Positions 1-64,000 of a DNA stretch of 64,000 nt are shown piece after piece. Below the pieces are notes generated by a model. It made no database searches. It was given only the letters and a program-made list of their open reading frames with translations, and had not been told where the DNA came from. Position numbers and translations under genes: made by a program. Origin of the DNA: Faecalicoccus pleomorphus DSM 20574. GTDB taxonomy: Bacteria > Bacillota_I > Bacilli_A > Erysipelotrichales > Erysipelotrichaceae. The stretch's first letter is position 1; every line of letters begins with the position of its first letter. The DNA is taken from contig NZ_ATUT01000007.1 in assembly GCF_000420345.1 (NCBI RefSeq), positions 1-64,000 of the forward strand, read 5' to 3'.

Positions 1-172
1 TAGGTAAAGAGTTTATAAATATTATTTCTTCCTTTGACATCGTACGATGTTTGGCATCATACCATTCAGAAACTGTAGATTCGACTAAAAGCTGATCCGT
101 TGTTTTGACTTCGGATTTAGACCACGAAAAAGAACGTAAAGGTGTGTATTTTTTACGTTTCTTAGATTTCAT
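1..172 (-). CDS. Unrecognised protein, 5' part only (cut by window edge)
   Basis: Reading from an ATG at 172 the frame stays open to the first base of the window, giving about 57 residues that begin MKSKKRKKYTPLRSF and contain a strongly basic first ten residues followed by a mixed helical stretch. I do not recognise the family. An in-frame TGA lies five codons upstream, so this ATG is the likely start, but no Shine-Dalgarno sequence precedes it; instead the last bases before the ATG form one arm of a 10-bp inverted repeat. An extended -10 lies at 285-290. The gene points away from the polysaccharide locus and its 3' part is outside the window. Confidence 0.5.
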   Translation of the reverse strand, partial: MKSKKRKKYTPLRSFSWSKSEVKTTDQLLVESTVSEWYDAKHRTMSKEEIIFINSLP

Positions 173-176
173 TGTT

Positions 177-220
177 TTGGCGGTTCAGAGTTTCACGAGA
201 TGAACAACCAGAACCGCCAA
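177..220 (-). promoter_or_regulatory. Perfect 10-bp inverted repeat just before the edge gene
   Basis: TTGGCGGTTC (177-186) and GAACCGCCAA (211-220) are perfect complements separated by 24 bases. On the minus strand the second arm ends about five bases before the ATG at 172, where a ribosome site would be. A second small stem, AAGCTC (248-253) with GAGCTT (259-264), lies upstream in the same leader. The layout would suit translational control of the downstream gene; that role is inferred. Confidence 0.5.
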
Positions 221-284
221 GTTCTCTTGATGGTTATTCACCTCATGAAGCTCCTCAAGAGCTTGCCTTTCTACAAGCGTCTAA

Positions 285-290
285 ATTATA
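285..290 (-). promoter_or_regulatory. Extended -10 promoter element for the edge gene
   Basis: Minus-strand TATAAT preceded by TGG gives an extended -10. No good -35 is visible. A start of transcription here would leave a leader of roughly 105 bases before the ATG at 172. Confidence 0.45.
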
Positions 291-351
291 CCACCAAGAT
301 TTCATTTTTAATATTTATTCATCCTTTATGTGCAAAGGACGAGCCATATTT

Positions 352-381
352 AAAAAAAGACAATAGAATCCATTTCTATTG
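352..381 (-). terminator. Intrinsic terminator after the isochorismatase gene
   Basis: Minus-strand stem CAATAGAA / TTCTATTG (5-base loop) followed by TCTTTTTTT. It lies 14 bases past the stop codon at 395. Confidence 0.8.
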
Positions 382-394
382 CCATTGTGTTGAT

Positions 395-931
395 TTACAT
401 GTCTAAAAATTCTTGAGTAGTCATGATTTTTGCGAATTCATGGTTCAAAGCTGCCAGATTATAATAATGCAGATTCTGTGGATCCAGCCAATGTCCATTT
501 GGATCTCGTAGTGCATAGGTGGCACAAGCATCTTCGATCAATGTTACATCAAAACCTAAATTAGCTGCCATGCGTGTTGTGGTAGAAACACAATGTGGCA
601 AAGTCAAACCGGCAATAATCAACTCATGAATACCTTGTTGATGCAGATATTCCTCCAAATCGGTTCCAATAAAAGCGCTGTTGACAAACTTCTGAATAAC
701 CTTTTCATCTCCTTGCGGACCAAATCCTTTTTGAAATGTCCGATTTTTCTCAGATAAGAAAAAAGAATCTTCTGCCGTTCCCAGATGTTGAATATGAATG
801 ACCAAATCCTCTTTTTGACGACAGTGTTCCATCAGTCTCAACATGTTACTTTCGGCATCCTTATTATTTCGAATCGGTTGTTTTGGATTCAAAAAGCCTT
901 GTTGTACATCAATCATCAATAAAGCTCTCAT
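395..931 (-). CDS. Isochorismatase-family cysteine hydrolase
   Basis: A 178-residue protein of the isochorismatase-like (nicotinamidase-related) amidohydrolase fold. The catalytic triad is visible: Asp8 in MIDVQQGF, Lys81 in the VIQKFVNSAF segment and Cys114 in LPHCVSTTTR. Length is normal for the family. Members hydrolyse small amides or vinyl ethers in the cytoplasm; the substrate cannot be told from sequence. The start has a good GGAG nine bases upstream. It stands as a single gene between two terminators, with its own promoter at 957-985, so it is probably not functionally part of the polysaccharide operon upstream. Confidence 0.85.
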   Translation of the reverse strand: MRALLMIDVQQGFLNPKQPIRNNKDAESNMLRLMEHCRQKEDLVIHIQHLGTAEDSFFLSEKNRTFQKGFGPQGDEKVIQKFVNSAFIGTDLEEYLHQQGIHELIIAGLTLPHCVSTTTRMAANLGFDVTLIEDACATYALRDPNGHWLDPQNLHYYNLAALNHEFAKIMTTQEFLDM

Positions 932-956
932 TTTCGAATCTCCTTTATTAAAAGCG

Positions 957-985
957 ATTATAAAAAAAGAAAGCCTGTCTTACAA
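957..985 (-). promoter_or_regulatory. Promoter of the isochorismatase gene, inside a terminator
   Basis: Minus-strand TTGTAA (980-985), 17-base spacer, TATAAT (957-962). The -35 sits in the loop side of the upstream terminator hairpin and the spacer is made of its descending arm and T-run. Confidence 0.65.
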
Positions 986-998
986 GCAACACGCTTTC
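962..998 (-). terminator. Intrinsic terminator of the polysaccharide operon
   Basis: Minus-strand stem GAAAGC..TGT / ACA..GCTTTC (one bulge on each side) followed by seven T. It starts directly after the stop codon at 999. Confidence 0.8.
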
Positions 999-1730
999 CT
1001 AGGAAGATTTAAATCCTTTTTTCTTTTTAAACTTTTCAATTTCTGTATAAATGTCTTTTCGCCAGCGAAGCATCTGCAGGATACCGGCATGTTTTAGATC
1101 GGTTTCATTTTTACTGTGTCTTCGATACAACAAATAAACTTCCGGCACCAAAACATTTTTTCCGGTCAGTTCGCCCACCAGACCAATCCATTGATCGTGC
1201 ATAGGGATGGTTTTAGGAAAGGGTAAGATATCATCCTTTAGACTTTGGCGAAAAGCCATACAACAGCCACGATAGCCATTTTTGAGAATATTTTCTTTGA
1301 CACCTAATTTCACATTTCTCTCTTTGAAAATAGAAGAAATCTGGATATGCAGGTTTTCATCGGTCACAGCTGCATCATGCATGACAACCTGCACTTGCTC
1401 ATCCTCAAATTCTTTTAAGATGCGTTCGACTTTTCCATCTAACCAGACATCATCCTGATCGGATAAAAACAGAATCTCGTTTTTGGCAAGATTGATCGCA
1501 TTTTCAAAGTTTTTTAATACGCCAAGACTTGGACCATGCACGATTTGAATACGATCATCCTTCTCGGCCATCTTCTGTACGATATACTCTGTATTGTCGG
1601 TTGAAAAATCCAAAGATATCAACAATTCATCATCCATATGTAACTGTTTTAATATCGATTCCATTTGTTGTTGAATGTATTGTTGGCCATTATAAGCCGC
1701 CATCGCAACCGAAACACTTTTTCTTTTCAT
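999..1730 (-). CDS. Glycosyltransferase family 2 (rhamnosyltransferase-like)
   Basis: GT-A fold glycosyltransferase of family 2, about 243 residues. The N-terminus reads VSVAMAAYNGQQYI, typical of the nucleotide-binding strand, and the metal-binding acidic motif appears as FLSDQDDVW about 90 residues in. The C-terminal half (GCCMAFRQSL, HDQWIGL) matches family-2 enzymes that add rhamnose or related sugars to cell-surface chains. I place the start at ATG 1730, immediately before the conserved strand; a TTG at 1748 overlapping the previous gene is possible. Last gene of the glycosyltransferase operon, followed at once by a terminator. Donor and acceptor sugars are not predictable. Confidence 0.85.
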   Translation of the reverse strand: MKRKSVSVAMAAYNGQQYIQQQMESILKQLHMDDELLISLDFSTDNTEYIVQKMAEKDDRIQIVHGPSLGVLKNFENAINLAKNEILFLSDQDDVWLDGKVERILKEFEDEQVQVVMHDAAVTDENLHIQISSIFKERNVKLGVKENILKNGYRGCCMAFRQSLKDDILPFPKTIPMHDQWIGLVGELTGKNVLVPEVYLLYRRHSKNETDLKHAGILQMLRWRKDIYTEIEKFKKKKGFKSS

Positions 1731-1735
1731 TTCCT

Positions 1736-2527
1736 TTACCACTTCCAAACTATTGACAAATCTTTATATTGGATCACAGCACGAAGCTTTCGTTTCCATA
1801 ATATACTTTTATATAAGAAATGCTGCGACAGACTCTTTCCATAAAAAACATGTAAATCTTTTTTTAAGATAGAAAATCGAGTTTTTGCCGAAGCTTTATC
1901 ATTTTCAAACACTGAAAAATTCTGTTGAATCTGTTGATTTAAAATGTGGATCGAATACTGATGCTTTTTTAGCTGTCTGATAAAATCATGATCAATATAC
2001 TCTAAAAACAAGTTTTCATTGTATCGAATCTTTTGATATACATCCAAAGATACGATCATGCCACTATTGATGGCGGTTATATTTTCTCGAGTGATGGATG
2101 AAAGATCATGAATCGCTTTGACTCTTCCTCTATGAATCGTGCAGGGCGAAAGAATTTGTTCTTTGGCCTTTACGATCGGTACATATACATCTGCTTGTAC
2201 AGACTGCATTTCCTGTGCAGCTTTATTTAGAAAATCGTTTCCAAACAGCGTATCATCATCCATGATCATTACAAAACAAGGCTTCTGTTCTTTTTGTTGA
2301 AGAAGTGAAATCGCCTGATTATAAGCTTTGCTTAATCCTTGATTTCCCTTCATATCCAAATATACATTTCCGTCTTTTTCAACCTGCTTTTGATTTCTTT
2401 TACGAATCTCTTCATTCGTACTGTTATCGGCTACAATGACAGAAAGTTGATCTTTAAATGTCACATACGAAGATGATTTTTCAATGGGGCGATTATAGAT
2501 CACCAAAATTCCATATCCGATTCTCAT
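1736..2527 (-). CDS. Glycosyltransferase family 2 (galactofuranosyl/rhamnosyl type)
   Basis: Second family-2 enzyme, 263 residues. It has the donor-binding start IGYGILVIYNRP, the VADNSTN strand and a clear DDD metal motif in CFVMIMDDDTLF. The later NSGMIVS and FLEYIDHDF segments resemble enzymes that elongate galactofuranose or rhamnose chains. The start ATG at 2527 overlaps the stop of the upstream gene (ATGA) and has GGAGAA ahead of it, so translation is coupled; a start five codons earlier would lie inside the upstream gene. Cytoplasmic or membrane-associated enzyme building the lipid-linked glycan begun by the sugar transferase at 4508. Confidence 0.85.
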   Translation of the reverse strand: MRIGYGILVIYNRPIEKSSSYVTFKDQLSVIVADNSTNEEIRKRNQKQVEKDGNVYLDMKGNQGLSKAYNQAISLLQQKEQKPCFVMIMDDDTLFGNDFLNKAAQEMQSVQADVYVPIVKAKEQILSPCTIHRGRVKAIHDLSSITRENITAINSGMIVSLDVYQKIRYNENLFLEYIDHDFIRQLKKHQYSIHILNQQIQQNFSVFENDKASAKTRFSILKKDLHVFYGKSLSQHFLYKSILWKRKLRAVIQYKDLSIVWKW

Positions 2528-3645
2528 AGCAGCTTCTCCCATGCATCCTGCATCGTCTTGAAAAAGGAGTCCTTTGTGAAAACTGTTTCGTATAAGTGTT
2601 TGATCTGTTTTCTTTGTTCATACTGTTCCTGCAGCGTTTGTGTGCATACCTTTTGCGCATAGAGCTCAATTTGATCAAAAGCTACATGAAAACCGATGTT
2701 ACAGGTTTCGCAAAACTCTCTGGTATCGCCGCCAATCGTATTGATCAACGGAATCTGACCGCACATATAATCCAGTGACTTCATCGTCAATCCGACAACC
2801 ACACTTTCTTTCATGACATTCAATGCGTAATTGCATTGATCAAAAATCTCTTGTTTCTTCTTTTGGTCATATACTTTTTGATGATCGATAACCTGAACAC
2901 CTTTTCGCTTTACATTTTGAATAAGCTGCTCTTTGGATTCCCCATCACCGATCAAATGTAAAGTAACCGGCCGATATTGTTGACAGGCGCTTAAAAATTT
3001 TTCGATGAAATCAATATCAATAATATGATTCATCGATCCCAAATAACAAAAGCTAAGCTCTGTATCCTTGATTTGAAGATGGCTCTCTAATGGCTCTTCC
3101 TGTCTGGCCCAATATAAGACCTTATATTTCTCATTGTCTTCTTTCTGTAAAACTTGTTGGTATAGCTTACACTCCGTAAAAATAAGATCAGCCTGATCTA
3201 AATCTTTATCGCGAATCTGTTTCCAAAGTGTAAATGGAAAAACATTCTTGAACTTAGAAATTGGCATAGTTTCCGGCCATAGATCGATCAAATCAAAGAT
3301 TAGTTTTGTCTTTGGTTGTTTATGTTTGATCAAAGCCATAAACTTCACCAGTGAATTACAAGGCACGAATACATGTAGAACATCCCATGTTTCTGTTTCC
3401 AAAAGTTTTTCTGCCTTTTTAGAAAAATCATAATGCGATGTTAAGCGAGCTACAGACAAGTTTTTATAATACGGTTTGGTATCGATCCATTCATCAACCA
3501 AAGAAGATTCTCTGTTTTTTTCTTTTTTTCGATGAGAAAAATCTGAAGCGATGACTTTTACCTGGGCTCTTTTTTGATAAAACTCCTTTAATAGCGCTAC
3601 TCGATCAAAATATGTATCAAAGGCACAGACAATTCCTACTTTCAT
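2524..3645 (-). CDS. Glycosyltransferase, GT-B fold (GT4-like)
   Basis: A 373-residue two-domain GT-B glycosyltransferase. The N-terminal Rossmann domain begins MKVGIVCAFDTYFDRVALL and carries DVLHVFVPCNSL; the C-terminal donor domain carries LSFCYLGSMNHIIDI, LHLIGDGESKEQL and the late region QIPLINTIGGDTREFCE, matching family-4 style nucleotide-sugar binding. Good AGGAG upstream of ATG 3645. It overlaps by four bases with the epimerase gene upstream and the family-2 gene downstream, so all are made from one message. Sugar specificity unknown. Confidence 0.8.
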   Translation of the reverse strand: MKVGIVCAFDTYFDRVALLKEFYQKRAQVKVIASDFSHRKKEKNRESSLVDEWIDTKPYYKNLSVARLTSHYDFSKKAEKLLETETWDVLHVFVPCNSLVKFMALIKHKQPKTKLIFDLIDLWPETMPISKFKNVFPFTLWKQIRDKDLDQADLIFTECKLYQQVLQKEDNEKYKVLYWARQEEPLESHLQIKDTELSFCYLGSMNHIIDIDFIEKFLSACQQYRPVTLHLIGDGESKEQLIQNVKRKGVQVIDHQKVYDQKKKQEIFDQCNYALNVMKESVVVGLTMKSLDYMCGQIPLINTIGGDTREFCETCNIGFHVAFDQIELYAQKVCTQTLQEQYEQRKQIKHLYETVFTKDSFFKTMQDAWEKLL

Positions 3646-4511
3646 AGAACCGTATCTCCTTTTTCTGTAAGCTGTATGCTTTGATCAAATGAATAGCGTT
3701 GGTAATCTAAGGAAAATGCCGAAAGTGAAGGGTCGATAATCAAGTTTCCAAACACTTTATTCACAGCACTGACAGAGTGAAACAATCGCACAAAAGGATT
3801 GAACAATGAGATAAATAAAATTTTATGATCATGATTTTGTGCAATCTTTTTCACAAGATCACAAGTCGAAACATAGTGCTCATTTTGAGGAAGATAAATG
3901 CCTTCCAGTTCCTTATCGATACAGCGTTTGACAAACAATGCGAGATTTCCTACAAACAACATGCTTCTTTCATTTTTGATTGTCGGAAATACCGGTGTTT
4001 TACCGGCAAACTTTGCCAATAAAGGATAATTTCCTTTCGATTTTGGCCCGTAAATCATCGGTGGTCTTAGTATGACGATCTTCATGGAGCCAGGAATGGA
4101 TAAGATCTTTTCTTCCGCCTGTTTTTTGGAATCGCCATAAAAGTTATCCGGGTCTAATGGCGTATCTTTAGTAATCACGCGTTTTTGCCCTACCTTACCA
4201 CTGCCATAAACGATGATCGAACTCATAAAGATGAATTGTGAAACACCTTCTTTAGCTGCTTTACAAGCCGTTTGATAGGCCAGTTCTGTATTCACCTGAT
4301 AATAGAAATCTCTTTGACTTTCATCAGGTGTGGAATGAGCCAGACCAGCCACATGATAAACAACATCAAATTCTGAAAAATCAAAGTTTTTCCAGTCGGG
4401 ATTCATCATATCCAGCTCCTGCACCTGATATTTTTGTGGATATCGATTTAATTCCTGTTTCACAAAAGAACCAAGATAGCTGTTTTTCCCGGTAATCAAT
4501 ACCTTTTTCAT
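3642..4511 (-). CDS. NAD-dependent epimerase/dehydratase (extended SDR)
   Basis: Short-chain dehydrogenase/reductase of the extended type, 289 residues. The dinucleotide-binding glycine motif is GKNSYLG at residues 8-14, the serine of the active site lies in FIFMSSIIVYG and the Tyr-Lys pair in YGDSKK. Such enzymes epimerise or dehydrate nucleotide sugars before transfer. GGAG precedes the ATG. It overlaps the genes on both sides by ATGA and so belongs to the same operon as the initiating sugar transferase. The exact sugar product is not readable from the sequence. Confidence 0.85.
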   Translation of the reverse strand: MKKVLITGKNSYLGSFVKQELNRYPQKYQVQELDMMNPDWKNFDFSEFDVVYHVAGLAHSTPDESQRDFYYQVNTELAYQTACKAAKEGVSQFIFMSSIIVYGSGKVGQKRVITKDTPLDPDNFYGDSKKQAEEKILSIPGSMKIVILRPPMIYGPKSKGNYPLLAKFAGKTPVFPTIKNERSMLFVGNLALFVKRCIDKELEGIYLPQNEHYVSTCDLVKKIAQNHDHKILFISLFNPFVRLFHSVSAVNKVFGNLIIDPSLSAFSLDYQRYSFDQSIQLTEKGDTVL

Positions 4512-5122
4512 TGGGAATCTCCTTCATGCATGCTTCCGGTTCCCCCTTCCACAACACCTTCATGTTTCAAGACAGATGTAATCGTCAACAAAAAACACTT
4601 ACAGTCAAACAAAAAACTCATTCTTTGTACATATTCTCCATCCAGCTTGGCCTTGACTGAAATCTCCAGTTCATCCCGACCGTTGATCTGTGCCCAACCG
4701 GTCAGTCCCGGCATCACATCATTGGCCTGATAAAGATCGCGTTGTTCGATCAAATCATACTGATTCCATAAAGCCGGACGTGGTCCTACGATTGACATAT
4801 CGCCTTTGATGATATTGATCAGCTGCGGAAGTTCATCTAACGAAGTTTTTCGCAGGAAACGACCGACACTGGTAATATACTGATCCGGATCGGATAGTAA
4901 ATGCGTCGGTACATCTTTAGGTGTATCGATCTTCATCGTGCGAAACTTTAAAATATCAAAATATGTTTTATGAATACCCACTCGTTTCTGTTTAAAGAAA
5001 ATCGGTCCTTTGGAGGTAATCTTGATCAACAGACAAAGGATCAAAAAAAGTGGTGACAAGACGATAAAACCAAGCAAACTGATCAAAAAATCAATCAACC
5101 GCTTCCCATATTTAGAATACAT
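4508..5122 (-). CDS. Undecaprenyl-phosphate sugar phosphotransferase (initiating)
   Basis: Bacterial sugar transferase (the WbaP/RfbP catalytic module), 204 residues, which moves a sugar-1-phosphate onto undecaprenyl phosphate to start a surface glycan. One hydrophobic re-entrant helix at about residues 12-33 is followed by the amphipathic KRVG...FDILKFRTM block, then RKTSLDELPQL, VGPRPAL and PGLTGWAQINGR, all hallmarks of the family. The start has CAGGAG upstream. It is the first gene of the five-gene operon behind an extended -10 at 5156. The short length means it lacks the N-terminal membrane domain of the long WbaP type. Confidence 0.92.
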   Translation of the reverse strand: MYSKYGKRLIDFLISLLGFIVLSPLFLILCLLIKITSKGPIFFKQKRVGIHKTYFDILKFRTMKIDTPKDVPTHLLSDPDQYITSVGRFLRKTSLDELPQLINIIKGDMSIVGPRPALWNQYDLIEQRDLYQANDVMPGLTGWAQINGRDELEISVKAKLDGEYVQRMSFLFDCKCFLLTITSVLKHEGVVEGGTGSMHEGDSQ

Positions 5123-5155
5123 ACGCTCAACTCCTGTATTTTTTCTCTAAGAGAT

Positions 5156-5161
5156 ATTGTA
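5156..5161 (-). promoter_or_regulatory. Extended -10 promoter for the glycan operon
   Basis: Minus-strand TGGTACAAT lies between the terminator of the dehydratase gene and the sugar transferase start. No strong -35 is visible. Confidence 0.45.
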
Positions 5162-5190
5162 CCATAAATCGCTTTGGAATGAGAGGCGAC

Positions 5191-5216
5191 AAAAAAAAGA
5201 TGGACAACATCCATCT
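5191..5216 (-). terminator. Intrinsic terminator after the 4,6-dehydratase gene
   Basis: Minus-strand stem AGATGGA / TCCATCT with a 5-base loop followed by eight T. The stop codon at 5215 is part of the stem. Confidence 0.85.
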
Positions 5217-7071
5217 AATTCATTCGGTCTTTAATGGCCTCCATCAATACAGACTTGATCTTTGCGACATCATCGGTCTTCATGATGATATCATATAACG
5301 TCGTGATCTTTTGATCCACTTCTTCCTGAGAGATATCGATAGGCTCATGCACAAAGATCAGCTTATTCTGAGTACGATGACATTTTTCAATTTCCAGGGC
5401 CAGCTCCTCAAACATCTTTTCACCCGGTCGCAAACCGATTTCCTTGATTTCAATGTCTTTATAGGGAACCGAACCCGATAAAGAGATCATCTTTTCGGCA
5501 AGATCAAGGATCTTTACCGGTTTTCCCATATCCAGCACAAAGATTTCTCTGTGATTGGCATAGTAGCCTGCCTGTAAGACAAGCTGTGCTGCCTCCGGTA
5601 TCGTCATAAAGTAGCGCTGTATATTCTTATCCGTAATGGTCACCGGACCACCCTGCTTGATCTGTTCTTTAAAGATTGGAATGACCGAGCCATTGGAGCC
5701 TAATACATTTCCAAAACGAACGGCCGCCATTTTGATCGGCTTATCGGTTTCCCGTGATTGTAAGATCAGCTCTGTCATACGCTTGGTAGCACCCATGACA
5801 TTCGTGGGATTGACCGCTTTATCGGTAGAAATCATGATGAAACGCTGTACATTATTGGCAATACAGGCATCAATCACATTTTTTGTACCAAAGACATTGT
5901 TGCGAATGGCTTCGGTTGGTCGATCTTCCATCAAAGGCACATGTTTATGAGCAGCCGCATGATACACAACATCCGGCTGATATTTCTTTAATATTTTAAA
6001 GATTTCATCACGTTCCCGAATGGAAACGATCAAAGTTTCCAACTGCACATCAACTCTATATTTTCCCTGACGGATCCCACGTAAAATTTCCTGTTTCAAC
6101 ATGTACAGTGTATTTTCGTTGATATCCAGTAAAACCAAAGTCTTCGGATCAAACTTCAAGATCTGACGAACCAGCTCTGAACCGATAGAACCACCGGCTC
6201 CGGTCACACAGACGACTTTATCACACAGGTACGATCCAATCTGTTCATTTTCTAAATTGATGCTTGGTCTTTCCAACAAGTCTTCGATCTGAATATCTTC
6301 GACATGCACCGGCGAATTCAAATCACTTTCAGTCGTAAAGCGCATGATTTTCGTATTCGCTCCGGAAGATGCACATAGATCAATAATTCTCTGTTTTTGT
6401 TGACGAGTGGCTTTTGAAATCGCAATGAACACGTGTTTGACATCATACTTGGCACAGACTTCTTTGACATCATCAACCGTTCCCAGTACTTTTTTTCCAT
6501 TAACGATGGTTCCCTTTTCCTTCATATCATCTAAAAAACCGATGACATTATAAGGATAGCTGGAGCCTCGATAAATCTCGCTCAACATCAGATAACCGGC
6601 ATTTCCGGCACCTACGATCAAGGCATTTTCATTTCGTTCCATATCCAAGGCATATCTTCGAAAAGATCGATACACTAAACGAGAGCCTAAGCAGATAAAG
6701 AAAGAAATTGTTTCTGCCATAACTAAGATCTGCGTATGTAAAAATAAACCGGCCGAGTAAGAAAAGATCAACATGATCACCAGACAACTGATTGACTTCA
6801 AGGCAGCTCGAATCACTTCACTGGGACCGGTAAACGTCCATAAGCTTTTATGAGTTTGAAAAATGATTCCCATGATCACATGCAGCAGCAGCACAAAACA
6901 CATCCCCAAAATAATGGCGCGGGTAATATGAAGCATACCGCCATTCAAAAAGAAATCATTGTCAAAAAAGAACGCAAATACATAACTGAAAAAAACGACG
7001 GTAATATCATATAAAGAGATCAAGATACCTCTATATTTTTGATACACCATGGATTTATATAAACTTGTCAT
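5215..7071 (-). CDS. Membrane UDP-sugar 4,6-dehydratase (CapD/PglF type)
   Basis: A 618-residue polysaccharide biosynthesis protein of the long FlaA1/CapD family. Four hydrophobic helices fill roughly residues 15-130. A first Rossmann domain has GAGNAGY at 154-160; the catalytic SDR domain has GAGGSIG at 291-297, the HAAAHKHVPLME block near 371 and STDKAVNP at 415. The usual catalytic Tyr is replaced by Met in MGATK (Lys430), as in the membrane-bound PglF/CapD enzymes. It converts a UDP-N-acetylhexosamine to the 4-keto-6-deoxy form, the first step to bacillosamine- or fucosamine-like sugars. Own promoter at 7093-7120 and own terminator separate it from the transferase operon it presumably feeds. 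Confidence 0.92.
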   Translation of the reverse strand: MTSLYKSMVYQKYRGILISLYDITVVFFSYVFAFFFDNDFFLNGGMLHITRAIILGMCFVLLLHVIMGIIFQTHKSLWTFTGPSEVIRAALKSISCLVIMLIFSYSAGLFLHTQILVMAETISFFICLGSRLVYRSFRRYALDMERNENALIVGAGNAGYLMLSEIYRGSSYPYNVIGFLDDMKEKGTIVNGKKVLGTVDDVKEVCAKYDVKHVFIAISKATRQQKQRIIDLCASSGANTKIMRFTTESDLNSPVHVEDIQIEDLLERPSINLENEQIGSYLCDKVVCVTGAGGSIGSELVRQILKFDPKTLVLLDINENTLYMLKQEILRGIRQGKYRVDVQLETLIVSIRERDEIFKILKKYQPDVVYHAAAHKHVPLMEDRPTEAIRNNVFGTKNVIDACIANNVQRFIMISTDKAVNPTNVMGATKRMTELILQSRETDKPIKMAAVRFGNVLGSNGSVIPIFKEQIKQGGPVTITDKNIQRYFMTIPEAAQLVLQAGYYANHREIFVLDMGKPVKILDLAEKMISLSGSVPYKDIEIKEIGLRPGEKMFEELALEIEKCHRTQNKLIFVHEPIDISQEEVDQKITTLYDIIMKTDDVAKIKSVLMEAIKDRMN

Positions 7072-7092
7072 ACATTCACCTATATCCTACAC

Positions 7093-7120
7093 ATTATAGC
7101 GTATTTTCCTCAAAATACAA
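7093..7120 (-). promoter_or_regulatory. Promoter of the 4,6-dehydratase gene
   Basis: Minus-strand TTGTAT (7115-7120), 16-base spacer, TATAAT (7093-7098), 22 bases before the ATG at 7071. A GGTGA ribosome site follows. Confidence 0.7.
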
Positions 7121-7224
7121 AATCAGACTTTTTCCTAACTGTACTAGTGAATTGGGGAGATTGCACTTTTTTAGTAATTTGACAAGATAATATTTTTATG
7201 TATTAGCTATAACACCTGCTTTCA

Positions 7225-7253
7225 TTGTAGATGATACTGAACAGAGGTATAAT
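7225..7253 (+). promoter_or_regulatory. Promoter of the flavin reductase gene
   Basis: TTGTAG (7225-7230), 17-base spacer, TATAAT (7248-7253). The ATG at 7290 is preceded by GAGAGGTG. Confidence 0.75.
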
Positions 7254-7289
7254 ATTTTTATAAATTGGAAGTTGTAGAGAGGTGTCGCA

Positions 7290-7937
7290 ATGAAAATAGA
7301 GATTGGGAAAGATTTTCCGCAGTATTTCAAATCCTCATATCCAGAAGAATTTAAATTGTTTTCACATTTTGAAGTAACCGCCGGAATACCAACGGTTTTA
7401 TTTGCAATTACCACATGGAAAGAAAACAGAAAGCCTAATGTATGCTTCCACGCATGGAGTTGTTTTCATGGTGATAAAACAGCTTTCTTTGCTGTTATGG
7501 GAAATCTTTATCAACACACTCATACTTATGCAAATATCCAAAGGGAAAAGTGCTTTTGTATCAATTTTCTTCCAATAAGTTACTATGATAAATTAGTAGA
7601 TACCATTAACCATAACGACTACGAAGCTGATGAATTTTCAGTAGGGAAATTTGCGCTTATAAATGCCAAGACCATTCATGCCCCTATGATACAGGAGGCA
7701 TTTATAAATATGGAGTGTACTTTGAAAGAAACGCAGGATTTAAGCGGAGCAGGCATTACTTCAATGATTATCGGGCAAGTACAGCATATTTCCGTCGAAG
7801 AAGAATACGCACGGGGCTATAAAAAACGATATGGAAAAGACGGATTTATGATGTTAGTCCCTGCCCCACAAGACTTAAAAACAGGAGAGCCTAATCAATC
7901 AGCGATTGCTACGACAAATATTGAAAAGTATGACTGA
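7290..7937 (+). CDS. Flavin reductase-like FMN-binding split-barrel protein
   Basis: A 215-residue flavin reductase-like domain protein. The start region VTAGIPTVLFAITTW followed by NVCFHAWSCFHGD and the central REKCFCINFLP are the usual FMN-binding strands of the split barrel; ECTLKETQDLSGAG and the HISVEE segment complete the barrel. These small proteins bind FMN and pass electrons from NAD(P)H or serve as flavoprotein partners; the partner here is unknown. It is the first gene of a short plus-strand island between two minus-strand envelope regions. Strong promoter and ribosome site. A weak terminator-like hairpin follows at 7955. Confidence 0.8.
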   Translation: MKIEIGKDFPQYFKSSYPEEFKLFSHFEVTAGIPTVLFAITTWKENRKPNVCFHAWSCFHGDKTAFFAVMGNLYQHTHTYANIQREKCFCINFLPISYYDKLVDTINHNDYEADEFSVGKFALINAKTIHAPMIQEAFINMECTLKETQDLSGAGITSMIIGQVQHISVEEEYARGYKKRYGKDGFMMLVPAPQDLKTGEPNQSAIATTNIEKYD

Positions 7938-7954
7938 TAAATCCTAATTTTCCC

Positions 7955-7972
7955 ATCCATTTTGGATTTTTC
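7955..7972 (+). terminator. Weak terminator-like hairpin after flavin reductase
   Basis: Five-base stem ATCCA / TGGAT with a TTT loop, followed by TTTTT. Short stem, so low confidence. Confidence 0.4.
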
Positions 7973-7991
7973 CTTAGATAACAGCATAAAT

Positions 7992-8016
7992 AAAGGAGAA
8001 AATGAAATTTCCCTGA
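7992..8016 (+). promoter_or_regulatory. Possible leader peptide MKFP with strong ribosome site
   Basis: AAAGGAG (7992-7998) precedes ATG at 8002, which opens a four-codon frame (Met-Lys-Phe-Pro-stop). It lies upstream of the hairpins in front of the MATE remnant. A regulatory leader peptide is possible; this is inference from position only. Confidence 0.3.
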
Positions 8017-8050
8017 CTCTCATCTCCTCAATTTAATAGTACAGTTTTTT

Positions 8051-8191
8051 CCTTAAAGAATATGCCTTGATTTTCAAATAGTTCTGTGCTAGATTACGCT
8101 GATTAAAATTATTTTACCACCGGATAATGCCTTAGTATTCATTCCGTTAGGTCTTTGAAGGAGGGAATCAATAAGGCATTTATTTTTAAGG
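8051..8191 (+). promoter_or_regulatory. Attenuator-like leader before the MATE remnant
   Basis: Three mutually related segments are visible. Segment B (8126-8145, AATGCCTTA...ATTCC) pairs with segment C (8164-8180, GGAAT...TAAGGCATT) to form a hairpin that runs into TTTATTTTT, a terminator. Segment A (8051-8072, CCTTAAAG...GCCTTGATT) can instead pair with C and the bases after it (8167-8191). Terminator and anti-terminator choices of this kind are common before antibiotic-efflux and ribosome-protection genes. Confidence 0.5.
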
Positions 8192-8203
8192 AAAGGATTT
8201 ATT

Positions 8204-8843
8204 ATGTTTCGAGAAACGAGGAGATTTATATTTGACAAAATTGAAGATAAAATAGCAAAACCTGCGCTCTATCTATGTACTTGGCTTTCTCTCCTTTATC
8301 ATGGAATTCACGATTGGGATCATTACTTTTATATATAACTTTGCGATCGTGCATTACGGATTTGGAGAAATAGGACTTACAGCCTGTTTTCGGCTATTTT
8401 GGAGACAAAAGAAAAAGCAAGGAGCAAAGCATTGCTTAGCTTTTCCATTAAGATTTTCTTGACAATCGGGATCTTATGTTACATCGTGATCATCTCTTTC
8501 TCCGCGGCTTTTTTACGATATTCATTCCAGGCGATATAGAACTGATCACCTTTATGGAAAGCAAGAGTCTTCCCTATTTTTCCGTATTCTTCCTTGCCGG
8601 ATTTAATATTTTGATAATCGCATATTGGCAAGCAAATGAATGCACAGGAAAAGCTCTGGCGATATCTTTGGCAAGAAGTATTTTTTTATATCCGCCACTT
8701 TTAATTCTGATCTTACCACTCCTTTTTGACAGCAAGATGGTCTGGATCTGTCACTCTGCCGGTGAAGCATTGGCGGCAGTGACCTCTTTATTCTGCTTGT
8801 GATCCTTCACAAGAAAACGAAAATCAATGCCTGTATTGAATAG
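8204..8843 (+). pseudogene. MATE-family multidrug efflux transporter remnant
   Basis: The C-terminal half of a MATE sodium/proton-drug antiporter is recognisable only when frames are joined: MFRETRRFIFDKIE...KPALY, then (new frame near 8265) VLGFLSFIMEFTIGIITF and NFAIVHYGFGEIGLTA, then (near 8390) FSAILETKEKARSKALLSF, then (near 8510) FIPGDIELITF, SLPYFSVFFLAGFN, YWQANECTGKALAISLARS, and after 8795 LLVILHKKTKINACIE. At least four frame changes and the absence of the first six or so helices make it non-functional. It sits behind an attenuator-like leader. The longest single open piece (8476-8802) should not be annotated as an intact gene. Confidence 0.85.
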
Positions 8844-8891
8844 ATAGATTCGATCCATGTTATTTATGAACATAATGTTAACTTACGTTGC

Positions 8892-8921
8892 TTGCTTAGA
8901 GTAAGCCTCTATTTCTATAAT
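8892..8921 (+). promoter_or_regulatory. Promoter and palindromic operator of the XRE gene
   Basis: TTGCTT (8892-8897), 18-base spacer, TATAAT (8916-8921). The palindrome GCTTA-GAG-TAAGC (8894-8906) overlaps the -35, and a second one, TTATG-AA-CATAA, lies at 8864-8875. Self-repression by the encoded regulator is a reasonable inference. Confidence 0.6.
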
Positions 8922-8946
8922 ATAGGCAATAAGGAGGCAAGATTTT

Positions 8947-9456
8947 ATGCTCAGTGAAAATATAAAAAAACTACGTAAGTCAAAAGGGCTTTCTCAACAA
9001 GAACTGGCGGTAGAACTTAATGTTGTGCGACAAACACTTTCGAAATGGGAAAATGGTCTATCCGTACCCGATGCCGATATGTTGGTCAGCTTATCAAATA
9101 CTTTTGATGTACCTGTTTCTTCTCTATTGGGTGAAACGATTTCAGAAAAGGAAGCAGATACGATACAATCTTTAGCCAATAAACTGGAAATCATCAATTT
9201 ACAGCTTGCCCAAAGAAAAGAGTCCCGACAAAAAATCCTGCATATTTCTTTTATTCTTGGCAGCGTATTGATCATCATTGGATTTTTGATCATGGCTGCT
9301 TTAGGAAGTTCTTATCTGACTTGGACTTCTAATGATATGGAAACAGCTGTATTGATCGTTTTTCTACATGGGATAGAATGGTTATTTATCCGTGTAGCCC
9401 CCTTGCTACTGATAGGGACATTGATTGGTGTATATATCACAAGAAAAAAATATTAG
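8947..9456 (+). CDS. XRE-family regulator with membrane-spanning C-terminus
   Basis: A 169-residue protein with an N-terminal Cro/CI-type helix-turn-helix at about residues 5-60 (LRKSKGLSQQELAVELNVV and TLSKWENGLSVPD), a short coiled segment and a C-terminal half with two strongly hydrophobic stretches near 96-118 and 140-165 ending in a basic tail (YITRKKY). The layout suggests a membrane-tethered DNA-binding regulator. GGAGG lies upstream of the ATG. Palindromes overlap its promoter. It closes the plus-strand island and converges on the LCP genes, with which it shares a two-way terminator. What it senses and controls is unknown. Confidence 0.85.
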   Translation: MLSENIKKLRKSKGLSQQELAVELNVVRQTLSKWENGLSVPDADMLVSLSNTFDVPVSSLLGETISEKEADTIQSLANKLEIINLQLAQRKESRQKILHISFILGSVLIIIGFLIMAALGSSYLTWTSNDMETAVLIVFLHGIEWLFIRVAPLLLIGTLIGVYITRKKY

Positions 9457-9465
9457 ATATCATAT

Positions 9466-9502
9466 AAAAAGATCTGGGAAATTGAATAACCCAGATCTTT
9501 TT
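9466..9502. terminator. Two-way terminator between XRE and LCP genes
   Basis: AAAAAGATCTGGG (9466-9478) and CCCAGATCTTTTT (9490-9502) are perfect complements around an 11-base loop, with A and T runs serving both directions. Confidence 0.92.
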
Positions 9503-11408
9503 AATAGCCTGTAACCGGTGTTTCTTCGATGACCGGTTGTTGTACATTTTGTTCCGGAATACTTTGATCGTATTCATTAGGATAAGTTTCCTGATAGTCT
9601 GTTTCCGGTACATAAGTTTGTGTATCATAATACTCGCTATACTCATTTTTGGTATCCGATGGAACATAGACATCCTGTGGGGCTTCTATCGTATCCCCGT
9701 TTTTATAATCTGCCGTAGGATCATAATTTCCCCAGTAATTATAAACAGGACTTGTTGTATCCAGCCATTCGGTATCGACACTATCGGAAGATTCTCCATC
9801 CATGACGGCCTGAATTTTCTCCCTGGCAACTTGTACCGTTCGCATATCCGGTACGGTTACAGAAAGTTCCTGTCCGGCTTCTGCACAATACATCATATCA
9901 CCGGCGCCGGCCACCTGATAGCTTTCAAAAGTCCAGCTTGGATCAGACTGCAGCTGATATTGAATCAAAGATGTGATTTCGCTGGTGCTCATGTTTGTTT
10001 CAAAGGCACCGCTGAAGGCATCCATCAAACTGGCATACTTCACAATAATATCCGGTGAAGTCGCTTTATCAAAAATCGCTTCCAATACTTTCTGCTGGTT
10101 CTTTACACGCTGGTTGTCACCATCCTGATACGCATAACGCTCACGGGCAAAGGATAAGGCGCGTTTGCCATCCAGGTGATTCCAGCCTTCCTGTACACCT
10201 TCTAAAGTATTATCTGCATAGAAGGAATCAACCGCCATTCCTTCTTCCACAAAGATATCAATGCCACCTAATGCATCTACGATATCCATCACACTGGAGA
10301 AGTTGACACGGAACGTATAGTTGATCTCTATACCCAATAAGTTTTCCGCTGTCATCTTGCTGGCATTGACACCATGAATTCCTAAGTGTGTAATCTTATC
10401 CATCGCGCCCTGTTGGCAGCCATCTGCCGCATCACAGGCGGATTCCACATAAGTATCGCGTGGAATACTTGTCAATAAAACAGTGCTCGTTGACGGATTG
10501 ACTGTCACGATCATATTGACATCGGAGCGTGAAAGTTCACCGACATCACCATATGTATCGTTTCCGGAAATAAAGATATTAAAGGGTTCTGAAGTAATAT
10601 CAGATACGACAAGTGCTTCATTTTCTTTATCTGTGTAGTAAACAGTCTGATAAACGACATTAGTTTCCGAAGCAAAGTCTATATAGTCTTCCAGTTCTTC
10701 TAAGTTGGCACGATACGTTTCATTTAAAATGATCGCATCAACATCTTTATCATACAAGGCTTTGGCCAAAGCCTGAATGCTTGGATAATCCTTTTGGGTA
10801 AATGGTAAATAAGCATAATCGTCTTCAAAGGTTGGTTTTTCTTCTTTGTTTTCCTGGGCATCCTGACTGGATTCAGGTTCCTGGGCATAGACATTCTGTA
10901 CACCGAAATCCAACATCGATGTTTTATCATAACCCAGTTCTTTAGAAGCATCCTTTAAAAACTGTTCTGTGCCATAATTATCGATCTTTTTTAAATAACC
11001 GATATTGGCATCCTCCAAATCTTCCAAGGATTCATAAGAAGCCGATTTTAAAGTGATCACAGAAACTGTGTTCTTAGTTTCCCCATCATGGGTCGTAATA
11101 TTAGAAAGCATATTACCGGTCGTATAAAAATAATAGCTGCCCCAACCTAATACGCCTGTCATCACAAGTGCTAACAGCGATGAAAAGATCTTTCCTGCCA
11201 GCTTGCGACTGACAAAATTCACCAACAAGATGGCGATCAATGAAAGGATCACCAGGATCAATACCACCGGCACCAATAAATTGGTCGGCAATACATTCAG
11301 CGTAAATATCTCAAAAACAGTGAATCCTAATGCCACAACAAGCAAAACAGATAGAATAATTCCGAAGATCTGAAAACCTCTGCTTTTCTTTTCCTTTACT
11401 TTTCTCAT
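9501..11408 (-). CDS. LytR-CpsA-Psr (LCP) glycopolymer transferase, first paralogue
   Basis: A 635-residue LCP phosphotransferase that attaches anionic glycopolymers from an undecaprenyl carrier to peptidoglycan outside the cell. Three membrane helices lie in about residues 12-95. The extracytoplasmic part has an extra domain (about 110-265; VDAIILNETYRANLEEL) before the LCP core with NIFISGNDTYGD, RSDVNMIVTVNP, SIPRDTYV and the arginine-rich GKRALSFARERYAYQDGDN. A long Pro/Thr/Tyr/acid-rich tail ends the protein. AAGGAGAGG precedes the ATG. It lies 12 bases downstream of a second LCP gene of the same architecture. Confidence 0.92.
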   Translation of the reverse strand: MRKVKEKKSRGFQIFGIILSVLLVVALGFTVFEIFTLNVLPTNLLVPVVLILVILSLIAILLVNFVSRKLAGKIFSSLLALVMTGVLGWGSYYFYTTGNMLSNITTHDGETKNTVSVITLKSASYESLEDLEDANIGYLKKIDNYGTEQFLKDASKELGYDKTSMLDFGVQNVYAQEPESSQDAQENKEEKPTFEDDYAYLPFTQKDYPSIQALAKALYDKDVDAIILNETYRANLEELEDYIDFASETNVVYQTVYYTDKENEALVVSDITSEPFNIFISGNDTYGDVGELSRSDVNMIVTVNPSTSTVLLTSIPRDTYVESACDAADGCQQGAMDKITHLGIHGVNASKMTAENLLGIEINYTFRVNFSSVMDIVDALGGIDIFVEEGMAVDSFYADNTLEGVQEGWNHLDGKRALSFARERYAYQDGDNQRVKNQQKVLEAIFDKATSPDIIVKYASLMDAFSGAFETNMSTSEITSLIQYQLQSDPSWTFESYQVAGAGDMMYCAEAGQELSVTVPDMRTVQVAREKIQAVMDGESSDSVDTEWLDTTSPVYNYWGNYDPTADYKNGDTIEAPQDVYVPSDTKNEYSEYYDTQTYVPETDYQETYPNEYDQSIPEQNVQQPVIEETPVTGY

Positions 11409-11420
11409 AGGAACCTCTCC

Positions 11421-13223
11421 TTAATAATACCCTTGCGACATATCCGCATTTGGATCATACATATTCCCATCGTCCTGTACCGGTTCTTCCTGATAAGGAA
11501 CGTAGTCATCATATTGTTGTGAATCATCAACCTGCCAGTCTTGCGTATCGTCTTGTATTGGTTCTTGATACGTTGTATCCGGCATACTGTTTTCATAGGT
11601 CGATGGCTGATCTTGATATTCACTGTAATCTCTTAATGTCAAAAGTGAAGTATCACTTGTCGGTGCATCGATCGTATCACTGGATTTTCCGGATAAGACC
11701 GCATCGATCTTTTCTTTTGCGGTTTCTAAATATTCTTCATAAGGGATCATGACCGAAGCATAATCGCCCTGGATCGTACAATACTCTGTGCTGACCAGAC
11801 CTAAGATCGTAAAGCTTTCAAAGTTCCATTTTGGCATCATCGCAAACTGATAACGGATAAAGCTGCGAATTTGATCGGCAGGCATATTGGTTTCAAAAGC
11901 GCCACCCAAGGCATCGATGAAGCTTCCAAAATTAATGATCATGCTTGGCGAGATTACTTTATTGATCAATGCTTCTAAAACGATCTGCTGGTTCTTGACA
12001 CGCTGAGCATCACCATCGATATAGGCATGTCTTTCACGGGCAAAGGCAAGCGCTCGTTCACCATCCAAATGATTCCATCCGGCCTGCACCCCTTCGGTTC
12101 CATTGGCATAGAAGGTATCAACTTCCAGTCCTTCTTCAACATAGACATCAATACCACCTACGGCATCCACTAAATTGACCAGACTGGAGAAATTCACGCG
12201 AACCGTATAGTTAACCGTAATATCTAATGCTTTTTCGATGGTTTCATCGGTTGCTTCTACACCATATTGTCCGGTATGTGTCAGCTTGTTCAGCGTATCA
12301 TCCGGACAGTCTTCAGCTCCTTCCGGGCAGGCAATCGGCACATATAGATCTCGTGGAAGACTTGTCATCAATACACGATGGTTACTTGGATCAATCGTTA
12401 CTAACATATTGACATCCGATCGACTCGTCTGTGCCAAGGATCCATAAGAATCATTCCCACTGATCAGTATGGTAAACGGTGTTGTCGTAATACTGTCAAC
12501 CGCATTGAGCGATTCGCTCTGTGAAGTAGAACGATCAGTATAATAAACGGATTCATACACACGCTTTGTCATGACGCCAAAGTTTGTATAGTCGCCCTGT
12601 TCATGAATATCATTTTCATAGGTTTCATTCAAAATGATTCCATCCACTTGTTCATTGAACAGCCCATACAAAAGATCGGACAATGTGTTGTATTCCACCG
12701 TTTCAATTTGTACATCTTCTTTATTTAGATCTTCGATACAGCGATTTGTCCCTTGTTCATCAAGACCGGCCACGATACCCAATGTCTTGCCTTTTAAGTC
12801 GGATGCCGAGGCCATACTGGAGCCGGCCAGAGCATATACATTGACTTTATTAACAACTTTGTCTGTGAGATTTGTTACTTCGTTAAATAGATTGGATAGT
12901 CCGTACACATAGTAGTTTCCCAATCCATAGGCTGCCGTCAATGCAGCCAGTACGATCGTCATGATAAGCTTTGATACATTTTTTCGACATTTGAAATTTG
13001 AAAAGACGATAATCAAAAGGGTGATCAGTACGACCACAAATAAAATAGGAAGCAACAAAGTCAAAGGCAGCATATCCAGCTTAAAAAGCTGAAAGCCTAA
13101 AAACGCAACTAATCCAAGACTCGCAACAGACAAAATAAAGCATAAGAGCTTTAATAAAGGAGACATTTTACGTCTCTTTACACTTCTCTTACGCGCTGTA
13201 TCCTGCACATTATTTTTTCTCAT
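11421..13223 (-). CDS. LytR-CpsA-Psr (LCP) glycopolymer transferase, second paralogue
   Basis: A 600-residue protein with the same order of parts as its neighbour: basic cytoplasmic start, three membrane helices, an extra extracytoplasmic domain (LKGKTLGIVAGLDEQGTN, VDGIILNETYEND), then the LCP core with TILISGNDSYGS, RSDVNMLVTIDP, SLPRDLYVP and GERALAFARERHAYIDGDA, and an acid/Gln/Tyr-rich tail. The extra domain resembles the two-lobed solute-binding fold (LKGKTLGI start, later VDGIIL). No ribosome site is visible before ATG 13223. Tandem duplication of the pair is the simplest explanation for the similarity. Confidence 0.9.
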   Translation of the reverse strand: MRKNNVQDTARKRSVKRRKMSPLLKLLCFILSVASLGLVAFLGFQLFKLDMLPLTLLLPILFVVVLITLLIIVFSNFKCRKNVSKLIMTIVLAALTAAYGLGNYYVYGLSNLFNEVTNLTDKVVNKVNVYALAGSSMASASDLKGKTLGIVAGLDEQGTNRCIEDLNKEDVQIETVEYNTLSDLLYGLFNEQVDGIILNETYENDIHEQGDYTNFGVMTKRVYESVYYTDRSTSQSESLNAVDSITTTPFTILISGNDSYGSLAQTSRSDVNMLVTIDPSNHRVLMTSLPRDLYVPIACPEGAEDCPDDTLNKLTHTGQYGVEATDETIEKALDITVNYTVRVNFSSLVNLVDAVGGIDVYVEEGLEVDTFYANGTEGVQAGWNHLDGERALAFARERHAYIDGDAQRVKNQQIVLEALINKVISPSMIINFGSFIDALGGAFETNMPADQIRSFIRYQFAMMPKWNFESFTILGLVSTEYCTIQGDYASVMIPYEEYLETAKEKIDAVLSGKSSDTIDAPTSDTSLLTLRDYSEYQDQPSTYENSMPDTTYQEPIQDDTQDWQVDDSQQYDDYVPYQEEPVQDDGNMYDPNADMSQGYY

Positions 13224-13292
13224 GGAATTATTTTTGCATTTTATGGGTGTTCTGTCAATTTTTGGTGAACAAATAACACAAAAATCCCATAT

Positions 13293-15458
13293 TTATAGGC
13301 CATAAAGGCTTAAAATTTGTCGATTTATACAATCCCAATCCCTATTTTGTGCACAAACACATCCATTTTGATATAAATGTTCCCTAAGCTTTTCATCCTG
13401 AATCAGTCTTTTAATACAATCAACGGCTTGTGGGATATTGCCTTTTTCATAGATCAAGGCATTATAGCCATCTTTGACATATTCACGATTTCCATCATTA
13501 TATAAAGCCACGACAAAACCACCGGTGGCCATCATTTCCAATGGTGGATAAGAAAAGCTTTCCAAAAGACTTGTCTTGAGCAAAATATCACACTGACGAT
13601 ATACGTCGGCTACTTCATCATAAGGAATGCGATGAAAAAAACGATCGATGCGATACCATGATTTCGGTGTCGCATTATAAGACATGTACCAGATTTCAAA
13701 TCGGTTTGGGTCCAGTTGTTTCACGATTTCAAAGCTTTCATCAACATTTTTATGAGTCGCCTCGCAATCGCCTTCGATCAAAATACGAATCTTGCCTTTC
13801 ATCTCTCGCTTTGTTGGATAAAACTGTTTCGTGTCAATTCCATTACAAGCCCATAATGCCTCTTGATCGAAACGATCTTTTAGCCATGACTGGCACCATT
13901 TAGAAATCGTAATGCATTGAAAATCTGCCATCGGGCGATAGCTTTGGTTAGCCTGTTTTTTTAATGGATCGGAAAAGTCATAAAAATCCGTTTCAAAATT
14001 CTGTACCAGATAGTATCTTTTTTTGATGGCCAAAATCCCCTGCAACAGCTGCACGGTAGGCCACATCGTGGCAATACCCTGGTCAATATGTCCCTGCAGC
14101 TTGGCACTGTTCAACTCCAAAACCGGGAATTCATGTTCAAGAAAAGTCGTCCACTTTGCCTGATCATACAATGATAAAACCGATACATCCGCTCCGGCCT
14201 TGCGTAAAGCCATCATATGTCGAAAGGCAACCATGATGCCGCCGCTGATTTCAACCTTTGTCATCGCAAACATAACAGACGGACTTTGATGCGCTTGTAT
14301 CCATCTCATCAATGCATTTCCATTATAAATACTAATATAACTTTCTTTACAACAGGCATATGCCTCCTGGGCAAGTTTTTCTCGTTTTTTTGGATCTTCA
14401 ATAAGTTGGACCAAAGCTTCTTTCCATTCCTGAAGATTGGAACAAAGCATACCCGTCTTTTGATCCTGCACACTTTCTTCAAACGCACCAATACGACTGG
14501 CAATCGTGCACGTCTTTACCAAAGCTGCCTCCATCCATTTGATCTCACTTTTAGCTTCATTAAAGATCGTATCGCACAGGGGCGCCAAGTTAATGTCCAT
14601 CTCGGCAATCTTAGCCGGTAATTCTTTATAGTCCATTAAAGGATGTACTTTGATCTGCGTAGAAAATGGCTGCAATTCTTCCGGATAGTCCAATTCTCCT
14701 ACAAGATGCAACTCTACAGACTTATAACGTTCTAATGTTTCCTGTAAGACCGGTAAGATCATTTTTAGATCGTCATTATGCGTCATGCTGCCGCTAAAAT
14801 ATCCAATCTTGACTTTCGAATTCTCTGGTTTTGTCACTTTTTGCGATAAAGCACATAATTCTAAACTGGCACAGTTACGATTGATAAAAACCGAAGGCAC
14901 GTATTTTTCCAGCTCTTTTTTTAAACGGGTCGTTGTCGTGATGGCTCCATCACAAAGCATCAACATTTTCTTACGTGAAAGTACATCTTCATCATAGCGT
15001 AAACGCTCTTCTTTGCTCAGTGTCGATAAGGAAGGTATCTGATCCGTGTAACAGGTATCTATGACCAGATCATCTACATCGTAATACACTCTTTTATTAC
15101 ATTCTTTCGCCTTTTTGGCCAACGCTTCCAGTTCCGGCGTATGAATGCAGCGAAATAAGATGAAATTACGATATAAACGCACCTGATCCAAATGGATATT
15201 TTTATAAAAAACCTCATCACAAGTCATGCCAAAACATTCCAGCTGTTCCTTTTGATGATCGACCCTGTAACGCACAGACTGCCCTAAAAGATCACGGGAA
15301 CAGCCATTGATAAACAACACATCTTTAAAAATCTCTCCCTTGATACTGGCTTCTTTTCTTTGTGCCATAAAATGTTGTGTTCGCTTTTGTACGCCTTTAA
15401 TCCCTTCTTTTTTTAAGACATCCCATGTTTTTTTACTCAATGTTTTGATTTCATGCAC
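13293..15458 (-). CDS. Large two-domain glycosyltransferase (tandem GT-B modules)
   Basis: A 721-residue protein with two glycosyltransferase units. The first (about residues 45-350) has VYYDVDDLVID, KIGYFSGSMTHNDDL, LHLVGELDYPEEL and DINLAPLCDTIFNEAKSEIKWMEAAL. The second (about 385-721) has the GT4 pattern KIRILIEGDCEATHKNVD, DILLKTSLLESFSYPPLEMMATGG and the donor glutamate region. Such proteins extend wall rhamnan or teichoic-type glycans. Start is GTG at 15458 with AAGGTG six bases upstream. It follows the beta-helix gene after a terminator and precedes the LCP pair, so the three likely serve one wall glycopolymer. Confidence 0.82.
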   Translation of the reverse strand: MHEIKTLSKKTWDVLKKEGIKGVQKRTQHFMAQRKEASIKGEIFKDVLFINGCSRDLLGQSVRYRVDHQKEQLECFGMTCDEVFYKNIHLDQVRLYRNFILFRCIHTPELEALAKKAKECNKRVYYDVDDLVIDTCYTDQIPSLSTLSKEERLRYDEDVLSRKKMLMLCDGAITTTTRLKKELEKYVPSVFINRNCASLELCALSQKVTKPENSKVKIGYFSGSMTHNDDLKMILPVLQETLERYKSVELHLVGELDYPEELQPFSTQIKVHPLMDYKELPAKIAEMDINLAPLCDTIFNEAKSEIKWMEAALVKTCTIASRIGAFEESVQDQKTGMLCSNLQEWKEALVQLIEDPKKREKLAQEAYACCKESYISIYNGNALMRWIQAHQSPSVMFAMTKVEISGGIMVAFRHMMALRKAGADVSVLSLYDQAKWTTFLEHEFPVLELNSAKLQGHIDQGIATMWPTVQLLQGILAIKKRYYLVQNFETDFYDFSDPLKKQANQSYRPMADFQCITISKWCQSWLKDRFDQEALWACNGIDTKQFYPTKREMKGKIRILIEGDCEATHKNVDESFEIVKQLDPNRFEIWYMSYNATPKSWYRIDRFFHRIPYDEVADVYRQCDILLKTSLLESFSYPPLEMMATGGFVVALYNDGNREYVKDGYNALIYEKGNIPQAVDCIKRLIQDEKLREHLYQNGCVCAQNRDWDCINRQILSLYGL

Positions 15459-15502
15459 GATTTCACCTTCAAACTCTTTTTTTATTTTCCCATAGTCTTG
15501 CC

Positions 15503-15526
15503 AAAAAGAAAAGGCCCTTAGGCCTT
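15503..15526 (-). terminator. Intrinsic terminator after the beta-helix gene
   Basis: Minus-strand AAGGCC-TAAG-GGCCTT followed by TTCTTTTT; the stop codon forms the loop. Confidence 0.85.
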
Positions 15527-16171
15527 ACGAACGATGTGATCTTTATCTTTGAAAATACTGTTGGACGGAATGACACCTCGTACACATGACACCGGATAGA
15601 TTTGTGAGTGCCTGCCTACGATTGTTCCCGGATTCATTACCGAGTTACAACCAACTTCAACAAAGTCCCCTAACATGGCACCAACTTTCTTCAGCTCCGT
15701 CGGATATTGTTTCTTTTCTGTCTTCACGACAATCAGGCTTTTATCACTCTTGACATTGGATGTGATCGAACCAGCTCCCATATGCGATTTATAGCCTAAG
15801 ATCGAATCTCCCACATAGTTGTAATGTGGCGTTTGAACCCCGTCAAATAAAATGACATTTTTAAGCTCTACACTGTTTCCGACAACACAACCAGCTCCGA
15901 CAAGTGCATTGCCGCGAATAAAAGCACCATGTCGCACTTCTGTTTCCGGTCCGATGATACAAGGGGCCCCTAAAAATGCGCTCGGAGCGATCGTAGCACT
16001 CGGATGGACCCAAACGAAAGGTTGTCGTTCCTCATATTCTTTCAAAGTCGGCCCAAGCTCCAAAATAAAGTCATGAATGCCCTTTAAAGCCTGCCATGGA
16101 TATGTAAACTGCTCTAAATAATCCTTGGCTAAAGTATGATCTAATGAAAATAATGTTTTGATTTCTACCAT
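15518..16171 (-). CDS. Left-handed beta-helix protein (GlmU C-terminal-like)
   Basis: A 217-residue hexapeptide-repeat protein. After an N-terminal helical part, WVHPSATIAPSAFLGAPCIIGPETEVRHGAFIRGNALVGAGCVVGNSVELKN-type repeats run over about residues 55-110 (each short run recognisable as the V/I-G-x-x-x pattern), followed by GDSILGYKSHMGAGSITSNVK, as in the acetyltransferase half of GlmU and related UDP-GlcNAc pyrophosphorylase-like proteins. It has no nucleotidyltransferase domain. ATG 16171 has GGAG eight bases upstream; a GTG three codons earlier is less likely. It probably acts as an acyltransferase or sugar-nucleotide enzyme in envelope precursor supply. Confidence 0.75.
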   Translation of the reverse strand: MVEIKTLFSLDHTLAKDYLEQFTYPWQALKGIHDFILELGPTLKEYEERQPFVWVHPSATIAPSAFLGAPCIIGPETEVRHGAFIRGNALVGAGCVVGNSVELKNVILFDGVQTPHYNYVGDSILGYKSHMGAGSITSNVKSDKSLIVVKTEKKQYPTELKKVGAMLGDFVEVGCNSVMNPGTIVGRHSQIYPVSCVRGVIPSNSIFKDKDHIVRKA

Positions 16172-16200
16172 TCTTGTCACTCCAATCTAGAATTATTGTA

Positions 16201-16227
16201 AAAAAAAGCCTGCCGGAAAGGCAAGCT
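16201..16227 (-). terminator. Intrinsic terminator at the end of the division cluster
   Basis: Minus-strand AGC-T-TGCC / GGCA-G-GCT stem with a TTTCC loop followed by seven T, right after the stop codon at 16226. Confidence 0.85.
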
Positions 16228-16660
16228 AAGATTTCATTTTTTCTTTTGAGCCGCTGATTTTTCGCAGGGCATCCTGAATAGCTTCCGTAAAAATGGTCGC
16301 CAAATCTGTCTCTTCCTGTGGAAAGAGATCTAGATAGATTCGTTCATACTGTAAGGTTTCAGTATCGACCAAACAATACGTTCCAGAAAACGGACGTATG
16401 CATATATCCTCACATTGTAATGAAGTATTAGTCAAGATCCATTCCTTTTGATCCTGCATAAAACGAACCGTACTTTCTGTATAAGAGATATCTTCAAATT
16501 CTTTAAAGAATCGCTCGATCGTCTCACTTTTGGTTCTCGCATTGGAAATCCAAATGTGATCTAGAGGACTTTCATTTAAAAGAACGCGAAGCTTATAGCG
16601 CATATCCCGGGAGAAATCAGATGTCCCAAAGAAAGAATCATCAATATAAATGACAAACAT
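16226..16660 (-). CDS. Unrecognised 144-residue protein coupled to ftsZ
   Basis: I do not recognise this family. The protein begins [20 protein letters not shown], is mixed alpha/beta by eye, has no signal peptide or membrane helix and ends in a basic helix (ALRKISGSKEKMKS). Its ATG shares one base with the ftsZ stop codon (TAATG), so it is almost certainly translated with FtsZ, and a terminator follows directly. The position suggests a division-linked role, but nothing in the residues shows a catalytic site. Its strict coupling makes a chance open frame unlikely. Confidence 0.75.
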   Translation of the reverse strand: MFVIYIDDSFFGTSDFSRDMRYKLRVLLNESPLDHIWISNARTKSETIERFFKEFEDISYTESTVRFMQDQKEWILTNTSLQCEDICIRPFSGTYCLVDTETLQYERIYLDLFPQEETDLATIFTEAIQDALRKISGSKEKMKS

Positions 16661-17751
16661 TAGCGGTTAAAGAAGAAATTAGGAATCGTATCGTCCCCGT
16701 TAGTTTCCTCAACACTTGTGACAACACCGGCTGTAGCAGGTGCCTGTACAGAAGGCTGTGTGAACAAAGATTCCTTCGGTTTTGATTCACTGCGCTTTTT
16801 GGAAACTTTCTTTGGTTCTTCAAATCCTGTAGCAATTACAGTAACGATAATGGCATCTCCCAACTGTTCGTTGATCGCGATACCAAAGATACAATCGACA
16901 TCACCACCGGCTGCATCCTGAATAACCGCAACGGCATTCTGGGCATCAAACAAAGATACTTTATCGCCACCTGTGATATTGATAATAGCACTTGTAGCAC
17001 CGTTGATCTGTGCTTCCAATAATGGAGACTGAATGGCTTTTTCAGCTGCGTTAACGGCTTTATCTTCTCCTTCAGCCATACCGATACCAATCAAAGCACG
17101 TCCCTGATTCTGCATAACGCTGCGAACATCAGCAAAGTCCAGGTTGACCAAAGCCGGTACGGCGATCAAGTCTGAGATGGTCTGTACACCTTGACGCAAT
17201 ACATTATCGGCTGCCTGGAAGGCTTCTTCGATCGGTTTACGTCCGATGACTTCCAACAAGTTATCGTTTGATACGATAATCAAAGAATCTACGTGTTTTT
17301 TCAGTTCTTCAATACCTTCAGCAGCATTGTTGGAACGTCTTCTTCCTTCAAATGTAAATGGTTTTGTCACAACGGCAACCGTCAAAGCGCCTTCTTCTTT
17401 AGAAATCTTGGCAATTAACGGTGCAGCACCGGTTCCGGTTCCACCACCCATTCCGGCTGTAATGAAAACCATGTCGCTTCCTTTAATCGCTTCACGAATT
17501 TCACTTTCGCTCTCTTCAGCAGCCTTACGTCCGAATTCCGGATTTCCTCCGGCACCCAGACCCTTTGTCGTTTCACGACCTAATACGATTTTATTTTGAC
17601 ATGGAGAGTTTTTCATGACCTGCACATCTGTGTTGCAGATATAGAAATCTACTCCCTTTACGCCATCGGCGACCATGCGGTTCACGGCATTGGAGCCTCC
17701 ACCACCGACACCGAGCACACGAATCGTTGCTACCTGATTGAATTCTGTCAT
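16660..17751 (-). CDS. ftsZ: Cell division tubulin homologue FtsZ
   Basis: FtsZ, the GTP-dependent ring-forming tubulin homologue at mid-cell, 363 residues. The N-terminal [13 protein letters not shown], the tubulin signature GGGTGTG at residues 102-108, the NLDFADV T7 loop and the conserved C-terminal peptide [11 protein letters not shown] (binds FtsA and other partners) are all present. The chosen ATG at 17751 has GGAGGT eight bases upstream; the frame is open five codons further. It lies 15 bases after ftsA and is transcribed with it and the small gene downstream. Confidence 0.97.
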
Positions 17752-17766
17752 CCTATTTACCTCCAT

Positions 17767-19032
17767 TTATTCTTTTTCCGTTAGAATCGCATTCTTCAAT
17801 TTTTGTGTAAATCCGCCATCTGCTCCACTTTTGGCACGTTGATTGATCGAATCGATACTGGCTTCCAGTTCGTTGTTGTTGACGCTGATCTTATCATCAT
17901 GGCGAATCTTGTTGACATATTGCCAGGCATAAGCCATACCTAAGCCACATACAAAGGCTCCATCTCTGGCCCCTATCGTCTGTTCTTCAAATACAGTGGC
18001 CGGAGCATTAAAGGCCGAAGGCATCATTGACAATACTCGAATATTGGCACCCTGTCCGGTCAATACATAACGCATGGATTGTGCCGACTGACCAGCAATC
18101 GGAGCACATGCCTCATTGATATCTGAAATCCAGAGACGAATCTTGGAAAGACATGACTGCGCCAGCTCTTTTAATGTGATTTCTACGCGCATTTCTTCTT
18201 TTTGTTCGATATAACAGATCACATCGCTTGCTTCATCCTGATCCTCTGTAAAGATATTTTGCAGCAGGCGATAACAGATTGCATCACTCAAATGATATTT
18301 CTTCTGTAATTCTTCCGTAAATGTTTTATAACCATGTTCCAATGTCGTCGTATTTAACAGGCGCCCATGTTGGAAAAGCGCCAATGTACAATGTTCCTGT
18401 TCCAGATCAACGACAACGACCGGTCGTGTTGGATCAGCAATCAAAGCACCTGTTTCCTGAGCAATCGCATAAGCATCGATACATACATCCAAAATCTGAA
18501 GATTGGACTGTTCTACACAACGGGCATACGAGTACATCGTTTCCTTATCCGCATACAACAAATCCACTTCCATAAAGAAATCATCACATTCTTTGCCAAT
18601 CGGCATTTTTGTTGTCTGTTCACCATTCACAATATACGATACTTGATTGATGTTGACAAAAACGACTTCCTCACTCAACTGTTTTTCCACGGCTTTATTA
18701 AATCCCTGCTGAATATGGAACAATCGAATTGTCTTTGTTCCATCCGGAATCTGCACATGGATCTTTTGAGAACAGCGTTGTACATTGATGCTTGGAATAG
18801 CCAAAAGCACTCTTTCTATGCGAAAACCTAATGCACTCTGGGCATTTTTGCAGGCTTCCTGTATAGCTTTGACGACTGCAGCTTCATCTATGATCTTTTG
18901 ATTTTGAACACCGGAACAGTGCACACGTTCTACGCGCAATACATTGTTTCTGCCTTCAAAGATCTCCAGAACGATTAGGCGTATTTCCTGATCTGCGATT
19001 TCTAGAGTCGCATACACTTTTTTCTTACGCAT
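17767..19032 (-). CDS. ftsA: Cell division protein FtsA (divergent)
   Basis: Actin-like membrane anchor for FtsZ, about 421 residues. Phosphate-binding and adenosine motifs of the actin/FtsA/MreB fold are seen as VVVVDLEQEHCTLALF and VLTGQGANIRVL, followed by GLGMAYAWQY. The C-terminus FTQKLKNAILTEKE forms an amphipathic helix suitable for membrane binding. The sequence is clearly divergent from textbook FtsA, so identification leans on fold motifs and position before ftsZ. The best ribosome site (GGAG) fits ATG 19032, nine codons after the first possible ATG. An extended -10 at 19070 gives it its own promoter. Confidence 0.85.
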   Translation of the reverse strand: MRKKKVYATLEIADQEIRLIVLEIFEGRNNVLRVERVHCSGVQNQKIIDEAAVVKAIQEACKNAQSALGFRIERVLLAIPSINVQRCSQKIHVQIPDGTKTIRLFHIQQGFNKAVEKQLSEEVVFVNINQVSYIVNGEQTTKMPIGKECDDFFMEVDLLYADKETMYSYARCVEQSNLQILDVCIDAYAIAQETGALIADPTRPVVVVDLEQEHCTLALFQHGRLLNTTTLEHGYKTFTEELQKKYHLSDAICYRLLQNIFTEDQDEASDVICYIEQKEEMRVEITLKELAQSCLSKIRLWISDINEACAPIAGQSAQSMRYVLTGQGANIRVLSMMPSAFNAPATVFEEQTIGARDGAFVCGLGMAYAWQYVNKIRHDDKISVNNNELEASIDSINQRAKSGADGGFTQKLKNAILTEKE

Positions 19033-19069
19033 TCGCATTCTCCTTTTATCTGTTTTCAAATCATGTTTA

Positions 19070-19075
19070 ATTATA
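19070..19075 (-). promoter_or_regulatory. Extended -10 promoter for ftsA-ftsZ
   Basis: Minus-strand TTGATATAAT lies in the 73-base gap between the PBP gene and ftsA. No clear -35. Confidence 0.45.
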
Positions 19076-19105
19076 TCAAATTTCTTTTTAGAAGTTTAGT
19101 ACTAT

Positions 19106-21346
19106 TTACTCCATTGTGACAGAAATTGCCGTATCAGTGGATATTGGCGTTTCCGGTTCCACGCTTTGGGAAGTCACGACTCCATATCCATCGGTTTGAA
19201 TCTGGATACCCGTCAGTTCCCAGAAAGCTGTTATGTCTTTTCTTGTCCAGCCAGTCATATCCGGCATCGTAATCGCATTGCCATCGGTCAACAAGAACAC
19301 TCGATCCTGACTGCTGATCGTAGAACCCGCCTGTGGATATTGACGAAGAATCGTAGAGCCGCCGCCGATATAAACCATCTGACATTTCCAGTTTTCTGTT
19401 TTTGATCCCGCATAACTGACGGAATGATTAACTAGGTTTGGCATCGCGTAAGTTTCCCACTTTTCTTCTGCCTGGGTCTTATCGCTTTCTTTGGTTTCAC
19501 TGCTGACACCATAAGCAATCAAAGCAGCGCGCATGATATCTTGAAACTGCTTGGCGCTGTAGGCTTCATAGTTAGGACCGATCATGCCCCAGTAAACCAT
19601 GATCTTAGGATCTTCAGCCGGTGCAGCAGCCATGACACTGGACGTATAGTTGACTGTATCGTATTTTCCCTGCTCTACATTATAAATCTCCCCGGTACCT
19701 GTCTTGGCAACCATACTGACGCCATCGATCGCAAAACGCTCTCCGGACATGCCTTCATCCAAAACATGCTTCATCATCTCGGTAACTTTGTTTGCGGTTT
19801 CCTTTGAAATCGGAGTTCCCTTGGCCTTGGTCGAATATTGTTTTTTGACTTCCCCGGTTTTGGCATCTTCAATGGAATCGACCACATATGGGCGTACCAT
19901 CACACCATCGTTAAAGATGGCAGAATATGCCTGCATCAACTGTAAGACCGTGATGGAGCTGGACTGTCCAAATCCGGTACGAAGATAATCCATCGGAACA
20001 TCGATGTTTTTAGTACCTGTCTGCTCACTGATATAAGGAATGCCTGTTTCCTGGAAGAAACCAAAACGATCCAGATATTTACCCAGTGAATCATAATTCA
20101 TATAATTAGCCAGCAATTCACAAATACCTACGTTACTCGATAATGCCAGACCATCTTCAAAAGTCAGCGTTCCATAATCATTTCCCTGTGCATCGTAAAT
20201 GGTTGGATAGCCCGTAGCGACACCACTTACACGATTGATTTTATTATTTGCGGCATCATAGCCATATTCAAAACTGCCGGCGCGATACATGGTATTATAT
20301 GGGAAAGTTCCTGTATCAATAGCCGTTGCATATGTAAAAGGTTTCATAACAGATCCCGGCTCATACACCATAGAGCTGACGGCATCTGTATAAGAAGGAA
20401 TTTCCTTATGTTCATTTTGGTCATACGTCGGATAACTGGCCCAGGCCAATATCTTACCGGTCTCCACTTCCATAACAACCGCCCAGGCACTGGTGGCCCT
20501 GTTATTTTCTATGGTTTCTTCCATAGCTTTTTCAACGACCGATTGTAAAGAACTATCCAATGTCAATACGACATTATCTCCATCTACCGCTTCTTTATAT
20601 ACCGTTGTAGTTCCAGGAAGGATACTTCCATCGACCGTCTGCTGGTATTGCACATGCCCATCTTCTCCGGCAAGGATATCATTCATGGTCTGTTCCAGCC
20701 CCATCTTACCAACGATTTTCTGCTCATCTTCATCATAAGCCGCAAAACCAACCATCGTGCCGGAATATGGTGTCGTCGGATAATAACGATTGGTCGTTTC
20801 GATAAAATCAATTCCCGGAAGATCTAAATCTTTTACCTTTTCCATCGTTTCTTCATCCAAACGCTTTGTTCCCGTACCTAATTCTGTTTGGCTCAATCCT
20901 TGATCCATCGCTTTTTCAAGGATCTTTTCGACATTAGATTCCTTGGCATCCGGCAAAACTTTACAAAGCTTTTCAGCCGTCTTTTCGGCATCTTCTACAT
21001 AATCCGGATCGCCATTTTCATCGACGACGCTTTCATCCAGATAAGCCACGATGGTCCAGGCATCCACTTCCTGGGCAATGACTTGATGATTACGATCATA
21101 GATCGTTCCTCTTTTGGCTTCCACTTCCGTATCCACAATGGAAGAAGAAATTTTTGAATTTAAAACATTCTCCTGTGACCAGATATGTGTTTTTGTGACC
21201 ATAGTGAAAAGAACATTAGCAATCACTAATGTTCCTATGATACTCATCACTTGAATCATTCGATAAAGCTGGCGGTTACTGCGGCGAACGCTTAAACGCT
21301 GTGTTCGCTTATCCAGCTTTCTTCTAACTTTACGTTTTATGGCCAT
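19106..21346 (-). CDS. ftsI: Division penicillin-binding protein with PASTA domains (FtsI/PBP2x-like)
   Basis: Septal peptidoglycan transpeptidase, 746 residues. A basic cytoplasmic start and one membrane helix (about 31-51) are followed by the dimerisation domain and the transpeptidase domain with SVMK (nucleophile Ser332), SSN at 403-405 and KTG at 548-550. Two C-terminal PASTA-like repeats follow: one begins near YAMPNLVNHSV and the second near TMPDMTGWTRKD. This layout is that of PBP2x and other FtsI proteins of Gram-positives. It is the fourth gene of the mraZ-rsmH-ftsL-ftsI run, 19 bases after ftsL. Confidence 0.93.
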   Translation of the reverse strand: MAIKRKVRRKLDKRTQRLSVRRSNRQLYRMIQVMSIIGTLVIANVLFTMVTKTHIWSQENVLNSKISSSIVDTEVEAKRGTIYDRNHQVIAQEVDAWTIVAYLDESVVDENGDPDYVEDAEKTAEKLCKVLPDAKESNVEKILEKAMDQGLSQTELGTGTKRLDEETMEKVKDLDLPGIDFIETTNRYYPTTPYSGTMVGFAAYDEDEQKIVGKMGLEQTMNDILAGEDGHVQYQQTVDGSILPGTTTVYKEAVDGDNVVLTLDSSLQSVVEKAMEETIENNRATSAWAVVMEVETGKILAWASYPTYDQNEHKEIPSYTDAVSSMVYEPGSVMKPFTYATAIDTGTFPYNTMYRAGSFEYGYDAANNKINRVSGVATGYPTIYDAQGNDYGTLTFEDGLALSSNVGICELLANYMNYDSLGKYLDRFGFFQETGIPYISEQTGTKNIDVPMDYLRTGFGQSSSITVLQLMQAYSAIFNDGVMVRPYVVDSIEDAKTGEVKKQYSTKAKGTPISKETANKVTEMMKHVLDEGMSGERFAIDGVSMVAKTGTGEIYNVEQGKYDTVNYTSSVMAAAPAEDPKIMVYWGMIGPNYEAYSAKQFQDIMRAALIAYGVSSETKESDKTQAEEKWETYAMPNLVNHSVSYAGSKTENWKCQMVYIGGGSTILRQYPQAGSTISSQDRVFLLTDGNAITMPDMTGWTRKDITAFWELTGIQIQTDGYGVVTSQSVEPETPISTDTAISVTME

Positions 21347-21365
21347 TCATATCCATCCTGTTCAA

Positions 21366-21683
21366 CTAGTTATTGATCACATAGACATTGTCCTGATTTT
21401 CATTCAGGTCATCGCCAGCTAAGCCTAACATCTTATTCTTATCTTGTAAAGCTGAAATATCTGTCTTCAACGAATGCACTTCGTCTTGTTTTTCAGCTAC
21501 CTGACTGGCAAGCTTTTGTTCTTCTACAGATAACGTAATATTGTATGAATTCAAGCCGATTTTGGAAAAGCAATAGAAGACGCATGAAAGAGCAAACGCT
21601 AAAATAAGCAGCTTCTCCGGACGAAGCTGGCGCAGTTTTCTTCTTTTTCTATTATGCTTCTTTGTTGTACCTTTCTGCACCAT
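21366..21683 (-). CDS. ftsL: FtsL-like bitopic division protein
   Basis: A 105-residue protein with a very basic cytoplasmic tail (GTTKKHNRKRRKLRQLRP), one membrane helix at about 29-45 and an extracellular coiled coil (LASQVAEKQDEVHSLKTDISAL). That topology and its place between rsmH and the PBP gene identify it as FtsL, part of the FtsL-DivIC-DivIB complex, although the sequence itself is poorly conserved as usual for the family. It begins one base after the rsmH stop, so the two are coupled. Confidence 0.8.
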   Translation of the reverse strand: MVQKGTTKKHNRKRRKLRQLRPEKLLILAFALSCVFYCFSKIGLNSYNITLSVEEQKLASQVAEKQDEVHSLKTDISALQDKNKMLGLAGDDLNENQDNVYVINN

Positions 21684-21684
21684 T

Positions 21685-22617
21685 TTAGTTTGCCCCCAAT
21701 TTTTTCAATCCCCTAAGCTTGGCACTGTGTGATCTGAAATTTTCTTCCAGCTCCTGTCTTGATGCCGTTACCGGTTTTTTTGAAATCAACTCATATTCTA
21801 ATTTTTCTATCCCTAATTGCGGCAGCCTTCGATCTGCCTTTTTCTGAACAGCTACATCCCGAAACATTCGTTTTACGATCGTATCCTCCAAGGAATGAAA
21901 CGTAATCACAGCCAATCTTCCGTCCGGTTTTAACAAACTTATCGCATCCCGCAATACGATCTCAAGCTGTAGTAACTCACGATTGACTTCAATGCGAATC
22001 GCCTGAAAGATCTGCTTGGCCGGATGTCCTTTTTTACTTAAAACCTTGGCCGGTAAACAACTTTTGATCACATCCACTAACTGAAACGTCGTATCGATTG
22101 GATGTTGCTGACGAGTTTTGACGATCTGCGATGCGATTCGATATGCATTTGGGTCCTGACCATAATCTCTAAAGATCCTGAACAAATCTTTTTGATCATA
22201 GGTATTGATCACTTTCCAGGCATCCATTTCCTGACTCTGATCCATTCGCATATCAAGTCGTGCATCAAATCGATAGCTGAATCCTCGAGACGGATCGTCA
22301 AACTGCGGGCTGGATACCCCCAGATCCATCACGATGCCATCGACACCAAATACACCTTCTTTGGCAAGAACTTCTTTGAGATTTTCAAAAGATGTATGGA
22401 TACATTTAAAATTATTTGAAACCTTAAGCAGACGTTTTGTACTTTGATCGATTGCTTCCTGATCACAATCCAGACAATACAAAAATCCCTGTGGACAACG
22501 TTTGAGGATCTGTTCACTGTGGCCCCCTCTGCCCAGCGTACAATCCACATAAATGCCGTCCTTTTTCACATCGAGCATGTCGATTGTTTCTTTTAACAGT
22601 ACACTTTGATGTTCCAT
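21685..22617 (-). CDS. rsmH: 16S rRNA (cytosine1402-N4)-methyltransferase RsmH
   Basis: RsmH (MraW), 310 residues, methylates N4 of C1402 in 16S rRNA using S-adenosylmethionine. The start EHQSVLLKETIDML, the SAM-binding VDCTLGRGGHSEQIL, DGIVMDLGVSSPQFDDPSRGF and the C-terminal ITFHSLEDTIVKRMF are all diagnostic. Full family length. GGAG of the mraZ 3' end serves as ribosome site. Second gene of the division cluster, directly after mraZ. Confidence 0.97.
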   Translation of the reverse strand: MEHQSVLLKETIDMLDVKKDGIYVDCTLGRGGHSEQILKRCPQGFLYCLDCDQEAIDQSTKRLLKVSNNFKCIHTSFENLKEVLAKEGVFGVDGIVMDLGVSSPQFDDPSRGFSYRFDARLDMRMDQSQEMDAWKVINTYDQKDLFRIFRDYGQDPNAYRIASQIVKTRQQHPIDTTFQLVDVIKSCLPAKVLSKKGHPAKQIFQAIRIEVNRELLQLEIVLRDAISLLKPDGRLAVITFHSLEDTIVKRMFRDVAVQKKADRRLPQLGIEKLEYELISKKPVTASRQELEENFRSHSAKLRGLKKLGAN

Positions 22618-22618
22618 A

Positions 22619-23050
22619 CTACTCCATAAAGCCGTTCAAGGCTTCTGCAGCTTCTTCAAATGAACCGGACTGTTCTTCTTCCAACTGCATCCAACGCTCT
22701 TTTGACCAAATCTCCAAATGGTTAGCCATACCTACAATTAGGCATTCTTTTTCCAGTCCTGCCAGTTCAATCAAGGTACGAGGTATCAAAATTCGTCCCT
22801 GACTGTCCAGATCTACCTCCGCTGCTTTCGACAACATCATACGCTGAAACATACGCGCATCCTTATTTGTTGATGGCAGCGCCGATAACTTTTGATATAC
22901 TGTTTCCCATTGCTTGGCAGTATATACATACAAGCAGCCATCCAAACCACGGTTAACGACAACGTGTTCACCAAGATCTTCACGAAATTTTGCAGGCATA
23001 ATCAATCGCCCCTTACGATCGATGTTATGTGCATACTCCCCCATGAACAC
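22619..23050 (-). CDS. mraZ: Transcriptional regulator MraZ
   Basis: MraZ, 143 residues, an AbrB-like DNA-binding protein that forms rings and controls its own division operon. Two copies of the family unit are visible: MGEYAHNIDRKGRLIMPAKFRE and the second SQGRILIPRTLIELAG. The start is GTG at 23050 giving MFMGEY as in other MraZ proteins, with GGTGAT eight bases upstream. It leads the operon and is preceded by a promoter and four 10-bp spaced boxes that it probably binds. Confidence 0.95.
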   Translation of the reverse strand: MFMGEYAHNIDRKGRLIMPAKFREDLGEHVVVNRGLDGCLYVYTAKQWETVYQKLSALPSTNKDARMFQRMMLSKAAEVDLDSQGRILIPRTLIELAGLEKECLIVGMANHLEIWSKERWMQLEEEQSGSFEEAAEALNGFME

Positions 23051-23062
23051 GTGCCATCACCC

Positions 23063-23099
23063 CCACATCTAGACACTTTGTGCTACTTTGTACCACCAT
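23063..23099 (-). promoter_or_regulatory. Four MraZ-type boxes with 10-bp period
   Basis: On the minus strand, reading towards mraZ: ATGGTGG (23093-23099), AAAGTAG (23083-23089), AAAGTGT (23073-23079) and GATGTGG (23063-23069). Each is followed by three other bases, so the period is exactly ten. The pattern agrees with the AAAGTG(T/G)-N3 boxes described for MraZ in mycoplasmas. The first box overlaps the -10 and the rest cover the expected transcription start. Confidence 0.75.
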
Positions 23100-23127
23100 G
23101 ATACATCATTCCCACCATTTTTGCCAA
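23098..23127 (-). promoter_or_regulatory. Promoter of the mraZ division operon
   Basis: Minus-strand TTGGCA (23122-23127), 18-base spacer, TATCAT (23098-23103). It is placed so that bound MraZ at the boxes downstream would block it. Confidence 0.65.
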
Positions 23128-23220
23128 CTATTTTTTATAGAAATATAATTATTTACAATACTGTTGAACCTTCAACTTTTTTCTTGCGTTTTTTTCAAGT
23201 TTTCTCTAGATTTCCCCGCA

Positions 23221-23240
23221 GTTTCACGTATAATTGAAAC
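23221..23240 (+). promoter_or_regulatory. Palindrome around the -10 of the lactate permease gene
   Basis: GTTTCA (23221-23226) and TGAAAC (23235-23240) flank TATAAT (23229-23234). A second palindrome, GTTGAA-CC-TTCAAC, lies at 23163-23176. Repressor binding is inferred; no strong -35 is present, which would suit a regulated promoter. Confidence 0.5.
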
Positions 23241-23273
23241 GGTTTATTTGAGATTGATAGGAGAGGTGAAATC

Positions 23274-24800
23274 TTGGAATTTTTGAATTTTCTTTTAGCC
23301 CTTCTTCCCATATTGTGGTTAGTTGTGGCTCTAACAGTTTTTAAATGGCCTACCTTTAAGGCCGCTATTGGCTCCCTTGTCATCAGCGCTATTCTTGCGA
23401 TCACCAAGTGGCAGATGCCGGTGATGGATATGGCAAGTGCTGCCCTGGAAGGCTTTGCGATGGCTTTGTGGCCGATCATTCTTGTGATCATCGCCGCTGT
23501 CTTTACGTACAATTTGACATTAAAGACCGGCGCCATGGAAATCATTAAGCAAATGATTGCTTCGGTCAGCAGCGATAAACGAATTATCGTCTTATTGATT
23601 GCCTGGTGCTTTGGTGGATTTATGGAAGGCATGGCCGGTTTTGGAACCGCGATTGCGATTCCTGCCAGTATGCTTGTTGGTTTGGGCTTTAATCCTTTGT
23701 TTAGCTGTCTTGTCTGTTTGATTGCCAATGGTGTTCCTACACCGTTTGGGTCCATCGGTATCCCAACTGTGACATTAGCCAATCTGGTGGGACTGGAAAA
23801 TACATCACTTTCCTTTATGACAAGCTTGCAGTTGGCTCCCTTTGTCATCGCAGCTCCGTTTTTGATCGTTATGGCTACCGGTAAAGGCCCCAAAGCCTTA
23901 AAAGGAATGTTACCGGTGACACTAGCCAGTTCATTAGGGTTTATTTTGCCACAGCTTGCCGTCAGCTATTTTGTCGGTGCTGAGCTGGCCGTTGTTGTGG
24001 GAAGCGTATGTTCTTTGGCATTAACGATCCTTTTCGCATCCAAAAAGAAAAGCGATCCCCAATACGAAATGCAGATCGCTAAACAGGAAAACATCACTGT
24101 ATCCAAGGCATTGGTGGCCTGGTGTCCATTTATTTTGATCTTTGTATTCTTGTTACTGACAAGTAAGATGGTTATGCCAATCAACGATGCCTTAAGCAAA
24201 TTTGCCACACAGACAACCATTTATACCGGCGAAAATCCTACAGTGATCTCGTTTTCTTGGATCAATACACCGGGAGTATGGATCTTTATTTCCGCATTGA
24301 TCGGCGGTCTTATCCAAAAGGCAAGCTTAAAAGACTTTGGTAGAGTATTGGTAGATACGCTTAACCAGATGAAAGAAACGATGATCACCATGTTATCTGT
24401 GCTTGCTGTCGCCAAGATCATGGGCTATGCCGGCATGATCAGCGATATATCATCGTTTGTAATCGCGATTACCGGTTCCTTCTACCCATTCTTCGCCCCT
24501 TGGTTTGGTGCTTTGGGAACCTTTGTCACAGGCTCCGGAACCAATTCCGGCGTTCTGTTTGGCCAGGTGCAGTTAGAAGCCGCCCAAGCCTTAAATGCCA
24601 ACAGCCTTTGGATCGTAGCTTTAAACTCCCTAGGTGTAGCTGTCGGAAAAATGCTGAGTCCACAAAGCCTTGCGATTGCCTTGAGCAGTGTGGATTCCAA
24701 AGGGCAGGATTCCAAACTGTTATCCATGGTACTGCCATATGGCGCTGTCATGATCATATTGATGTCTATTCTTGCCTTTGTCGGCAATATGGTATTATAA
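23274..24800 (+). CDS. lctP: L-lactate permease (LctP family)
   Basis: Lactate/proton symporter of the LctP/LldP family, 508 residues with about a dozen membrane helices. Family motifs visible are the early LPILWLVVALTVFKWPTFKA, FGGFMEGMAGFGTAIAIPAS, LIANGVPTPFGSIGIPT and the late FVTGSGTNSGVLFG. The start is TTG at 23274 with GGAGAGGTG upstream; no ATG fits. It is alone on the plus strand, divergent from mraZ and ended by a two-way terminator. No lactate dehydrogenase gene is adjacent, so direction (uptake or export) is open. Confidence 0.93.
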   Translation: MEFLNFLLALLPILWLVVALTVFKWPTFKAAIGSLVISAILAITKWQMPVMDMASAALEGFAMALWPIILVIIAAVFTYNLTLKTGAMEIIKQMIASVSSDKRIIVLLIAWCFGGFMEGMAGFGTAIAIPASMLVGLGFNPLFSCLVCLIANGVPTPFGSIGIPTVTLANLVGLENTSLSFMTSLQLAPFVIAAPFLIVMATGKGPKALKGMLPVTLASSLGFILPQLAVSYFVGAELAVVVGSVCSLALTILFASKKKSDPQYEMQIAKQENITVSKALVAWCPFILIFVFLLLTSKMVMPINDALSKFATQTTIYTGENPTVISFSWINTPGVWIFISALIGGLIQKASLKDFGRVLVDTLNQMKETMITMLSVLAVAKIMGYAGMISDISSFVIAITGSFYPFFAPWFGALGTFVTGSGTNSGVLFGQVQLEAAQALNANSLWIVALNSLGVAVGKMLSPQSLAIALSSVDSKGQDSKLLSMVLPYGAVMIILMSILAFVGNMVL

Positions 24801-24841
24801 AAAAATGTGTATCTCTGAATTTTCAGGATACACATTTTTTT
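24799..24841. terminator. Two-way terminator between lctP and mscL
   Basis: ATGTGTATC (24805-24813) and GATACACAT (24827-24835) form a perfect stem flanked by A and T runs. Confidence 0.9.
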
Positions 24842-25253
24842 ACGCTTCTAATTGTGAAGTACAATGAGGACAGCGAGTGGCTTCAATACTGATCTCACTT
24901 TTACAGTAAGGACACACCTTAGTTGTAGCCGCTTCTTCTATTTCCTCTTCTTTTTTCAATTTAGAGGTTGCTCTGTTCATAGCTTTTACCATACAGAAAA
25001 CAATCAAAGCCATGATCAAGAAATTGATCACAGCAGTAATAAACTTACCATAAGCAATCTCAACGCTTCCCAAAGTTAGGACATAAGCCTTAAAATCTAA
25101 GCCGCCAAACAATCCAAGTATCGGTGATATAATATCATCTGACAAGCTTGTTACAATCGCTGTAAACGCACCACCAATGATAATACCAACCGCCATATCT
25201 AAGACATTTCCACGATTGATAAAATCACGAAACTCATTCATAAAACTCTTCAT
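24840..25253 (-). CDS. mscL: Large-conductance mechanosensitive channel MscL with zinc-ribbon tail
   Basis: MscL, 137 residues, the osmotic-shock release channel. The amphipathic start NEFRDFINRGNVLDMAVGIIIG, the pore helix IVTSLSDDIISPILG and second helix FLIMALIVFCMVKAMNR are typical. After the usual cytoplasmic helix the protein has two CxxC knuckles (CPYCKS and CPHCTS), a zinc-ribbon not found in the E. coli type. GGAG precedes ATG. Own promoter at 25278-25307. Confidence 0.93.
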   Translation of the reverse strand: MKSFMNEFRDFINRGNVLDMAVGIIIGGAFTAIVTSLSDDIISPILGLFGGLDFKAYVLTLGSVEIAYGKFITAVINFLIMALIVFCMVKAMNRATSKLKKEEEIEEAATTKVCPYCKSEISIEATRCPHCTSQLEA

Positions 25254-25277
25254 ATATTTTTCTCCTTACAACGCCTC

Positions 25278-25307
25278 ATTGTAACGGAAATCTATATTTG
25301 AACTCAA
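25278..25307 (-). promoter_or_regulatory. Promoter of mscL
   Basis: Minus-strand TTGAGT (25302-25307), 18-base spacer, TACAAT (25278-25283). Confidence 0.6.
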
Positions 25308-25324
25308 GCACTTTGACAGAAAGA

Positions 25325-26317
25325 TTACTTTAAAACTTCTTTATAAACTCGTAATACATTTTTATAAAAGATCTTTTCAATCTCTTCCTGCGTAAGTCCA
25401 TGTTCTGACAGAGCCTGCGCCAATTTATTCATACAGGAAGCATCCGGTATTTCCAAGTCCGCGTGGATACCATCAAAATCCGTACCGAGTCCGATGCAAT
25501 CAATGCCGGCAATCTCTTTGATGTAAAGAATATGACGTATCATCGCTTCAATGCGGCTTGGACCGTTTGGAATCGCATGCTCTTCTAAAAAATCACCACA
25601 GAAATTAATCCCCATAACACCGCCTCGAGCATGCATTGCCCGAATCATATCATCGCTTAAATTACGAGCTACCGGACAAATACTTCTGGCATTGGAATGA
25701 GAAGCTACAAAAGGCTTTGTCGTGTATTTTAACACATCATAAAAACCGGCATCGTTTAAATGACTGACATCAACGATCATACCTAAATGCTCCATTTCCC
25801 GAATATACTGAATACCAAAATCCGTTAAGCCATGGATGGTATCAATCTGTTGGAGCGAACTGGCCTGCTTATAGTCTGTAAAGTCATCCAAAGAAAAGTT
25901 TGGATATCCGATCCCGTTAGGATAGTTCCATGTTAACGCAATCATACGTACACCTAAACGATAATAATTTCTAAGCATAGAAAGATCGTTAAAGACAACA
26001 CCACCATCTTCTAAGGTCAACAAAGCTGATATTTTTGAAGCTTTTTCATTTTTCTCAATATCTTCATAACAAAGTACCGGTGCGATATAATCTTTATTCT
26101 TTTCAATTTCTTTCCAGAAAACATCCATCAGACGCATTGTTTGTTTTTCCGGAATGGATAAAACCTTCTGATCGGTAAACAACGCAAAGTTTTGAAGCAA
26201 ATAATCTCCTTTTTTCATCTTCTGAATATCAATGCTTAAATCATTTTGAAACAATCCCTTTTCTGGGTGATTTAAAAGTTCCAAAATTGTATCGCAATGC
26301 ATATCAATGACTTTCAT
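25325..26317 (-). CDS. Membrane dipeptidase family (peptidase M19)
   Basis: M19 renal-dipeptidase-like metallopeptidase, 330 residues. Zinc ligands and active-site motifs appear in order: VIDMHCDT at the start, LEDGG near 105, VDVSHLND, FVASHSNARS and GLGTDFDG. Members cleave dipeptides, sometimes with D-residues. No signal peptide is seen, so it acts in the cytoplasm. Its ATG lies inside the end of the HAD gene (14-base overlap) and uses GGAGG there, so the two are co-translated. No terminator follows before the mscL promoter. Confidence 0.9.
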   Translation of the reverse strand: MKVIDMHCDTILELLNHPEKGLFQNDLSIDIQKMKKGDYLLQNFALFTDQKVLSIPEKQTMRLMDVFWKEIEKNKDYIAPVLCYEDIEKNEKASKISALLTLEDGGVVFNDLSMLRNYYRLGVRMIALTWNYPNGIGYPNFSLDDFTDYKQASSLQQIDTIHGLTDFGIQYIREMEHLGMIVDVSHLNDAGFYDVLKYTTKPFVASHSNARSICPVARNLSDDMIRAMHARGGVMGINFCGDFLEEHAIPNGPSRIEAMIRHILYIKEIAGIDCIGLGTDFDGIHADLEIPDASCMNKLAQALSEHGLTQEEIEKIFYKNVLRVYKEVLK

Positions 26318-27134
26318 AGGTTTCCTCCAACAACCGATCTAACCAAATCAGGCAGCCATCTTCATAACAGGAAGGAACGATCATATCGGCCACTTCTTTA
26401 CATTCTTCTTTGGCATTTTCCAAAGTACATCCCAAGGCTGCCAGGCGTATGCTTTCGACATCACTATATCCATCACCAATGACAGTCACCTGATCCCAGC
26501 CTGCATGTAAACTCTTCAACAATTTCTCTAATGCTCCCTGTTTAGAAACTTCTTTGTGCAAAACATCGTATAGAGTCGGTGTACTGCGGATGACTTGAAA
26601 GTCCGTATGTTGTCCAATTTCTGGTTCAAGAGCATCCATAACCGTTTCCAATTCTTCCGGTTTTGCCGCAACCGAGCATTTTACTACCTCTGCTTTTAAA
26701 TATCGTGTAGGGTGCATTGTTGTAATATAATCAATATCACAGTTTTTCTGATCCAGTTCAAATCCCAAACGCATTTGACTGCATATCACAGCTTCTGGCT
26801 GCGTAAACCCGATTCCGATATTGTGTTTTTCCATAAGTTGCCAGAGCCACAACACTTGATCAGAATCCATTTTTGTGCAATCGATCACTTGTTTTGTCCG
26901 CATATCATACACATGAGAACCATTCGAAGAAATCAAATAACCCCCAAAAGTATCCATTCCAATCTGCAGTGCTAACGGATACACGCCTTGAAAAACACGC
27001 GCGCTGTTGAGTATCACCGTATTTCCCTTTTCCTGCAGGGCAATCAGCTTTTCCTGAACCGCCTTTGATACATACAAGCCATCGCTGGGCGGCATCAAAG
27101 AACCATCTAAATCACATACGATCCATCGTTTCAT
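26304..27134 (-). CDS. HAD-superfamily hydrolase (Cof type)
   Basis: Cof-like phosphatase of the HAD superfamily, about 276 residues. Motif I is WIVCDLDGSLM with the nucleophile Asp, motif II the SSNGSHVYD strand, and motifs III/IV are KQGALEKL and VIGDGYSDVESI. The C2-type cap lies between. Such enzymes remove phosphate from sugar phosphates or cofactors; the substrate is unknown. ATG 27134 has GAGGGA upstream, while an earlier ATG at 27161 lies in the promoter. Operon with the M19 peptidase. Confidence 0.88.
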   Translation of the reverse strand: MKRWIVCDLDGSLMPPSDGLYVSKAVQEKLIALQEKGNTVILNSARVFQGVYPLALQIGMDTFGGYLISSNGSHVYDMRTKQVIDCTKMDSDQVLWLWQLMEKHNIGIGFTQPEAVICSQMRLGFELDQKNCDIDYITTMHPTRYLKAEVVKCSVAAKPEELETVMDALEPEIGQHTDFQVIRSTPTLYDVLHKEVSKQGALEKLLKSLHAGWDQVTVIGDGYSDVESIRLAALGCTLENAKEECKEVADMIVPSCYEDGCLIWLDRLLEETYESH

Positions 27135-27160
27135 ACTATCCCTCGCTTCTTGTAGATTCA

Positions 27161-27166
27161 TTATAC
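27161..27166 (-). promoter_or_regulatory. -10 element directly after a terminator T-run (HAD operon)
   Basis: Minus-strand TTTTTTTG-TATAAT: the T-run of the upstream terminator runs into the -10. A weak TTCTCA at the correct 17-base distance lies inside the hairpin. Confidence 0.5.
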
Positions 27167-27167
27167 A

Positions 27168-27197
27168 AAAAAAGTCACTCTGTGAGAATGACTTTTC
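27168..27197 (-). terminator. Intrinsic terminator after the DUF4256 gene
   Basis: Minus-strand AAGTCA-T-TCTC / GAG-TGACTT stem followed by seven T. Confidence 0.8.
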
Positions 27198-27213
27198 AGA
27201 TACACGAAGAAAC

Positions 27214-27735
27214 CTACTTCGTCTTTAATACGACTTTGGCACGATAGCCGTGACTGGAATAATAAGAATCCGCTCCATTGCAGTAGATAAAAGTTCTTCC
27301 ATAACGTTTACTGCCAAATAATGCACCGCCTTGTTTACGCATCAAATCTTCTGTTTTGATCCAGCTTGAAGTCTTTAAATCCAAGTCTTCCATCGACTGC
27401 AGCCATACATACTCCGCTTCATTCAACAAAACAAGTTTCTTTTCCTGTGCATCTTCCATCACACTGGAACTCGGTGCATTTTGTTTTCTTTTCAATCGAG
27501 CTTCTTTGTCATAACATAAACTTCTTCTTTTCGGACTTTCCTTTGAAAAGTCACAAATACAAAGCTGGCCCTCCAACACAACAACATCAGGTTCTCCCTT
27601 TGTCTCTTCCATATAAGAAACAACTTCTAATAGTTCTTGGGTCAGCAAACTCTCTACATCTTCCCATCGTATCGAAGAATGACGTTGTTTATGCGCATCA
27701 AAGCGTTCTTTTAAAATACATTTCATCCCGTCCAT
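27214..27735 (-). CDS. DUF4256 family protein
   Basis: A 173-residue protein matching the DUF4256 family, whose function is unknown. The recognisable blocks are SPKRRSLCYDKEARL, the LLNEAEYVWLQ segment and the strongly conserved DLKTSSWIKTEDLMRKQGGALFGSKRY followed here in shorter view by FIYCNGADSYYSSHGYR. No signal peptide or membrane helix. ATG 27735 has AAGGAGGA five bases upstream, better than the start seven codons before. Single gene with its own terminator. Confidence 0.8.
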   Translation of the reverse strand: MDGMKCILKERFDAHKQRHSSIRWEDVESLLTQELLEVVSYMEETKGEPDVVVLEGQLCICDFSKESPKRRSLCYDKEARLKRKQNAPSSSVMEDAQEKKLVLLNEAEYVWLQSMEDLDLKTSSWIKTEDLMRKQGGALFGSKRYGRTFIYCNGADSYYSSHGYRAKVVLKTK

Positions 27736-27796
27736 GATGATCCTCCTTGATGCCATTGTACCAAGGCCAAGCCCTAAACCCTACTCATATACTCCA

Positions 27797-27822
27797 CAAA
27801 AAAAGCAACTGTAACCAGTTGC
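27797..27822 (-). terminator. Intrinsic terminator
   Basis: Minus-strand GCAACTG-GTTA-CAGTTGC followed by seven T, just past the stop at 27827. Confidence 0.88.
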
Positions 27823-27826
27823 CTGT

Positions 27827-28846
27827 TTAAATCGTTTGTTGAATATCTTGATAAATATCATCTAATTCCTGCAGCGGATCATTGACGATCTCAATCTGCA
27901 GTTGTTCACAAAGATATTCCATGCCAATCAGAATGCGCGGATTGCGCGCATATAACTTTTTAGGAATCCCATACTTTTCAATGATATGAAAGAAAATAGA
28001 AACCACTGTTTCCATTTCATCATGATCCAAAGTCAAAACATCACCCGCCAGAATGAAATCTTCTTTTAAGTCATAGGCTAAGACCAATAAGGGATTGATA
28101 GGGCGATCATAATCCGGATCATCAATGGGAGTAAAAAGATAATTCAAATCCATGACAAGCTCCATATCCGTTCTTTCATACCCTTTAAATTCCTCCAATA
28201 CAGAATCCTCAACTTTTATGGTCAGAAACCGTGGAAGCGTATTGGGCACTGGCAATGGATAGATCGTCAAGGAAGGCTCTTCTCCTTCCTGATCAGAATC
28301 CCAGCCTGCCATTAAAAGCTCACCGTTTTCAAAATCAGGAAGATATTCTTGATCTTCCATCACCATATCAACAACCTTATTTAAAACCTCCATGATTTTC
28401 CTACATTGTACGACCTCATCTCGATTTAAAGTAACCGGCACATAACGCGGTTCAAAAGAATAAAAGTATGTCCAGTCATTCGCACCTTGGTAGTTAAGGC
28501 CCAGATCCTGAATCAATTTTCTCTGTTCCGGTTCGATTTCTGATACATCTCCATAATAACAAGTCATACAAGTAATATCACCCATGATGTATGTTGTCGG
28601 AGCCGAGTATTGATACGAATACATGATCATACATAGATCAGAATACCCATCCATTCCATAATACATCGTTATCCCTGGGCAGTTTCCCTGTCGCCCCATA
28701 ATACTGCAAAAATATGGTTCTCTTTTTCCTTCCAGCTGTACGGCAATCAGATCAATATCTTCAAAGATCGTCCACGGCTTTTTTTTCTTTAATTCATCGG
28801 CTTCTTTATACAGTTGTCTCCATTGTTCCAGTGTTGCCTGTTGCAT
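27827..28846 (-). CDS. Uncharacterised protein with DUF7309/DUF6930-like domains
   Basis: A 339-residue acidic cytoplasmic protein. The N-terminal half (PWTIFEDIDLIAVQLEG, YFCSIMGRQGNCPGITMYYG) resembles the DUF7309 domain and the C-terminal half (FILAGDVLTLDHDEMETVV) the DUF6930 domain; both assignments are from memory of the families and are moderate. No function is known. The GGAG site fits ATG 28846 better than the ATG two codons earlier. It stands alone between the enolase terminator and its own terminator. Confidence 0.65.
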   Translation of the reverse strand: MQQATLEQWRQLYKEADELKKKKPWTIFEDIDLIAVQLEGKREPYFCSIMGRQGNCPGITMYYGMDGYSDLCMIMYSYQYSAPTTYIMGDITCMTCYYGDVSEIEPEQRKLIQDLGLNYQGANDWTYFYSFEPRYVPVTLNRDEVVQCRKIMEVLNKVVDMVMEDQEYLPDFENGELLMAGWDSDQEGEEPSLTIYPLPVPNTLPRFLTIKVEDSVLEEFKGYERTDMELVMDLNYLFTPIDDPDYDRPINPLLVLAYDLKEDFILAGDVLTLDHDEMETVVSIFFHIIEKYGIPKKLYARNPRILIGMEYLCEQLQIEIVNDPLQELDDIYQDIQQTI

Positions 28847-28888
28847 AAACATTCTCCTTATTTTCTACTATTATGAAGGAAAACCGAT

Positions 28889-28914
28889 AAAAAGAAAAGA
28901 CCCCTTACGGGGTC
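28889..28914 (-). terminator. Intrinsic terminator of eno
   Basis: Minus-strand GACCCC-GTAA-GGGGTC followed by TTTTCTTTTT. Confidence 0.92.
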
Positions 28915-28920
28915 ATGATC

Positions 28921-30237
<1,317 letters not shown>

Positions 30238-30268
30238 TTAAGTTCCTCCTTTGCCTTAAGCTACAAAA

Positions 30269-30297
30269 ATAATACCACTTTAGCGCCTCAGATTCAA
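30269..30297 (-). promoter_or_regulatory. Promoter of eno
   Basis: Minus-strand TTGAAT (30292-30297), 17-base spacer, TATTAT (30269-30274), starting four bases after the U32 stop codon. Confidence 0.75.
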
Positions 30298-30300
30298 TAT

Positions 30301-32385
30301 CTACTCCTGTACTCTAGCCTGAAATTCCTTGAGAATTTTTACTTTTTTTAACGCATCTTCCCGCAAGAAGAACAAGTGAAAATTCTGGATGCCCAGCTTC
30401 TTATAATACGCTATTTTATCCAGCCCATTCCAAGCTTCTTTTTCAAAAATACACATATGACATTTTGCATTTCCCTCTAAAAAATACTCTTTTTGATCTT
30501 TTCCTTTTAGGCAGAACGTATGCGTATGACATAAAGTACAATTCTTTCTTTGTCCATCCCTTAAAGCCGTATTGATGACACAATGATTCATGATCATCAA
30601 CCTTCTTTTTCCATAGACATAACTCATGACCGGTGCGTCAAAACCATATCGTTTCTTAAATCCTGTAAGCATCGCTTTCAGATCTGCATCCTTACATTCC
30701 AAAGACAATTCCACACAGGAAAATCCCAGCTTTAAAAGACAAGCAATCGCATAGGAGTTTGTGACATTGTAGCGTAAATCCGCTAACCCTTCCATCGATG
30801 AATGGATATGTTCCTGTATCCAATGTTTCCCTTGCACTTGGTGAGGTGTTATTGGAACATCATACATTTTTTCCACGATTGGACTTGTCTTTGTCTTTTC
30901 TTTATAGAAAGCCTCAATGGCCTGATTACGAATATGATTCAATGCGCCCAGGGGAAAGAAGAAAGGAGCATCCAATGCAAAATGAAAGGACTGAATTTCT
31001 AAAAAGCTATCGTTTGTTTTTGAAAACTGACGTTTTAAAATATCCGGACCACAAGGTTTGTTCCTGGCAACATCAGCCACCTCTTCACTGCGCCACGTAA
31101 TCAAACAATCACCTTCAGACAAGGTACATTCCAAAGGATATCCGGGTCCTTTACAAGCTAAATGACAAGAAACCTGCACTTTTCGTTGTTTTTTTTCGAT
31201 CGTTTGCTCAATTTCTTTTTGAAGCGTTGTATCAATCGTCTTTAAAACCTTGGTTTTTACGGGAATACGCTCTTGCATGTTGATCTCTACAATTTGACCG
31301 GATTTTGCCTGAGCAATCAGCTTTCCCTGTGTATCATAGAGATAATTTAAACGAAAACCCATAGAACCATTCTTCCATACCAGCCGAATACCGTCATTTT
31401 GATGTAAAGAGTCCTGCAGCTTGATACGTACTCGTTTTCCTTTCTGCGCGATCACATGACCAATCAAAACACCCTGATGATTGCTGGTTTTCGTATTCAT
31501 CAAGGCATTGCCTCGCTGATCATAAAGATGACCTTTCGTAAATCCTCGATTAAATGTTACCTGCAGCTCTTTCTGTTCTTTTTTACCCAGTGTTTTTCCA
31601 TGCAGTACATCATAGACCTGATGCACACATTCAAACACATATTCTTTGGATTTCATACGGCCTTCAATCTTGATGGAACAAACACCAAGTTCTTCTAATT
31701 CTTTGACCTGCTCAATCAATGATAAATCCTTAGGGCTTAAAAAATATTGTTCTTTTTCCTGAATCAACTTTCCATCCTGATAAAGTTTATATGGCATGCG
31801 ACAAGGCTGTGCACACATACCGCGGTTTCCGCTTCTGTCATATTCAATCGAACTAAACAGACATTGCCCGCTGTAACAAATACAGATAGCGCCATGGACA
31901 AAAACTTCCACTTCCATTCCTGTCTGAACCGCTGCTTTGACCTGTTCTAAACTGCACTCTCTTGCCAGTACAACGCGTTTAACCCCTAATGTTTTTAATT
32001 GTTCTATCTGCTCAACCTGCGTTACAGAAAGCTGAGTAGAAGCATGCACAACGAGTTCCGGCAATCTTTCATGCAGAAGATGAATCAATCCTAAATCCTG
32101 AACAATCAAAGCATCTACTCCCATTTCATGAAGACGTTTGGCCTGTTGATAAGCTTGTTCAATTTCCTCTTCAAACAATAAAGTGTTCATAGTCACATGC
32201 ACTTTAATATTCAAACTATGACAACGTGCCAATACCTCTTTCATTTGCTCCCAGGTAAAATTGTTCGCATAAGCCCTGGCTCCAAATGAAGGAAGCGCGC
32301 AATATATCGCATCACATCCAGCCTGAATGGCAGCTTCCAAAACTTCCATACTGCCAACCGGCGCTAATATTTCTATTCTTTTCAT
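30301..32385 (-). CDS. U32-family protein with C-terminal DUF3656-like part (RlhA-like)
   Basis: A 694-residue U32 protein. The TIM-barrel half starts IEILAPVGSMEVLEAAIQAGCDAIY and carries the family signature region IKIEGRMKSKEYV; cysteines in CICYSGQCLFSS and RGMCAQPCRMPY fit the iron-sulfur ligands. The C-terminal half matches the long U32 form (DUF3656) found in RlhA, which hydroxylates a cytidine of 23S rRNA in E. coli; older annotation calls these collagenase-like proteases. Substrate here is inferred. The ATG has no visible ribosome site: 14 bases upstream is a terminator T-run. Confidence 0.88.
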   Translation of the reverse strand: MKRIEILAPVGSMEVLEAAIQAGCDAIYCALPSFGARAYANNFTWEQMKEVLARCHSLNIKVHVTMNTLLFEEEIEQAYQQAKRLHEMGVDALIVQDLGLIHLLHERLPELVVHASTQLSVTQVEQIEQLKTLGVKRVVLARECSLEQVKAAVQTGMEVEVFVHGAICICYSGQCLFSSIEYDRSGNRGMCAQPCRMPYKLYQDGKLIQEKEQYFLSPKDLSLIEQVKELEELGVCSIKIEGRMKSKEYVFECVHQVYDVLHGKTLGKKEQKELQVTFNRGFTKGHLYDQRGNALMNTKTSNHQGVLIGHVIAQKGKRVRIKLQDSLHQNDGIRLVWKNGSMGFRLNYLYDTQGKLIAQAKSGQIVEINMQERIPVKTKVLKTIDTTLQKEIEQTIEKKQRKVQVSCHLACKGPGYPLECTLSEGDCLITWRSEEVADVARNKPCGPDILKRQFSKTNDSFLEIQSFHFALDAPFFFPLGALNHIRNQAIEAFYKEKTKTSPIVEKMYDVPITPHQVQGKHWIQEHIHSSMEGLADLRYNVTNSYAIACLLKLGFSCVELSLECKDADLKAMLTGFKKRYGFDAPVMSYVYGKRRLMIMNHCVINTALRDGQRKNCTLCHTHTFCLKGKDQKEYFLEGNAKCHMCIFEKEAWNGLDKIAYYKKLGIQNFHLFFLREDALKKVKILKEFQARVQE

Positions 32386-32398
32386 GTTAATAGTATAT

Positions 32399-32426
32399 AT
32401 AAAGAAAAGTCATGTTTCCATGACTT
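32399..32426 (-). terminator. Intrinsic terminator of the DtxR-type gene
   Basis: Minus-strand AAGTCATG-GAAA-CATGACTT followed by TTCTTT. Confidence 0.85.
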
Positions 32427-32793
32427 ACTTCTTATTTTCATAATAATTTTGAATCGCATCAAATGTTTCCTGGGAAATCACATGTTCCATGCGGCAGGCA
32501 TCATTTTCGGCAATTGTTTTTGGCACACCGATTTCTTCCAGCATTTCCCGAAAAAAGCGATGTCTGCGATACGTTTCTGTTGCGATCCGATTCCCGGCAT
32601 CTGTCAAATATAAAAATTTATTTTCGTCTAAATGAAGATATCCATCTTTTTCCAAAAGTTTGACCGCATGCGATACACTTGGCTTAGAGAACCCCAAATA
32701 GCTGGCTACATCTACACTGCGAACATGATCGATTTTTTCACTTAATACCAGTATTGATTCCAGGTAATCTTCCAAAGATTCGCCTAATTCCAT
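32425..32793 (-). CDS. DtxR/MntR-type metal-dependent repressor
   Basis: A 122-residue metalloregulator of the DtxR family. An N-terminal winged helix-turn-helix (VDVASYLGFSKPSVSHAVKLLEKDGYLH) is followed by the metal-binding dimerisation domain with His/Glu/Cys residues in ETYRRHRFFREMLEEIGV and ACRMEHVIS. It lacks the third SH3-like domain, as MntR does, and so most likely senses manganese or iron; which one is not certain. ATG 32793 has GAGGTGA upstream. Promoter at 32815-32843. No metal transporter is adjacent. Confidence 0.88.
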   Translation of the reverse strand: MELGESLEDYLESILVLSEKIDHVRSVDVASYLGFSKPSVSHAVKLLEKDGYLHLDENKFLYLTDAGNRIATETYRRHRFFREMLEEIGVPKTIAENDACRMEHVISQETFDAIQNYYENKK

Positions 32794-32814
32794 AGTTCTC
32801 ACCTCTTCTATGCC

Positions 32815-32843
32815 ATTTTAATAGTTTGCACCACTTCTGTCAA
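32815..32843 (-). promoter_or_regulatory. Promoter of the DtxR-type gene
   Basis: Minus-strand TTGACA (32838-32843), 17-base spacer, TAAAAT (32815-32820). Consensus -35. Confidence 0.75.
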
Positions 32844-33049
32844 ACAGATTGCCATTTGTTTTCCACGCCAAGCAAACCGTTGAAATCCTTGTTTTTATTT
32901 TTTCCTTTCTTCATAGATTCGATGAGCATTAAAAAGGATAGATTTATGCATCCCCTACATCATGAGTCATTCCGATAAATCCAAACCAGGAAATAAATAT
33001 AGTGAATAATTTTTGACTAGATGGTATAGAAAACAGTGCTTTATGCAAG
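32844..33049. other. Intergenic stretch with no gene seen
   Basis: About 200 AT-rich bases between the promoter of the DtxR-type gene and the terminator of the CBS-ACT gene. Only very short frames occur (for example MHPLHHESFR at 32956). I see no convincing small RNA, repeat or coding pattern. Confidence 0.4.
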
Positions 33050-33084
33050 ACAAATAAAAAGGCTTAACACCTGATTAAGCCTTT
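33050..33084 (-). terminator. Intrinsic terminator of the liv operon
   Basis: Minus-strand AAAGGCTTAA-TCAGGTG-TTAAGCCTTT followed by TTATTTG. Confidence 0.88.
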
Positions 33085-33118
33085 CCATTACAAAATATTT
33101 AATTTGCTCATTTCACAG

Positions 33119-33760
33119 CTAGTTCTTGTATGTTTCCAATACCTGATATCCATGTTCTTCTAAAGCCTGGATCAGGTTTTTAGGATCCTCCACATCGCAT
33201 CGTACAACCATGTTGGCGATACCATCCTTAAATGAGTAAACCCCAATATGTGAAATATTTACCTTTTGTTGAACAAAAATATCTGATAATTTCCCGATGG
33301 CACCCAATTCATCTTTGACCGCAATCGTAATACGAGTTCCTTTATCCTCCCATCCAAGTACACTTAAGAAACATCCAAATACATCATTCTGGGTAACAAT
33401 TCCCACCACATTGTTCTTTTCGTCTGTAATGGGGATACACCCAATATCGTGTGTACGCATCGTTTCAGCACAGGATTCCATTAACTCTTCTTCATTCATA
33501 GAAATTACATTCTTGACCATAACAGTGTTGACTGTCGTTTTGGACAACAAATAATTTAGTTCATAAATACTTAATGAAGTGGCCGATGAATGCGATGTCG
33601 CAATCATGCCTTCTGTAATCAAACCCACCAGCTTCTGGTTTTCCACAACCGGAACACGATGAATGCCATGTTCTTTCATCAATTCCAGCACCTCTGAAAT
33701 CGTGGCATCTTTTTCTGTACAAATGACATCTTTTGTCATGTAATCTTTGACTTTAAACAT
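33119..33760 (-). CDS. CBS-pair plus ACT-domain protein (AcuB-like)
   Basis: A 213-residue regulatory protein with two CBS domains (starting VKDYMTKDVICTEKDATIS and, near residue 80, VMVKNVISMNEEEL) and a C-terminal ACT domain (RITIAVKDELGAIGKLSDIF). CBS pairs bind adenine nucleotides and ACT domains bind amino acids, so it may report energy state and branched-chain amino-acid level. It is the last gene of the liv importer operon, five bases after livF, with GGGAGG upstream. No catalytic domain is present. Confidence 0.88.
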   Translation of the reverse strand: MFKVKDYMTKDVICTEKDATISEVLELMKEHGIHRVPVVENQKLVGLITEGMIATSHSSATSLSIYELNYLLSKTTVNTVMVKNVISMNEEELMESCAETMRTHDIGCIPITDEKNNVVGIVTQNDVFGCFLSVLGWEDKGTRITIAVKDELGAIGKLSDIFVQQKVNISHIGVYSFKDGIANMVVRCDVEDPKNLIQALEEHGYQVLETYKN

Positions 33761-33764
33761 CTTT

Positions 33765-34475
33765 TTATCCTCCCAGATATGCTTTTTGGATCTCCGGACT
33801 TTCCGCTAATTCCTTACCGGTTCCGCTTAATACGACTTTTCCCGTTTCCAGTACATAAGCACGATGTGCAATTGACAAAGCCATCTTAGCGTTTTGTTCG
33901 ACTAATAACACGGTCGTTCCCTGTTTATTGATTTCTTCGATGATCGAAAAGATCTCTTTGACAAGGATCGGTGCCAATCCCATACTTGGCTCATCCAACA
34001 ATAAAAGTTTTGGTTTTGCCATTAGAGCACGTCCCATAGCCAGCATCTGTTGTTCCCCACCGGATAAAGTAGAAGCATCCTGGTTGATTCGCTCTTTCAG
34101 AATAGGAAACTGTGCATAAACTTTTTCCAGGTCTTGTTGGATTCCTTTTTTATCCTTACGTAAGAAAGCTCCCATCATCAAATTTTCATAAACGCTCAAA
34201 CCGGTAAAGATACGTCTTCCTTCCGGAACTTGTGTCAATCCTTTTTGTACGATGAATTTTGGATTCTTCTTAAAAATCGACTCACCTAAAAATAGTATAT
34301 CACCGCTGGTCTTCTTTTTGATACCACTAATGCTTTGCAACATCGTTGTTTTTCCGGCACCGTTGGCTCCAATCAAAGAAACAATCTCTCCTTCATTCAC
34401 TTCCAGATTGATTCCCTTCAATGCCTCGATCACTCCATAGTGCACATGAAGATCTTTTACTTCCAGCATCGCCAT
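33765..34475 (-). CDS. livF: Branched-chain amino-acid ABC transporter ATPase LivF
   Basis: ATP-binding subunit of the high-affinity branched-chain amino-acid importer, 236 residues. Walker A GANGAGKTT, signature LSGGEQQMLAMGRAL, Walker B LLLLDEPSMGLAP and the switch His region are intact. Its closeness to LivF (short form with VHYGVIEALKGINLEV start) separates it from the LivG gene just upstream. One-base gap from livG indicates coupling. Works with LivG on the inner face of the LivHM channel. Confidence 0.95.
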   Translation of the reverse strand: MAMLEVKDLHVHYGVIEALKGINLEVNEGEIVSLIGANGAGKTTMLQSISGIKKKTSGDILFLGESIFKKNPKFIVQKGLTQVPEGRRIFTGLSVYENLMMGAFLRKDKKGIQQDLEKVYAQFPILKERINQDASTLSGGEQQMLAMGRALMAKPKLLLLDEPSMGLAPILVKEIFSIIEEINKQGTTVLLVEQNAKMALSIAHRAYVLETGKVVLSGTGKELAESPEIQKAYLGG

Positions 34476-34476
34476 A

Positions 34477-35256
34477 TTAGATTTCCTCCCCTAAATAAGC
34501 CTTAATGACAAATTCATTGTTTCGGATTTCTTCCGGATTTCCATTGGCAATCAGCTTTCCGTAATCCAGAACGTAAATTCTTTCACAGATCTTCATAACC
34601 AAAGACATATCATGTTCAATCAGGATAATTGTTAGATTGTATTTATCACGAATACGATAAATCAAATTTGTCAGTTCAGCGGTTTCCTGTGGGTTCATAC
34701 CGGCGGCCGGCTCATCCAAAAACAAAATCTTCGGTTGAATCGCAAGGGCACGGGCAATCTCCAAACGGCGCTGCTCTCCATAAGGAAGATTGGTGGCCTG
34801 TTCATTACGTTTTCCATACAATCCAACTTCTTTTAACAGCTCACAGGCTTTTTCTTCTACCCATTTTTCTTCACTATAATAAGAAGGTAAGCGCAAAATG
34901 GCTGCTAAGGTTCCATAACGAATATTTTTATGCATCGCAACCTTTACATTTTCCAAAACCGTCATTGTCTTAAACAATCGAATATTCTGGAAAGTTCGGG
35001 CAATTCCATAAGCTGTGATCTTATAAGGTTTTAATCCACCCAATTGAATTTTCTTACCATCTTCATTGAATTCGATCAAACCACTGCTTGGTTCATATAC
35101 TCCGGTCAATAAGTTGAATAACGTAGTCTTTCCGGCACCATTGGGGCCAATCAAACCAATCAGCTCCCCCTGGTTGATCTGCATAGATACATTAGATACG
35201 GCACAAAGCCCTCCAAAGTTTTTGGTCAGATTTTTAATTTGAAGAATTGGTTCCAT
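34477..35256 (-). CDS. livG: Branched-chain amino-acid ABC transporter ATPase LivG
   Basis: Second ATP-binding subunit, 259 residues. Walker A GPNGAGKTT, the LivG-specific GIARTFQNIRLF, signature LPYGEQRRLEIARAL and Walker B ILFLDEPAAGMNP are all visible. The C-terminal ILIEHDMSLVMKICERIYVLDYG is typical of LivG. It overlaps the livM stop by one base. Drives import together with LivF. Confidence 0.95.
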   Translation of the reverse strand: MEPILQIKNLTKNFGGLCAVSNVSMQINQGELIGLIGPNGAGKTTLFNLLTGVYEPSSGLIEFNEDGKKIQLGGLKPYKITAYGIARTFQNIRLFKTMTVLENVKVAMHKNIRYGTLAAILRLPSYYSEEKWVEEKACELLKEVGLYGKRNEQATNLPYGEQRRLEIARALAIQPKILFLDEPAAGMNPQETAELTNLIYRIRDKYNLTIILIEHDMSLVMKICERIYVLDYGKLIANGNPEEIRNNEFVIKAYLGEEI

Positions 35257-36209
35257 TAGCGATTCCCCTTTCTTTTCTGAAACAGCTTTTTAAAGGAGAA
35301 CTCTTTAGTTCCCAATAAACCAGACGGCTTGAAGATCATGATAATGACTAAAGCCAAACCATAGATGATCATACGAATATCGGAAAAGTTTTGTAGGATC
35401 ATATTTAAGATTCCGATAGCAGCTGCTGCGATCACACTGGAAGTCATCGATCCCATACCACCGAATACGACCATGACCAAAATATCAATAGAACGGTTAA
35501 AGGTAAACTGTGTCGGGTTGATGACATAGAAGTTGCAGGCAAATAACGCACCGGCCATACTGGCCAATATAGCACCAATCACAAACGCAATGACCTTATA
35601 GCGAGTCGTATTGATTCCCATGGCTTCCGAAGCAATTTCATCTTCACGAATGGAAAGACAGGCACGCCCCGGCGCACTACGGGTAAAGTTGCACACAACG
35701 ACCAATGCGATGACAACGCCGATAATCAATAAAGGCCAAGTAGTTAAACGAGGAATCCCGCTCAATCCGGCAGCTCCATTGGTGATTTTCATATTTTGTA
35801 CGATGATACGAATGATTTCGGCAAACCCTAAGGTCGCAATGGCCAGATAATCACCTTTTAATCGCAATGTTGGTATAGAAACGATCAACGCCACGATCGC
35901 AGAAATCACAAATCCAACCAATAAGCCTAAGAAAAGGCCGCCCAGATTCGGCATCATTTTCGTAACAATTCCGGCACTGTACGCACCGATACACATAAAG
36001 CCGGCATGTCCCAAGGAAAACTGACCACAAATACCGATAACAAGGTTTAAAGAAACCGCCAAAATGATATTAATACAGATATTGTAAAGAGTAATTTGAT
36101 AGTAAGAGTTGATGATCCCCGCATTCATTAATACACTGCACACCAGAAAGATCACAATGGCACTGGCAAGCCAAGCAATATTTTCTTTGTTCAATAACTG
36201 TTTCGGCAT
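35256..36209 (-). CDS. livM: Branched-chain amino-acid ABC transporter permease LivM
   Basis: Inner-membrane permease, 317 residues, with eight to ten hydrophobic helices. LNLVIGICGQFSLGHAGFMCIGAY, the GDYLAIATLGFAEIIR block and GALFACNFYVINPTQFTF are characteristic of LivM. It pairs with LivH to form the transmembrane channel. Start ATG 36209 lies three bases after the livH stop; the four membrane and ATPase genes form one tightly packed unit. Confidence 0.95.
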   Translation of the reverse strand: MPKQLLNKENIAWLASAIVIFLVCSVLMNAGIINSYYQITLYNICINIILAVSLNLVIGICGQFSLGHAGFMCIGAYSAGIVTKMMPNLGGLFLGLLVGFVISAIVALIVSIPTLRLKGDYLAIATLGFAEIIRIIVQNMKITNGAAGLSGIPRLTTWPLLIIGVVIALVVVCNFTRSAPGRACLSIREDEIASEAMGINTTRYKVIAFVIGAILASMAGALFACNFYVINPTQFTFNRSIDILVMVVFGGMGSMTSSVIAAAAIGILNMILQNFSDIRMIIYGLALVIIMIFKPSGLLGTKEFSFKKLFQKRKGNR

Positions 36210-36212
36210 GAA

Positions 36213-37091
36213 TTACACCTTCTCTCTCTGGTTTTTTCCTAACAAACCATCTGGTTTGATGATCAAAATCAGGATCAAAATCAAATATACGATCGCGTCA
36301 CGATATAACGAGCTTCCATAAGCGACAACCATCGTTTCAGCAATTCCGATAAACAGTCCACCGATCATGGCGCCCGGCACACTTCCAATTCCACCGAAAA
36401 CAGCGGCAATAAATGCTTTTAAACCTGGAACCATTCCCATTAACGGATCGATCGAATTATAATAAATACCAACTAATATACCGGCAACACCAGCCAAAGA
36501 ACTTCCCAAAAGGAAGGTAAAGGAAATCGTAGTGTCCACATTGATTCCCATCAGTTTGGCCGCATCCTCATCAACACTGACCGCACGCATGGCACGTCCC
36601 ATCTTTGTCTTTTTGATAATCAGCTGTAAGGCAATCATCAAAACGATCGTAATCGTAAAGATATATACCTGCTGCATGGAAATCGTAACCGGTCCTAAAC
36701 TAAAGGAAACATTACTTAAAAGAGTCGGATACGTCTTAACTTCACTTCCCATAACATATTGTGTCGTATATTCCAGCACATAGCTGACACCGATGGCGGT
36801 AATCAAAGCCGCAATACGAGTCGCATGTCGCAAAGGCTTATACGCGATTCGTTCAATCAGAACACCTAAAATTCCGCAAACCACCATACTGGCGATCATC
36901 GCCGGGAAAAAGCTGAAACCAAAATAGGTCGTTGTGATAAAGGCCACATAGGCCCCCAACATATAAATATCTCCATGGGCGAAGTTGATCAGTTTGATGA
37001 TTCCGTAAACCATGGTATATCCAAGGGCTATCAAAGCATAGATGGAACCCAAAGACAGACCATTGATAACTTGTTGTAAAAACTGGCTCAT
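36213..37091 (-). CDS. livH: Branched-chain amino-acid ABC transporter permease LivH
   Basis: Second permease, 292 residues. The opening QQVINGLSLGSIYALIALGYTMVYGIIKLINFAHGD-like stretch (seen in short blocks GLSLGSIYALIALGYTMVYG and INFAHGDIYMLGAY), RRAVSVDEDAAKLMGINVD-type cytoplasmic loop and AAVFGGIGSVPGAMIGG are hallmarks. Partner of LivM. It follows livK after a terminator, so its expression probably depends on read-through or on a promoter I cannot see in the 59-base gap. Confidence 0.95.
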   Translation of the reverse strand: MSQFLQQVINGLSLGSIYALIALGYTMVYGIIKLINFAHGDIYMLGAYVAFITTTYFGFSFFPAMIASMVVCGILGVLIERIAYKPLRHATRIAALITAIGVSYVLEYTTQYVMGSEVKTYPTLLSNVSFSLGPVTISMQQVYIFTITIVLMIALQLIIKKTKMGRAMRAVSVDEDAAKLMGINVDTTISFTFLLGSSLAGVAGILVGIYYNSIDPLMGMVPGLKAFIAAVFGGIGSVPGAMIGGLFIGIAETMVVAYGSSLYRDAIVYLILILILIIKPDGLLGKNQREKV

Positions 37092-37110
37092 AGTTTCTCT
37101 CCTTCTACTA

Positions 37111-37137
37111 GAAAAAAAGGGGAAGTTTGCTTCCCCT
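37111..37137 (-). terminator. Terminator between livK and livH
   Basis: Minus-strand AGGGGAAG-CAAA-CTTCCCCT followed by TTTTTT. It would make livK message more abundant than livHMGF. Confidence 0.85.
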
Positions 37138-37149
37138 GATACATCTGGA

Positions 37150-38328
37150 TTACTGTTCTACTTCGACTTCAGTAGCCGCTGTCTGTACACCATTTTCCAG
37201 TTCAACGATCATAACCGTCTTGATTGGAGAATGTGTATCATCAAATGTGAACGATCCGGTAATTCCAGAGAATTCAATACCTTCCAATGTATTTTTCAAT
37301 TCTTCACCTGTTGCACCAGCTTCCTCAAGGGCTTGTAAAGCAAGATTTGCCGAGTCATAAGCTAATGCAGAGAACATATTTGGTGCTTCACCATATTCTT
37401 CGGTATAAGAATCAATGAAGTTTGTCAATTCATCACCGGCATTCAGTGTTGTATAACATGTTGTGTAGTAAGTGTTATTCAGATTTTCAGCACCAGCTAA
37501 CTGAGAAAGAACTTCCGATTCGAATCCATCTGCACCAACGATTGGTGTATCGATTCCCATATCACGAGCCTGCTTGATGATCAAACCAGCTTCCTGATAA
37601 TATCCGGCAATGTACAGAACATCAAAATCTTTTGATTTCATGTCTGTTAAAATAGATGCGAAATCTGTATCACCAGCGTTATAACTCTTTTCTGCTACGA
37701 TTTCTCCACCTTTCTCGGTAAAGTCTTCTTTAAAGGTTTCTGCCAATCCCTGACCATAATCACTAACCTGATTGATAATAGCTGCTTTCTTTACACCTAA
37801 AGTATCATAAGCATATTGAGCCATGGCGGCACCCTGATAAGAATCCTCGAAACATACACGGAATGCATATGGATATGTTTCTCCATTGTCATTGGTTGTC
37901 GCATCGATCTGTGTAGCTGATGGCGAAATAACCGGAACGGCATTGTCGCTGGCTACCTGGTATGTCGCAATGGATGTACCGCTGGTTGCAGGTCCGATAA
38001 GAACAGAAGCGCCATCTTCGGTAATCAAACGTGTGGCAGCTGTTGTACTTTCAGCGTTGTCTCCTTTGTTGTCCTGTTCGGCAATTTCAATTTTATATTT
38101 GGCATCATCACTGGCATTGTATTGATCAATGGCAAGTTTTGCCCCGTTATACTCGGCAGTACCATAGCTTGCGGTATCTCCACTTAACTCAAAGTTCAAT
38201 CCAATCGTTACTGTATCGCCATCTGCCAATGTCTTTCCGGCACCGGCTCCTCCACCAGAACTACATCCGGCTAATAATCCTACGGCTAAAGCTGAGGATG
38301 TAAAGACTTTGAAAACTCTTCCCTTCAT
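37150..38328 (-). CDS. livK: Branched-chain amino-acid binding lipoprotein (LivK/LivJ)
   Basis: Extracellular solute-binding protein of the Leu/Ile/Val family, 392 residues. A lipoprotein signal ends in LLAGC with the lipid-anchored Cys at residue 22, followed by a Gly/Ser linker. VTIGLNFELSGDTASYGTAEYNG, VLIGPATSGTS and PVISPSATQ mark the type-I periplasmic binding fold. AGGAGG lies seven bases before ATG 38328; earlier in-frame ATGs lack a site. First gene of the importer operon with a strong promoter. Confidence 0.95.
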   Translation of the reverse strand: MKGRVFKVFTSSALAVGLLAGCSSGGGAGAGKTLADGDTVTIGLNFELSGDTASYGTAEYNGAKLAIDQYNASDDAKYKIEIAEQDNKGDNAESTTAATRLITEDGASVLIGPATSGTSIATYQVASDNAVPVISPSATQIDATTNDNGETYPYAFRVCFEDSYQGAAMAQYAYDTLGVKKAAIINQVSDYGQGLAETFKEDFTEKGGEIVAEKSYNAGDTDFASILTDMKSKDFDVLYIAGYYQEAGLIIKQARDMGIDTPIVGADGFESEVLSQLAGAENLNNTYYTTCYTTLNAGDELTNFIDSYTEEYGEAPNMFSALAYDSANLALQALEEAGATGEELKNTLEGIEFSGITGSFTFDDTHSPIKTVMIVELENGVQTAATEVEVEQ

Positions 38329-38366
38329 ATCTCTTCCTCCTAAACAATAATTATGAATATGTTTAT

Positions 38367-38395
38367 ATTCTAAACACATTCTCACATATTTTCAA
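38367..38395 (-). promoter_or_regulatory. Promoter of livK
   Basis: Minus-strand TTGAAA (38390-38395), 17-base spacer, TAGAAT (38367-38372). Confidence 0.65.
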
Positions 38396-38452
38396 GCAGT
38401 TTGTGAAAATATTTTGAAAATAAGAAAAAATATATGAAAAAAGTTTCAAACC

Positions 38453-38484
38453 CAATAAAAATACTGGGATCATAGTCCCAGTAT
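38453..38484 (-). terminator. Intrinsic terminator of the ispF-M50 operon
   Basis: Minus-strand ATACTGGGA / TCCCAGTAT stem followed by TTTTATTG. Confidence 0.9.
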
Positions 38485-39117
38485 CATAGAAGAAATATTG
38501 ATAAAGAATTGAAGGATGTTATTCTGTAACATCGCCAATGGTACATTTAACACATTCATATAGATCAACAAAATCAACACCAACATAAAGAACGGAGATC
38601 CTTCAATAAATCGATAATATTGATCATCGGGTAAAAACGCAAACAAGATCTTCGATCCATCCAATGGCGGAACCGGAATCAGGTTAAAAAGACCAAATCC
38701 GATATTTAATGTCGCCGATGTTGATAAAGTAGACATGATAAAGGTTCCAATACCAGTCAATGCGAATTGCGGAGTGAGCCGAAAGATTAAAAAGTATATA
38801 AGAATGCATACAAAGGCTAATAAAAAGTTGGCAAATGGACCGGCAAAGCTGGTCCAGATAATACCGGTCTTTCGATCTTTATAGTAACTGGCATCAATAG
38901 GTACCGGTTTGGCCCATCCAAAATGAAACAACAACAAGCACAATACCCCCAGCCAATCTACATGGGCAAACGGGTTTAATGAGATTCTTCCCTGCATTTT
39001 GGCCGTAGGATCACCCAGCCAATACGATACCAGACCATGTGCCATTTCATGAATGGACATAGCCAATACGACCGCAATAACTAAAGACAACAAGCCTTCC
39101 AAATCTATATTAAACAT
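38470..39117 (-). CDS. Site-2-protease-like M50 membrane metalloprotease
   Basis: A 215-residue small M50 family protein (the YwhC-like group). The zinc motif HEMAH is at residues 23-27 in the first helix; the third ligand lies in NLIPVPPLDGSKI, the typical N-x-x-P-x-P-x-x-D-G motif. About six hydrophobic helices. It lacks PDZ domains, so it is the short form, whose substrate is unknown. Last gene of a six-gene operon, two bases after ychF, followed by a terminator. Confidence 0.88.
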   Translation of the reverse strand: MFNIDLEGLLSLVIAVVLAMSIHEMAHGLVSYWLGDPTAKMQGRISLNPFAHVDWLGVLCLLLFHFGWAKPVPIDASYYKDRKTGIIWTSFAGPFANFLLAFVCILIYFLIFRLTPQFALTGIGTFIMSTLSTSATLNIGFGLFNLIPVPPLDGSKILFAFLPDDQYYRFIEGSPFFMLVLILLIYMNVLNVPLAMLQNNILQFFINISSMILGL

Positions 39118-39119
39118 AA

Positions 39120-40223
39120 TTATACATTAAACCGGAAGTGCATGACATCCCCATCCTGCACGACATAATCCTTTCCTTCCAATCGAAGCTTGCCGGCTTC
39201 CTTGATCGCATGCTCACTGCCCAGCTCATCCATATCGCTAAAGGCATAAACTTCAGCGCGAATAAAGCCTTTTTTAAAGTCTGTGTGAATCACACCGGCA
39301 CAATCCGGTGCCTTCATTCCTTTTTTAAAGGTCCAGGCACGGCATTCATCTTCACCGGCTGTCAGGAAAGTACAAAGATTCAAGATATGGTATGCTTTCT
39401 GAATCAGCGTATCCAGACCACTGGTTGAAATTCCTAATTCTTCTAAGAAAGCGGCTCTTTCGTCTGGTTCCAATCCGCTCAGTTCTTCTTCCATTTTGGC
39501 ACATAAGCTTACAACTTCGCTGTTTTCCTGCGCTGCATATTCTTTTACCTTTTGATAATACGCATTGGATTCTGGATCCATGGCTCCTTCTTCATCCAGG
39601 TTGCAGACATAGATGACCGGTTTTGCCGTCAGCAGGTTATACATCTTCATCAACACCTGCTCATCTTCTGTTAATTCTAAAGAACGAACGGGCTTCCCTT
39701 CTTCCAGACATGGCTTTAACTTGGCCAAAAGTTCCATTTCCATCTTAGCTTCTTTATCTGAAGTTGTCTTGGCTTTACGCTCCACTTTCGCAATACGATT
39801 TTCGATTGTCTGCAAGTCCGCCAGCGTTAATTCCAAATTGATGATTTCAATATCCCGAATAGGATCGATGGAATTTTCCACATGCGTGATATTCGGATCA
39901 TCAAAACAACGTACAACCTGACAAATCGCATCCGTTAAACGAATATTGGATAAGAACTGATTCCCTAAGCCTTCGCCTTTGGAAGCACCTTTGACCAGAC
40001 CGGCGATATCTGTAAACTCGAAGGTCGTATAGATCGTTTTTTTCGGATGAAAGATCTCTACTAAACGATCGACTCTTTTATCCGGTACTTCAACCACGCC
40101 CACATTGGGCTGTATTGTCGCAAACGGATAATTGGCAGCCTCCACCTGACTCTTGGTAATGGCATTAAATAAAGTTGATTTTCCGACATTGGGTAAACCC
40201 ACGATTCCTGCAGTTAATGACAT
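39120..40223 (-). CDS. ychF: Redox-regulated ATPase YchF (Obg-like)
   Basis: YchF/Ola1 P-loop ATPase, 367 residues. P-loop GLPNVGKST, switch FTDIAGLVKGASKGEGLGN, the nucleotide-specificity motif YVCNLDEE (NxxE in place of NKxD, which favours ATP) and the C-terminal TGS-like domain ending GKDYVVQDGDVMHFRFNV are intact. It associates with ribosomes and takes part in translation and stress control. Sits between DUF951 and the M50 gene with two-base gaps. Confidence 0.96.
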   Translation of the reverse strand: MSLTAGIVGLPNVGKSTLFNAITKSQVEAANYPFATIQPNVGVVEVPDKRVDRLVEIFHPKKTIYTTFEFTDIAGLVKGASKGEGLGNQFLSNIRLTDAICQVVRCFDDPNITHVENSIDPIRDIEIINLELTLADLQTIENRIAKVERKAKTTSDKEAKMEMELLAKLKPCLEEGKPVRSLELTEDEQVLMKMYNLLTAKPVIYVCNLDEEGAMDPESNAYYQKVKEYAAQENSEVVSLCAKMEEELSGLEPDERAAFLEELGISTSGLDTLIQKAYHILNLCTFLTAGEDECRAWTFKKGMKAPDCAGVIHTDFKKGFIRAEVYAFSDMDELGSEHAIKEAGKLRLEGKDYVVQDGDVMHFRFNV

Positions 40224-40225
40224 TT

Positions 40226-40426
40226 TTATTCACTTCCTTTCGATACGACCCGTTTTAGTTTCTTTTCAAACTTACTACGGGGCATCAGCACACTGGCTCC
40301 ACATCCTAAACATTTAATTCGAATATCCGCACCCATGCGGATGATCTTCCATTGTTTAGATTTATGGCATGGGTGTTCTTTTTTCATTTCAATAATATCA
40401 TTTAAATCATACTCTTTTTCATCCAT
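40226..40426 (-). CDS. DUF951 family small zinc-binding-like protein
   Basis: A 66-residue protein of the DUF951 family, whose function is unknown. It has the usual DLNDIIEMKKEHPCHKSKQW start, the RMGADIRIKCLGCGASVLMPR core with two Cys of a CxxC and a basic end. I choose ATG 40426 because family members begin just before this block; an ATG at 40438 is close to an AAGGAG (one base), so the start is not certain. It overlaps the folD end. In many Firmicutes it neighbours ychF, as here. Confidence 0.85.
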   Translation of the reverse strand: MDEKEYDLNDIIEMKKEHPCHKSKQWKIIRMGADIRIKCLGCGASVLMPRSKFEKKLKRVVSKGSE

Positions 40427-41279
40427 AGATTTTCTCATGCTCCTTATACGCTTTCAATGTGTTCTTTAATAACATACATACGGTCATCGGCCCTACACCT
40501 TTGGGCACCGGAGTAATCGCTTTGGCCTTTTCTTTAATCGCTTCAAAATCCACATCTCCGCACAATTTATCATCTTCCATGCGATTGATACCAACATCAA
40601 TCACAACAGCTCCTTCTTTAATGTAATCTGCTGTTATCTTCTTTGGTTTACCAATAGCCGCAATCAAGATATCAGCCTGTTGACACAGTGCTTTTAAATC
40701 AGCGGTTCGCGAATGAGCCATTGTGACTGTCGCATTTTGTTTCTGCAACAATAAAGATAATGGCTTGCCGACAAGATTACTGCGGCCAATCACAACCGCG
40801 TTTAACCCACTCAAATCCGTATAACCAACTGAAGCCAACATCTCCATGACTCCTAATGGTGTGCAGGGCACAAAGCCATCTCTGCCTGTCAAAAGCTTAC
40901 CGGCATTCACAGGATGGAGTCCATCCACATCTTTGTCCGGTGAAATCGCATCAACAACACTGACTTCATCTAAATGAGAAGGTAACGGCAGCTGCACCAA
41001 GATTCCATCCACCTGTGGATCTTCGTTTAGTCTTTGCACTTCATTCAACAACTCTTGCTGCGTTGTTGAATGGGGCATGCGAATGGTTCGATTTTCCATG
41101 CCTATGGATGTGCAGGCATTGGCCTTACTTTTGACATAACTTTGACTGGCCGGGTTATCTCCCACCAGAATCACACTTAAGACCGGCAGTCGTCTTCCAT
41201 CCTTTTGCAGCTTTTCGATTTCTTGTTTTAATTCTCCTTTTATTTTTTGTGATAACTCACTTCCATAAATGATTTCCAT
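40419..41279 (-). CDS. folD: Methylenetetrahydrofolate dehydrogenase/cyclohydrolase FolD
   Basis: Bifunctional one-carbon enzyme, 286 residues. LPVLSVILVGDNPASQSYVKSK (in parts VILVGDNPASQSYVKSK), the catalytic Lys in that block, DGILVQLPLP and the Rossmann VIGRSNLVGKPLSLLL plus TPVPKGVGPMTVCML are diagnostic. It oxidises methylene-THF and hydrolyses methenyl-THF, linking to glyA further along the window. It overlaps the dtd stop by one base. Confidence 0.96.
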   Translation of the reverse strand: MEIIYGSELSQKIKGELKQEIEKLQKDGRRLPVLSVILVGDNPASQSYVKSKANACTSIGMENRTIRMPHSTTQQELLNEVQRLNEDPQVDGILVQLPLPSHLDEVSVVDAISPDKDVDGLHPVNAGKLLTGRDGFVPCTPLGVMEMLASVGYTDLSGLNAVVIGRSNLVGKPLSLLLQKQNATVTMAHSRTADLKALCQQADILIAAIGKPKKITADYIKEGAVVIDVGINRMEDDKLCGDVDFEAIKEKAKAITPVPKGVGPMTVCMLLKNTLKAYKEHEKIYG

Positions 41280-41725
41280 TACAATTCCTCGCTATCTAAT
41301 ACGATGGTAACCGGTCCATCATTACACAATTCGATCTGCATATCAGCACCAAATACACCCGTTTCCACATATAACCCATTATTTCTTAATTCTTCATTAA
41401 AATAATCGTATAAGGGAATGGCCAGGTCCGGTTTGGCCGCATCCGTAAAGCCCGGACGATTTCCTTTTTTACAGGAGGCATATAAAGTGAATTGAGAGAT
41501 AGATAAAATCGAGCCTTGTATATCTTGAATAGATCGATTCATCTTTCCCTGTTCATCAGAAAATATACGAAGACCACATATTTTCTTAACAACCTTATCC
41601 ACAATCGCTTTCGTATCGGTATGTGTAAACCCTACAAGGATACAAAAACCCTGATGAATTTGTCCGCTGATCTCTTGATCAATCGTACATTTCGCATACT
41701 TTGCTCGTTGAATCACAGCCCTCAT
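41279..41725 (-). CDS. dtd: D-aminoacyl-tRNA deacylase Dtd
   Basis: Dtd, 148 residues, removes D-amino acids from mischarged tRNA. The start [16 protein letters not shown], the active-site SISQFTLYA (Ser-Gln-Phe-Thr) and [11 protein letters not shown] are present, although the usual Gly-Pro cross-subunit motif appears as [11 protein letters not shown] near the C-terminus. Full length. It shares one base with ispF upstream and one with folD downstream, so all three are coupled. Confidence 0.95.
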
Positions 41726-42198
41726 TACACTTCCTCCAAAAGACAGACCGAAATAGCCGCTGCCCCTTCTTCCTGGCCAATAAAGCCCATTTTTTCACCT
41801 CTTGTTGCTTTAATGGATATTTGATCCAGACGGCAATGAAGGACTTTGGCAATATTATCTCGCATCTTTTCAATATACGGCGCCAGTTTGGGTCTTTCCA
41901 TCACAATGGTCGCATCCACATTGCCGACTTTATACCCCTTTTGTACCATCATTTCATAAACACAAGTACAGAGCTGTAAACTGTCAGCCCCTTTATATCT
42001 CGCATCGGTATCTGGAAAATGTTTTCCTAAATCACCTAAACTTAAAGCGCCTAAGATACTCTCCATAATCGCATGTGTTAACACATCCGCATCCGAATGT
42101 CCGTCTAATCCCTTTTCGTGTGCAATAGAAACACCACCTATAATCAGCGGTCTCCCTTGTTTGAGTTGATGTACATCAATCGATTGTCCTATACGCAT
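41725..42198 (-). CDS. ispF: 2-C-methyl-D-erythritol 2,4-cyclodiphosphate synthase
   Basis: IspF of the MEP isoprenoid pathway, 157 residues. Metal ligands Asp8 and His10 in SIDVHQL and His42 in HSDADVLTH are in place, with [17 protein letters not shown] and [14 protein letters not shown]-type end ([15 protein letters not shown]). It makes the cyclic diphosphate precursor that leads to undecaprenyl carriers. First gene of the operon; no other MEP gene is in the window, so the pathway is scattered. Confidence 0.96.
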
Positions 42199-42223
42199 GT
42201 TATCACCCTAACTAACAGAATCC

Positions 42224-42229
42224 ATTATA
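42224..42229 (-). promoter_or_regulatory. -10 element directly after a terminator T-run (ispF operon)
   Basis: Minus-strand TTTTTTTG-TATAAT, the same 14-base arrangement as at 27161. The -35 would lie in the hairpin and is weak. Confidence 0.5.
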
Positions 42230-42230
42230 C

Positions 42231-42259
42231 AAAAAAAGACCTGACTTTAAAAGTCAGGT
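42231..42259 (-). terminator. Intrinsic terminator of the NlpC/P60 gene
   Basis: Minus-strand ACCTGACTT-TTA-AAGTCAGGT followed by C and seven T. Confidence 0.9.
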
Positions 42260-42268
42260 TCTAAACAA

Positions 42269-43306
42269 TTATCGGGTTACCTGAATAAACTGAGGAGCAC
42301 CTCCACCGCCATTATAAACGCTGGAGATAATGGTCTTGCTGGTACCATCTGATGTCCAGAAGTTACCATGCACACACAGTCCGTTTCCGATATAAATCGC
42401 AATATGGTCAACCCCACGACCACCATTGTTGTAATAAACTAAGTTACCAGCCTGCGGTGTATCTGTGTAATATCCATACATAATGTATTGATCTGGCCAT
42501 AACTGCATCGCATCACTGACACCGGCTAAAGCCAATGCCTGCTGTACAACCTGTGTACACTGCTGTCCATCCGTTACACCAACCAATGTTTGTGCAGCTG
42601 CCGCAATACGTGCGTTCAAATCAGCATAAGCCCCTGTTGTATCGCCCGATCCCGGTGTTGTAGTATCCTGGGCCGGAGGTGTTACTGGCTGCGATGGTGT
42701 TTCTTCTACCGGTGTACTTGGCGTTTCTTCCACTGCCGGCGGCGTTGTTGTAGTATCCTGAGCCGGAGGTGTTACCGGCTGAGATGGTGCTTCCTGTGCC
42801 GGATCGCTAGGTGTTTGATCAACCACTGGTGTTGTTGTATCCACAGGTGGTGTCTGCACAGTTGTATCTTCAGTATAAGTTGGCTGTGATACGTCCGCTG
42901 TTGTATCTTCCACTACAGTTACACTTTCCTGTACTGCAGCCTGTTCCTGCGCGGCTTTTTCTTCAGCTTCTTTCTGTGCATCTACTGCTTTTACTTCTTC
43001 TGTAACAACTTCTTTAGTAACAGTTGATACATTTTTCTGCACCGACTGCGATACATCTTGTGATACAGTGGCAACAGTGGCCTGCTGTGTTGTTTCTTCA
43101 TCCACTTCGCCGCTTTCATCGAAATAATAGCTTTTTCCTTCGATTTCCTGCCATCCAATAGCTACGGTTGCATCTGTATTAATATAACGGTCACCGTGCC
43201 AGCCAGGTTCTGTTTCCATCGCATATACGGCTGCTACAACCGGAAAACAGCTTGCGACACAAAGAACGGCTGCCACTTTTTTACCATGCTCTTCAATATA
43301 ATTCAT
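42269..43306 (-). CDS. Secreted NlpC/P60-type peptidoglycan hydrolase with Pro/Thr linker
   Basis: A 345-residue exported protein. A signal peptide ends near VVAAVYA (about residue 29). One cell-wall-binding-like repeat, GWQEIEGKSYYFDESGEV, follows. A long Glu/Ala then Pro/Thr linker holds two copies of PSQPVTPPAQDTTT. The C-terminal domain (about 230-345) has the papain-like Cys in GQQCTQVVQQAL and His in VDHIAIYIGNG, matching NlpC/P60 amidases that cut wall peptides. Promoter at 43343-43371 and terminator make it a single gene. Confidence 0.85.
   Translation of the reverse strand: MNYIEEHGKKVAAVLCVASCFPVVAAVYAMETEPGWHGDRYINTDATVAIGWQEIEGKSYYFDESGEVDEETTQQATVATVSQDVSQSVQKNVSTVTKEVVTEEVKAVDAQKEAEEKAAQEQAAVQESVTVVEDTTADVSQPTYTEDTTVQTPPVDTTTPVVDQTPSDPAQEAPSQPVTPPAQDTTTTPPAVEETPSTPVEETPSQPVTPPAQDTTTPGSGDTTGAYADLNARIAAAAQTLVGVTDGQQCTQVVQQALALAGVSDAMQLWPDQYIMYGYYTDTPQAGNLVYYNNGGRGVDHIAIYIGNGLCVHGNFWTSDGTSKTIISSVYNGGGGAPQFIQVTR
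42661..42789. repeat. Two 39-bp direct repeats inside the NlpC/P60 linker
   Basis: 42661-42699 and 42751-42789 differ at three positions and are offset by exactly 90 bases (30 codons). They encode the repeated Pro/Thr linker segment and could expand or contract by slippage or recombination. Confidence 0.85.
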
Positions 43307-43342
43307 AGAATAACCCCCTTAGTTAATCCAATAGTTACCATA

Positions 43343-43371
43343 AATTTATCATAAAAAAAGAGGGCATTCAA
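43343..43371 (-). promoter_or_regulatory. Promoter of the NlpC/P60 gene, inside the tpiA terminator
   Basis: Minus-strand TTGAAT (43366-43371), 17-base spacer, TAAATT (43343-43348). The -35 is in the terminator loop and the spacer is its descending arm and T-run. Confidence 0.6.
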
Positions 43372-43381
43372 CCCTCTTTTT
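43353..43381 (-). terminator. Intrinsic terminator of pgk-tpiA
   Basis: Minus-strand AAAAAGAGGG-TTGAATG-CCCTCTTTTT followed by TT. Confidence 0.88.
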
Positions 43382-43407
43382 AAACAATCTGTTATACTTT
43401 TTAACAA

Positions 43408-44154
43408 TTACTTTGTTTTTTCGATGATTTCTATGAAAGAATCTGCTTTTAAACTGGCTCCACCAATCAAAGCACCATCGATATCCGGACAAGCCATATA
43501 TTCAACGATGTTTCCTGGTTTTACACTTCCTCCATACTGTACGCGTACAGAATCCGCAGCTTCCTGACCATACATAACTTTAACCTGATCACGAACGATG
43601 GCACAGCAGTTTTGCGCATCTTCTTTAGTGGCTGATTTTCCAGTACCGATCGCCCAGATTGGCTCATAAGCAATTACCATGTTAGCCACATCTTTGGCAT
43701 CCAAATCAGCAATAGATCCTGTTAACTGATCACGAATAACTTTTTCTGTTTCACCGGCATCGTATTGTGCTTCGGTTTCACCGATACAAAGAATTGGTGT
43801 CATTCCGGCAGCAATCAGACGTTTTGCCTTTTTGTTGACTGTTTCATCCGTATCACCAAACATCTGACGACGTTCACTGTGTCCGATGATACAGTATTTA
43901 ATTCCTAATTCTTCCAACATAGGAACACTGACTTCTCCAGTGAAAGCTCCACTGTCTTCAAAGTGGCAGTTTTCAGCAGCAACGATCAAGTTTTTGGCAT
44001 TGTCGGCAGCCGTTCTTAAATCAGTAAACGGACAACCGATTCCATATGTTGCGTTTTCACTTGCGGCAGCAGCATCTACTTCCTTGAAGAAAGCTTCTGT
44101 CTCCGCATTGTTTTTGTTCATTTTCCAGTTTCCAACAATAATTGGTTTTCTCAT
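43408..44154 (-). CDS. tpiA: Triosephosphate isomerase
   Basis: Glycolytic isomerase, 248 residues. RKPIIVGNWKMNKN carries the catalytic Lys, CIIGHSERR the catalytic His, and VIAYEPIWAIGTGKSA the catalytic Glu; the YGGSVKPGN phosphate loop is present. Strong AGAGGA site. Follows pgk after 17 bases and shares its message. Second glycolytic unit in the window with eno. Confidence 0.98.
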   Translation of the reverse strand: MRKPIIVGNWKMNKNNAETEAFFKEVDAAAASENATYGIGCPFTDLRTAADNAKNLIVAAENCHFEDSGAFTGEVSVPMLEELGIKYCIIGHSERRQMFGDTDETVNKKAKRLIAAGMTPILCIGETEAQYDAGETEKVIRDQLTGSIADLDAKDVANMVIAYEPIWAIGTGKSATKEDAQNCCAIVRDQVKVMYGQEAADSVRVQYGGSVKPGNIVEYMACPDIDGALIGGASLKADSFIEIIEKTK

Positions 44155-44171
44155 TTTTATTTCCTCTTTTC

Positions 44172-45356
44172 TTACTTCTCACTGATGATTGCGATACCCG
44201 GCAATGTTTTACCTTCCATGTATTCCAAAGAAGCTCCACCACCGGTAGAAACATGAGAGAATTTATCGGCATAACCTAACTGTTTGGCTGCAGCGGCTGA
44301 ATCACCACCACCGATAACAGTGATCGCATCCGGCAATTCAGAAATAGCCTGGCATACTAATTCTGTACCCTTGGCAAATTTCTTCATTTCAAATACACCC
44401 ATTGGACCATTCCATACAACCGTTTTTGCGCCGGCCAATGTTTCCTTGAACAATTCTACAGAGGCAGGACCGATATCCAATCCCATCCATCCTTCAGGGA
44501 TTTCTCCTGATTTACATACTTGTGTATTGGCTTCTTCGCTGAAGGCATCTGCACATACGTTATCCACCGGCAATACCAACTTGTCACCGGCTTTTTCTAA
44601 ATATTCTTTAGCCAGCTCTAATTTGTCATCTTCCACTAAAGATGTACCGATGTTTCCACCCTGTGCTTTCATGAAGGTATAAGCCATACCACCACCGATA
44701 ATAACTTTGTCGGCTTTCTTCAACAAGTTGTCAATAACATCGATCTTGCTGGAAACTTTTGATCCACCGATGATCGCAACAAATGGATGTGCTGGATTAT
44801 CGACTGCTTTTCCAAGCATTGTAACTTCTTTTTCTACAAGGAAACCTAAACCGTTTTCTTTGATGTTTGTTGGGATTCCTACCGTTGATGCATGTGCACG
44901 GTGAACAGAACCAAAGGCATCTTCTACAAAGACTTCACCAAGGCTTGCCCAGTAAGCACCTAATTCAGGATCGTTTTTGCTTTCACCCTTTTCATAACGA
45001 GTATTCTGCATCAAAACGATTTCTCCATCTTTCAAATTATTGACTGCCTCTTCCAATTCAGGTCCACGAGTGACCGGGCAGAAAGAAACTTTTGTATCAG
45101 GCAACAGTTCCTGCAAACGAACAGCTACACATTCTAAGTTATTTTTCGCTTTATCTTCTTCTGTTTTTACTTTACCTAAATGAGACATTAAAATGATCTT
45201 TGCGTTATTTTCCACTAAATACTTAATGGTTGGTAAAGCCATGACGATACGGTTGTCGTCTGTAATCACACCGTCTTTTCTAGGTACGTTAAAATCGCAA
45301 CGTACAATGACCTTTTTTCCAGAAACCTGAAGGTCTTTTACAGTTCTTTTAGACAT
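44172..45356 (-). CDS. pgk: Phosphoglycerate kinase
   Basis: Glycolytic kinase, 394 residues. [33 protein letters not shown]-type hinge ([11 protein letters not shown]), [12 protein letters not shown], the nucleotide loop GPMGVFE and the final [13 protein letters not shown] / [17 protein letters not shown] are complete. Start ATG 45356 has AGGAGG seven bases upstream; the ATG two codons before is too close to that site. Promoter with extended -10 at 45388. Confidence 0.98.
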
Positions 45357-45387
45357 TTCCATTCCTCCTACTGTACTAAACATTTTT

Positions 45388-45393
45388 ATTATA
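45388..45393 (-). promoter_or_regulatory. Extended -10 promoter for pgk-tpiA
   Basis: Minus-strand TGATATAAT, 31 bases before the pgk start; no clear -35. Confidence 0.5.
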
Positions 45394-45437
45394 TCACTTG
45401 ATTTTTTGATTTCCTAGATTTTGTTTTTAATTCCCTG

Positions 45438-45468
45438 TTAAAAACGCCCTTACTTGTGGTAAGAGCGT
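45438..45468 (-). terminator. Intrinsic terminator of glyA-rlmH
   Basis: Minus-strand ACGC-T-CTTAC / GTAAG-G-GCGT stem followed by TTTTT. Confidence 0.85.
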
Positions 45469-45923
45469 CCATTTTGAATCATAAATGCACGATAAATCTG
45501 TTCTAAGACAAGAATTCTTGTCATAAGATGCGTAAAAGTCAAATCACTGAGTTTCCAGCGATAATCAGCCCGTTTCACTAAATCACTGCTTGGGCCTAAA
45601 GAGCCTGCGATCACAAAGACTAAATCTGATGATTTCATAAACCAGTTTTCCAGCTGATTCGAAAAGGTAAGAGAATCCGGCATCTTGCCATGCAGATCCA
45701 ATAAGATTACAAAATCTTGCGGACGAATCTTCTCCAAGACGCGTTTTCCTTCTTTTTCCTTGATCAATTCAGCTTCCTTATCTCGTTCCATATGTACATT
45801 GGATTCATCCTTGACCTCAATGACCTGAAGCTTTGAAAACGGCTGGATACGCTTTACATACTCATTTTCCAGCTGGCACAGCGCTTTTTCTTTGTTTTTC
45901 CCAACACAAAGAAGCGTGATCAA
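45450..45923 (-). CDS. rlmH: 23S rRNA pseudouridine-1915 N3-methyltransferase RlmH
   Basis: RlmH, 157 residues, a SPOUT methyltransferase that acts on the assembled 70S ribosome. [10 protein letters not shown] at the start, [17 protein letters not shown], the SAM-knot region [13 protein letters not shown] and the end [20 protein letters not shown] are characteristic, as is the C-terminal SYHK. It overlaps the glyA stop by four bases (ATGA) and is followed by a terminator. Confidence 0.96.
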
Positions 45924-47146
45924 ATTTGTGCCTCCACCGGGTAGTTGGCCGTCAAAGACTGCACTTCTTCTTTAACGCGAGCACAAACAGCCTCGTCACC
46001 GGCCTTTAAGACTTCAATGATCCAGTCTGTCACTTTTTCAAATTCAGCTTCTTTAAAACCACGGCTTGTCATGGCAGCCGAACCGATACGGATACCACTT
46101 GTCACAAACGGTTTTTGTGTATCGTAAGGAATCGTATTTTTATTGACCGTGATGCCCGCCAGATCCAACAATCTTTCCGCTTCTTTTCCGGTCATACCGA
46201 TACTGGACATCACATCCAACATCAACAGATGGTTATCACTGCCATTGGACACGACTCTAAAGCCCGCTTTCTGGAAACCAGTTACCATCACTTGCACATT
46301 CTTGAGAACCTGCTGCATATATTCTTTATATTCTGGCTGCATAGCTTCATACAGGCAGATGCCTTTAGCGGCGATCACATGTTCTAACGGACCTCCCTGC
46401 ATACCCGGGAACACCTTAGAATCCAGCTTCTTGGCAAATTCTTCCTTACAGAAGACCATGCCGCCACGAGGGCCGCGCAATGTTTTATGTGTTGTTGTCG
46501 TCACAAAATCCGCATAAGGAATCGGACTTGGATGTAAACCGGTAGCTACAAGACCGGCAATGTGTGCCATATCGACCATCAAATAAGCACCACAGGCTTT
46601 GGCAATCTTTCCAAATCGTTCAAAATCGATGATACGAGAATAGGCGCTGGCACCGGCTACGATCAGCTTTGGTTTTACTTCCATAGCCTTTTTTTCTAGC
46701 GCATCATAATCGATTTCTTCCGTTTCTTTATCCACCATATAAGGTACAAAGTTATACAGCGTACCTGAAAAATTCATCGGATGTCCATGTGTCAGATGCC
46801 CACCGGCCGCAAGATCCATTCCCATCACAGTATCACCCGGCTCTAATAATGTATTGTACACTGCCATATTGGCCTGCGAGCCGGAATGTGGCTGTACGTT
46901 GGCATGTTGGGCACCAAACAATTCACAGGCTCTTTGCCTTGTAAGCTCTTCGGCTTCATCAACATGAACACAGCCGCCGTAATAACGCTTGCCCGGATAG
47001 CCTTCGGCATATTTATTGGTCAGCACACTGCCTTGTGCTTCCCGTACTTCTTTGGATACAAAATTTTCACTGGCAATCAATTCAATATTTCTTTTTTGTC
47101 TTTGTTCTTCCTTTTCAATGATCGAAAACATTGTCGCATCTCTCAT
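45920..47146 (-). CDS. glyA: Serine hydroxymethyltransferase
   Basis: PLP enzyme interconverting serine and glycine with THF, 408 residues. [10 protein letters not shown], the GKRYYGGC strand, [29 protein letters not shown] and the PLP-lysine motif [14 protein letters not shown] are complete. GGAGGT lies seven bases before ATG 47146. With folD it supplies one-carbon units. Extended -10 at 47168. Cotranscribed with rlmH. Confidence 0.97.
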
Positions 47147-47167
47147 AGCGCACCTCCATTTTTTGTC

Positions 47168-47173
47168 ATTCTA
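47168..47173 (-). promoter_or_regulatory. Extended -10 promoter for glyA-rlmH
   Basis: Minus-strand TGGTAGAAT, 12 bases downstream of the preceding terminator T-run; -35 not clear. Confidence 0.45.
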
Positions 47174-47184
47174 CCACAAGGGGC

Positions 47185-47214
47185 AAAAAAAAAGAAAGAG
47201 CGGCGCTCTTTCTT
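47185..47214 (-). terminator. Intrinsic terminator after the small coupled gene
   Basis: Minus-strand AAGAAAGAGC-GCC-GCTCTTTCTT followed by seven T. Confidence 0.9.
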
Positions 47215-47435
47215 CAAATGTTTTTCATTTCTTTTTCAATCAATCCTAGTGCAATCGTCAAAGCTTTGATTCTTCTATGAGCCAGCGTGATCTGTGATCG
47301 ATAGCGTTGTGGCTCTCCTTTTGATTCTAAAGTATGTACCGTTTTCTCTAATTTATGTACGATCGAATCAATTTGCTGCCTGGCCTCTGCCAATCCCTCA
47401 ATCGACGACTCTTTACTACTGTCGCACACGCACAT
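47214..47435 (-). CDS. Small helical protein overlapping an NlpC/P60 gene
   Basis: A 73-residue frame whose first 20 bases overlap the end of the NlpC/P60 gene. Apart from the start (MCVCDSSKESSIEG) it reads as one long charged helix, ARQQIDSIVHKLEKTVHTLE and AHRRIKALTIALGLIEKEMK. No ribosome site is clear at the ATG, so translation may be coupled or begin elsewhere. It ends exactly at a strong terminator, which supports a real gene. I recognise no family. Confidence 0.55.
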   Translation of the reverse strand: MCVCDSSKESSIEGLAEARQQIDSIVHKLEKTVHTLESKGEPQRYRSQITLAHRRIKALTIALGLIEKEMKNI

Positions 47436-48351
47436 AACCGATCAACGGATTGGAACAATTTACGGAAAAAATCTGTGTGGTATAACCGTTCCATCCACCA
47501 TGGACAGCCTGACCATTGCCAATATAGATCGCCACATGTCCCTGATACACGCAAATATCACCCGGTACCGGATTGTTTGTCAAATCACCCAATGATAAAT
47601 AGGCACTTGGCGCTCCATGAAAGTTGATCCCCACGGCCTTTAAAGAATTGGTCACCAACATCGTACAATCTTGATGGACACCAATCTGTGCCAAAGCCGC
47701 ATCCGCAATCTTCTGATAGAAGTTCGGGTCTTCTTTTTTATCGACTACTACCTGCACTTTTCTGCTTACCTGATTTCCGGCATCGTCAGTTGCGATAATC
47801 GTTGCCGTATAAGAACCGGCCGTTGTGGTATCGATCGTGCCTTGTACATCGACAGAAACATCTTCTGTTTCATCACTGACTTTAATTTCTTTAGAAAGAT
47901 CGAAATCATCTCCCTGCAGGATATCATAACGATCCTGTGCCTGAATCTGCGGGGCTGTAGTATCTTGTACATCTAAAGTTGTCTGAATGGTAAAATCGCT
48001 GGATACACCTTCCAGAGCCTTACCACCCATCTTTTCAAACATCGCCTTGGAATCCTTTAAGGAATACGTAATGGAAACCGGCTGTTTTCCGATCTGCATC
48101 AAATCCAGACCATCAACCTTAACTTCCATCTGGTCGTTTTCATAGACCAAAGTATCACCGGTCGTCTTTTTATATGTTAATTCTGAACCCAAAAAGGCAT
48201 AGCGGTTTGTGATCGCATCGATCACGGAATCTTCATCCTGAATGCGACAAACTTCTGCCATATTTCTTTCCTGTGCCTCTACGGTTTGACCTTGTGCACA
48301 AAAGGTGAACAACAGGCCAAAGCTCAATGCGATAAATTTCGTATTTCTCAA
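47416..48351 (-). CDS. Secreted NlpC/P60-type hydrolase with Ig-like domain
   Basis: A 312-residue exported protein. I set the start at TTG 48351 (MRNTKFIALSFGLLFTFCAQ), because GGAGG lies eight bases upstream and a proper signal peptide results; the frame is open further but without a site. Two Ig-like stretches follow, the second reading DTTAPQIQAQDRYDILQGDD to VVVDKKE. The C-terminal domain has Cys in HQDCTMLVTNSL and His in GHVAIYIGNGQAVHGGW, paralogous to that of the 42269-43306 protein. It likely trims wall peptides. Confidence 0.85.
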   Translation of the reverse strand: MRNTKFIALSFGLLFTFCAQGQTVEAQERNMAEVCRIQDEDSVIDAITNRYAFLGSELTYKKTTGDTLVYENDQMEVKVDGLDLMQIGKQPVSITYSLKDSKAMFEKMGGKALEGVSSDFTIQTTLDVQDTTAPQIQAQDRYDILQGDDFDLSKEIKVSDETEDVSVDVQGTIDTTTAGSYTATIIATDDAGNQVSRKVQVVVDKKEDPNFYQKIADAALAQIGVHQDCTMLVTNSLKAVGINFHGAPSAYLSLGDLTNNPVPGDICVYQGHVAIYIGNGQAVHGGWNGYTTQIFSVNCSNPLIGYVRVRQ

Positions 48352-48406
48352 GAGTTCTTCCTCCATTCTATTCATGATTTGTGAACATTTTTTTGCACAC
48401 AATTTG

Positions 48407-48435
48407 GCATGATACACAAAAGTTGATGATTTGTA
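48407..48435 (-). promoter_or_regulatory. Promoter of the Ig/NlpC gene
   Basis: Minus-strand TTTACA (48430-48435), 17-base spacer, TATCAT (48407-48412), leaving a leader of about 50 bases. Confidence 0.55.
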
Positions 48436-48517
48436 AAGTTTTTTGACAATTTCACAAATTTCCCACATTTTTATTCAAAGTGCTTTATCTATCGCATTTT
48501 CAAGCCATTTTGACAAA

Positions 48518-48549
48518 CAAAAAAGACCTTTCTATGTCTAAAAAGGTCT
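48518..48549 (-). terminator. Intrinsic terminator of the deo operon
   Basis: Minus-strand AGACCTTT / AAAGGTCT stem followed by TTTTTG. Confidence 0.85.
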
Positions 48550-48558
48550 AAGAAAAAA

Positions 48559-49737
48559 CTATTTTAATTCGTCTAAAAGACTGGAACCAATCGTTCCTTC
48601 CGGCATGGAAACACCAAAGTTATCGGCAATTGTGGCACCGATCACCGCAAATGTTTTCGCATCCGCTAATACACCTGTACCCTTCATGGACGGCGAATAG
48701 GCCAGTAAAGGAACCATTTCACGCGTATGATCTGTTCCTTTATATGTTGGATCGTTGCCGTGATCAGCTGTCACCAAAACCAGGTCATCCTCATGCAGCT
48801 GTTCTAATAAAGTACCTAAAGCTACATCAAATTTTTCCAGCTCTTCACCATATCCAATTGGATTTCTTCGATGTCCCCATAAAGCATCAAAATCCACCAG
48901 ATTCACAAAACACAAACCCGTGAAATCTTCTTTGGCAATTTCATTGGTCTGTTCCATACCATGTACGCTGCTCTTAGATTTATAAGCCTTGGTAATGCCT
49001 TCACCATCAAAGATATCCCGAATCTTGCCAACGCTGATCACATCATGTCCTGCTGCTTTTAAGGCATCTAAAGCGGTCTTGCCATAAGGCTTTAATGCAT
49101 AATCATGGCGATTGGAAGTTCGTACGAATTCTCCTTTTTTCTTTCCGGTATAAGGACGGGCAATAACACGCCCTACCTTCCATTCCGGTTTCATAGTAAG
49201 ATCTCTTGCAGCCTGGCAATAGCGATACAAAGTATCGACACCCATTGTTTCTTCATTTCCGCAAATCTGTAACACAGAATCGGCAGATGTATAAACAATC
49301 AAATCTCCATTGTTGATTTCCTGTTCTGCCAGCTCATCCAGAATTTCAGTACCGCTGGCCGCTTTGTTTCCAATGATCTTACGCCCATCACAGCGCTTGC
49401 TTAATTCATCCAATAATTCTTTTGGGAAACCGGTTTCGGTAAATGTCTGAAACGGTGTTGTGATATGCAGCCCCATCATTTCCCAGTGGCCTGTCATCGT
49501 ATCTTTTCCGGCACTGGCTTCCTGTAAGCGCAAGGCATAGCCCATCGTCTGTGTATCTTTTTGAATACCGATGTTGCCAAGCCCTAACTTCATCATATTT
49601 GGAATTTTCAAATCCGGCATCTTTTCTAAGATATGTCCAAATGTATGCGCTCCTTCATCATCGAATTCTTTGGCATCCGGCGCATGACCGATCCCAAAAG
49701 AATCGACAACGATCGTAAAAACTCTCTTGTATTTCAT
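48559..49737 (-). CDS. deoB: Phosphopentomutase
   Basis: DeoB, 392 residues, moves phosphate between C1 and C5 of ribose or deoxyribose. [27 protein letters not shown] (catalytic Thr), [11 protein letters not shown] and [25 protein letters not shown]-type metal sites (in parts TADHGNDP and [10 protein letters not shown]) are complete. It takes the ribose-1-phosphate made by DeoD, whose gene lies two bases upstream. Last gene of the yczE-like/deoD/deoB unit. Confidence 0.97.
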
Positions 49738-49739
49738 AT

Positions 49740-50456
49740 CTACCTCATGATGGCAGCTTCTAAAGCCACTTCCATCATCTGCGCAAAAGAAGTCTGTCTT
49801 TCCTGTGCACTGGCATGTTCATTGGTCACTAAAGAATCGGAAATTGTCAAGATACAGGCGGCATTTTTGCCTAAGATCTTCGCATTGTGGAATAAGGCAA
49901 AGCTTTCCATCTCCACACAGACACATCCATGCTCATTATAAAAATCATTATGATCCGGCACATTGGCTTCATGATAGAAAACATCACTGGAATGAATGCG
50001 TTCTTCACGCAGCTTGACACCTAATTTGTCGGCAGCTTCTTTGATGGTTTCGTTTAATTCCGGACTTGGATACTGAATGTCCCCTTCTACACCGGCCTGT
50101 GCCATGCAGTAAGTGGATTCGCTCCAGCAGCTGTTGGCCAACACCAGATCAAAAATATGAAGATCACTTGTATAAGCGCCGGCACTACCGATACGGATGA
50201 TATTTTCTACACCATATTCATGAAATAACTCATAAGAATAGATGCCGATGCTTGGCATTCCCATGCCGCTTCCCATAACGGAAATTCTTTTTCCTTTATA
50301 GTCTCCGGTATAACCAAACATATTGCGCACGGTATTAAACTGTACGATATTTTCCAGATATGTCTCGGCGATAAATTTCGCACGAAGCGGATCACCGGGC
50401 ATCAAAACGGTTTTGGCGATATCGCCAGGATTTGCATTGTTGTGTGCTGTTGCCAT
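49740..50456 (-). CDS. deoD: Purine nucleoside phosphorylase, DeoD type
   Basis: Hexameric purine nucleoside phosphorylase, 238 residues. [15 protein letters not shown], the phosphate loop [23 protein letters not shown] and the base-binding [15 protein letters not shown] are present, as is the catalytic Asp in TISDSLV. It splits purine (deoxy)nucleosides to base and pentose-1-phosphate. ATG 50456 has GGAGG seven bases upstream; the ATG two codons before is too close. A second gene of this type lies at 51229. Confidence 0.96.
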
Positions 50457-50469
50457 AAACATTCCTCCT

Positions 50470-51081
50470 CTACTTGGCTTTTTTCAGTAAAATTCTTTTT
50501 ATAGGCTGACTTGTCAGCAGCTTCAAACACAGTTGAATACCACTTCCCATACATACGATGGCCAGCAAAGTACCAATCGCAGCCGGCGCTCCTAATACGA
50601 TTCCCAGAATCGTAAAGAAGATATCCGCACTGGTTCGCACGATGCCGACAGCCAGATGAAAACGATCACATAACGTAAAGACTAACGCCTCATAAGCTCC
50701 CTTGCCATAATCCGCAAGGGCATAAAACGCAATTCCAAAGGCAAGGATCAACAATCCCAATACCATCAGAATGATCCGAAGCAGATAGCTGGCCTCTTCA
50801 AAATTCAAATTCACAAACGCATCTGTTGTCAGTGCAATCACAATTGGATTTAAAAGGCTTCCCAAATGAATTTGTTTTCGATCCATGAAAAATACGATCA
50901 CAAGAAGCACGGCACAGACTAACAGATTGGCCTGTCCGACCGTAATGTGTAAGTGATTGGCGATTCCGATCCAAAATAATGTCATCGGATCGCTTCCCAG
51001 ATTCACGGCGATCGTCATGCTGATTCCTACTCCCATGATAAAGGAACCTACGATCACAAGCAACAATTTCCTTAGATCCAT
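50470..51081 (-). CDS. YczE/YitT-like integral membrane protein
   Basis: A 203-residue membrane protein with five or six helices and conserved small blocks VNLGSDPMTLFWIGI, the DAFVN loop and YGKGAYEALVFTL, typical of the YczE/YyaS/YitT group. Function is not established for the group. Its place in front of deoD and deoB suggests a link to nucleoside handling. It starts 13 bases after a terminator-like hairpin, so its expression must pass that hairpin. Confidence 0.78.
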   Translation of the reverse strand: MDLRKLLLVIVGSFIMGVGISMTIAVNLGSDPMTLFWIGIANHLHITVGQANLLVCAVLLVIVFFMDRKQIHLGSLLNPIVIALTTDAFVNLNFEEASYLLRIILMVLGLLILAFGIAFYALADYGKGAYEALVFTLCDRFHLAVGIVRTSADIFFTILGIVLGAPAAIGTLLAIVCMGSGIQLCLKLLTSQPIKRILLKKAK

Positions 51082-51093
51082 ACTCTCTCCTTT

Positions 51094-51134
51094 CCCAAAA
51101 AAAGATACCGCAAAGATTTTCTTTACAGTATCTT
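51094..51134 (-). terminator. Terminator/attenuator hairpin between deoD2 and the yczE-like gene
   Basis: Minus-strand AAAAGATACTGTAAAG / CTTTGCGGTATCTTTT stem (two mismatches) followed by TTTTTTT. It ends 13 bases before the yczE-like ATG, leaving no room for another promoter. Confidence 0.8.
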
Positions 51135-51157
51135 TTGTGGCTTTTCTTTTGACAACA

Positions 51158-51186
51158 TTACTATAAAAGAAAGCTGGAAAGGCTTC
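51158..51186 (-). promoter_or_regulatory. Promoter upstream of the attenuator hairpin
   Basis: Minus-strand TTGAAG (51181-51186), 17-base spacer, TATAGT (51158-51163). Transcripts from here meet the hairpin at 51094-51134 within about 20 bases. Confidence 0.6.
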
Positions 51187-51228
51187 AAATAATCTTTTTC
51201 CTATCTTTTCGGAAATGCCTCATAAACC

Positions 51229-51933
51229 TTAGGCAAAGGAAGCTAATGTGTCCAAAGCAATCTGAATCATCGCATCAAAGTTTTGTTCACGCTCGGCTAC
51301 ACTCAACTTTTCTTTTTTCAAAGAATGATCACTGACCGTTAAAATCGTAGCCGCCTTTTTCTGTGCCTGATCGGCATTGTGTAATAACGCAAAGCTTTCC
51401 ATATCGACGGCCAGACAATGCTTCTGTTCACAGATCAGATGCTTATCTTCTTTTTTCTTATAGTAAAAACAATCACTGGTATGCAGACGACCGGTTTTGT
51501 AGTTTTGGGCATGCTCACAAAGCGATTTCCAAAGCGTTGGATCCGGTTCCACAATATCTTTTTCATAACCGCTGTACGTATGGGCATAGGTCGATTGACT
51601 CCAGCAGGAATCCGGAATAAAGATATCCTTTAAATCTAAATCCATGGTATAGGCTCCGCAGGAACCGGCCCGCACAATGACTTCAACATCGTATTTATTA
51701 AACAGTTCGTGCGAATAGATTCCCATTGAACCACATCCCATACCACTTCCCATGACGGTGATACGTTTTCCTTTATACATGCCGGTATAAGCCAACATAC
51801 CGCGAACTTCATTAACCAAAGCGGCGTTTTCTAAAAACTTACCGGCGATATAACGAGCACGATACGGATCACCCGGCATTAAGACCACCGAAGCAATCTG
51901 TTCTTTATCCGCTGAATTATGTACCGTTGCCAT
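51229..51933 (-). CDS. Second DeoD-type nucleoside phosphorylase, in the PTS operon
   Basis: A 234-residue paralogue of the DeoD enzyme at 49740. It keeps VVLMPGDPYRARYIA, the loop GSGMGCGSMGIYS, VIVRAGSCGAY, CLAVDMESFALLHNA and catalytic TVSDHSL. Note that a catalytic-region Ser-Leu becomes Ser-Asp-His, and residues around the base pocket differ, so the preferred nucleoside may differ. Its ATG follows the stop of the 202-residue gene directly (TAAATG). Presence at the end of a PTS operon is unusual and hints that the operon handles a nucleoside-like substrate. Confidence 0.9.
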   Translation of the reverse strand: MATVHNSADKEQIASVVLMPGDPYRARYIAGKFLENAALVNEVRGMLAYTGMYKGKRITVMGSGMGCGSMGIYSHELFNKYDVEVIVRAGSCGAYTMDLDLKDIFIPDSCWSQSTYAHTYSGYEKDIVEPDPTLWKSLCEHAQNYKTGRLHTSDCFYYKKKEDKHLICEQKHCLAVDMESFALLHNADQAQKKAATILTVSDHSLKKEKLSVAEREQNFDAMIQIALDTLASFA

Positions 51934-52542
51934 TTACCATTGCCATCCATTGAATGTAAAGGTGGTTTCGGCCACATCGCTAGGATCGTATTCTTCCAAG
52001 ATCTTGGCATAGCGATCTTTATAATCATTATCCACCTGGGCCTGTGGAATGACGATGCTGGCTTCGTTTAAGAAATGGAAAGAATCTCTTCCCATGGCTT
52101 TTCCACGTTTTGTATGCTTGTCCAAAGCCACATCCGGGATTTCCGGTAATTTTCCCATCGCAAAACTTTTCATCACGATGTTTTTCAATAAATCACTGGA
52201 GCGATCCTTTTCGCTTTGGCACATATAACGAATTGCGTGAATGAAGTAGATCGTACGATCATTATCCCCATAATCAAAATTTAAACGGGCCTGTGACAAG
52301 GCGTTGACCACAACGGCAGCCAGAGGATTGCCCATGCCGATATCTTCTACAGAAATCGTCAAAAGACGACGCCACATTTTTTCTTCCAGCTGTGGTGAAG
52401 AAATATACAGCTCATAGGCAAACATACAGGCCTCTTCTTCTTTTCCTCTTCGAATACATTTTTGTAATGAGCTGATCACTTCATCGCAGGCATAGCCGTT
52501 GCGTGTAGTGATCTGTGCCCATGGATCGTATGAAAATGCCAT
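51934..52542 (-). CDS. 202-residue stand-alone protein resembling the MgsA/RarA C-terminus
   Basis: I do not know a named function. Blocks DEVISSLQKCIRRGKEEEAC, WRRLLTISVEDIGMGNPLAA and YFIHAIRYMCQSEKDRSSD follow the order and pattern of the C-terminal helical domain of MgsA/RarA (ALxKSxRGSDxxAA, RRLxxxASEDIGLADP, LAxxxxYLAxAPKSN), but there is no AAA+ ATPase part. The C-terminal block DKHTKRGKAMGRDS...HF..EA..VIPQA.VDNDY is its own. It lies one base after PTS IIA and joins deoD2 by TAAATG. A close paralogue is at 56669. Cytoplasmic, soluble. Confidence 0.7.
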   Translation of the reverse strand: MAFSYDPWAQITTRNGYACDEVISSLQKCIRRGKEEEACMFAYELYISSPQLEEKMWRRLLTISVEDIGMGNPLAAVVVNALSQARLNFDYGDNDRTIYFIHAIRYMCQSEKDRSSDLLKNIVMKSFAMGKLPEIPDVALDKHTKRGKAMGRDSFHFLNEASIVIPQAQVDNDYKDRYAKILEEYDPSDVAETTFTFNGWQW

Positions 52543-52543
52543 A

Positions 52544-52870
52544 TTATGCTTCCTTTCCTAATTTTTTATAAATCTCGATAATTTCAAGAACCAGAACCTT
52601 GATGGTTTCACAACTCATAAACTGGTCTTCCGCATGTAATACCAACATGGAAACCTGCGGTGTGTTTTCCGCCGCTTCCTTTTGAAGCAGCTGCATATGC
52701 GTTTCATGTGCTGTCTTTAGCACTTCGTCCCCTTGAAGGATCTGTTCCTGTGCTTGTTCAAAATTTCCTTCTCTTGCCAAACGGGCCGCTTCAATATAAG
52801 TCGATTTGGCCACACCCGAATAGGCAATGATTTCCATGGCAATCTGTGAAAGACGTTCCAGATCTGCCAT
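52544..52870 (-). CDS. PTS lactose/cellobiose-type IIA protein
   Basis: Phosphocarrier IIA of the lactose/N,N-diacetylchitobiose family, 108 residues. Three-helix protein with the phosphorylated His79 in MLVLHAEDQFM and the family start AMEIIAYSGVAKSTYIEAA. It passes phosphate from HPr to IIB. Three bases after IIB and one base before the 202-residue gene. The sugar cannot be told from IIA. Confidence 0.93.
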   Translation of the reverse strand: MADLERLSQIAMEIIAYSGVAKSTYIEAARLAREGNFEQAQEQILQGDEVLKTAHETHMQLLQKEAAENTPQVSMLVLHAEDQFMSCETIKVLVLEIIEIYKKLGKEA

Positions 52871-52873
52871 AAC

Positions 52874-53167
52874 TTACCCCTTTAAAGCTTTCGCCTGTTC
52901 GTAGGCAGCCTTACCATCAGCCATCGCATACACACGCATATCGACACAATCAGTTGGTACACCAACTTTAGCTTTGATATCGTTGACCATATAACGAATC
53001 TGTGGAGCCACCAGGCATACATCCCATTTTCCGGCTTCATCAGAAGCACTGGCAGAGCTTACCGCCTGTACTGATGCATCCTCTCCGATACTCTGTGCAT
53101 ATTCTGCGATCTTCTTTACTAAGATGGAACTGGACATTCCGGCATTGCATACGACTAAGATTTTCAT
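52874..53167 (-). CDS. PTS lactose/cellobiose-type IIB protein
   Basis: Phosphocarrier IIB, 97 residues, with the phosphocysteine Cys7 in MKILVVCNAGMSSSILV and the usual VCLVAPQIRYM strand and DCVDMRVYAMADG end. GAGG six bases upstream supports ATG 53167 rather than a GTG four codons earlier. It phosphorylates the sugar carried by IIC (55151). It begins 15 bases after the regulator gene. Confidence 0.93.
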   Translation of the reverse strand: MKILVVCNAGMSSSILVKKIAEYAQSIGEDASVQAVSSASASDEAGKWDVCLVAPQIRYMVNDIKAKVGVPTDCVDMRVYAMADGKAAYEQAKALKG

Positions 53168-53182
53168 ATTTTTCCTCACTCT

Positions 53183-55117
53183 CTATAAGACTTGAACGAT
53201 ACGTTCCAAATAATCAATCAGTTCTCCGGAATTTTCGATCTGGGTCAAGACGTTGACCAGTCTTTCCGAAGCCGCGATCTTATTGATAAGATCATAGATA
53301 TGAATCATTTCTTTATTGATTTTAGGCTCATGCGCCCCTACAAATACGATACGAACCGGTTTTTGCGCATGCGTAAGCGAGTTTTTTATGATTGCCACAC
53401 AAATTCCTGTTTTCTTTGCCTGATTTTCCAAAGGGTGTGAAAAGTAAACCCCATTGCGAATATGTGTGGAATAAATCTGTTCTCGCTGCAGCGTCATCGT
53501 GGAAAAGAGATCCGGATCCTCGATGTTTTGTTGTTGATAAAGATTGAAAGCACAAGCTTCGATTACTTGTACAAAGGAAGTCGCCTGATCAAAGAAAAGC
53601 ACTCGTTTTCGATCAAAGACCTCATGGAAGATTACTTCACTGGAAGTTAATGTCATCGTTTTGACAATAAAAGTTTCCAGACGTTTTCTTTCGCTTTCTC
53701 CCGGTAATTGCGTGATTTCTACGATCGGAATACCGATTTTTGCTTCAATGGGCATATCCGAAATGACCAGATCCGCACTTCCCTGTTTTAGCTGCTCTTT
53801 AAGCTGATATAAAGGAATCTGCGAAACGATCTCAATACGGGAACCAAATTCCTGATGCAGCCAAACATGCAACATATTGGCAAAGCTTTGTGAGGTTCCA
53901 CTGACTAAAATCGCCTGTACCCTTGCCTTTTGAGCCCTTAAAAACGGCATGACATACATCGTTAAAAACGATATTTCATCTTCGCTCAAATACAGTCCGT
54001 AGCGCTCATGAATGATCGGTACGATCAACATCGTGATCTCATACGCAAACGCATATTTGACCTTGACCTCCTGTAACAGAGGATTGGTCAGCTGATAGTC
54101 CATCAATAAGCGCTTGATAGTAAACTGCAGATGAATCTTAAAGTTCTCAAACAATGATGGAATCTGAGTAAAATCCATATTGTATTTTGCCTTCATCTGT
54201 AAGGTGAATTCTTCGACGATCTCATCGACTTCCGTGCCCGATACCACATTTTGTTTACTGCTGTAAAAGCCAAGTGTTTCAATGTAGTTTTGAAGCAGAT
54301 GACAATCCATCGTCGTCAGATCAAAGCGAAGATCCTGCAACAGGCTGGTCAACATGCGAACCAGCACTTCATTGGGCTGAAACAGTTCTACTTTTTTTGT
54401 CAGTGCATATCCGTTTTCTGAACGAAGCATGGTAAAGAAGACCATCCATGCGATCACAAACAACATCTGATCAGAAAGGACAATGGAATTGCTTCGACAA
54501 AAGCTGCTGATATAGTCCGTAATATCGTTTAATTCTTCCATGTCCGCATCTTCTTTGACCATTTGGTATAAATGAATATCTACCAGTTGATTGGAGCGAT
54601 AGATCTCTTCCTTTGCCAAACGATAGAAAAGCGTTCGAATTTCCACTTCATCACTTTTTAACTGTAATTTACCATTTTCTAGTGTTAAAGAGCAGAAATG
54701 ATACTTCTGCTCTAGATAATGAATCAGGCTGTTTAGATCCTTATAAATTGTTTGTTCCGAAACATACAACATATCCGCCATATCACCCAAGCTGATCTGT
54801 GGCTGATGAATCAATTTTCCCAGCATAAAATATTTACGCTGTTTGGAAGAAGCGGCAACCTGCGAGCGGTTAAACGAATCCATCACCTTTACACACTCTT
54901 TGATACGACTGATATTTTCCTGCATGATAAAGTAACCAGAACGCTTGCTGGACTGAATCTGACACTGCGCATTTTTCAAGACCAGATTGATAGCCGCAAT
55001 ATCATTGCGGATTGTTCGGGTACTGACCTGCATTTTTTCGGCGATCTCATTGGCATAGATGCCCCGGCTGTGATTTAAGATCATCTTGATTACATTTTTC
55101 TGACGGTCACTTAACAC
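53183..55117 (-). CDS. BglG/MtlR-type PRD transcriptional regulator
   Basis: A 644-residue multidomain activator. Order: N-terminal HTH (NVIKMILNHSRGIYANEIAEK, TRTIRNDIAAIN), a second Mga-like HTH (SLGDMADMLYVSEQTIYKDL), two PTS regulation domains (about 190-400, with YISSFCRSNSIVL and MLIVPIIHERYGLYL), an IIB-like domain (VQAILVSGTSQSF) and a C-terminal IIA-like domain with THIRNGVYFSHPL and IVFVGAHEPKIN. Start is GTG 55117 with GAGGG seven bases upstream. Phosphorylation by the PTS likely sets its activity on the celB/56669 control region. Confidence 0.9.
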   Translation of the reverse strand: MLSDRQKNVIKMILNHSRGIYANEIAEKMQVSTRTIRNDIAAINLVLKNAQCQIQSSKRSGYFIMQENISRIKECVKVMDSFNRSQVAASSKQRKYFMLGKLIHQPQISLGDMADMLYVSEQTIYKDLNSLIHYLEQKYHFCSLTLENGKLQLKSDEVEIRTLFYRLAKEEIYRSNQLVDIHLYQMVKEDADMEELNDITDYISSFCRSNSIVLSDQMLFVIAWMVFFTMLRSENGYALTKKVELFQPNEVLVRMLTSLLQDLRFDLTTMDCHLLQNYIETLGFYSSKQNVVSGTEVDEIVEEFTLQMKAKYNMDFTQIPSLFENFKIHLQFTIKRLLMDYQLTNPLLQEVKVKYAFAYEITMLIVPIIHERYGLYLSEDEISFLTMYVMPFLRAQKARVQAILVSGTSQSFANMLHVWLHQEFGSRIEIVSQIPLYQLKEQLKQGSADLVISDMPIEAKIGIPIVEITQLPGESERKRLETFIVKTMTLTSSEVIFHEVFDRKRVLFFDQATSFVQVIEACAFNLYQQQNIEDPDLFSTMTLQREQIYSTHIRNGVYFSHPLENQAKKTGICVAIIKNSLTHAQKPVRIVFVGAHEPKINKEMIHIYDLINKIAASERLVNVLTQIENSGELIDYLERIVQVL

Positions 55118-55150
55118 CAGGCATCCCTCTTTTCCATTTTACTGATTCGT

Positions 55151-56443
55151 TTATGCGTTTTGTGCTTCTTTCTGTGCTTCAATCTCGCGTTCTTTTCTGA
55201 CCTCATCGGCTTCCATAGCTTTAAAGAACGGATAATAGAAGATACCCATCAAGACGACATTGAAGATTGCCAATACGGCTGCCTTCCAATCCATCGTCAA
55301 TAAGAAAGCCTGGAATCCCGGAGGCAAGAAGCCTGGTGCTTCTCCTAACGGCAAAGATACTAAACCAGTAGCCATCGCTTCATAAGAAATGACCGCACAA
55401 ATCACTGGTCCCAATACAAATGGTACTAACATGTAAGGGTTCATGATCATTGGCAAACCAAAGATGATTGGCTCATTGATACCGAAAATAGAAGGAACGA
55501 TACCAACTTTACCGATAGAGCTTAATGATTTTGCCTTGGAGCGACACATCATGATGACTAACAACAAAGTCATACCGGAACCGGAAACCTGCAGGAATCC
55601 AAAATAGAATCCATACGTAAAGATATGTTCTGGTGTTGCGCCGGCTGCAACGGCAGCCGCATTTTCGGCAGCATAAGTGATCGCAAACGGTGCCCAAACA
55701 CTCTGTGTGATGGCAGCACCATGTAAACCAAATACCCACAACAGCTGTGTTAAGAAGATAATGATCGCCACAGCCCAAACAGAATCCATCGAAGAAATGG
55801 CCGGTGCCAACAAACTGATGATGATCTTAGGGAATGTCGTTCCCGCATATGTCTGGCACAACAAAGCAACCGCAACAGCCAAAATAACGTTGACCGCAAA
55901 TGGAATCAAAGACATGAAACTTTCAGATACCATTGGAGGTACGCTGTCCGGCATACGAATCGTCCAGTTATGTTTCACAAACATACGAGTAATTTCTACT
56001 ACTAGTAAACCAAAGATAATACTTACGAATAGACCTTCTGATCCTAAAGAAGTAATGTCGAAGATCATACTGTTTTCGGCATCCACCTTCACACAAAGTA
56101 CTACCTGGCAAAGCATAGCCATAATTCCAAGCATGCTTGGAGATTTCATCTCATATCGTTTAGCTAACGATTCAGCGATGAAAAAGGCTGAGAATAATGA
56201 CATGATGTTAGTCGTAAAATAAGTTGGAAAGTTAAAAATGAGAATGTGATCATTGACCCAGGCTCCAAAACCTCCCCCGAAAAGGTTTCCTAAGCCTACC
56301 GGAATCATACAGAATGAACCGATGATGATGATCGGAATGATCGCAACCACACCGTCTTTCACTGACTGCAGATGTCGCTGTTGTTCCAATTTCTGTGCAA
56401 TCGGAAACAACCACTTCTGCAGCGCATTTTGAATTGCTTGCAT
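55151..56443 (-). CDS. PTS lactose/cellobiose-type IIC permease
   Basis: Membrane channel subunit, 430 residues and about ten helices. The start WLFPIAQKLEQQRHLQSVKDG, the YELIAGPA-free family blocks FGLHGAAITQSVW, PSIFGINEPIIFGLPMIMNP and the late FLPPGFQAF are typical of the CelB family. Substrate not identifiable; the neighbouring nucleoside phosphorylase suggests it may not be a plain disaccharide. GAGAGGAG precedes ATG. First gene of the operon, divergent from the 56669 gene. Confidence 0.93.
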   Translation of the reverse strand: MQAIQNALQKWLFPIAQKLEQQRHLQSVKDGVVAIIPIIIIGSFCMIPVGLGNLFGGGFGAWVNDHILIFNFPTYFTTNIMSLFSAFFIAESLAKRYEMKSPSMLGIMAMLCQVVLCVKVDAENSMIFDITSLGSEGLFVSIIFGLLVVEITRMFVKHNWTIRMPDSVPPMVSESFMSLIPFAVNVILAVAVALLCQTYAGTTFPKIIISLLAPAISSMDSVWAVAIIIFLTQLLWVFGLHGAAITQSVWAPFAITYAAENAAAVAAGATPEHIFTYGFYFGFLQVSGSGMTLLLVIMMCRSKAKSLSSIGKVGIVPSIFGINEPIIFGLPMIMNPYMLVPFVLGPVICAVISYEAMATGLVSLPLGEAPGFLPPGFQAFLLTMDWKAAVLAIFNVVLMGIFYYPFFKAMEADEVRKEREIEAQKEAQNA

Positions 56444-56492
56444 TTTGTTTCTCCTCTCTCTTTACTAAGTCCACTATGTCATGGCACTCTCT

Positions 56493-56520
56493 ATTTTATG
56501 TGATTTTTGTGGGAAAACAA
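56493..56520 (-). promoter_or_regulatory. Promoter of the PTS operon
   Basis: Minus-strand TTGTTT (56515-56520), 16-base spacer, TAAAAT (56493-56498). Confidence 0.55.
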
Positions 56521-56539
56521 ATAATTTATTTCCTTTTTC

Positions 56540-56582
56540 CTTAGGAAATTGAAAAAAAGTACCCCCAATCAACTTTCCTAAG
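56540..56582. promoter_or_regulatory. Inverted repeat between the divergent promoters (regulator site)
   Basis: CTTAGGAAA (56540-56548) and TTTCCTAAG (56574-56582) are perfect complements 25 bases apart. A third related segment, CCATGGGAAATTG (56583-56595), repeats CCTTAGGAAATTG (56539-56551) with two changes. Placed just upstream of both promoters, as expected for an activator such as the PRD protein. Confidence 0.6.
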
Positions 56583-56600
56583 CCATGGGAAATTGTTTAG

Positions 56601-56629
56601 TTGAACAAAAAATGACTCGTGCTTATAAT
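56601..56629 (+). promoter_or_regulatory. Promoter of the 56669 gene
   Basis: TTGAAC (56601-56606), 17-base spacer, TATAAT (56624-56629); AAGGAGG follows before the ATG. Confidence 0.75.
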
Positions 56630-56668
56630 AAATTCCGTAAAACAAAACATATTTAAGGAGGTACTTTC

Positions 56669-57277
56669 ATGAGTAAAGATTATAGCTTATGGGCAGAAGC
56701 CAAAACAAAACACGGTTTAATGGCCGATGAAGTCATTTCCGGATTACAGAAATCCATTCGTCGTTCCATGACAGAACTTGCATGCCGTTATGCGTATGAG
56801 CTTTACACAACAAGCCCTGTATTATTGGAAAAACTGTGGAGTCGTTTGTTAACGATTTCTGTAGAAGATGTCGGATTCGGAAATTTGGATGCCGCAAGAC
56901 ATATGTATGTATTAAATCAGATGCGTAAAGAATATGCCTATGATGATCCAGATCAGCCAATGTATTTTATCCATGCGATTCGTATTTTATGTTCCAGCCA
57001 AAAAGATCGTTCCAGCGATTTCTTAAAGAACATCGTCATTAAAACGGCTGCAATGGGTGAAGTTCCGGAAATCATCGATCTGGCATTAGATAAACACACA
57101 AAACGCGGTAAAGCAATGGGACGTGACTCAAAACACTTCTTCAATGAAGCCTGCAAGGTCATTCCCCAGGCCGAAGTTGATAATGACTATCGTGAACGCT
57201 ATGGAAAGATCCTGGAAGAATACGATCCAAGCAAGGTCGAAGAGGATGCCTTCCAATATGCGATCGGCCGTGTATAA
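56669..57277 (+). CDS. 202-residue stand-alone protein, paralogue of the 51934 product
   Basis: Same length as, and more than half identical to, the protein at 51934 by eye. Shared blocks are DEVIS-LQK-IRR, RLLTISVED-G-GN, YFIHAIR, DRSSD-LKNIV and DKHTKRGKAMGRDS, followed by VIPQAEVDNDYRERYGKILE. It resembles the C-terminal region of MgsA/RarA without an ATPase. It has an excellent promoter and AAGGAGG site and reads away from the PTS operon, sharing its control region. Single gene, two-way terminator after it. Function unknown; strong co-placement argues it works with the PTS-linked pathway. Confidence 0.72.
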   Translation: MSKDYSLWAEAKTKHGLMADEVISGLQKSIRRSMTELACRYAYELYTTSPVLLEKLWSRLLTISVEDVGFGNLDAARHMYVLNQMRKEYAYDDPDQPMYFIHAIRILCSSQKDRSSDFLKNIVIKTAAMGEVPEIIDLALDKHTKRGKAMGRDSKHFFNEACKVIPQAEVDNDYRERYGKILEEYDPSKVEEDAFQYAIGRV

Positions 57278-57303
57278 AATCAAATAAACAAATTTCTACT
57301 ACC

Positions 57304-57362
57304 AAAAAAAGTGTGCATTCCACAAACTGATTCGTTCAGCTACGTGATCTGCACACTTTTTC
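57304..57362. terminator. Two-way terminator between the 56669 gene and fic
   Basis: AAAAAGTGTGCA and TGCACACTTTTT form a stem around a long loop of about 32 bases, with A and T runs in both directions. Confidence 0.75.
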
Positions 57363-57365
57363 TAT

Positions 57366-58124
57366 TTAATCTTTTGAAGATTCTACTACAAATTGTTCCA
57401 TTCCTTTTCTATCCGGTTTCTTTGTTCTATTCCATGTCTTTTCCTGCTCAAACTCAATGAACCTTTTTAATGGTTCCAGATCTTCATTTTCATCATATTG
57501 TTCCAAAGCCTTGTAGTAAAGTTGTCTATATTCATTATGCACAATGATCGGTGCGATGCCATGAATCATAAAATAGTAGTTCATCAATGTTCGACCTACC
57601 CGTCCGTTTCCATCCGCAAAAGGGTGAATGTTTTCAAAACGTGCATGAAAATATACTCCTGCGATAAATGCATTTTCATCAGATACGTCTTTTATCTCCG
57701 ATAATAACGACAATACATCCGAAGCAACTTCTTCCGGATCAGAGCCTACCTCATTAACTCCTGTCACATAGTCATTTTTCTTAAATTCTCCCGGCCGTTC
57801 TTTTCGAATGGTATAACGAAATTCATCATACGTTCCTCTAGTCAGTAAATAATGTACTCTTTTTAATAATTCTATACTAATGGGTTCCTTTTTTAGAATA
57901 TAGGATTTTAAAACATCAAAACAAATCTTTTGGTTTTGAATTTCCATGAGTGTTTTCAGATCACCGGAATATCCTTTCACAGAGCCTTGTTCAAAAATAT
58001 CTCTTGTATCGTGATAAGTAATCTTATCGTTTTCTATTTTCCCTGAATGATAGGCAAACAAAATATTAAAATCATAGAATAGATGATCTAAATCCCCTTT
58101 CGTTTTAAATTGTATGTTTTTCAT
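57366..58124 (-). CDS. Fic-family AMPylase with N-terminal inhibitory motif
   Basis: Fic protein, 252 residues. The catalytic loop HPFADGNGRVGR occupies residues 167-178 with the conserved His167. Near the start is SGKIEN (residues 27-32), which fits the (S/T)xxxE(G/N) inhibition motif of class II Fic proteins, where the Glu blocks ATP binding until relieved. Such enzymes add AMP to hydroxyls of target proteins. No antitoxin gene lies next to it, in line with built-in inhibition. Own promoter (58146) and shared terminator. Target unknown. Confidence 0.9.
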   Translation of the reverse strand: MKNIQFKTKGDLDHLFYDFNILFAYHSGKIENDKITYHDTRDIFEQGSVKGYSGDLKTLMEIQNQKICFDVLKSYILKKEPISIELLKRVHYLLTRGTYDEFRYTIRKERPGEFKKNDYVTGVNEVGSDPEEVASDVLSLLSEIKDVSDENAFIAGVYFHARFENIHPFADGNGRVGRTLMNYYFMIHGIAPIIVHNEYRQLYYKALEQYDENEDLEPLKRFIEFEQEKTWNRTKKPDRKGMEQFVVESSKD

Positions 58125-58145
58125 ATGATCACCTCATTTTCAAAG

Positions 58146-58151
58146 ATTATA
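58146..58151 (-). promoter_or_regulatory. Extended -10 promoter of fic
   Basis: Minus-strand TGATATAAT about 22 bases before the ATG at 58124; GAGGTGA ribosome site follows. No -35 seen. Confidence 0.5.
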
Positions 58152-58194
58152 TCATATATAAATATATCTGAATCAGTTGAACAAGCGATAGAAT

Positions 58195-58227
58195 CAAAAA
58201 AGACCAGGATTTTTTATCCTAGTCTTT
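58195..58227 (-). terminator. Intrinsic terminator of polC
   Basis: Minus-strand AAAGACTAGGAT / ATCCTGGTCTTT stem (one mismatch) followed by TTTG. Confidence 0.85.
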
Positions 58228-58234
58228 CCATCCA

Positions 58235-61200
58235 TTAAAACAATGTCATCTGATTTTCATCGTCCAGGCCTTCCAAAGCATTCATCATATCTAAGCGATC
58301 TAATAATGATTTTGAAAGCTGGGTACGTTTTAAAACATCTTCCTTCGATAAGAACGGTCTTTCTTCTCTTGCCTTTACAATGGATTTTCCTACGTTATCC
58401 CCCAGACCATCCAAACTGGTGAATGGCGGAATAATGCTTTTATCGTCATCAGGATCCATGATAAATTCATTGGCAGCTGAACGATTAATTGAAACATTGG
58501 CAAAGCGATAACCACGACAAGCCATCTCCAGGGCAAGCTCCAATGTGTCATAGATCGCAAGCTCCTTATCACTGACCTTCTGTGTCTTATCTTCTCTGGC
58601 TCTGCGAATATCAGTCATCCGTTGTCGAATGGCCTCTTCTCCTGCAATCATCGTCGAAATATCATAGGCATCACAACGAATACTAAAGAACATACAGTAG
58701 TAAGCTCTTGGCATATGAACCTTAAACCAGGCGATACGAACAGCCATCATAACATACGCAACCGCATGTGCTTTTGGGAACATGTACTTGATCTTTAAAC
58801 AGGAATCAATATACCAGTCCGGCACATTATTGGCCTTCATCGATTCGATCCATTCATCTTTTAAGCCTTTTCCCTTACGAACACTTTCCATGATCGTAAA
58901 GGCTTGTTTGGGTTCCAGACCCATTTGAATTAAATCGACCATGATATCATCACGACAACCGATAACTTCACTTAACACACACGTTCCATTATTGATCAAT
59001 TCTTCGGCATTGCCCAACCATACGTCCGTTCCATGGCTTAATCCGGAAATACTGACAAGCTCCGCAAATGTCGTCGGTTTAGTCTTTTCCAGGATACCTC
59101 GGACAAATTTGGTGCCGAACTCCGGAATACCGGCCGCCCCGGTTACTTCATTGTAGCGTGTCGTATCGATATTCAAAGAATCCAAGCCGGAGAAAATTGC
59201 CATCGTTGCTTCATCATTCATCGGAATCGTTCGCACATCTATTCCGGTAATTCTTTCCAACATTTTCATAGCGGTTGGATCGACATGGCCTAAAATATCA
59301 AATTTCAAGATATTATCATGAATCTGATGGAAATCGAAGTGCGTTGTCTTCCACTCTGCATGAGGGTTGTTGGCCGGATACTGCACCGGTGTGAAATCAT
59401 GAACATCCATATCCAGTGGAACTACAACGATTCCTCCCGGGTGCTGACCGGTCGTTCGTTTTACCCCTTCACATTCTTTGGCAAGGTCGATTCGTTTTGC
59501 TTCACTGAATGGTTCGATTCCCATTTCTTCTTCATAGCCTTTGATATATCCATAAGCTGTTTTTTCCTGTACCGTACCTACCGTACCAGCTCGGAAAACA
59601 TGATCCTCCCCAAAAATCTCTTTGGTGAAGGCATGCGCATTGGCCTGATAATCCCCGGAAAAGTTCAAATCGATATCTGGAACCTTATCGCCTTCAAAGC
59701 CAAGGAAGGTTTCAAATGGAATATCCTGCCCATCTCCACGCATGATGGTTCCGCATTCAGGACATGGCTTATCCGGCAAATCAAAGCCAGATTTGACTTC
59801 CTCACCTTCAATAAATTCATAATGGTGACACTTTGGACAAACATAATGTGGCTGTAATGGATTCACTTCGGTAATGTTGCTCATGGTCGCCACAAAACTG
59901 GAGCCAACCGAACCTCGACTTCCTACAAGGTAGCCATCTTCGTTACTTTTCTTCACCAACAAATGAGAAATATAATAAACCACGTAGTATCCGTGTCCAA
60001 TGATACTATCCAGTTCACGGTTTAATCGCTTTTCTACAATTTCCGGTAATTGTTCTCCATACATTTTATGCGCCGTTTCAAAACAGATGTCTCGCAATTT
60101 CTGATCAGACCCTTCGATATCCGGTGGATACAGTTTATCTTTGATCGGATAGATCGGTTCTGTCATTTTCTTGAGCTTGTTGGTATTTGTTACTACGATT
60201 TCATAGGCCAGATCTTCCCCCAGCCATGAGAATGCCTGCAGCATTTCATCGGTGGTCAATAAATGCTGGTTCGGTGCACTGGTCGCCTTGCGTTGTTGTT
60301 GATCATACAGATATAAAGGATGTCTGGCATTACCTATGGCCTTGGCATTGATGTAAATATCACGTACTCTCTTTTGGTGTGGGTGTACATAATGTGCATC
60401 ACTGGAAGCAATCACCAGCTTATTCTTCTTTTTGGCGGCATCCAAAATAAAACCAATGACCTTTTTTAGATCATCCACGCTTTGGATGGCTTTACCACGT
60501 CTCCGCATCTGAAGAAGATTTCGGTAACAATCCAAAGGCTGCAGTTCAATGTAATCATAAAAATCCATGGCCTCTTCCAGCATCTGGGCATCCCTTGTAT
60601 GTGCCAAATCAAATATTTCTCCATTTTGACAACTGGAGCCAATCAACAAGTTTCCGTTCTTTCTTTTGGCTTCCAGTTCAAACCGCGGAATTCTCGGTTC
60701 ACCTGCTGCCGTTTCTGTAGAAAGATATTTGGTATGACTTAACGTGATCAATTCAAACAGTTCCTTTAAGCCATCCTTATTTTTGGCATAGACCGTCGTA
60801 TGATAATTTCTAACTTTTGTATAGCTGTTTTCATTCTTTAAGACCGCCAGATCATCCAAGGTGACTTCACTGTCATATTCGTTTAGCATATGACATAAAA
60901 CTTGCGATAGAACCTCGGCATCATAATCGGCACGGTGGGCCCCCTCTCCATCATAGCTGACACCATAATGACGACATACACTTCCCAGGTTGTAACGCTT
61001 TGCATCCGGAATCATGGCTTGGGCCAATGGCCAGGTGTCAATCACAGGATTAGTTAAACGCTCTTTATTGCACTTTTGACAGGCTGCATTCATAAAACCA
61101 AAGTCAAAGGATGCGTTATGGGCCACCAAGATAGAATCGCCGATAAACTCCAACAATTCATCAATGGCTTGTTCAATCGGCTTTTGTCCATCCACATCGT

Positions 61201-62524
61201 GTTGCGAAATATGCGTTAAAGATGTAATACTGGCAGGAATGGTTCGCTTGGGATCGATAAACATCTGTTTTCGATCAATGACCTCGCGATGCTTCATCTT
61301 AACAGCACCGAATTCAATGATCTCATCTAAGCGATTGGAAAGACCGGTCGTTTCCAAGTCAAACACGACAAAGGTAGCATCTTCCAATTTACGATGGTCA
61401 TTATTGAAAATGATCTTATACTCTGGATCGACCATGCTCATCTCACAGCCATACAACATTTTAAAATTACGGTCCGGATCTTGTTTATTTAAAGCTGTGA
61501 CCTTATGCTGAGCCATAGGAAAAGCCTGTACGACTTGATGATCACAGATACCAATCGCATCCATGCCCCAATCATACGCAGCTTGAATGTATTCCTCGAT
61601 GGAACATACTCCATCCATTTCTGAAAAGTTGGAATGCACATGCCATTCCGTACGCTTTTCACTTGCTTTATCCTTTCGCTTAGCCGGCTGTATTTCTTCT
61701 AAGCTCTGGATCATAAAGGAATCACATTTAGAAAAACTGTCATAGACAACTTCCCCTTTTAAGCGAACGCTCATACCTTTTTTCACACTGTTGATCTCAT
61801 CAATGGAACAACGCGCATTTTCAAATCGCTTACAAACGATCGCATCCTGATAATCCGATACATACAACATCTGTAACGTCTTACCGGATTTCATGACACG
61901 ATTATCAACGGAGAAAATATGACCTTCGATAATCACCGAGCGCATGCCCACCTGCAGCTCCGCAATGGCGCAGGAAACGGCTTCTTCTTTGCGATATGTC
62001 TTTCGCACCGGTTCTTCTTTAGGCGCATGGATTTCCGGTAATTCAATATGTTGAGTTTCAATTACCTTGTCGTCCTCGATCTTTTTACACATCATCTCCA
62101 TTTGAATCCCGACATTTTTAAGATTTTCAATCAATGAAGGGAGTTTACGATTCATCTTGGCAAGTCTTGTTTCATCTTTTGTCGAAAAATATACCATATC
62201 TTCTTCTATAAACGGATGAAGAAAACGAAAATCTTTAAACTGTGTATCTTTTTCCACAAAATAACTGACATATTGATCCAGATTGACCATATCCACCTGT
62301 GTATCTTTGGAATGAACAATCAAATCCACATGCACATGTGTCTTTACTTTTAATGTATGCAACAAGCGGGAATACACCTCAAATGGAAGCACGTGCTCCA
62401 GTAACAGCGTCATTTCCAGCTGTTCTTTTTTCACATGAAATACAGGACCTTTTTCAAAAAGAGCATGTTCAAAATAGCTTTTAAATTCTTCCGGCAAAAA
62501 ATTGCCTATGCTTTCCCAAACCAT
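58235..62524 (-). CDS. polC: DNA polymerase III alpha subunit, Gram-positive PolC
   Basis: Main replicative polymerase, 1429 residues, full length for PolC. In order: N-terminal domain, OB-fold (about 190-275), PHP part starting RTEWHVHSNFSEMDG near 291, DnaQ-type proofreading exonuclease inserted at DLETTGL (389-395), the rest of PHP (ASSDAHYVHPHQKRVRDI), zinc-binding CPKCHH and CPECG, then palm with PDIDLNFSGDYQ and ERTTGQHPGG-type block (KRTTGQHPGGIVVVP), and the C-terminal helix-hairpin region. AAGGAG lies before ATG. Inner gene of rsmD-coaD-rnc-polC. Confidence 0.98.
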   Translation of the reverse strand: MVWESIGNFLPEEFKSYFEHALFEKGPVFHVKKEQLEMTLLLEHVLPFEVYSRLLHTLKVKTHVHVDLIVHSKDTQVDMVNLDQYVSYFVEKDTQFKDFRFLHPFIEEDMVYFSTKDETRLAKMNRKLPSLIENLKNVGIQMEMMCKKIEDDKVIETQHIELPEIHAPKEEPVRKTYRKEEAVSCAIAELQVGMRSVIIEGHIFSVDNRVMKSGKTLQMLYVSDYQDAIVCKRFENARCSIDEINSVKKGMSVRLKGEVVYDSFSKCDSFMIQSLEEIQPAKRKDKASEKRTEWHVHSNFSEMDGVCSIEEYIQAAYDWGMDAIGICDHQVVQAFPMAQHKVTALNKQDPDRNFKMLYGCEMSMVDPEYKIIFNNDHRKLEDATFVVFDLETTGLSNRLDEIIEFGAVKMKHREVIDRKQMFIDPKRTIPASITSLTHISQHDVDGQKPIEQAIDELLEFIGDSILVAHNASFDFGFMNAACQKCNKERLTNPVIDTWPLAQAMIPDAKRYNLGSVCRHYGVSYDGEGAHRADYDAEVLSQVLCHMLNEYDSEVTLDDLAVLKNENSYTKVRNYHTTVYAKNKDGLKELFELITLSHTKYLSTETAAGEPRIPRFELEAKRKNGNLLIGSSCQNGEIFDLAHTRDAQMLEEAMDFYDYIELQPLDCYRNLLQMRRRGKAIQSVDDLKKVIGFILDAAKKKNKLVIASSDAHYVHPHQKRVRDIYINAKAIGNARHPLYLYDQQQRKATSAPNQHLLTTDEMLQAFSWLGEDLAYEIVVTNTNKLKKMTEPIYPIKDKLYPPDIEGSDQKLRDICFETAHKMYGEQLPEIVEKRLNRELDSIIGHGYYVVYYISHLLVKKSNEDGYLVGSRGSVGSSFVATMSNITEVNPLQPHYVCPKCHHYEFIEGEEVKSGFDLPDKPCPECGTIMRGDGQDIPFETFLGFEGDKVPDIDLNFSGDYQANAHAFTKEIFGEDHVFRAGTVGTVQEKTAYGYIKGYEEEMGIEPFSEAKRIDLAKECEGVKRTTGQHPGGIVVVPLDMDVHDFTPVQYPANNPHAEWKTTHFDFHQIHDNILKFDILGHVDPTAMKMLERITGIDVRTIPMNDEATMAIFSGLDSLNIDTTRYNEVTGAAGIPEFGTKFVRGILEKTKPTTFAELVSISGLSHGTDVWLGNAEELINNGTCVLSEVIGCRDDIMVDLIQMGLEPKQAFTIMESVRKGKGLKDEWIESMKANNVPDWYIDSCLKIKYMFPKAHAVAYVMMAVRIAWFKVHMPRAYYCMFFSIRCDAYDISTMIAGEEAIRQRMTDIRRAREDKTQKVSDKELAIYDTLELALEMACRGYRFANVSINRSAANEFIMDPDDDKSIIPPFTSLDGLGDNVGKSIVKAREERPFLSKEDVLKRTQLSKSLLDRLDMMNALEGLDDENQMTLF

Positions 62525-62535
62525 CGGATCACTCC

Positions 62536-63219
62536 TTATCTGACCATTTTGTCAAACGCATCTTTAGCCGCCAGCTGCTCGGCTTTTTTCTTTGTCGAGC
62601 TTGTTCCGGTTCCCAACAATATATCATCCAAATATACACCCATCGTAAATGTCGGAGCGTTGCTTGGCCCAATTTCCTGCAGACAGCGATATTGAATGGT
62701 CTTACGTGTATCTGCCTGAATGACTTCCTGTAAATGGGTTTTATAATCCTTTACATCTTCACTTTTTTCTGCCTTGAACAAAGGAGACATATGCTCTTTT
62801 AAGATCGCATCGCAGGCACCATAGCCTTGGTCAATATAAATAGCACCCAGACAGGCCTCAAATTGATCCGCTAAAATACTGGCACGATGGCGTCCTCCAT
62901 TTTTTTCTTCACCAACACCAAGCTTTAAATATTCATACCAGCCCAGCTTCTGATTTAACTTCGCCAGGGTTGCTTCACAAACCGTTTGAGCACGCAAGGT
63001 TGTCATTTGCCCTTCCCGCATGATCGGCTCCATATGAAACAACTGATCTGCACTCCATATCTGTAAGACCGCATCGCCCATAAACTCCAGGCGCTCATTA
63101 TCCTTGCCTTTTTTATGATGCTCATTGGCATAGCTTGAATGTGTACAGGCTTCCTGATAAATTTGCGGATCCTTTATCTGAAATCCATTTTCTGTCATCC
63201 ATTCTGTAAATTCTTTCAT
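62536..63219 (-). CDS. rnc: Ribonuclease III
   Basis: RNase III, 227 residues, cuts double-stranded RNA in rRNA processing. The signature NERLEFMGDAVLQ and second metal region ADQFEACLGAIYID are intact; a C-terminal dsRNA-binding domain (YKTHLQEVIQ, GPSNAPTFTMGVYLDD, KKAEQLAAKDAF) follows. ATG 63219 overlaps the coaD stop (ATGA) with AAGGTG upstream; earlier in-frame starts lie inside coaD. It ends 11 bases before polC. Usual neighbours (smc, acpP) are missing here. Confidence 0.96.
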   Translation of the reverse strand: MKEFTEWMTENGFQIKDPQIYQEACTHSSYANEHHKKGKDNERLEFMGDAVLQIWSADQLFHMEPIMREGQMTTLRAQTVCEATLAKLNQKLGWYEYLKLGVGEEKNGGRHRASILADQFEACLGAIYIDQGYGACDAILKEHMSPLFKAEKSEDVKDYKTHLQEVIQADTRKTIQYRCLQEIGPSNAPTFTMGVYLDDILLGTGTSSTKKKAEQLAAKDAFDKMVR

Positions 63220-63692
63220 CTTTTCACCTTCTCTAAATCTTGCCATACACATTCCGGCACCATATGGGATACATCTTGTCCGTACCGAAGCAGTTCACGA
63301 ACATTAGAGCTGGAACAATACAGATGTGCCGGATCGCTCATCAAAAATACTGTTTCGATCTCCGGCGCCATTTGATGATTCATCGCTTCCATATTCTGCT
63401 CATATTGAAAATCGATAGAGTTACGCAATCCGCGAACCAAAACTCTGGCACCTTCTTTTCTACAAGCTTCTACGACCAAGCCTGTCTGTATGGCACAACG
63501 CACATTTTTTAAGTGAGATGTTGCCTGTTTGATCCAATACATCCGCTGTTCCTTAGGAAACTGCTCTTTCTTTTCACTGTTTACGGATACAAAGACAATC
63601 ACTTCCTCAAAAATACCGGCAGCTCTTTCAATTATATCTATATGGCCTTTGGTCAAAGGATCAAAGGTTCCGCAAAAACAAGCTTTTGTCAT
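63216..63692 (-). CDS. coaD: Phosphopantetheine adenylyltransferase
   Basis: CoaD, 158 residues, makes dephospho-CoA from ATP and phosphopantetheine. CGTFDPLTKGHIDII holds the nucleotidyltransferase T/HxGH-type motif, EACRKEGARVLVRGLRNSID-type substrate strand (VLVRGLRNSIDFQYE) follows, and SSSNVRELLRYGQDVS is the family C-terminal motif. Overlaps rsmD upstream and rnc downstream by four bases each. The pairing rsmD-coaD is standard in Firmicutes. Confidence 0.97.
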   Translation of the reverse strand: MTKACFCGTFDPLTKGHIDIIERAAGIFEEVIVFVSVNSEKKEQFPKEQRMYWIKQATSHLKNVRCAIQTGLVVEACRKEGARVLVRGLRNSIDFQYEQNMEAMNHQMAPEIETVFLMSDPAHLYCSSSNVRELLRYGQDVSHMVPECVWQDLEKVKR

Positions 63693-64000
63693 GATTTGGT
63701 TTCCTTTCTATAATACGTTATTTTTGTATCCCGATATGTTTTTTCTTTATATTTATAAAAATGACCTACCTGATCCGGCCAAGTTTGTGTGGCAAGGCTT
63801 TCAATAACCACGTGTCCATCTTCATTGACCAGATTGTAAGAATCCAGTGCTTCCAATAGCTTCATATTTTCTTCTTTTTTATAAGGTGGATCGACATAGA
63901 CCAAATCAAATGTCGTTTGCAGCTGTGATAAAACAGAAAAGATATTTCCCGAAATCACCTTAACTTGATCCGATACACCCAGATTTTTGACATTGGTGCG
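63689..64000 (-). CDS. rsmD: 16S rRNA (guanine966-N2)-methyltransferase RsmD, 3' part
   Basis: The frame is open to the last base of the window, so only the last 103 codons are seen. The catalytic motif appears as LVYVDPPYKKEEN (DPPY), and the C-terminal end TKITYYRKE matches RsmD. It modifies N2 of G966 in 16S rRNA by SAM. The SAM-binding first half is outside the window. Coupled to coaD by an ATGA overlap. Confidence 0.92.
   Translation of the reverse strand, partial: RTNVKNLGVSDQVKVISGNIFSVLSQLQTTFDLVYVDPPYKKEENMKLLEALDSYNLVNEDGHVVIESLATQTWPDQVGHFYKYKEKTYRDTKITYYRKETKS

Follow-up and report, generated by a model that had tools for sequence, protein, structure and literature searches.

The locus raises the question of what a lactose/cellobiose-type phosphotransferase system (PTS) takes up when its operon ends in a predicted purine nucleoside phosphorylase, and what role is played by a 202-residue protein encoded once in the operon and once divergently to it. 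The window, i.e., the whole stretch of DNA analysed, comprised 64,000 nt of contig NZ_ATUT01000007.1 from Faecalicoccus pleomorphus DSM 20574. The features that bear on the question are listed below (the 202-residue proteins are called MGS1 and MGS2).

55151..56443, minus strand: EIIC of the lactose/cellobiose family, 430 aa (TIGR00410; ChbC 3qnq alignment; family His and Glu kept)
53183..55117, minus strand: PRD-type transcriptional regulator, 644 aa (HTH_11, Mga, PRD and EIIA-2 by Pfam)
52874..53179, minus strand: EIIB, lac/cel type (PF02302; Cys in CNAGMSSS kept)
52544..52870, minus strand: EIIA, lac/cel type (PF02255; active-site-type His in HAED kept)
51934..52542, minus strand: MGS1, 202-aa stand-alone C-terminal domain of RarA/MgsA (PF12002; model; 2r9g fold match)
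51229..51933, minus strand: PNP2, predicted purine nucleoside phosphorylase, a DeoD-type paralogue at the 3' end of the operon (TIGR00107; clade-specific motifs)
51097..51136, minus strand: intrinsic-terminator-like hairpin with T-run 3' of PNP2 (-22.3 kcal/mol, z -5.6)
50470..51081, minus strand: membrane protein of YczE/YitT type, with which the next unit begins (NF052291, 104 bits, below the cut-off of 205)
49740..50462, minus strand: DeoD1, neighbouring housekeeping-type purine nucleoside phosphorylase (NF004489, 293 bits, cut-off 230)
48559..49737, minus strand: DeoB, neighbouring phosphopentomutase (NF003766, 550 bits, cut-off 256)
56444..56668: divergent control region common to EIIC (leftward) and MGS2 (rightward), 225 nt, non-coding
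56539 and 56583: direct repeat CC(T/A)T(A/G)GGAAATTG in the EIIC-MGS2 control region
56601-56629, facing MGS2: candidate sigma-70-like promoter TTGAAC-17-TATAAT, from sequence
56669..57277, plus strand: MGS2, a further 202-aa stand-alone protein resembling the RarA C-terminal domain (identity to MGS1; tree clade)
57306..57361, plus strand: terminator-like hairpin 3' of MGS2 (z -5.4)

In the ORF list, the transcription order on the minus strand is EIIC, PRD regulator, EIIB, EIIA, MGS1 and PNP2, with successive gaps of 33, 3, 3, 1 and 0 nt. The initial annotation had described PTS IIC, PRD, IIB and IIA genes followed without gaps by a 202-residue protein and a DeoD-type phosphorylase, and this was borne out by the ORF coordinates and by concordant Pfam and NCBIfam assignments for IIC, IIB, IIA, the PRD regulator, the PNP and MGS1 (MgsA_C). 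The paralogue described there as divergently transcribed, MGS2, indeed lies on the plus strand, 225 nt from the EIIC start. Because of the terminator at 51136-51097, DeoD1 (49740-50462) belongs to a separate unit, YczE-DeoD-DeoB (51081-48559). The YczE/YitT-type family recurs in other MGS-PTS operons. Riboswitch control was rejected, as no Rfam element was detected in the window and the purine riboswitch of locus L166 lies ~5.5 kb from its MGS gene. A defence system was set aside in view of the lack of any PADLOC match.

The EIIC scored 313 bits against TIGR00410 (lacE subfamily, cut-off 236) and aligned with ChbC (3qnq) at an E value of 4e-59, with the GLHGA and INEP segments matching and the family's conserved His and Glu retained. 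It belongs to the lacE/celB subfamily that marks the lac/cellobiose-family PTS (EII-Lac), and the phospho-Cys EIIB and phospho-His EIIA of such systems are also present (Pfam; CNAGMSSS and HAED). All single-function cellobiose and lactose equivalog models scored below cut-off for these PTS proteins. A phospho-glycosidase is common in operons of the EII-Lac family, although not strictly defining, and none was found by Pfam among the ORFs of this operon. Compared with the ChbBCA, CelABC and LacFE operons, the window operon is alike in the EIIC, EIIB and EIIA families, the PRD regulator, the layout and the active-site-type residues, but it lacks a glycosidase and carries a DeoD-type PNP and MGS proteins. 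It is an unusual system, not a new kind of transport.

Genome-wide statements refer to profile and family searches of the host genome. These revealed no GH1 and a single GH4, a CNVP-type (6-phospho-beta-glucosidase) enzyme encoded on another contig with its own RpiR-type regulator and no adjoining PTS. The absence of a glycosidase stated in the initial annotation holds for the operon but not for the genome. No nucleoside transporter of the CNT, NHS or Bmp families was detected. In the 2.0-Mb genome, no lac-family EIIC was found besides that of the window operon, and since this operon is flanked by both MGS copies, the adjacency of MGS and PTS is far beyond chance; a chance neighbourhood was also ruled out by conservation across phyla.

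MGS1 and MGS2 are 63% identical over 197 aa. MGS1 matched PF12002 (MgsA_C) with 37.2 bits (cut-off 27), and MGS2, having no Pfam match of its own, was placed by its identity to MGS1; in the tree it is an orthologue of the type linked to GH4-PTS operons (clade support 100/100). The predicted model of MGS1 (pLDDT 92) matched 2r9g with Z 16.6 over 119 residues at 2.1 A. Residues 133-202 were barely covered by structural matches, and the likeness to RarA there is one of sequence similarity only, which continues through residue 191. No AAA match was found by Pfam in the 202-aa proteins. They are stand-alone C-terminal ('collar') domains of RarA/MgsA without the ATPase, so that the earlier label 'stand-alone MgsA/RarA-like' stands for the C-terminal domain and not for the remainder of RarA. 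The collar is shared with E. coli MgsA (3pvs), where it is the oligomerisation domain, and with the E. faecium protein (2r9g), but MGS differs in lacking the AAA+ module, in its genetic link to transporters and in its invariant charged residues: throughout the MGS sample, R32, E44, R86, D95, R105, R114 and K120 do not vary, and RarA shows no conservation of them. The host genome also encodes a full-length RarA. In the RefSeq records seen, the family is labelled 'hypothetical protein'; no paper on it was found, and the literature search returned nothing relevant on MgsA_C or RarA with PTS.

Among informative GTDB loci with flanks, MGS was located beside a lac-family EIIC in 53 of 53, spanning Bacillota, Fusobacteriota and Actinomycetota. 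In 295 genomes of the order, one EIIC clade (59-100% identical) was represented 17 times, each time with MGS 20-45 bp away, and 36 of the 39 strong MGS matches in the order, matched by hand, lay within 6 kb of EIIC. This conserved partnership of MGS with two clades of lac-family EIIC is a new result. The initial annotation had named a 202-residue family widespread and unlinked to PTS or nucleoside genes as evidence against its proposal, and the opposite was found, the family being tied to lac-family PTS. Its holders are gut Erysipelotrichales, Clostridium, Romboutsia, Fusobacterium, segmented filamentous bacteria, Enterococcus faecium megaplasmids and Collinsella. One copy was located on a Subdoligranulum plasmid (L188). 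The commonest setting consists of an RpiR regulator, MGS and EIIC, with no nucleoside gene and often no EIIA or EIIB, and several more distant MGS genes (L079, L168-L171) had themeless neighbourhoods. E. faecium BepA was set aside as an MGS-linked EIIC, the listed synonym of bepA being fruA, of a different PTS family.

The co-occurrence check also revealed a separate MGS clade tied to clusters with a PnrA-like (Bmp) ABC transporter, an ADP-ribosylglycohydrolase, DeoD and two deoxyribosyltransferases (7 of the 11 regions fetched). All these clusters were found in related genera and therefore do not represent many independent events. The nearest NCBIfam models name their transporter 'putative B6 ABC', far below cut-off. 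The E. coli yegTUV genes, of unsettled function, encode a putative nucleoside symporter, an ADP-ribosylglycohydrolase and a sugar kinase (PMC10819704); they resemble the ABC-type clusters in that a putative nucleoside transporter goes together with a protein of the ADP-ribosylglycohydrolase family, but have neither MGS nor PTS. GH4-PTS-MGS operons of Faecalibacillus (L020), Collinsella (L056), G306 (L080) and G460 (L172) share with the window operon an EIIC ~50% identical, a PRD regulator and an MGS2-type protein, but carry a GH4 6-phospho-alpha-glucosidase (CDMP), which the window operon lacks. In G460, one gene run comprises EIIC-PRD-GH4-EIIA-MGS-MGS-DeoD-DeoB. In Collinsella, PTS-GH4-MGS is followed by genes for a nucleoside hydrolase and a PfkB kinase, with an MFS fragment between the PTS and nucleoside genes.

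PNP2 scored 239.4 bits against TIGR00107 (cut-off 232.25) and kept the catalytic residues in the alignments, which places it in the DeoD equivalog together with hexameric DeoD. Seven PTS-linked PNPs formed one clade (99/98) with common substitutions and intact catalytic residues. This clade differs from hexameric DeoD in having C-G for [IVM]-P in the GxGMG loop and VDME for VEME, the motifs in PNP2 being GSGMG-CG-SM and VDME. Wherever a PTS-linked PNP occurred in the genomes examined, a further DeoD was encoded elsewhere. The kept catalytic residues and clade motifs ruled out a degraded duplicate. Judging from its sequence, PNP2 is a dedicated paralogue and a predicted purine nucleoside phosphorylase, which could have originated by duplication of the neighbouring deoD.

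The best reading, to which a probability of about 0.45 is assigned, is that the window PTS takes up a nucleoside-containing glycoside; the substrate, the reaction order and the MGS function in it are inferred. In a complete lac-family PTS operon, a dedicated PNP would have taken the place of the usual terminal enzyme, which in the most closely related operons is a GH4 phospho-glycosidase. In the simplest case, the compound taken up would be a purine nucleoside bearing an additional sugar; this outer sugar would be phosphorylated and then removed, perhaps by the single GH4 of the host. PNP2 would convert the purine nucleoside to base and ribose-1-phosphate, and the neighbouring DeoB would yield ribose-5-phosphate. 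MGS1 and MGS2 would be obligate genetic partners of the EIIC family, most likely cytosolic proteins that bind the (phospho)compound taken up, and not DNA, as an enzyme or as a carrier/sensor feeding PNP2. This small-molecule role is proposed because the proteins combine the RarA-collar fold with a distinctive set of invariant charged residues.

The initial annotation had likewise suggested import and phosphorylation of a nucleoside- or base-linked sugar followed by phosphorolysis, and this idea was supported in part. The MGS clade in ABC/PNP clusters, the dedicated PNP2 with its clade and the absence of CNT, NHS and Bmp speak for a nucleoside link, whereas the commonest MGS setting without a nucleoside gene and the GH4 6-phospho-alpha-glucosidase of related operons weaken it. 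Natural glycosylated nucleosides exist, e.g., 5'-O-alpha-glucosyl tubercidin (PMC7459636) and 3'-O-ribosyl-adenosine (PMC6290457), which counts for the glycosyl-nucleoside reading. No description of a nucleoside-importing PTS and nothing relevant on PTS with nucleoside phosphorylase was found in the literature searched.

The lac/cellobiose-subfamily matches of EIIC, EIIB and EIIA, the CNVP type of the host GH4 and the presence of DeoD1 and DeoB immediately downstream could also be explained, if doubtfully, by an ordinary beta-glucoside/cellobiose PTS, with PNP2 as a co-transcribed passenger from a tandem deoD duplication and the sugar phosphate cut by the GH4 elsewhere. However, the PTS-PNP link also holds in L006 and L017, where no DeoD1 or DeoB is nearby, and PNP2 belongs to its own clade with fixed substitutions, L017 being the only compared PTS-linked PNP with PNP1-like motifs. 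Moreover, the host GH4 has its own regulator and no adjoining PTS, and the GH4 enzymes encoded beside the ~50% identical EIIC are of the alpha type.

It is rather unlikely that MGS is a structural or regulatory PTS subunit, a collar-like oligomer on EIIC or EIIB engaged in gating or signalling independently of the substrate, with the nucleoside genes being incidental. MGS adjoins EIIC whatever else the operon holds, often with start/stop overlap, no glycosidase is common to all MGS settings, and an oligomerising collar would suit such a role; on the other hand, an entire MGS clade resides in ABC clusters without an adjoining lac-family EIIC, a few members lie near no PTS or nucleoside gene, and some operons place EIIA, EIIB and the regulator between MGS and EIIC. 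A retained RarA-related role in DNA repair, e.g., as a modulator of the RarA tetramer induced with sugar uptake, is very improbable. Although MGS descends from RarA in fold and sequence, lies directly 3' of a full rarA in one genome (L179) and has distant stand-alone relatives in phages, annotated as AAA-ATPase, the loci checked showed no other DNA-repair gene adjoining MGS, its specific invariants differ from those of RarA, and the host already has a full-length RarA.

The broader proposition, that a PTS imports nucleosides or glycosyl-nucleosides and that a RarA collar repurposed for small molecules is common to PTS and ABC nucleoside uptake, is tentative and may well not hold. Stand-alone MgsA_C proteins should not be annotated as DNA-repair ATPases, and the MGS family offers a direct genetic handle on the role of its partner importers. 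If the nucleoside reading is true, it would mean a new substrate class for the PTS and the recruitment of a DNA-repair domain to metabolism.

The PTS operon consisted of six ORFs with intergenic gaps of 33, 3, 3, 1 and 0 nt, as identified by ORF calling, and the assignment of each was backed by profiles. The EIIC start was separated by 225 nt of non-coding DNA from MGS2, the second of the two stand-alone RarA/MgsA C-terminal domain proteins.

56443 to 51229, minus strand: EIIC, PRD regulator, EIIB, EIIA, MGS1 (202 aa) and the DeoD-type phosphorylase PNP2, in order of transcription
56669-57277, plus strand: MGS2, 63% identical to MGS1
50470-51081: YczE/YitT-type membrane protein, upstream of deoD-deoB

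The ORFs and profile matches upheld the gene arrangement seen in the initial annotation, a PTS operon joined to a nucleoside phosphorylase and two 202-residue RarA-like proteins. A hairpin with a T-run was located 3' of PNP2, indicating that YczE-DeoD1-DeoB behind it form a separate unit, and MGS2 had a terminator-like hairpin of its own 3' of the gene. The YczE/YitT-type protein, which could be a transporter, recurred in or beside other MGS-PTS operons (L020:6558-7172 and L080). A PF21688 FAD-dependent oxidoreductase adjoined the EIIC of GH4/PNP-type operons (L004:2442-3821, L020, L056, L080, L081 and L173) and was absent beside the window operon.

A GTDB genome scan with MGS1 as the sole query gave 54 loci, and a lac-family EIIC was found near MGS in each of the 53 whose sequence covered the relevant flank. 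In the commonest form, an RpiR regulator was followed by a divergent MGS-EIIC pair whose genes overlapped or lay a few tens of bp apart; this form was present in Clostridium, Romboutsia, segmented filamentous bacteria, Fusobacterium, Trichococcus, Vagococcus and others, and the same set occurred on Enterococcus faecium megaplasmids and Cetobacterium plasmids. Among 295 genomes of the window's order, 51 carried MGS, which lay 20-45 bp from each of the 17 EIICs 59-100% identical to that of Longibaculum. In the same order, matching two tables by hand showed that 36 of 39 strong MGS matches had a listed EIIC no more than 6 kb away; the other three adjoined GH4 (L082, L182) or lay at a contig edge (L181). 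MGS is considered a real partner of these EIICs with a probability of about 95%. The RefSeq entries of MGS seen were annotated as "hypothetical protein", and a search of an open-access library found no publication describing a RarA C-terminal domain on its own together with a PTS.

On the E. faecium DO plasmid (L183, NC_017963.1, 7986-11699), an IS110 element lay between MGS and its EIIC and the RpiR gene was present as two ORFs. The EIICs of the RpiR-MGS-EIIC type (e.g., L034:8626-9942) had Asn at the conserved His position (GxNG versus GxH[GP]), a motif detected in 42 of 45 members of the clade, with the remaining three unmatched by the pattern; His was kept in every other lac-family EIIC checked. 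These Asn-motif EIICs, for which EIIA and EIIB are often absent, may be non-canonical PTS permeases.

MGS1 scored above the Pfam cut-off for MgsA_C, and its AlphaFold model, built with 35 aligned homologues (mean pLDDT 92), best matched RarA C-terminal domains (2r9g, Z 16.6, 119 residues, 2.1 A), far ahead of the next family, clamp-loader subunits (Z 9.4 at most). MGS shares this domain with RarA but lacks the ATPase. The family was highly conserved (71% mean column identity), and R32, E44, R86, D95, R105, R114 and K120 were invariant in the MGS sample, whereas aligned RarA sequences had different residues, a pattern consistent with a new ligand site or interface. In L179:6869-8809, a full-length RarA gene was directly followed by MGS and then by TetR and a lac-family EIIC-EIIB-EIIA set, an arrangement that may reflect how MGS originated. 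More remotely related stand-alone proteins of the RarA C-terminal type were encoded by Arthrobacter and Microbacterium phages (L185, L189; annotated as AAA-ATPase) and a Halobaculum plasmid (L187), with glycosyltransferase, UDP-glucose dehydrogenase or nucleotide-sugar genes nearby.

The window EIIC aligned with the ChbC structure 3qnq (E 4e-59) and possessed the conserved His and Glu; the phosphorylation-type Cys in EIIB and His in EIIA were also kept, and on these residues the PTS looks functional. In family searches of the window genome (99.9% complete, 1.99 Mb), this was the only lac-family EIIC found and no GH1 enzyme was detected. A single GH4, with the CNVP (6-phospho-beta-glucosidase-type) motif, was located on a separate contig next to an RpiR-type regulator, with no PTS genes at that locus.

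A GH4 enzyme with the CDMP (6-phospho-alpha-glucosidase-type) motif accompanied a second clade of EIICs, which share about 50% identity with the window EIIC. GH4-PTS-MGS loci were found as follows.

L020: Faecalibacillus
L038-L040: C. difficile cryptic clades
L056: Collinsella
L080: genome G306
L172: genome G460

In the MGS tree, MGS2 fell within the GH4-PTS clade (support 100/100) and MGS1 grouped with its counterparts from loci of the RpiR-MGS-EIIC type (98/94). The window EIIC, unlike its MGS1, was of the GH4 type, and no GH4 was present in the operon. Because its two MGS copies belong to different clades and its EIIC is of the GH4 type, the window locus seems to be a hybrid, in which a GH4-type PTS that already had MGS2 acquired a second MGS and a PNP.

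A link to nucleosides is suggested by the PTS-linked PNPs, by the gene runs of G460 and Collinsella, by a divergent MGS clade and by the nucleoside transporters that the window genome lacks. Seven PTS-linked PNPs formed one clade (support 99/98). In this clade, GSGMG-C-G replaced the GxGMG-[IVM]-P loop and VDME replaced VEME; the catalytic residues, whose roles we take to be those of E. coli PNP, were retained. Every genome with a PTS-linked PNP had at least one additional DeoD. The PTS-PNP link persisted without DeoD1/DeoB nearby in L006 and L017, the PNP of the latter having PNP1-like motifs and a basal position. In G460, a single gene run comprised EIIC-PRD-GH4-EIIA-MGS-MGS-DeoD-DeoB, and in Collinsella a nucleoside hydrolase and a PfkB kinase lay behind the PTS-GH4-MGS genes, with an MFS fragment in between. 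In related genera, members of a divergent clade of MGS, at about 52% identity, occurred in clusters with a PnrA-like binding protein, ABC ATPase, permeases and ADP-ribosylglycohydrolase (7 of 11 regions fetched), several also with DeoD and two deoxyribosyltransferases. The closest NCBIfam name for this transporter was "B6", below threshold, so its substrate is not certain. In L167:7973-9896, a 45%-identical MGS had sugar ABC transporter genes on one side and a type I phosphodiesterase/nucleotide pyrophosphatase on the other.

Family searches of the window genome, each with positive controls, revealed no CNT, NHS or Bmp nucleoside transporters, and no paper on a PTS for nucleosides was found in the open-access library searched. 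Ordinary PNPs require a free 5'-OH, and a nucleoside that the PTS had phosphorylated directly at the 5' position would therefore not feed PNP2. The substrate could instead be a glycosylated nucleoside, the outer sugar of which would be phosphorylated by the PTS; the sugar phosphate would then be removed, followed by phosphorolysis and the action of DeoB. Glycosylated nucleosides do occur (PMC7459636, PMC6290457), and such a route through PTS, phosphorolysis and DeoB is proposed tentatively, at slightly less than even odds.
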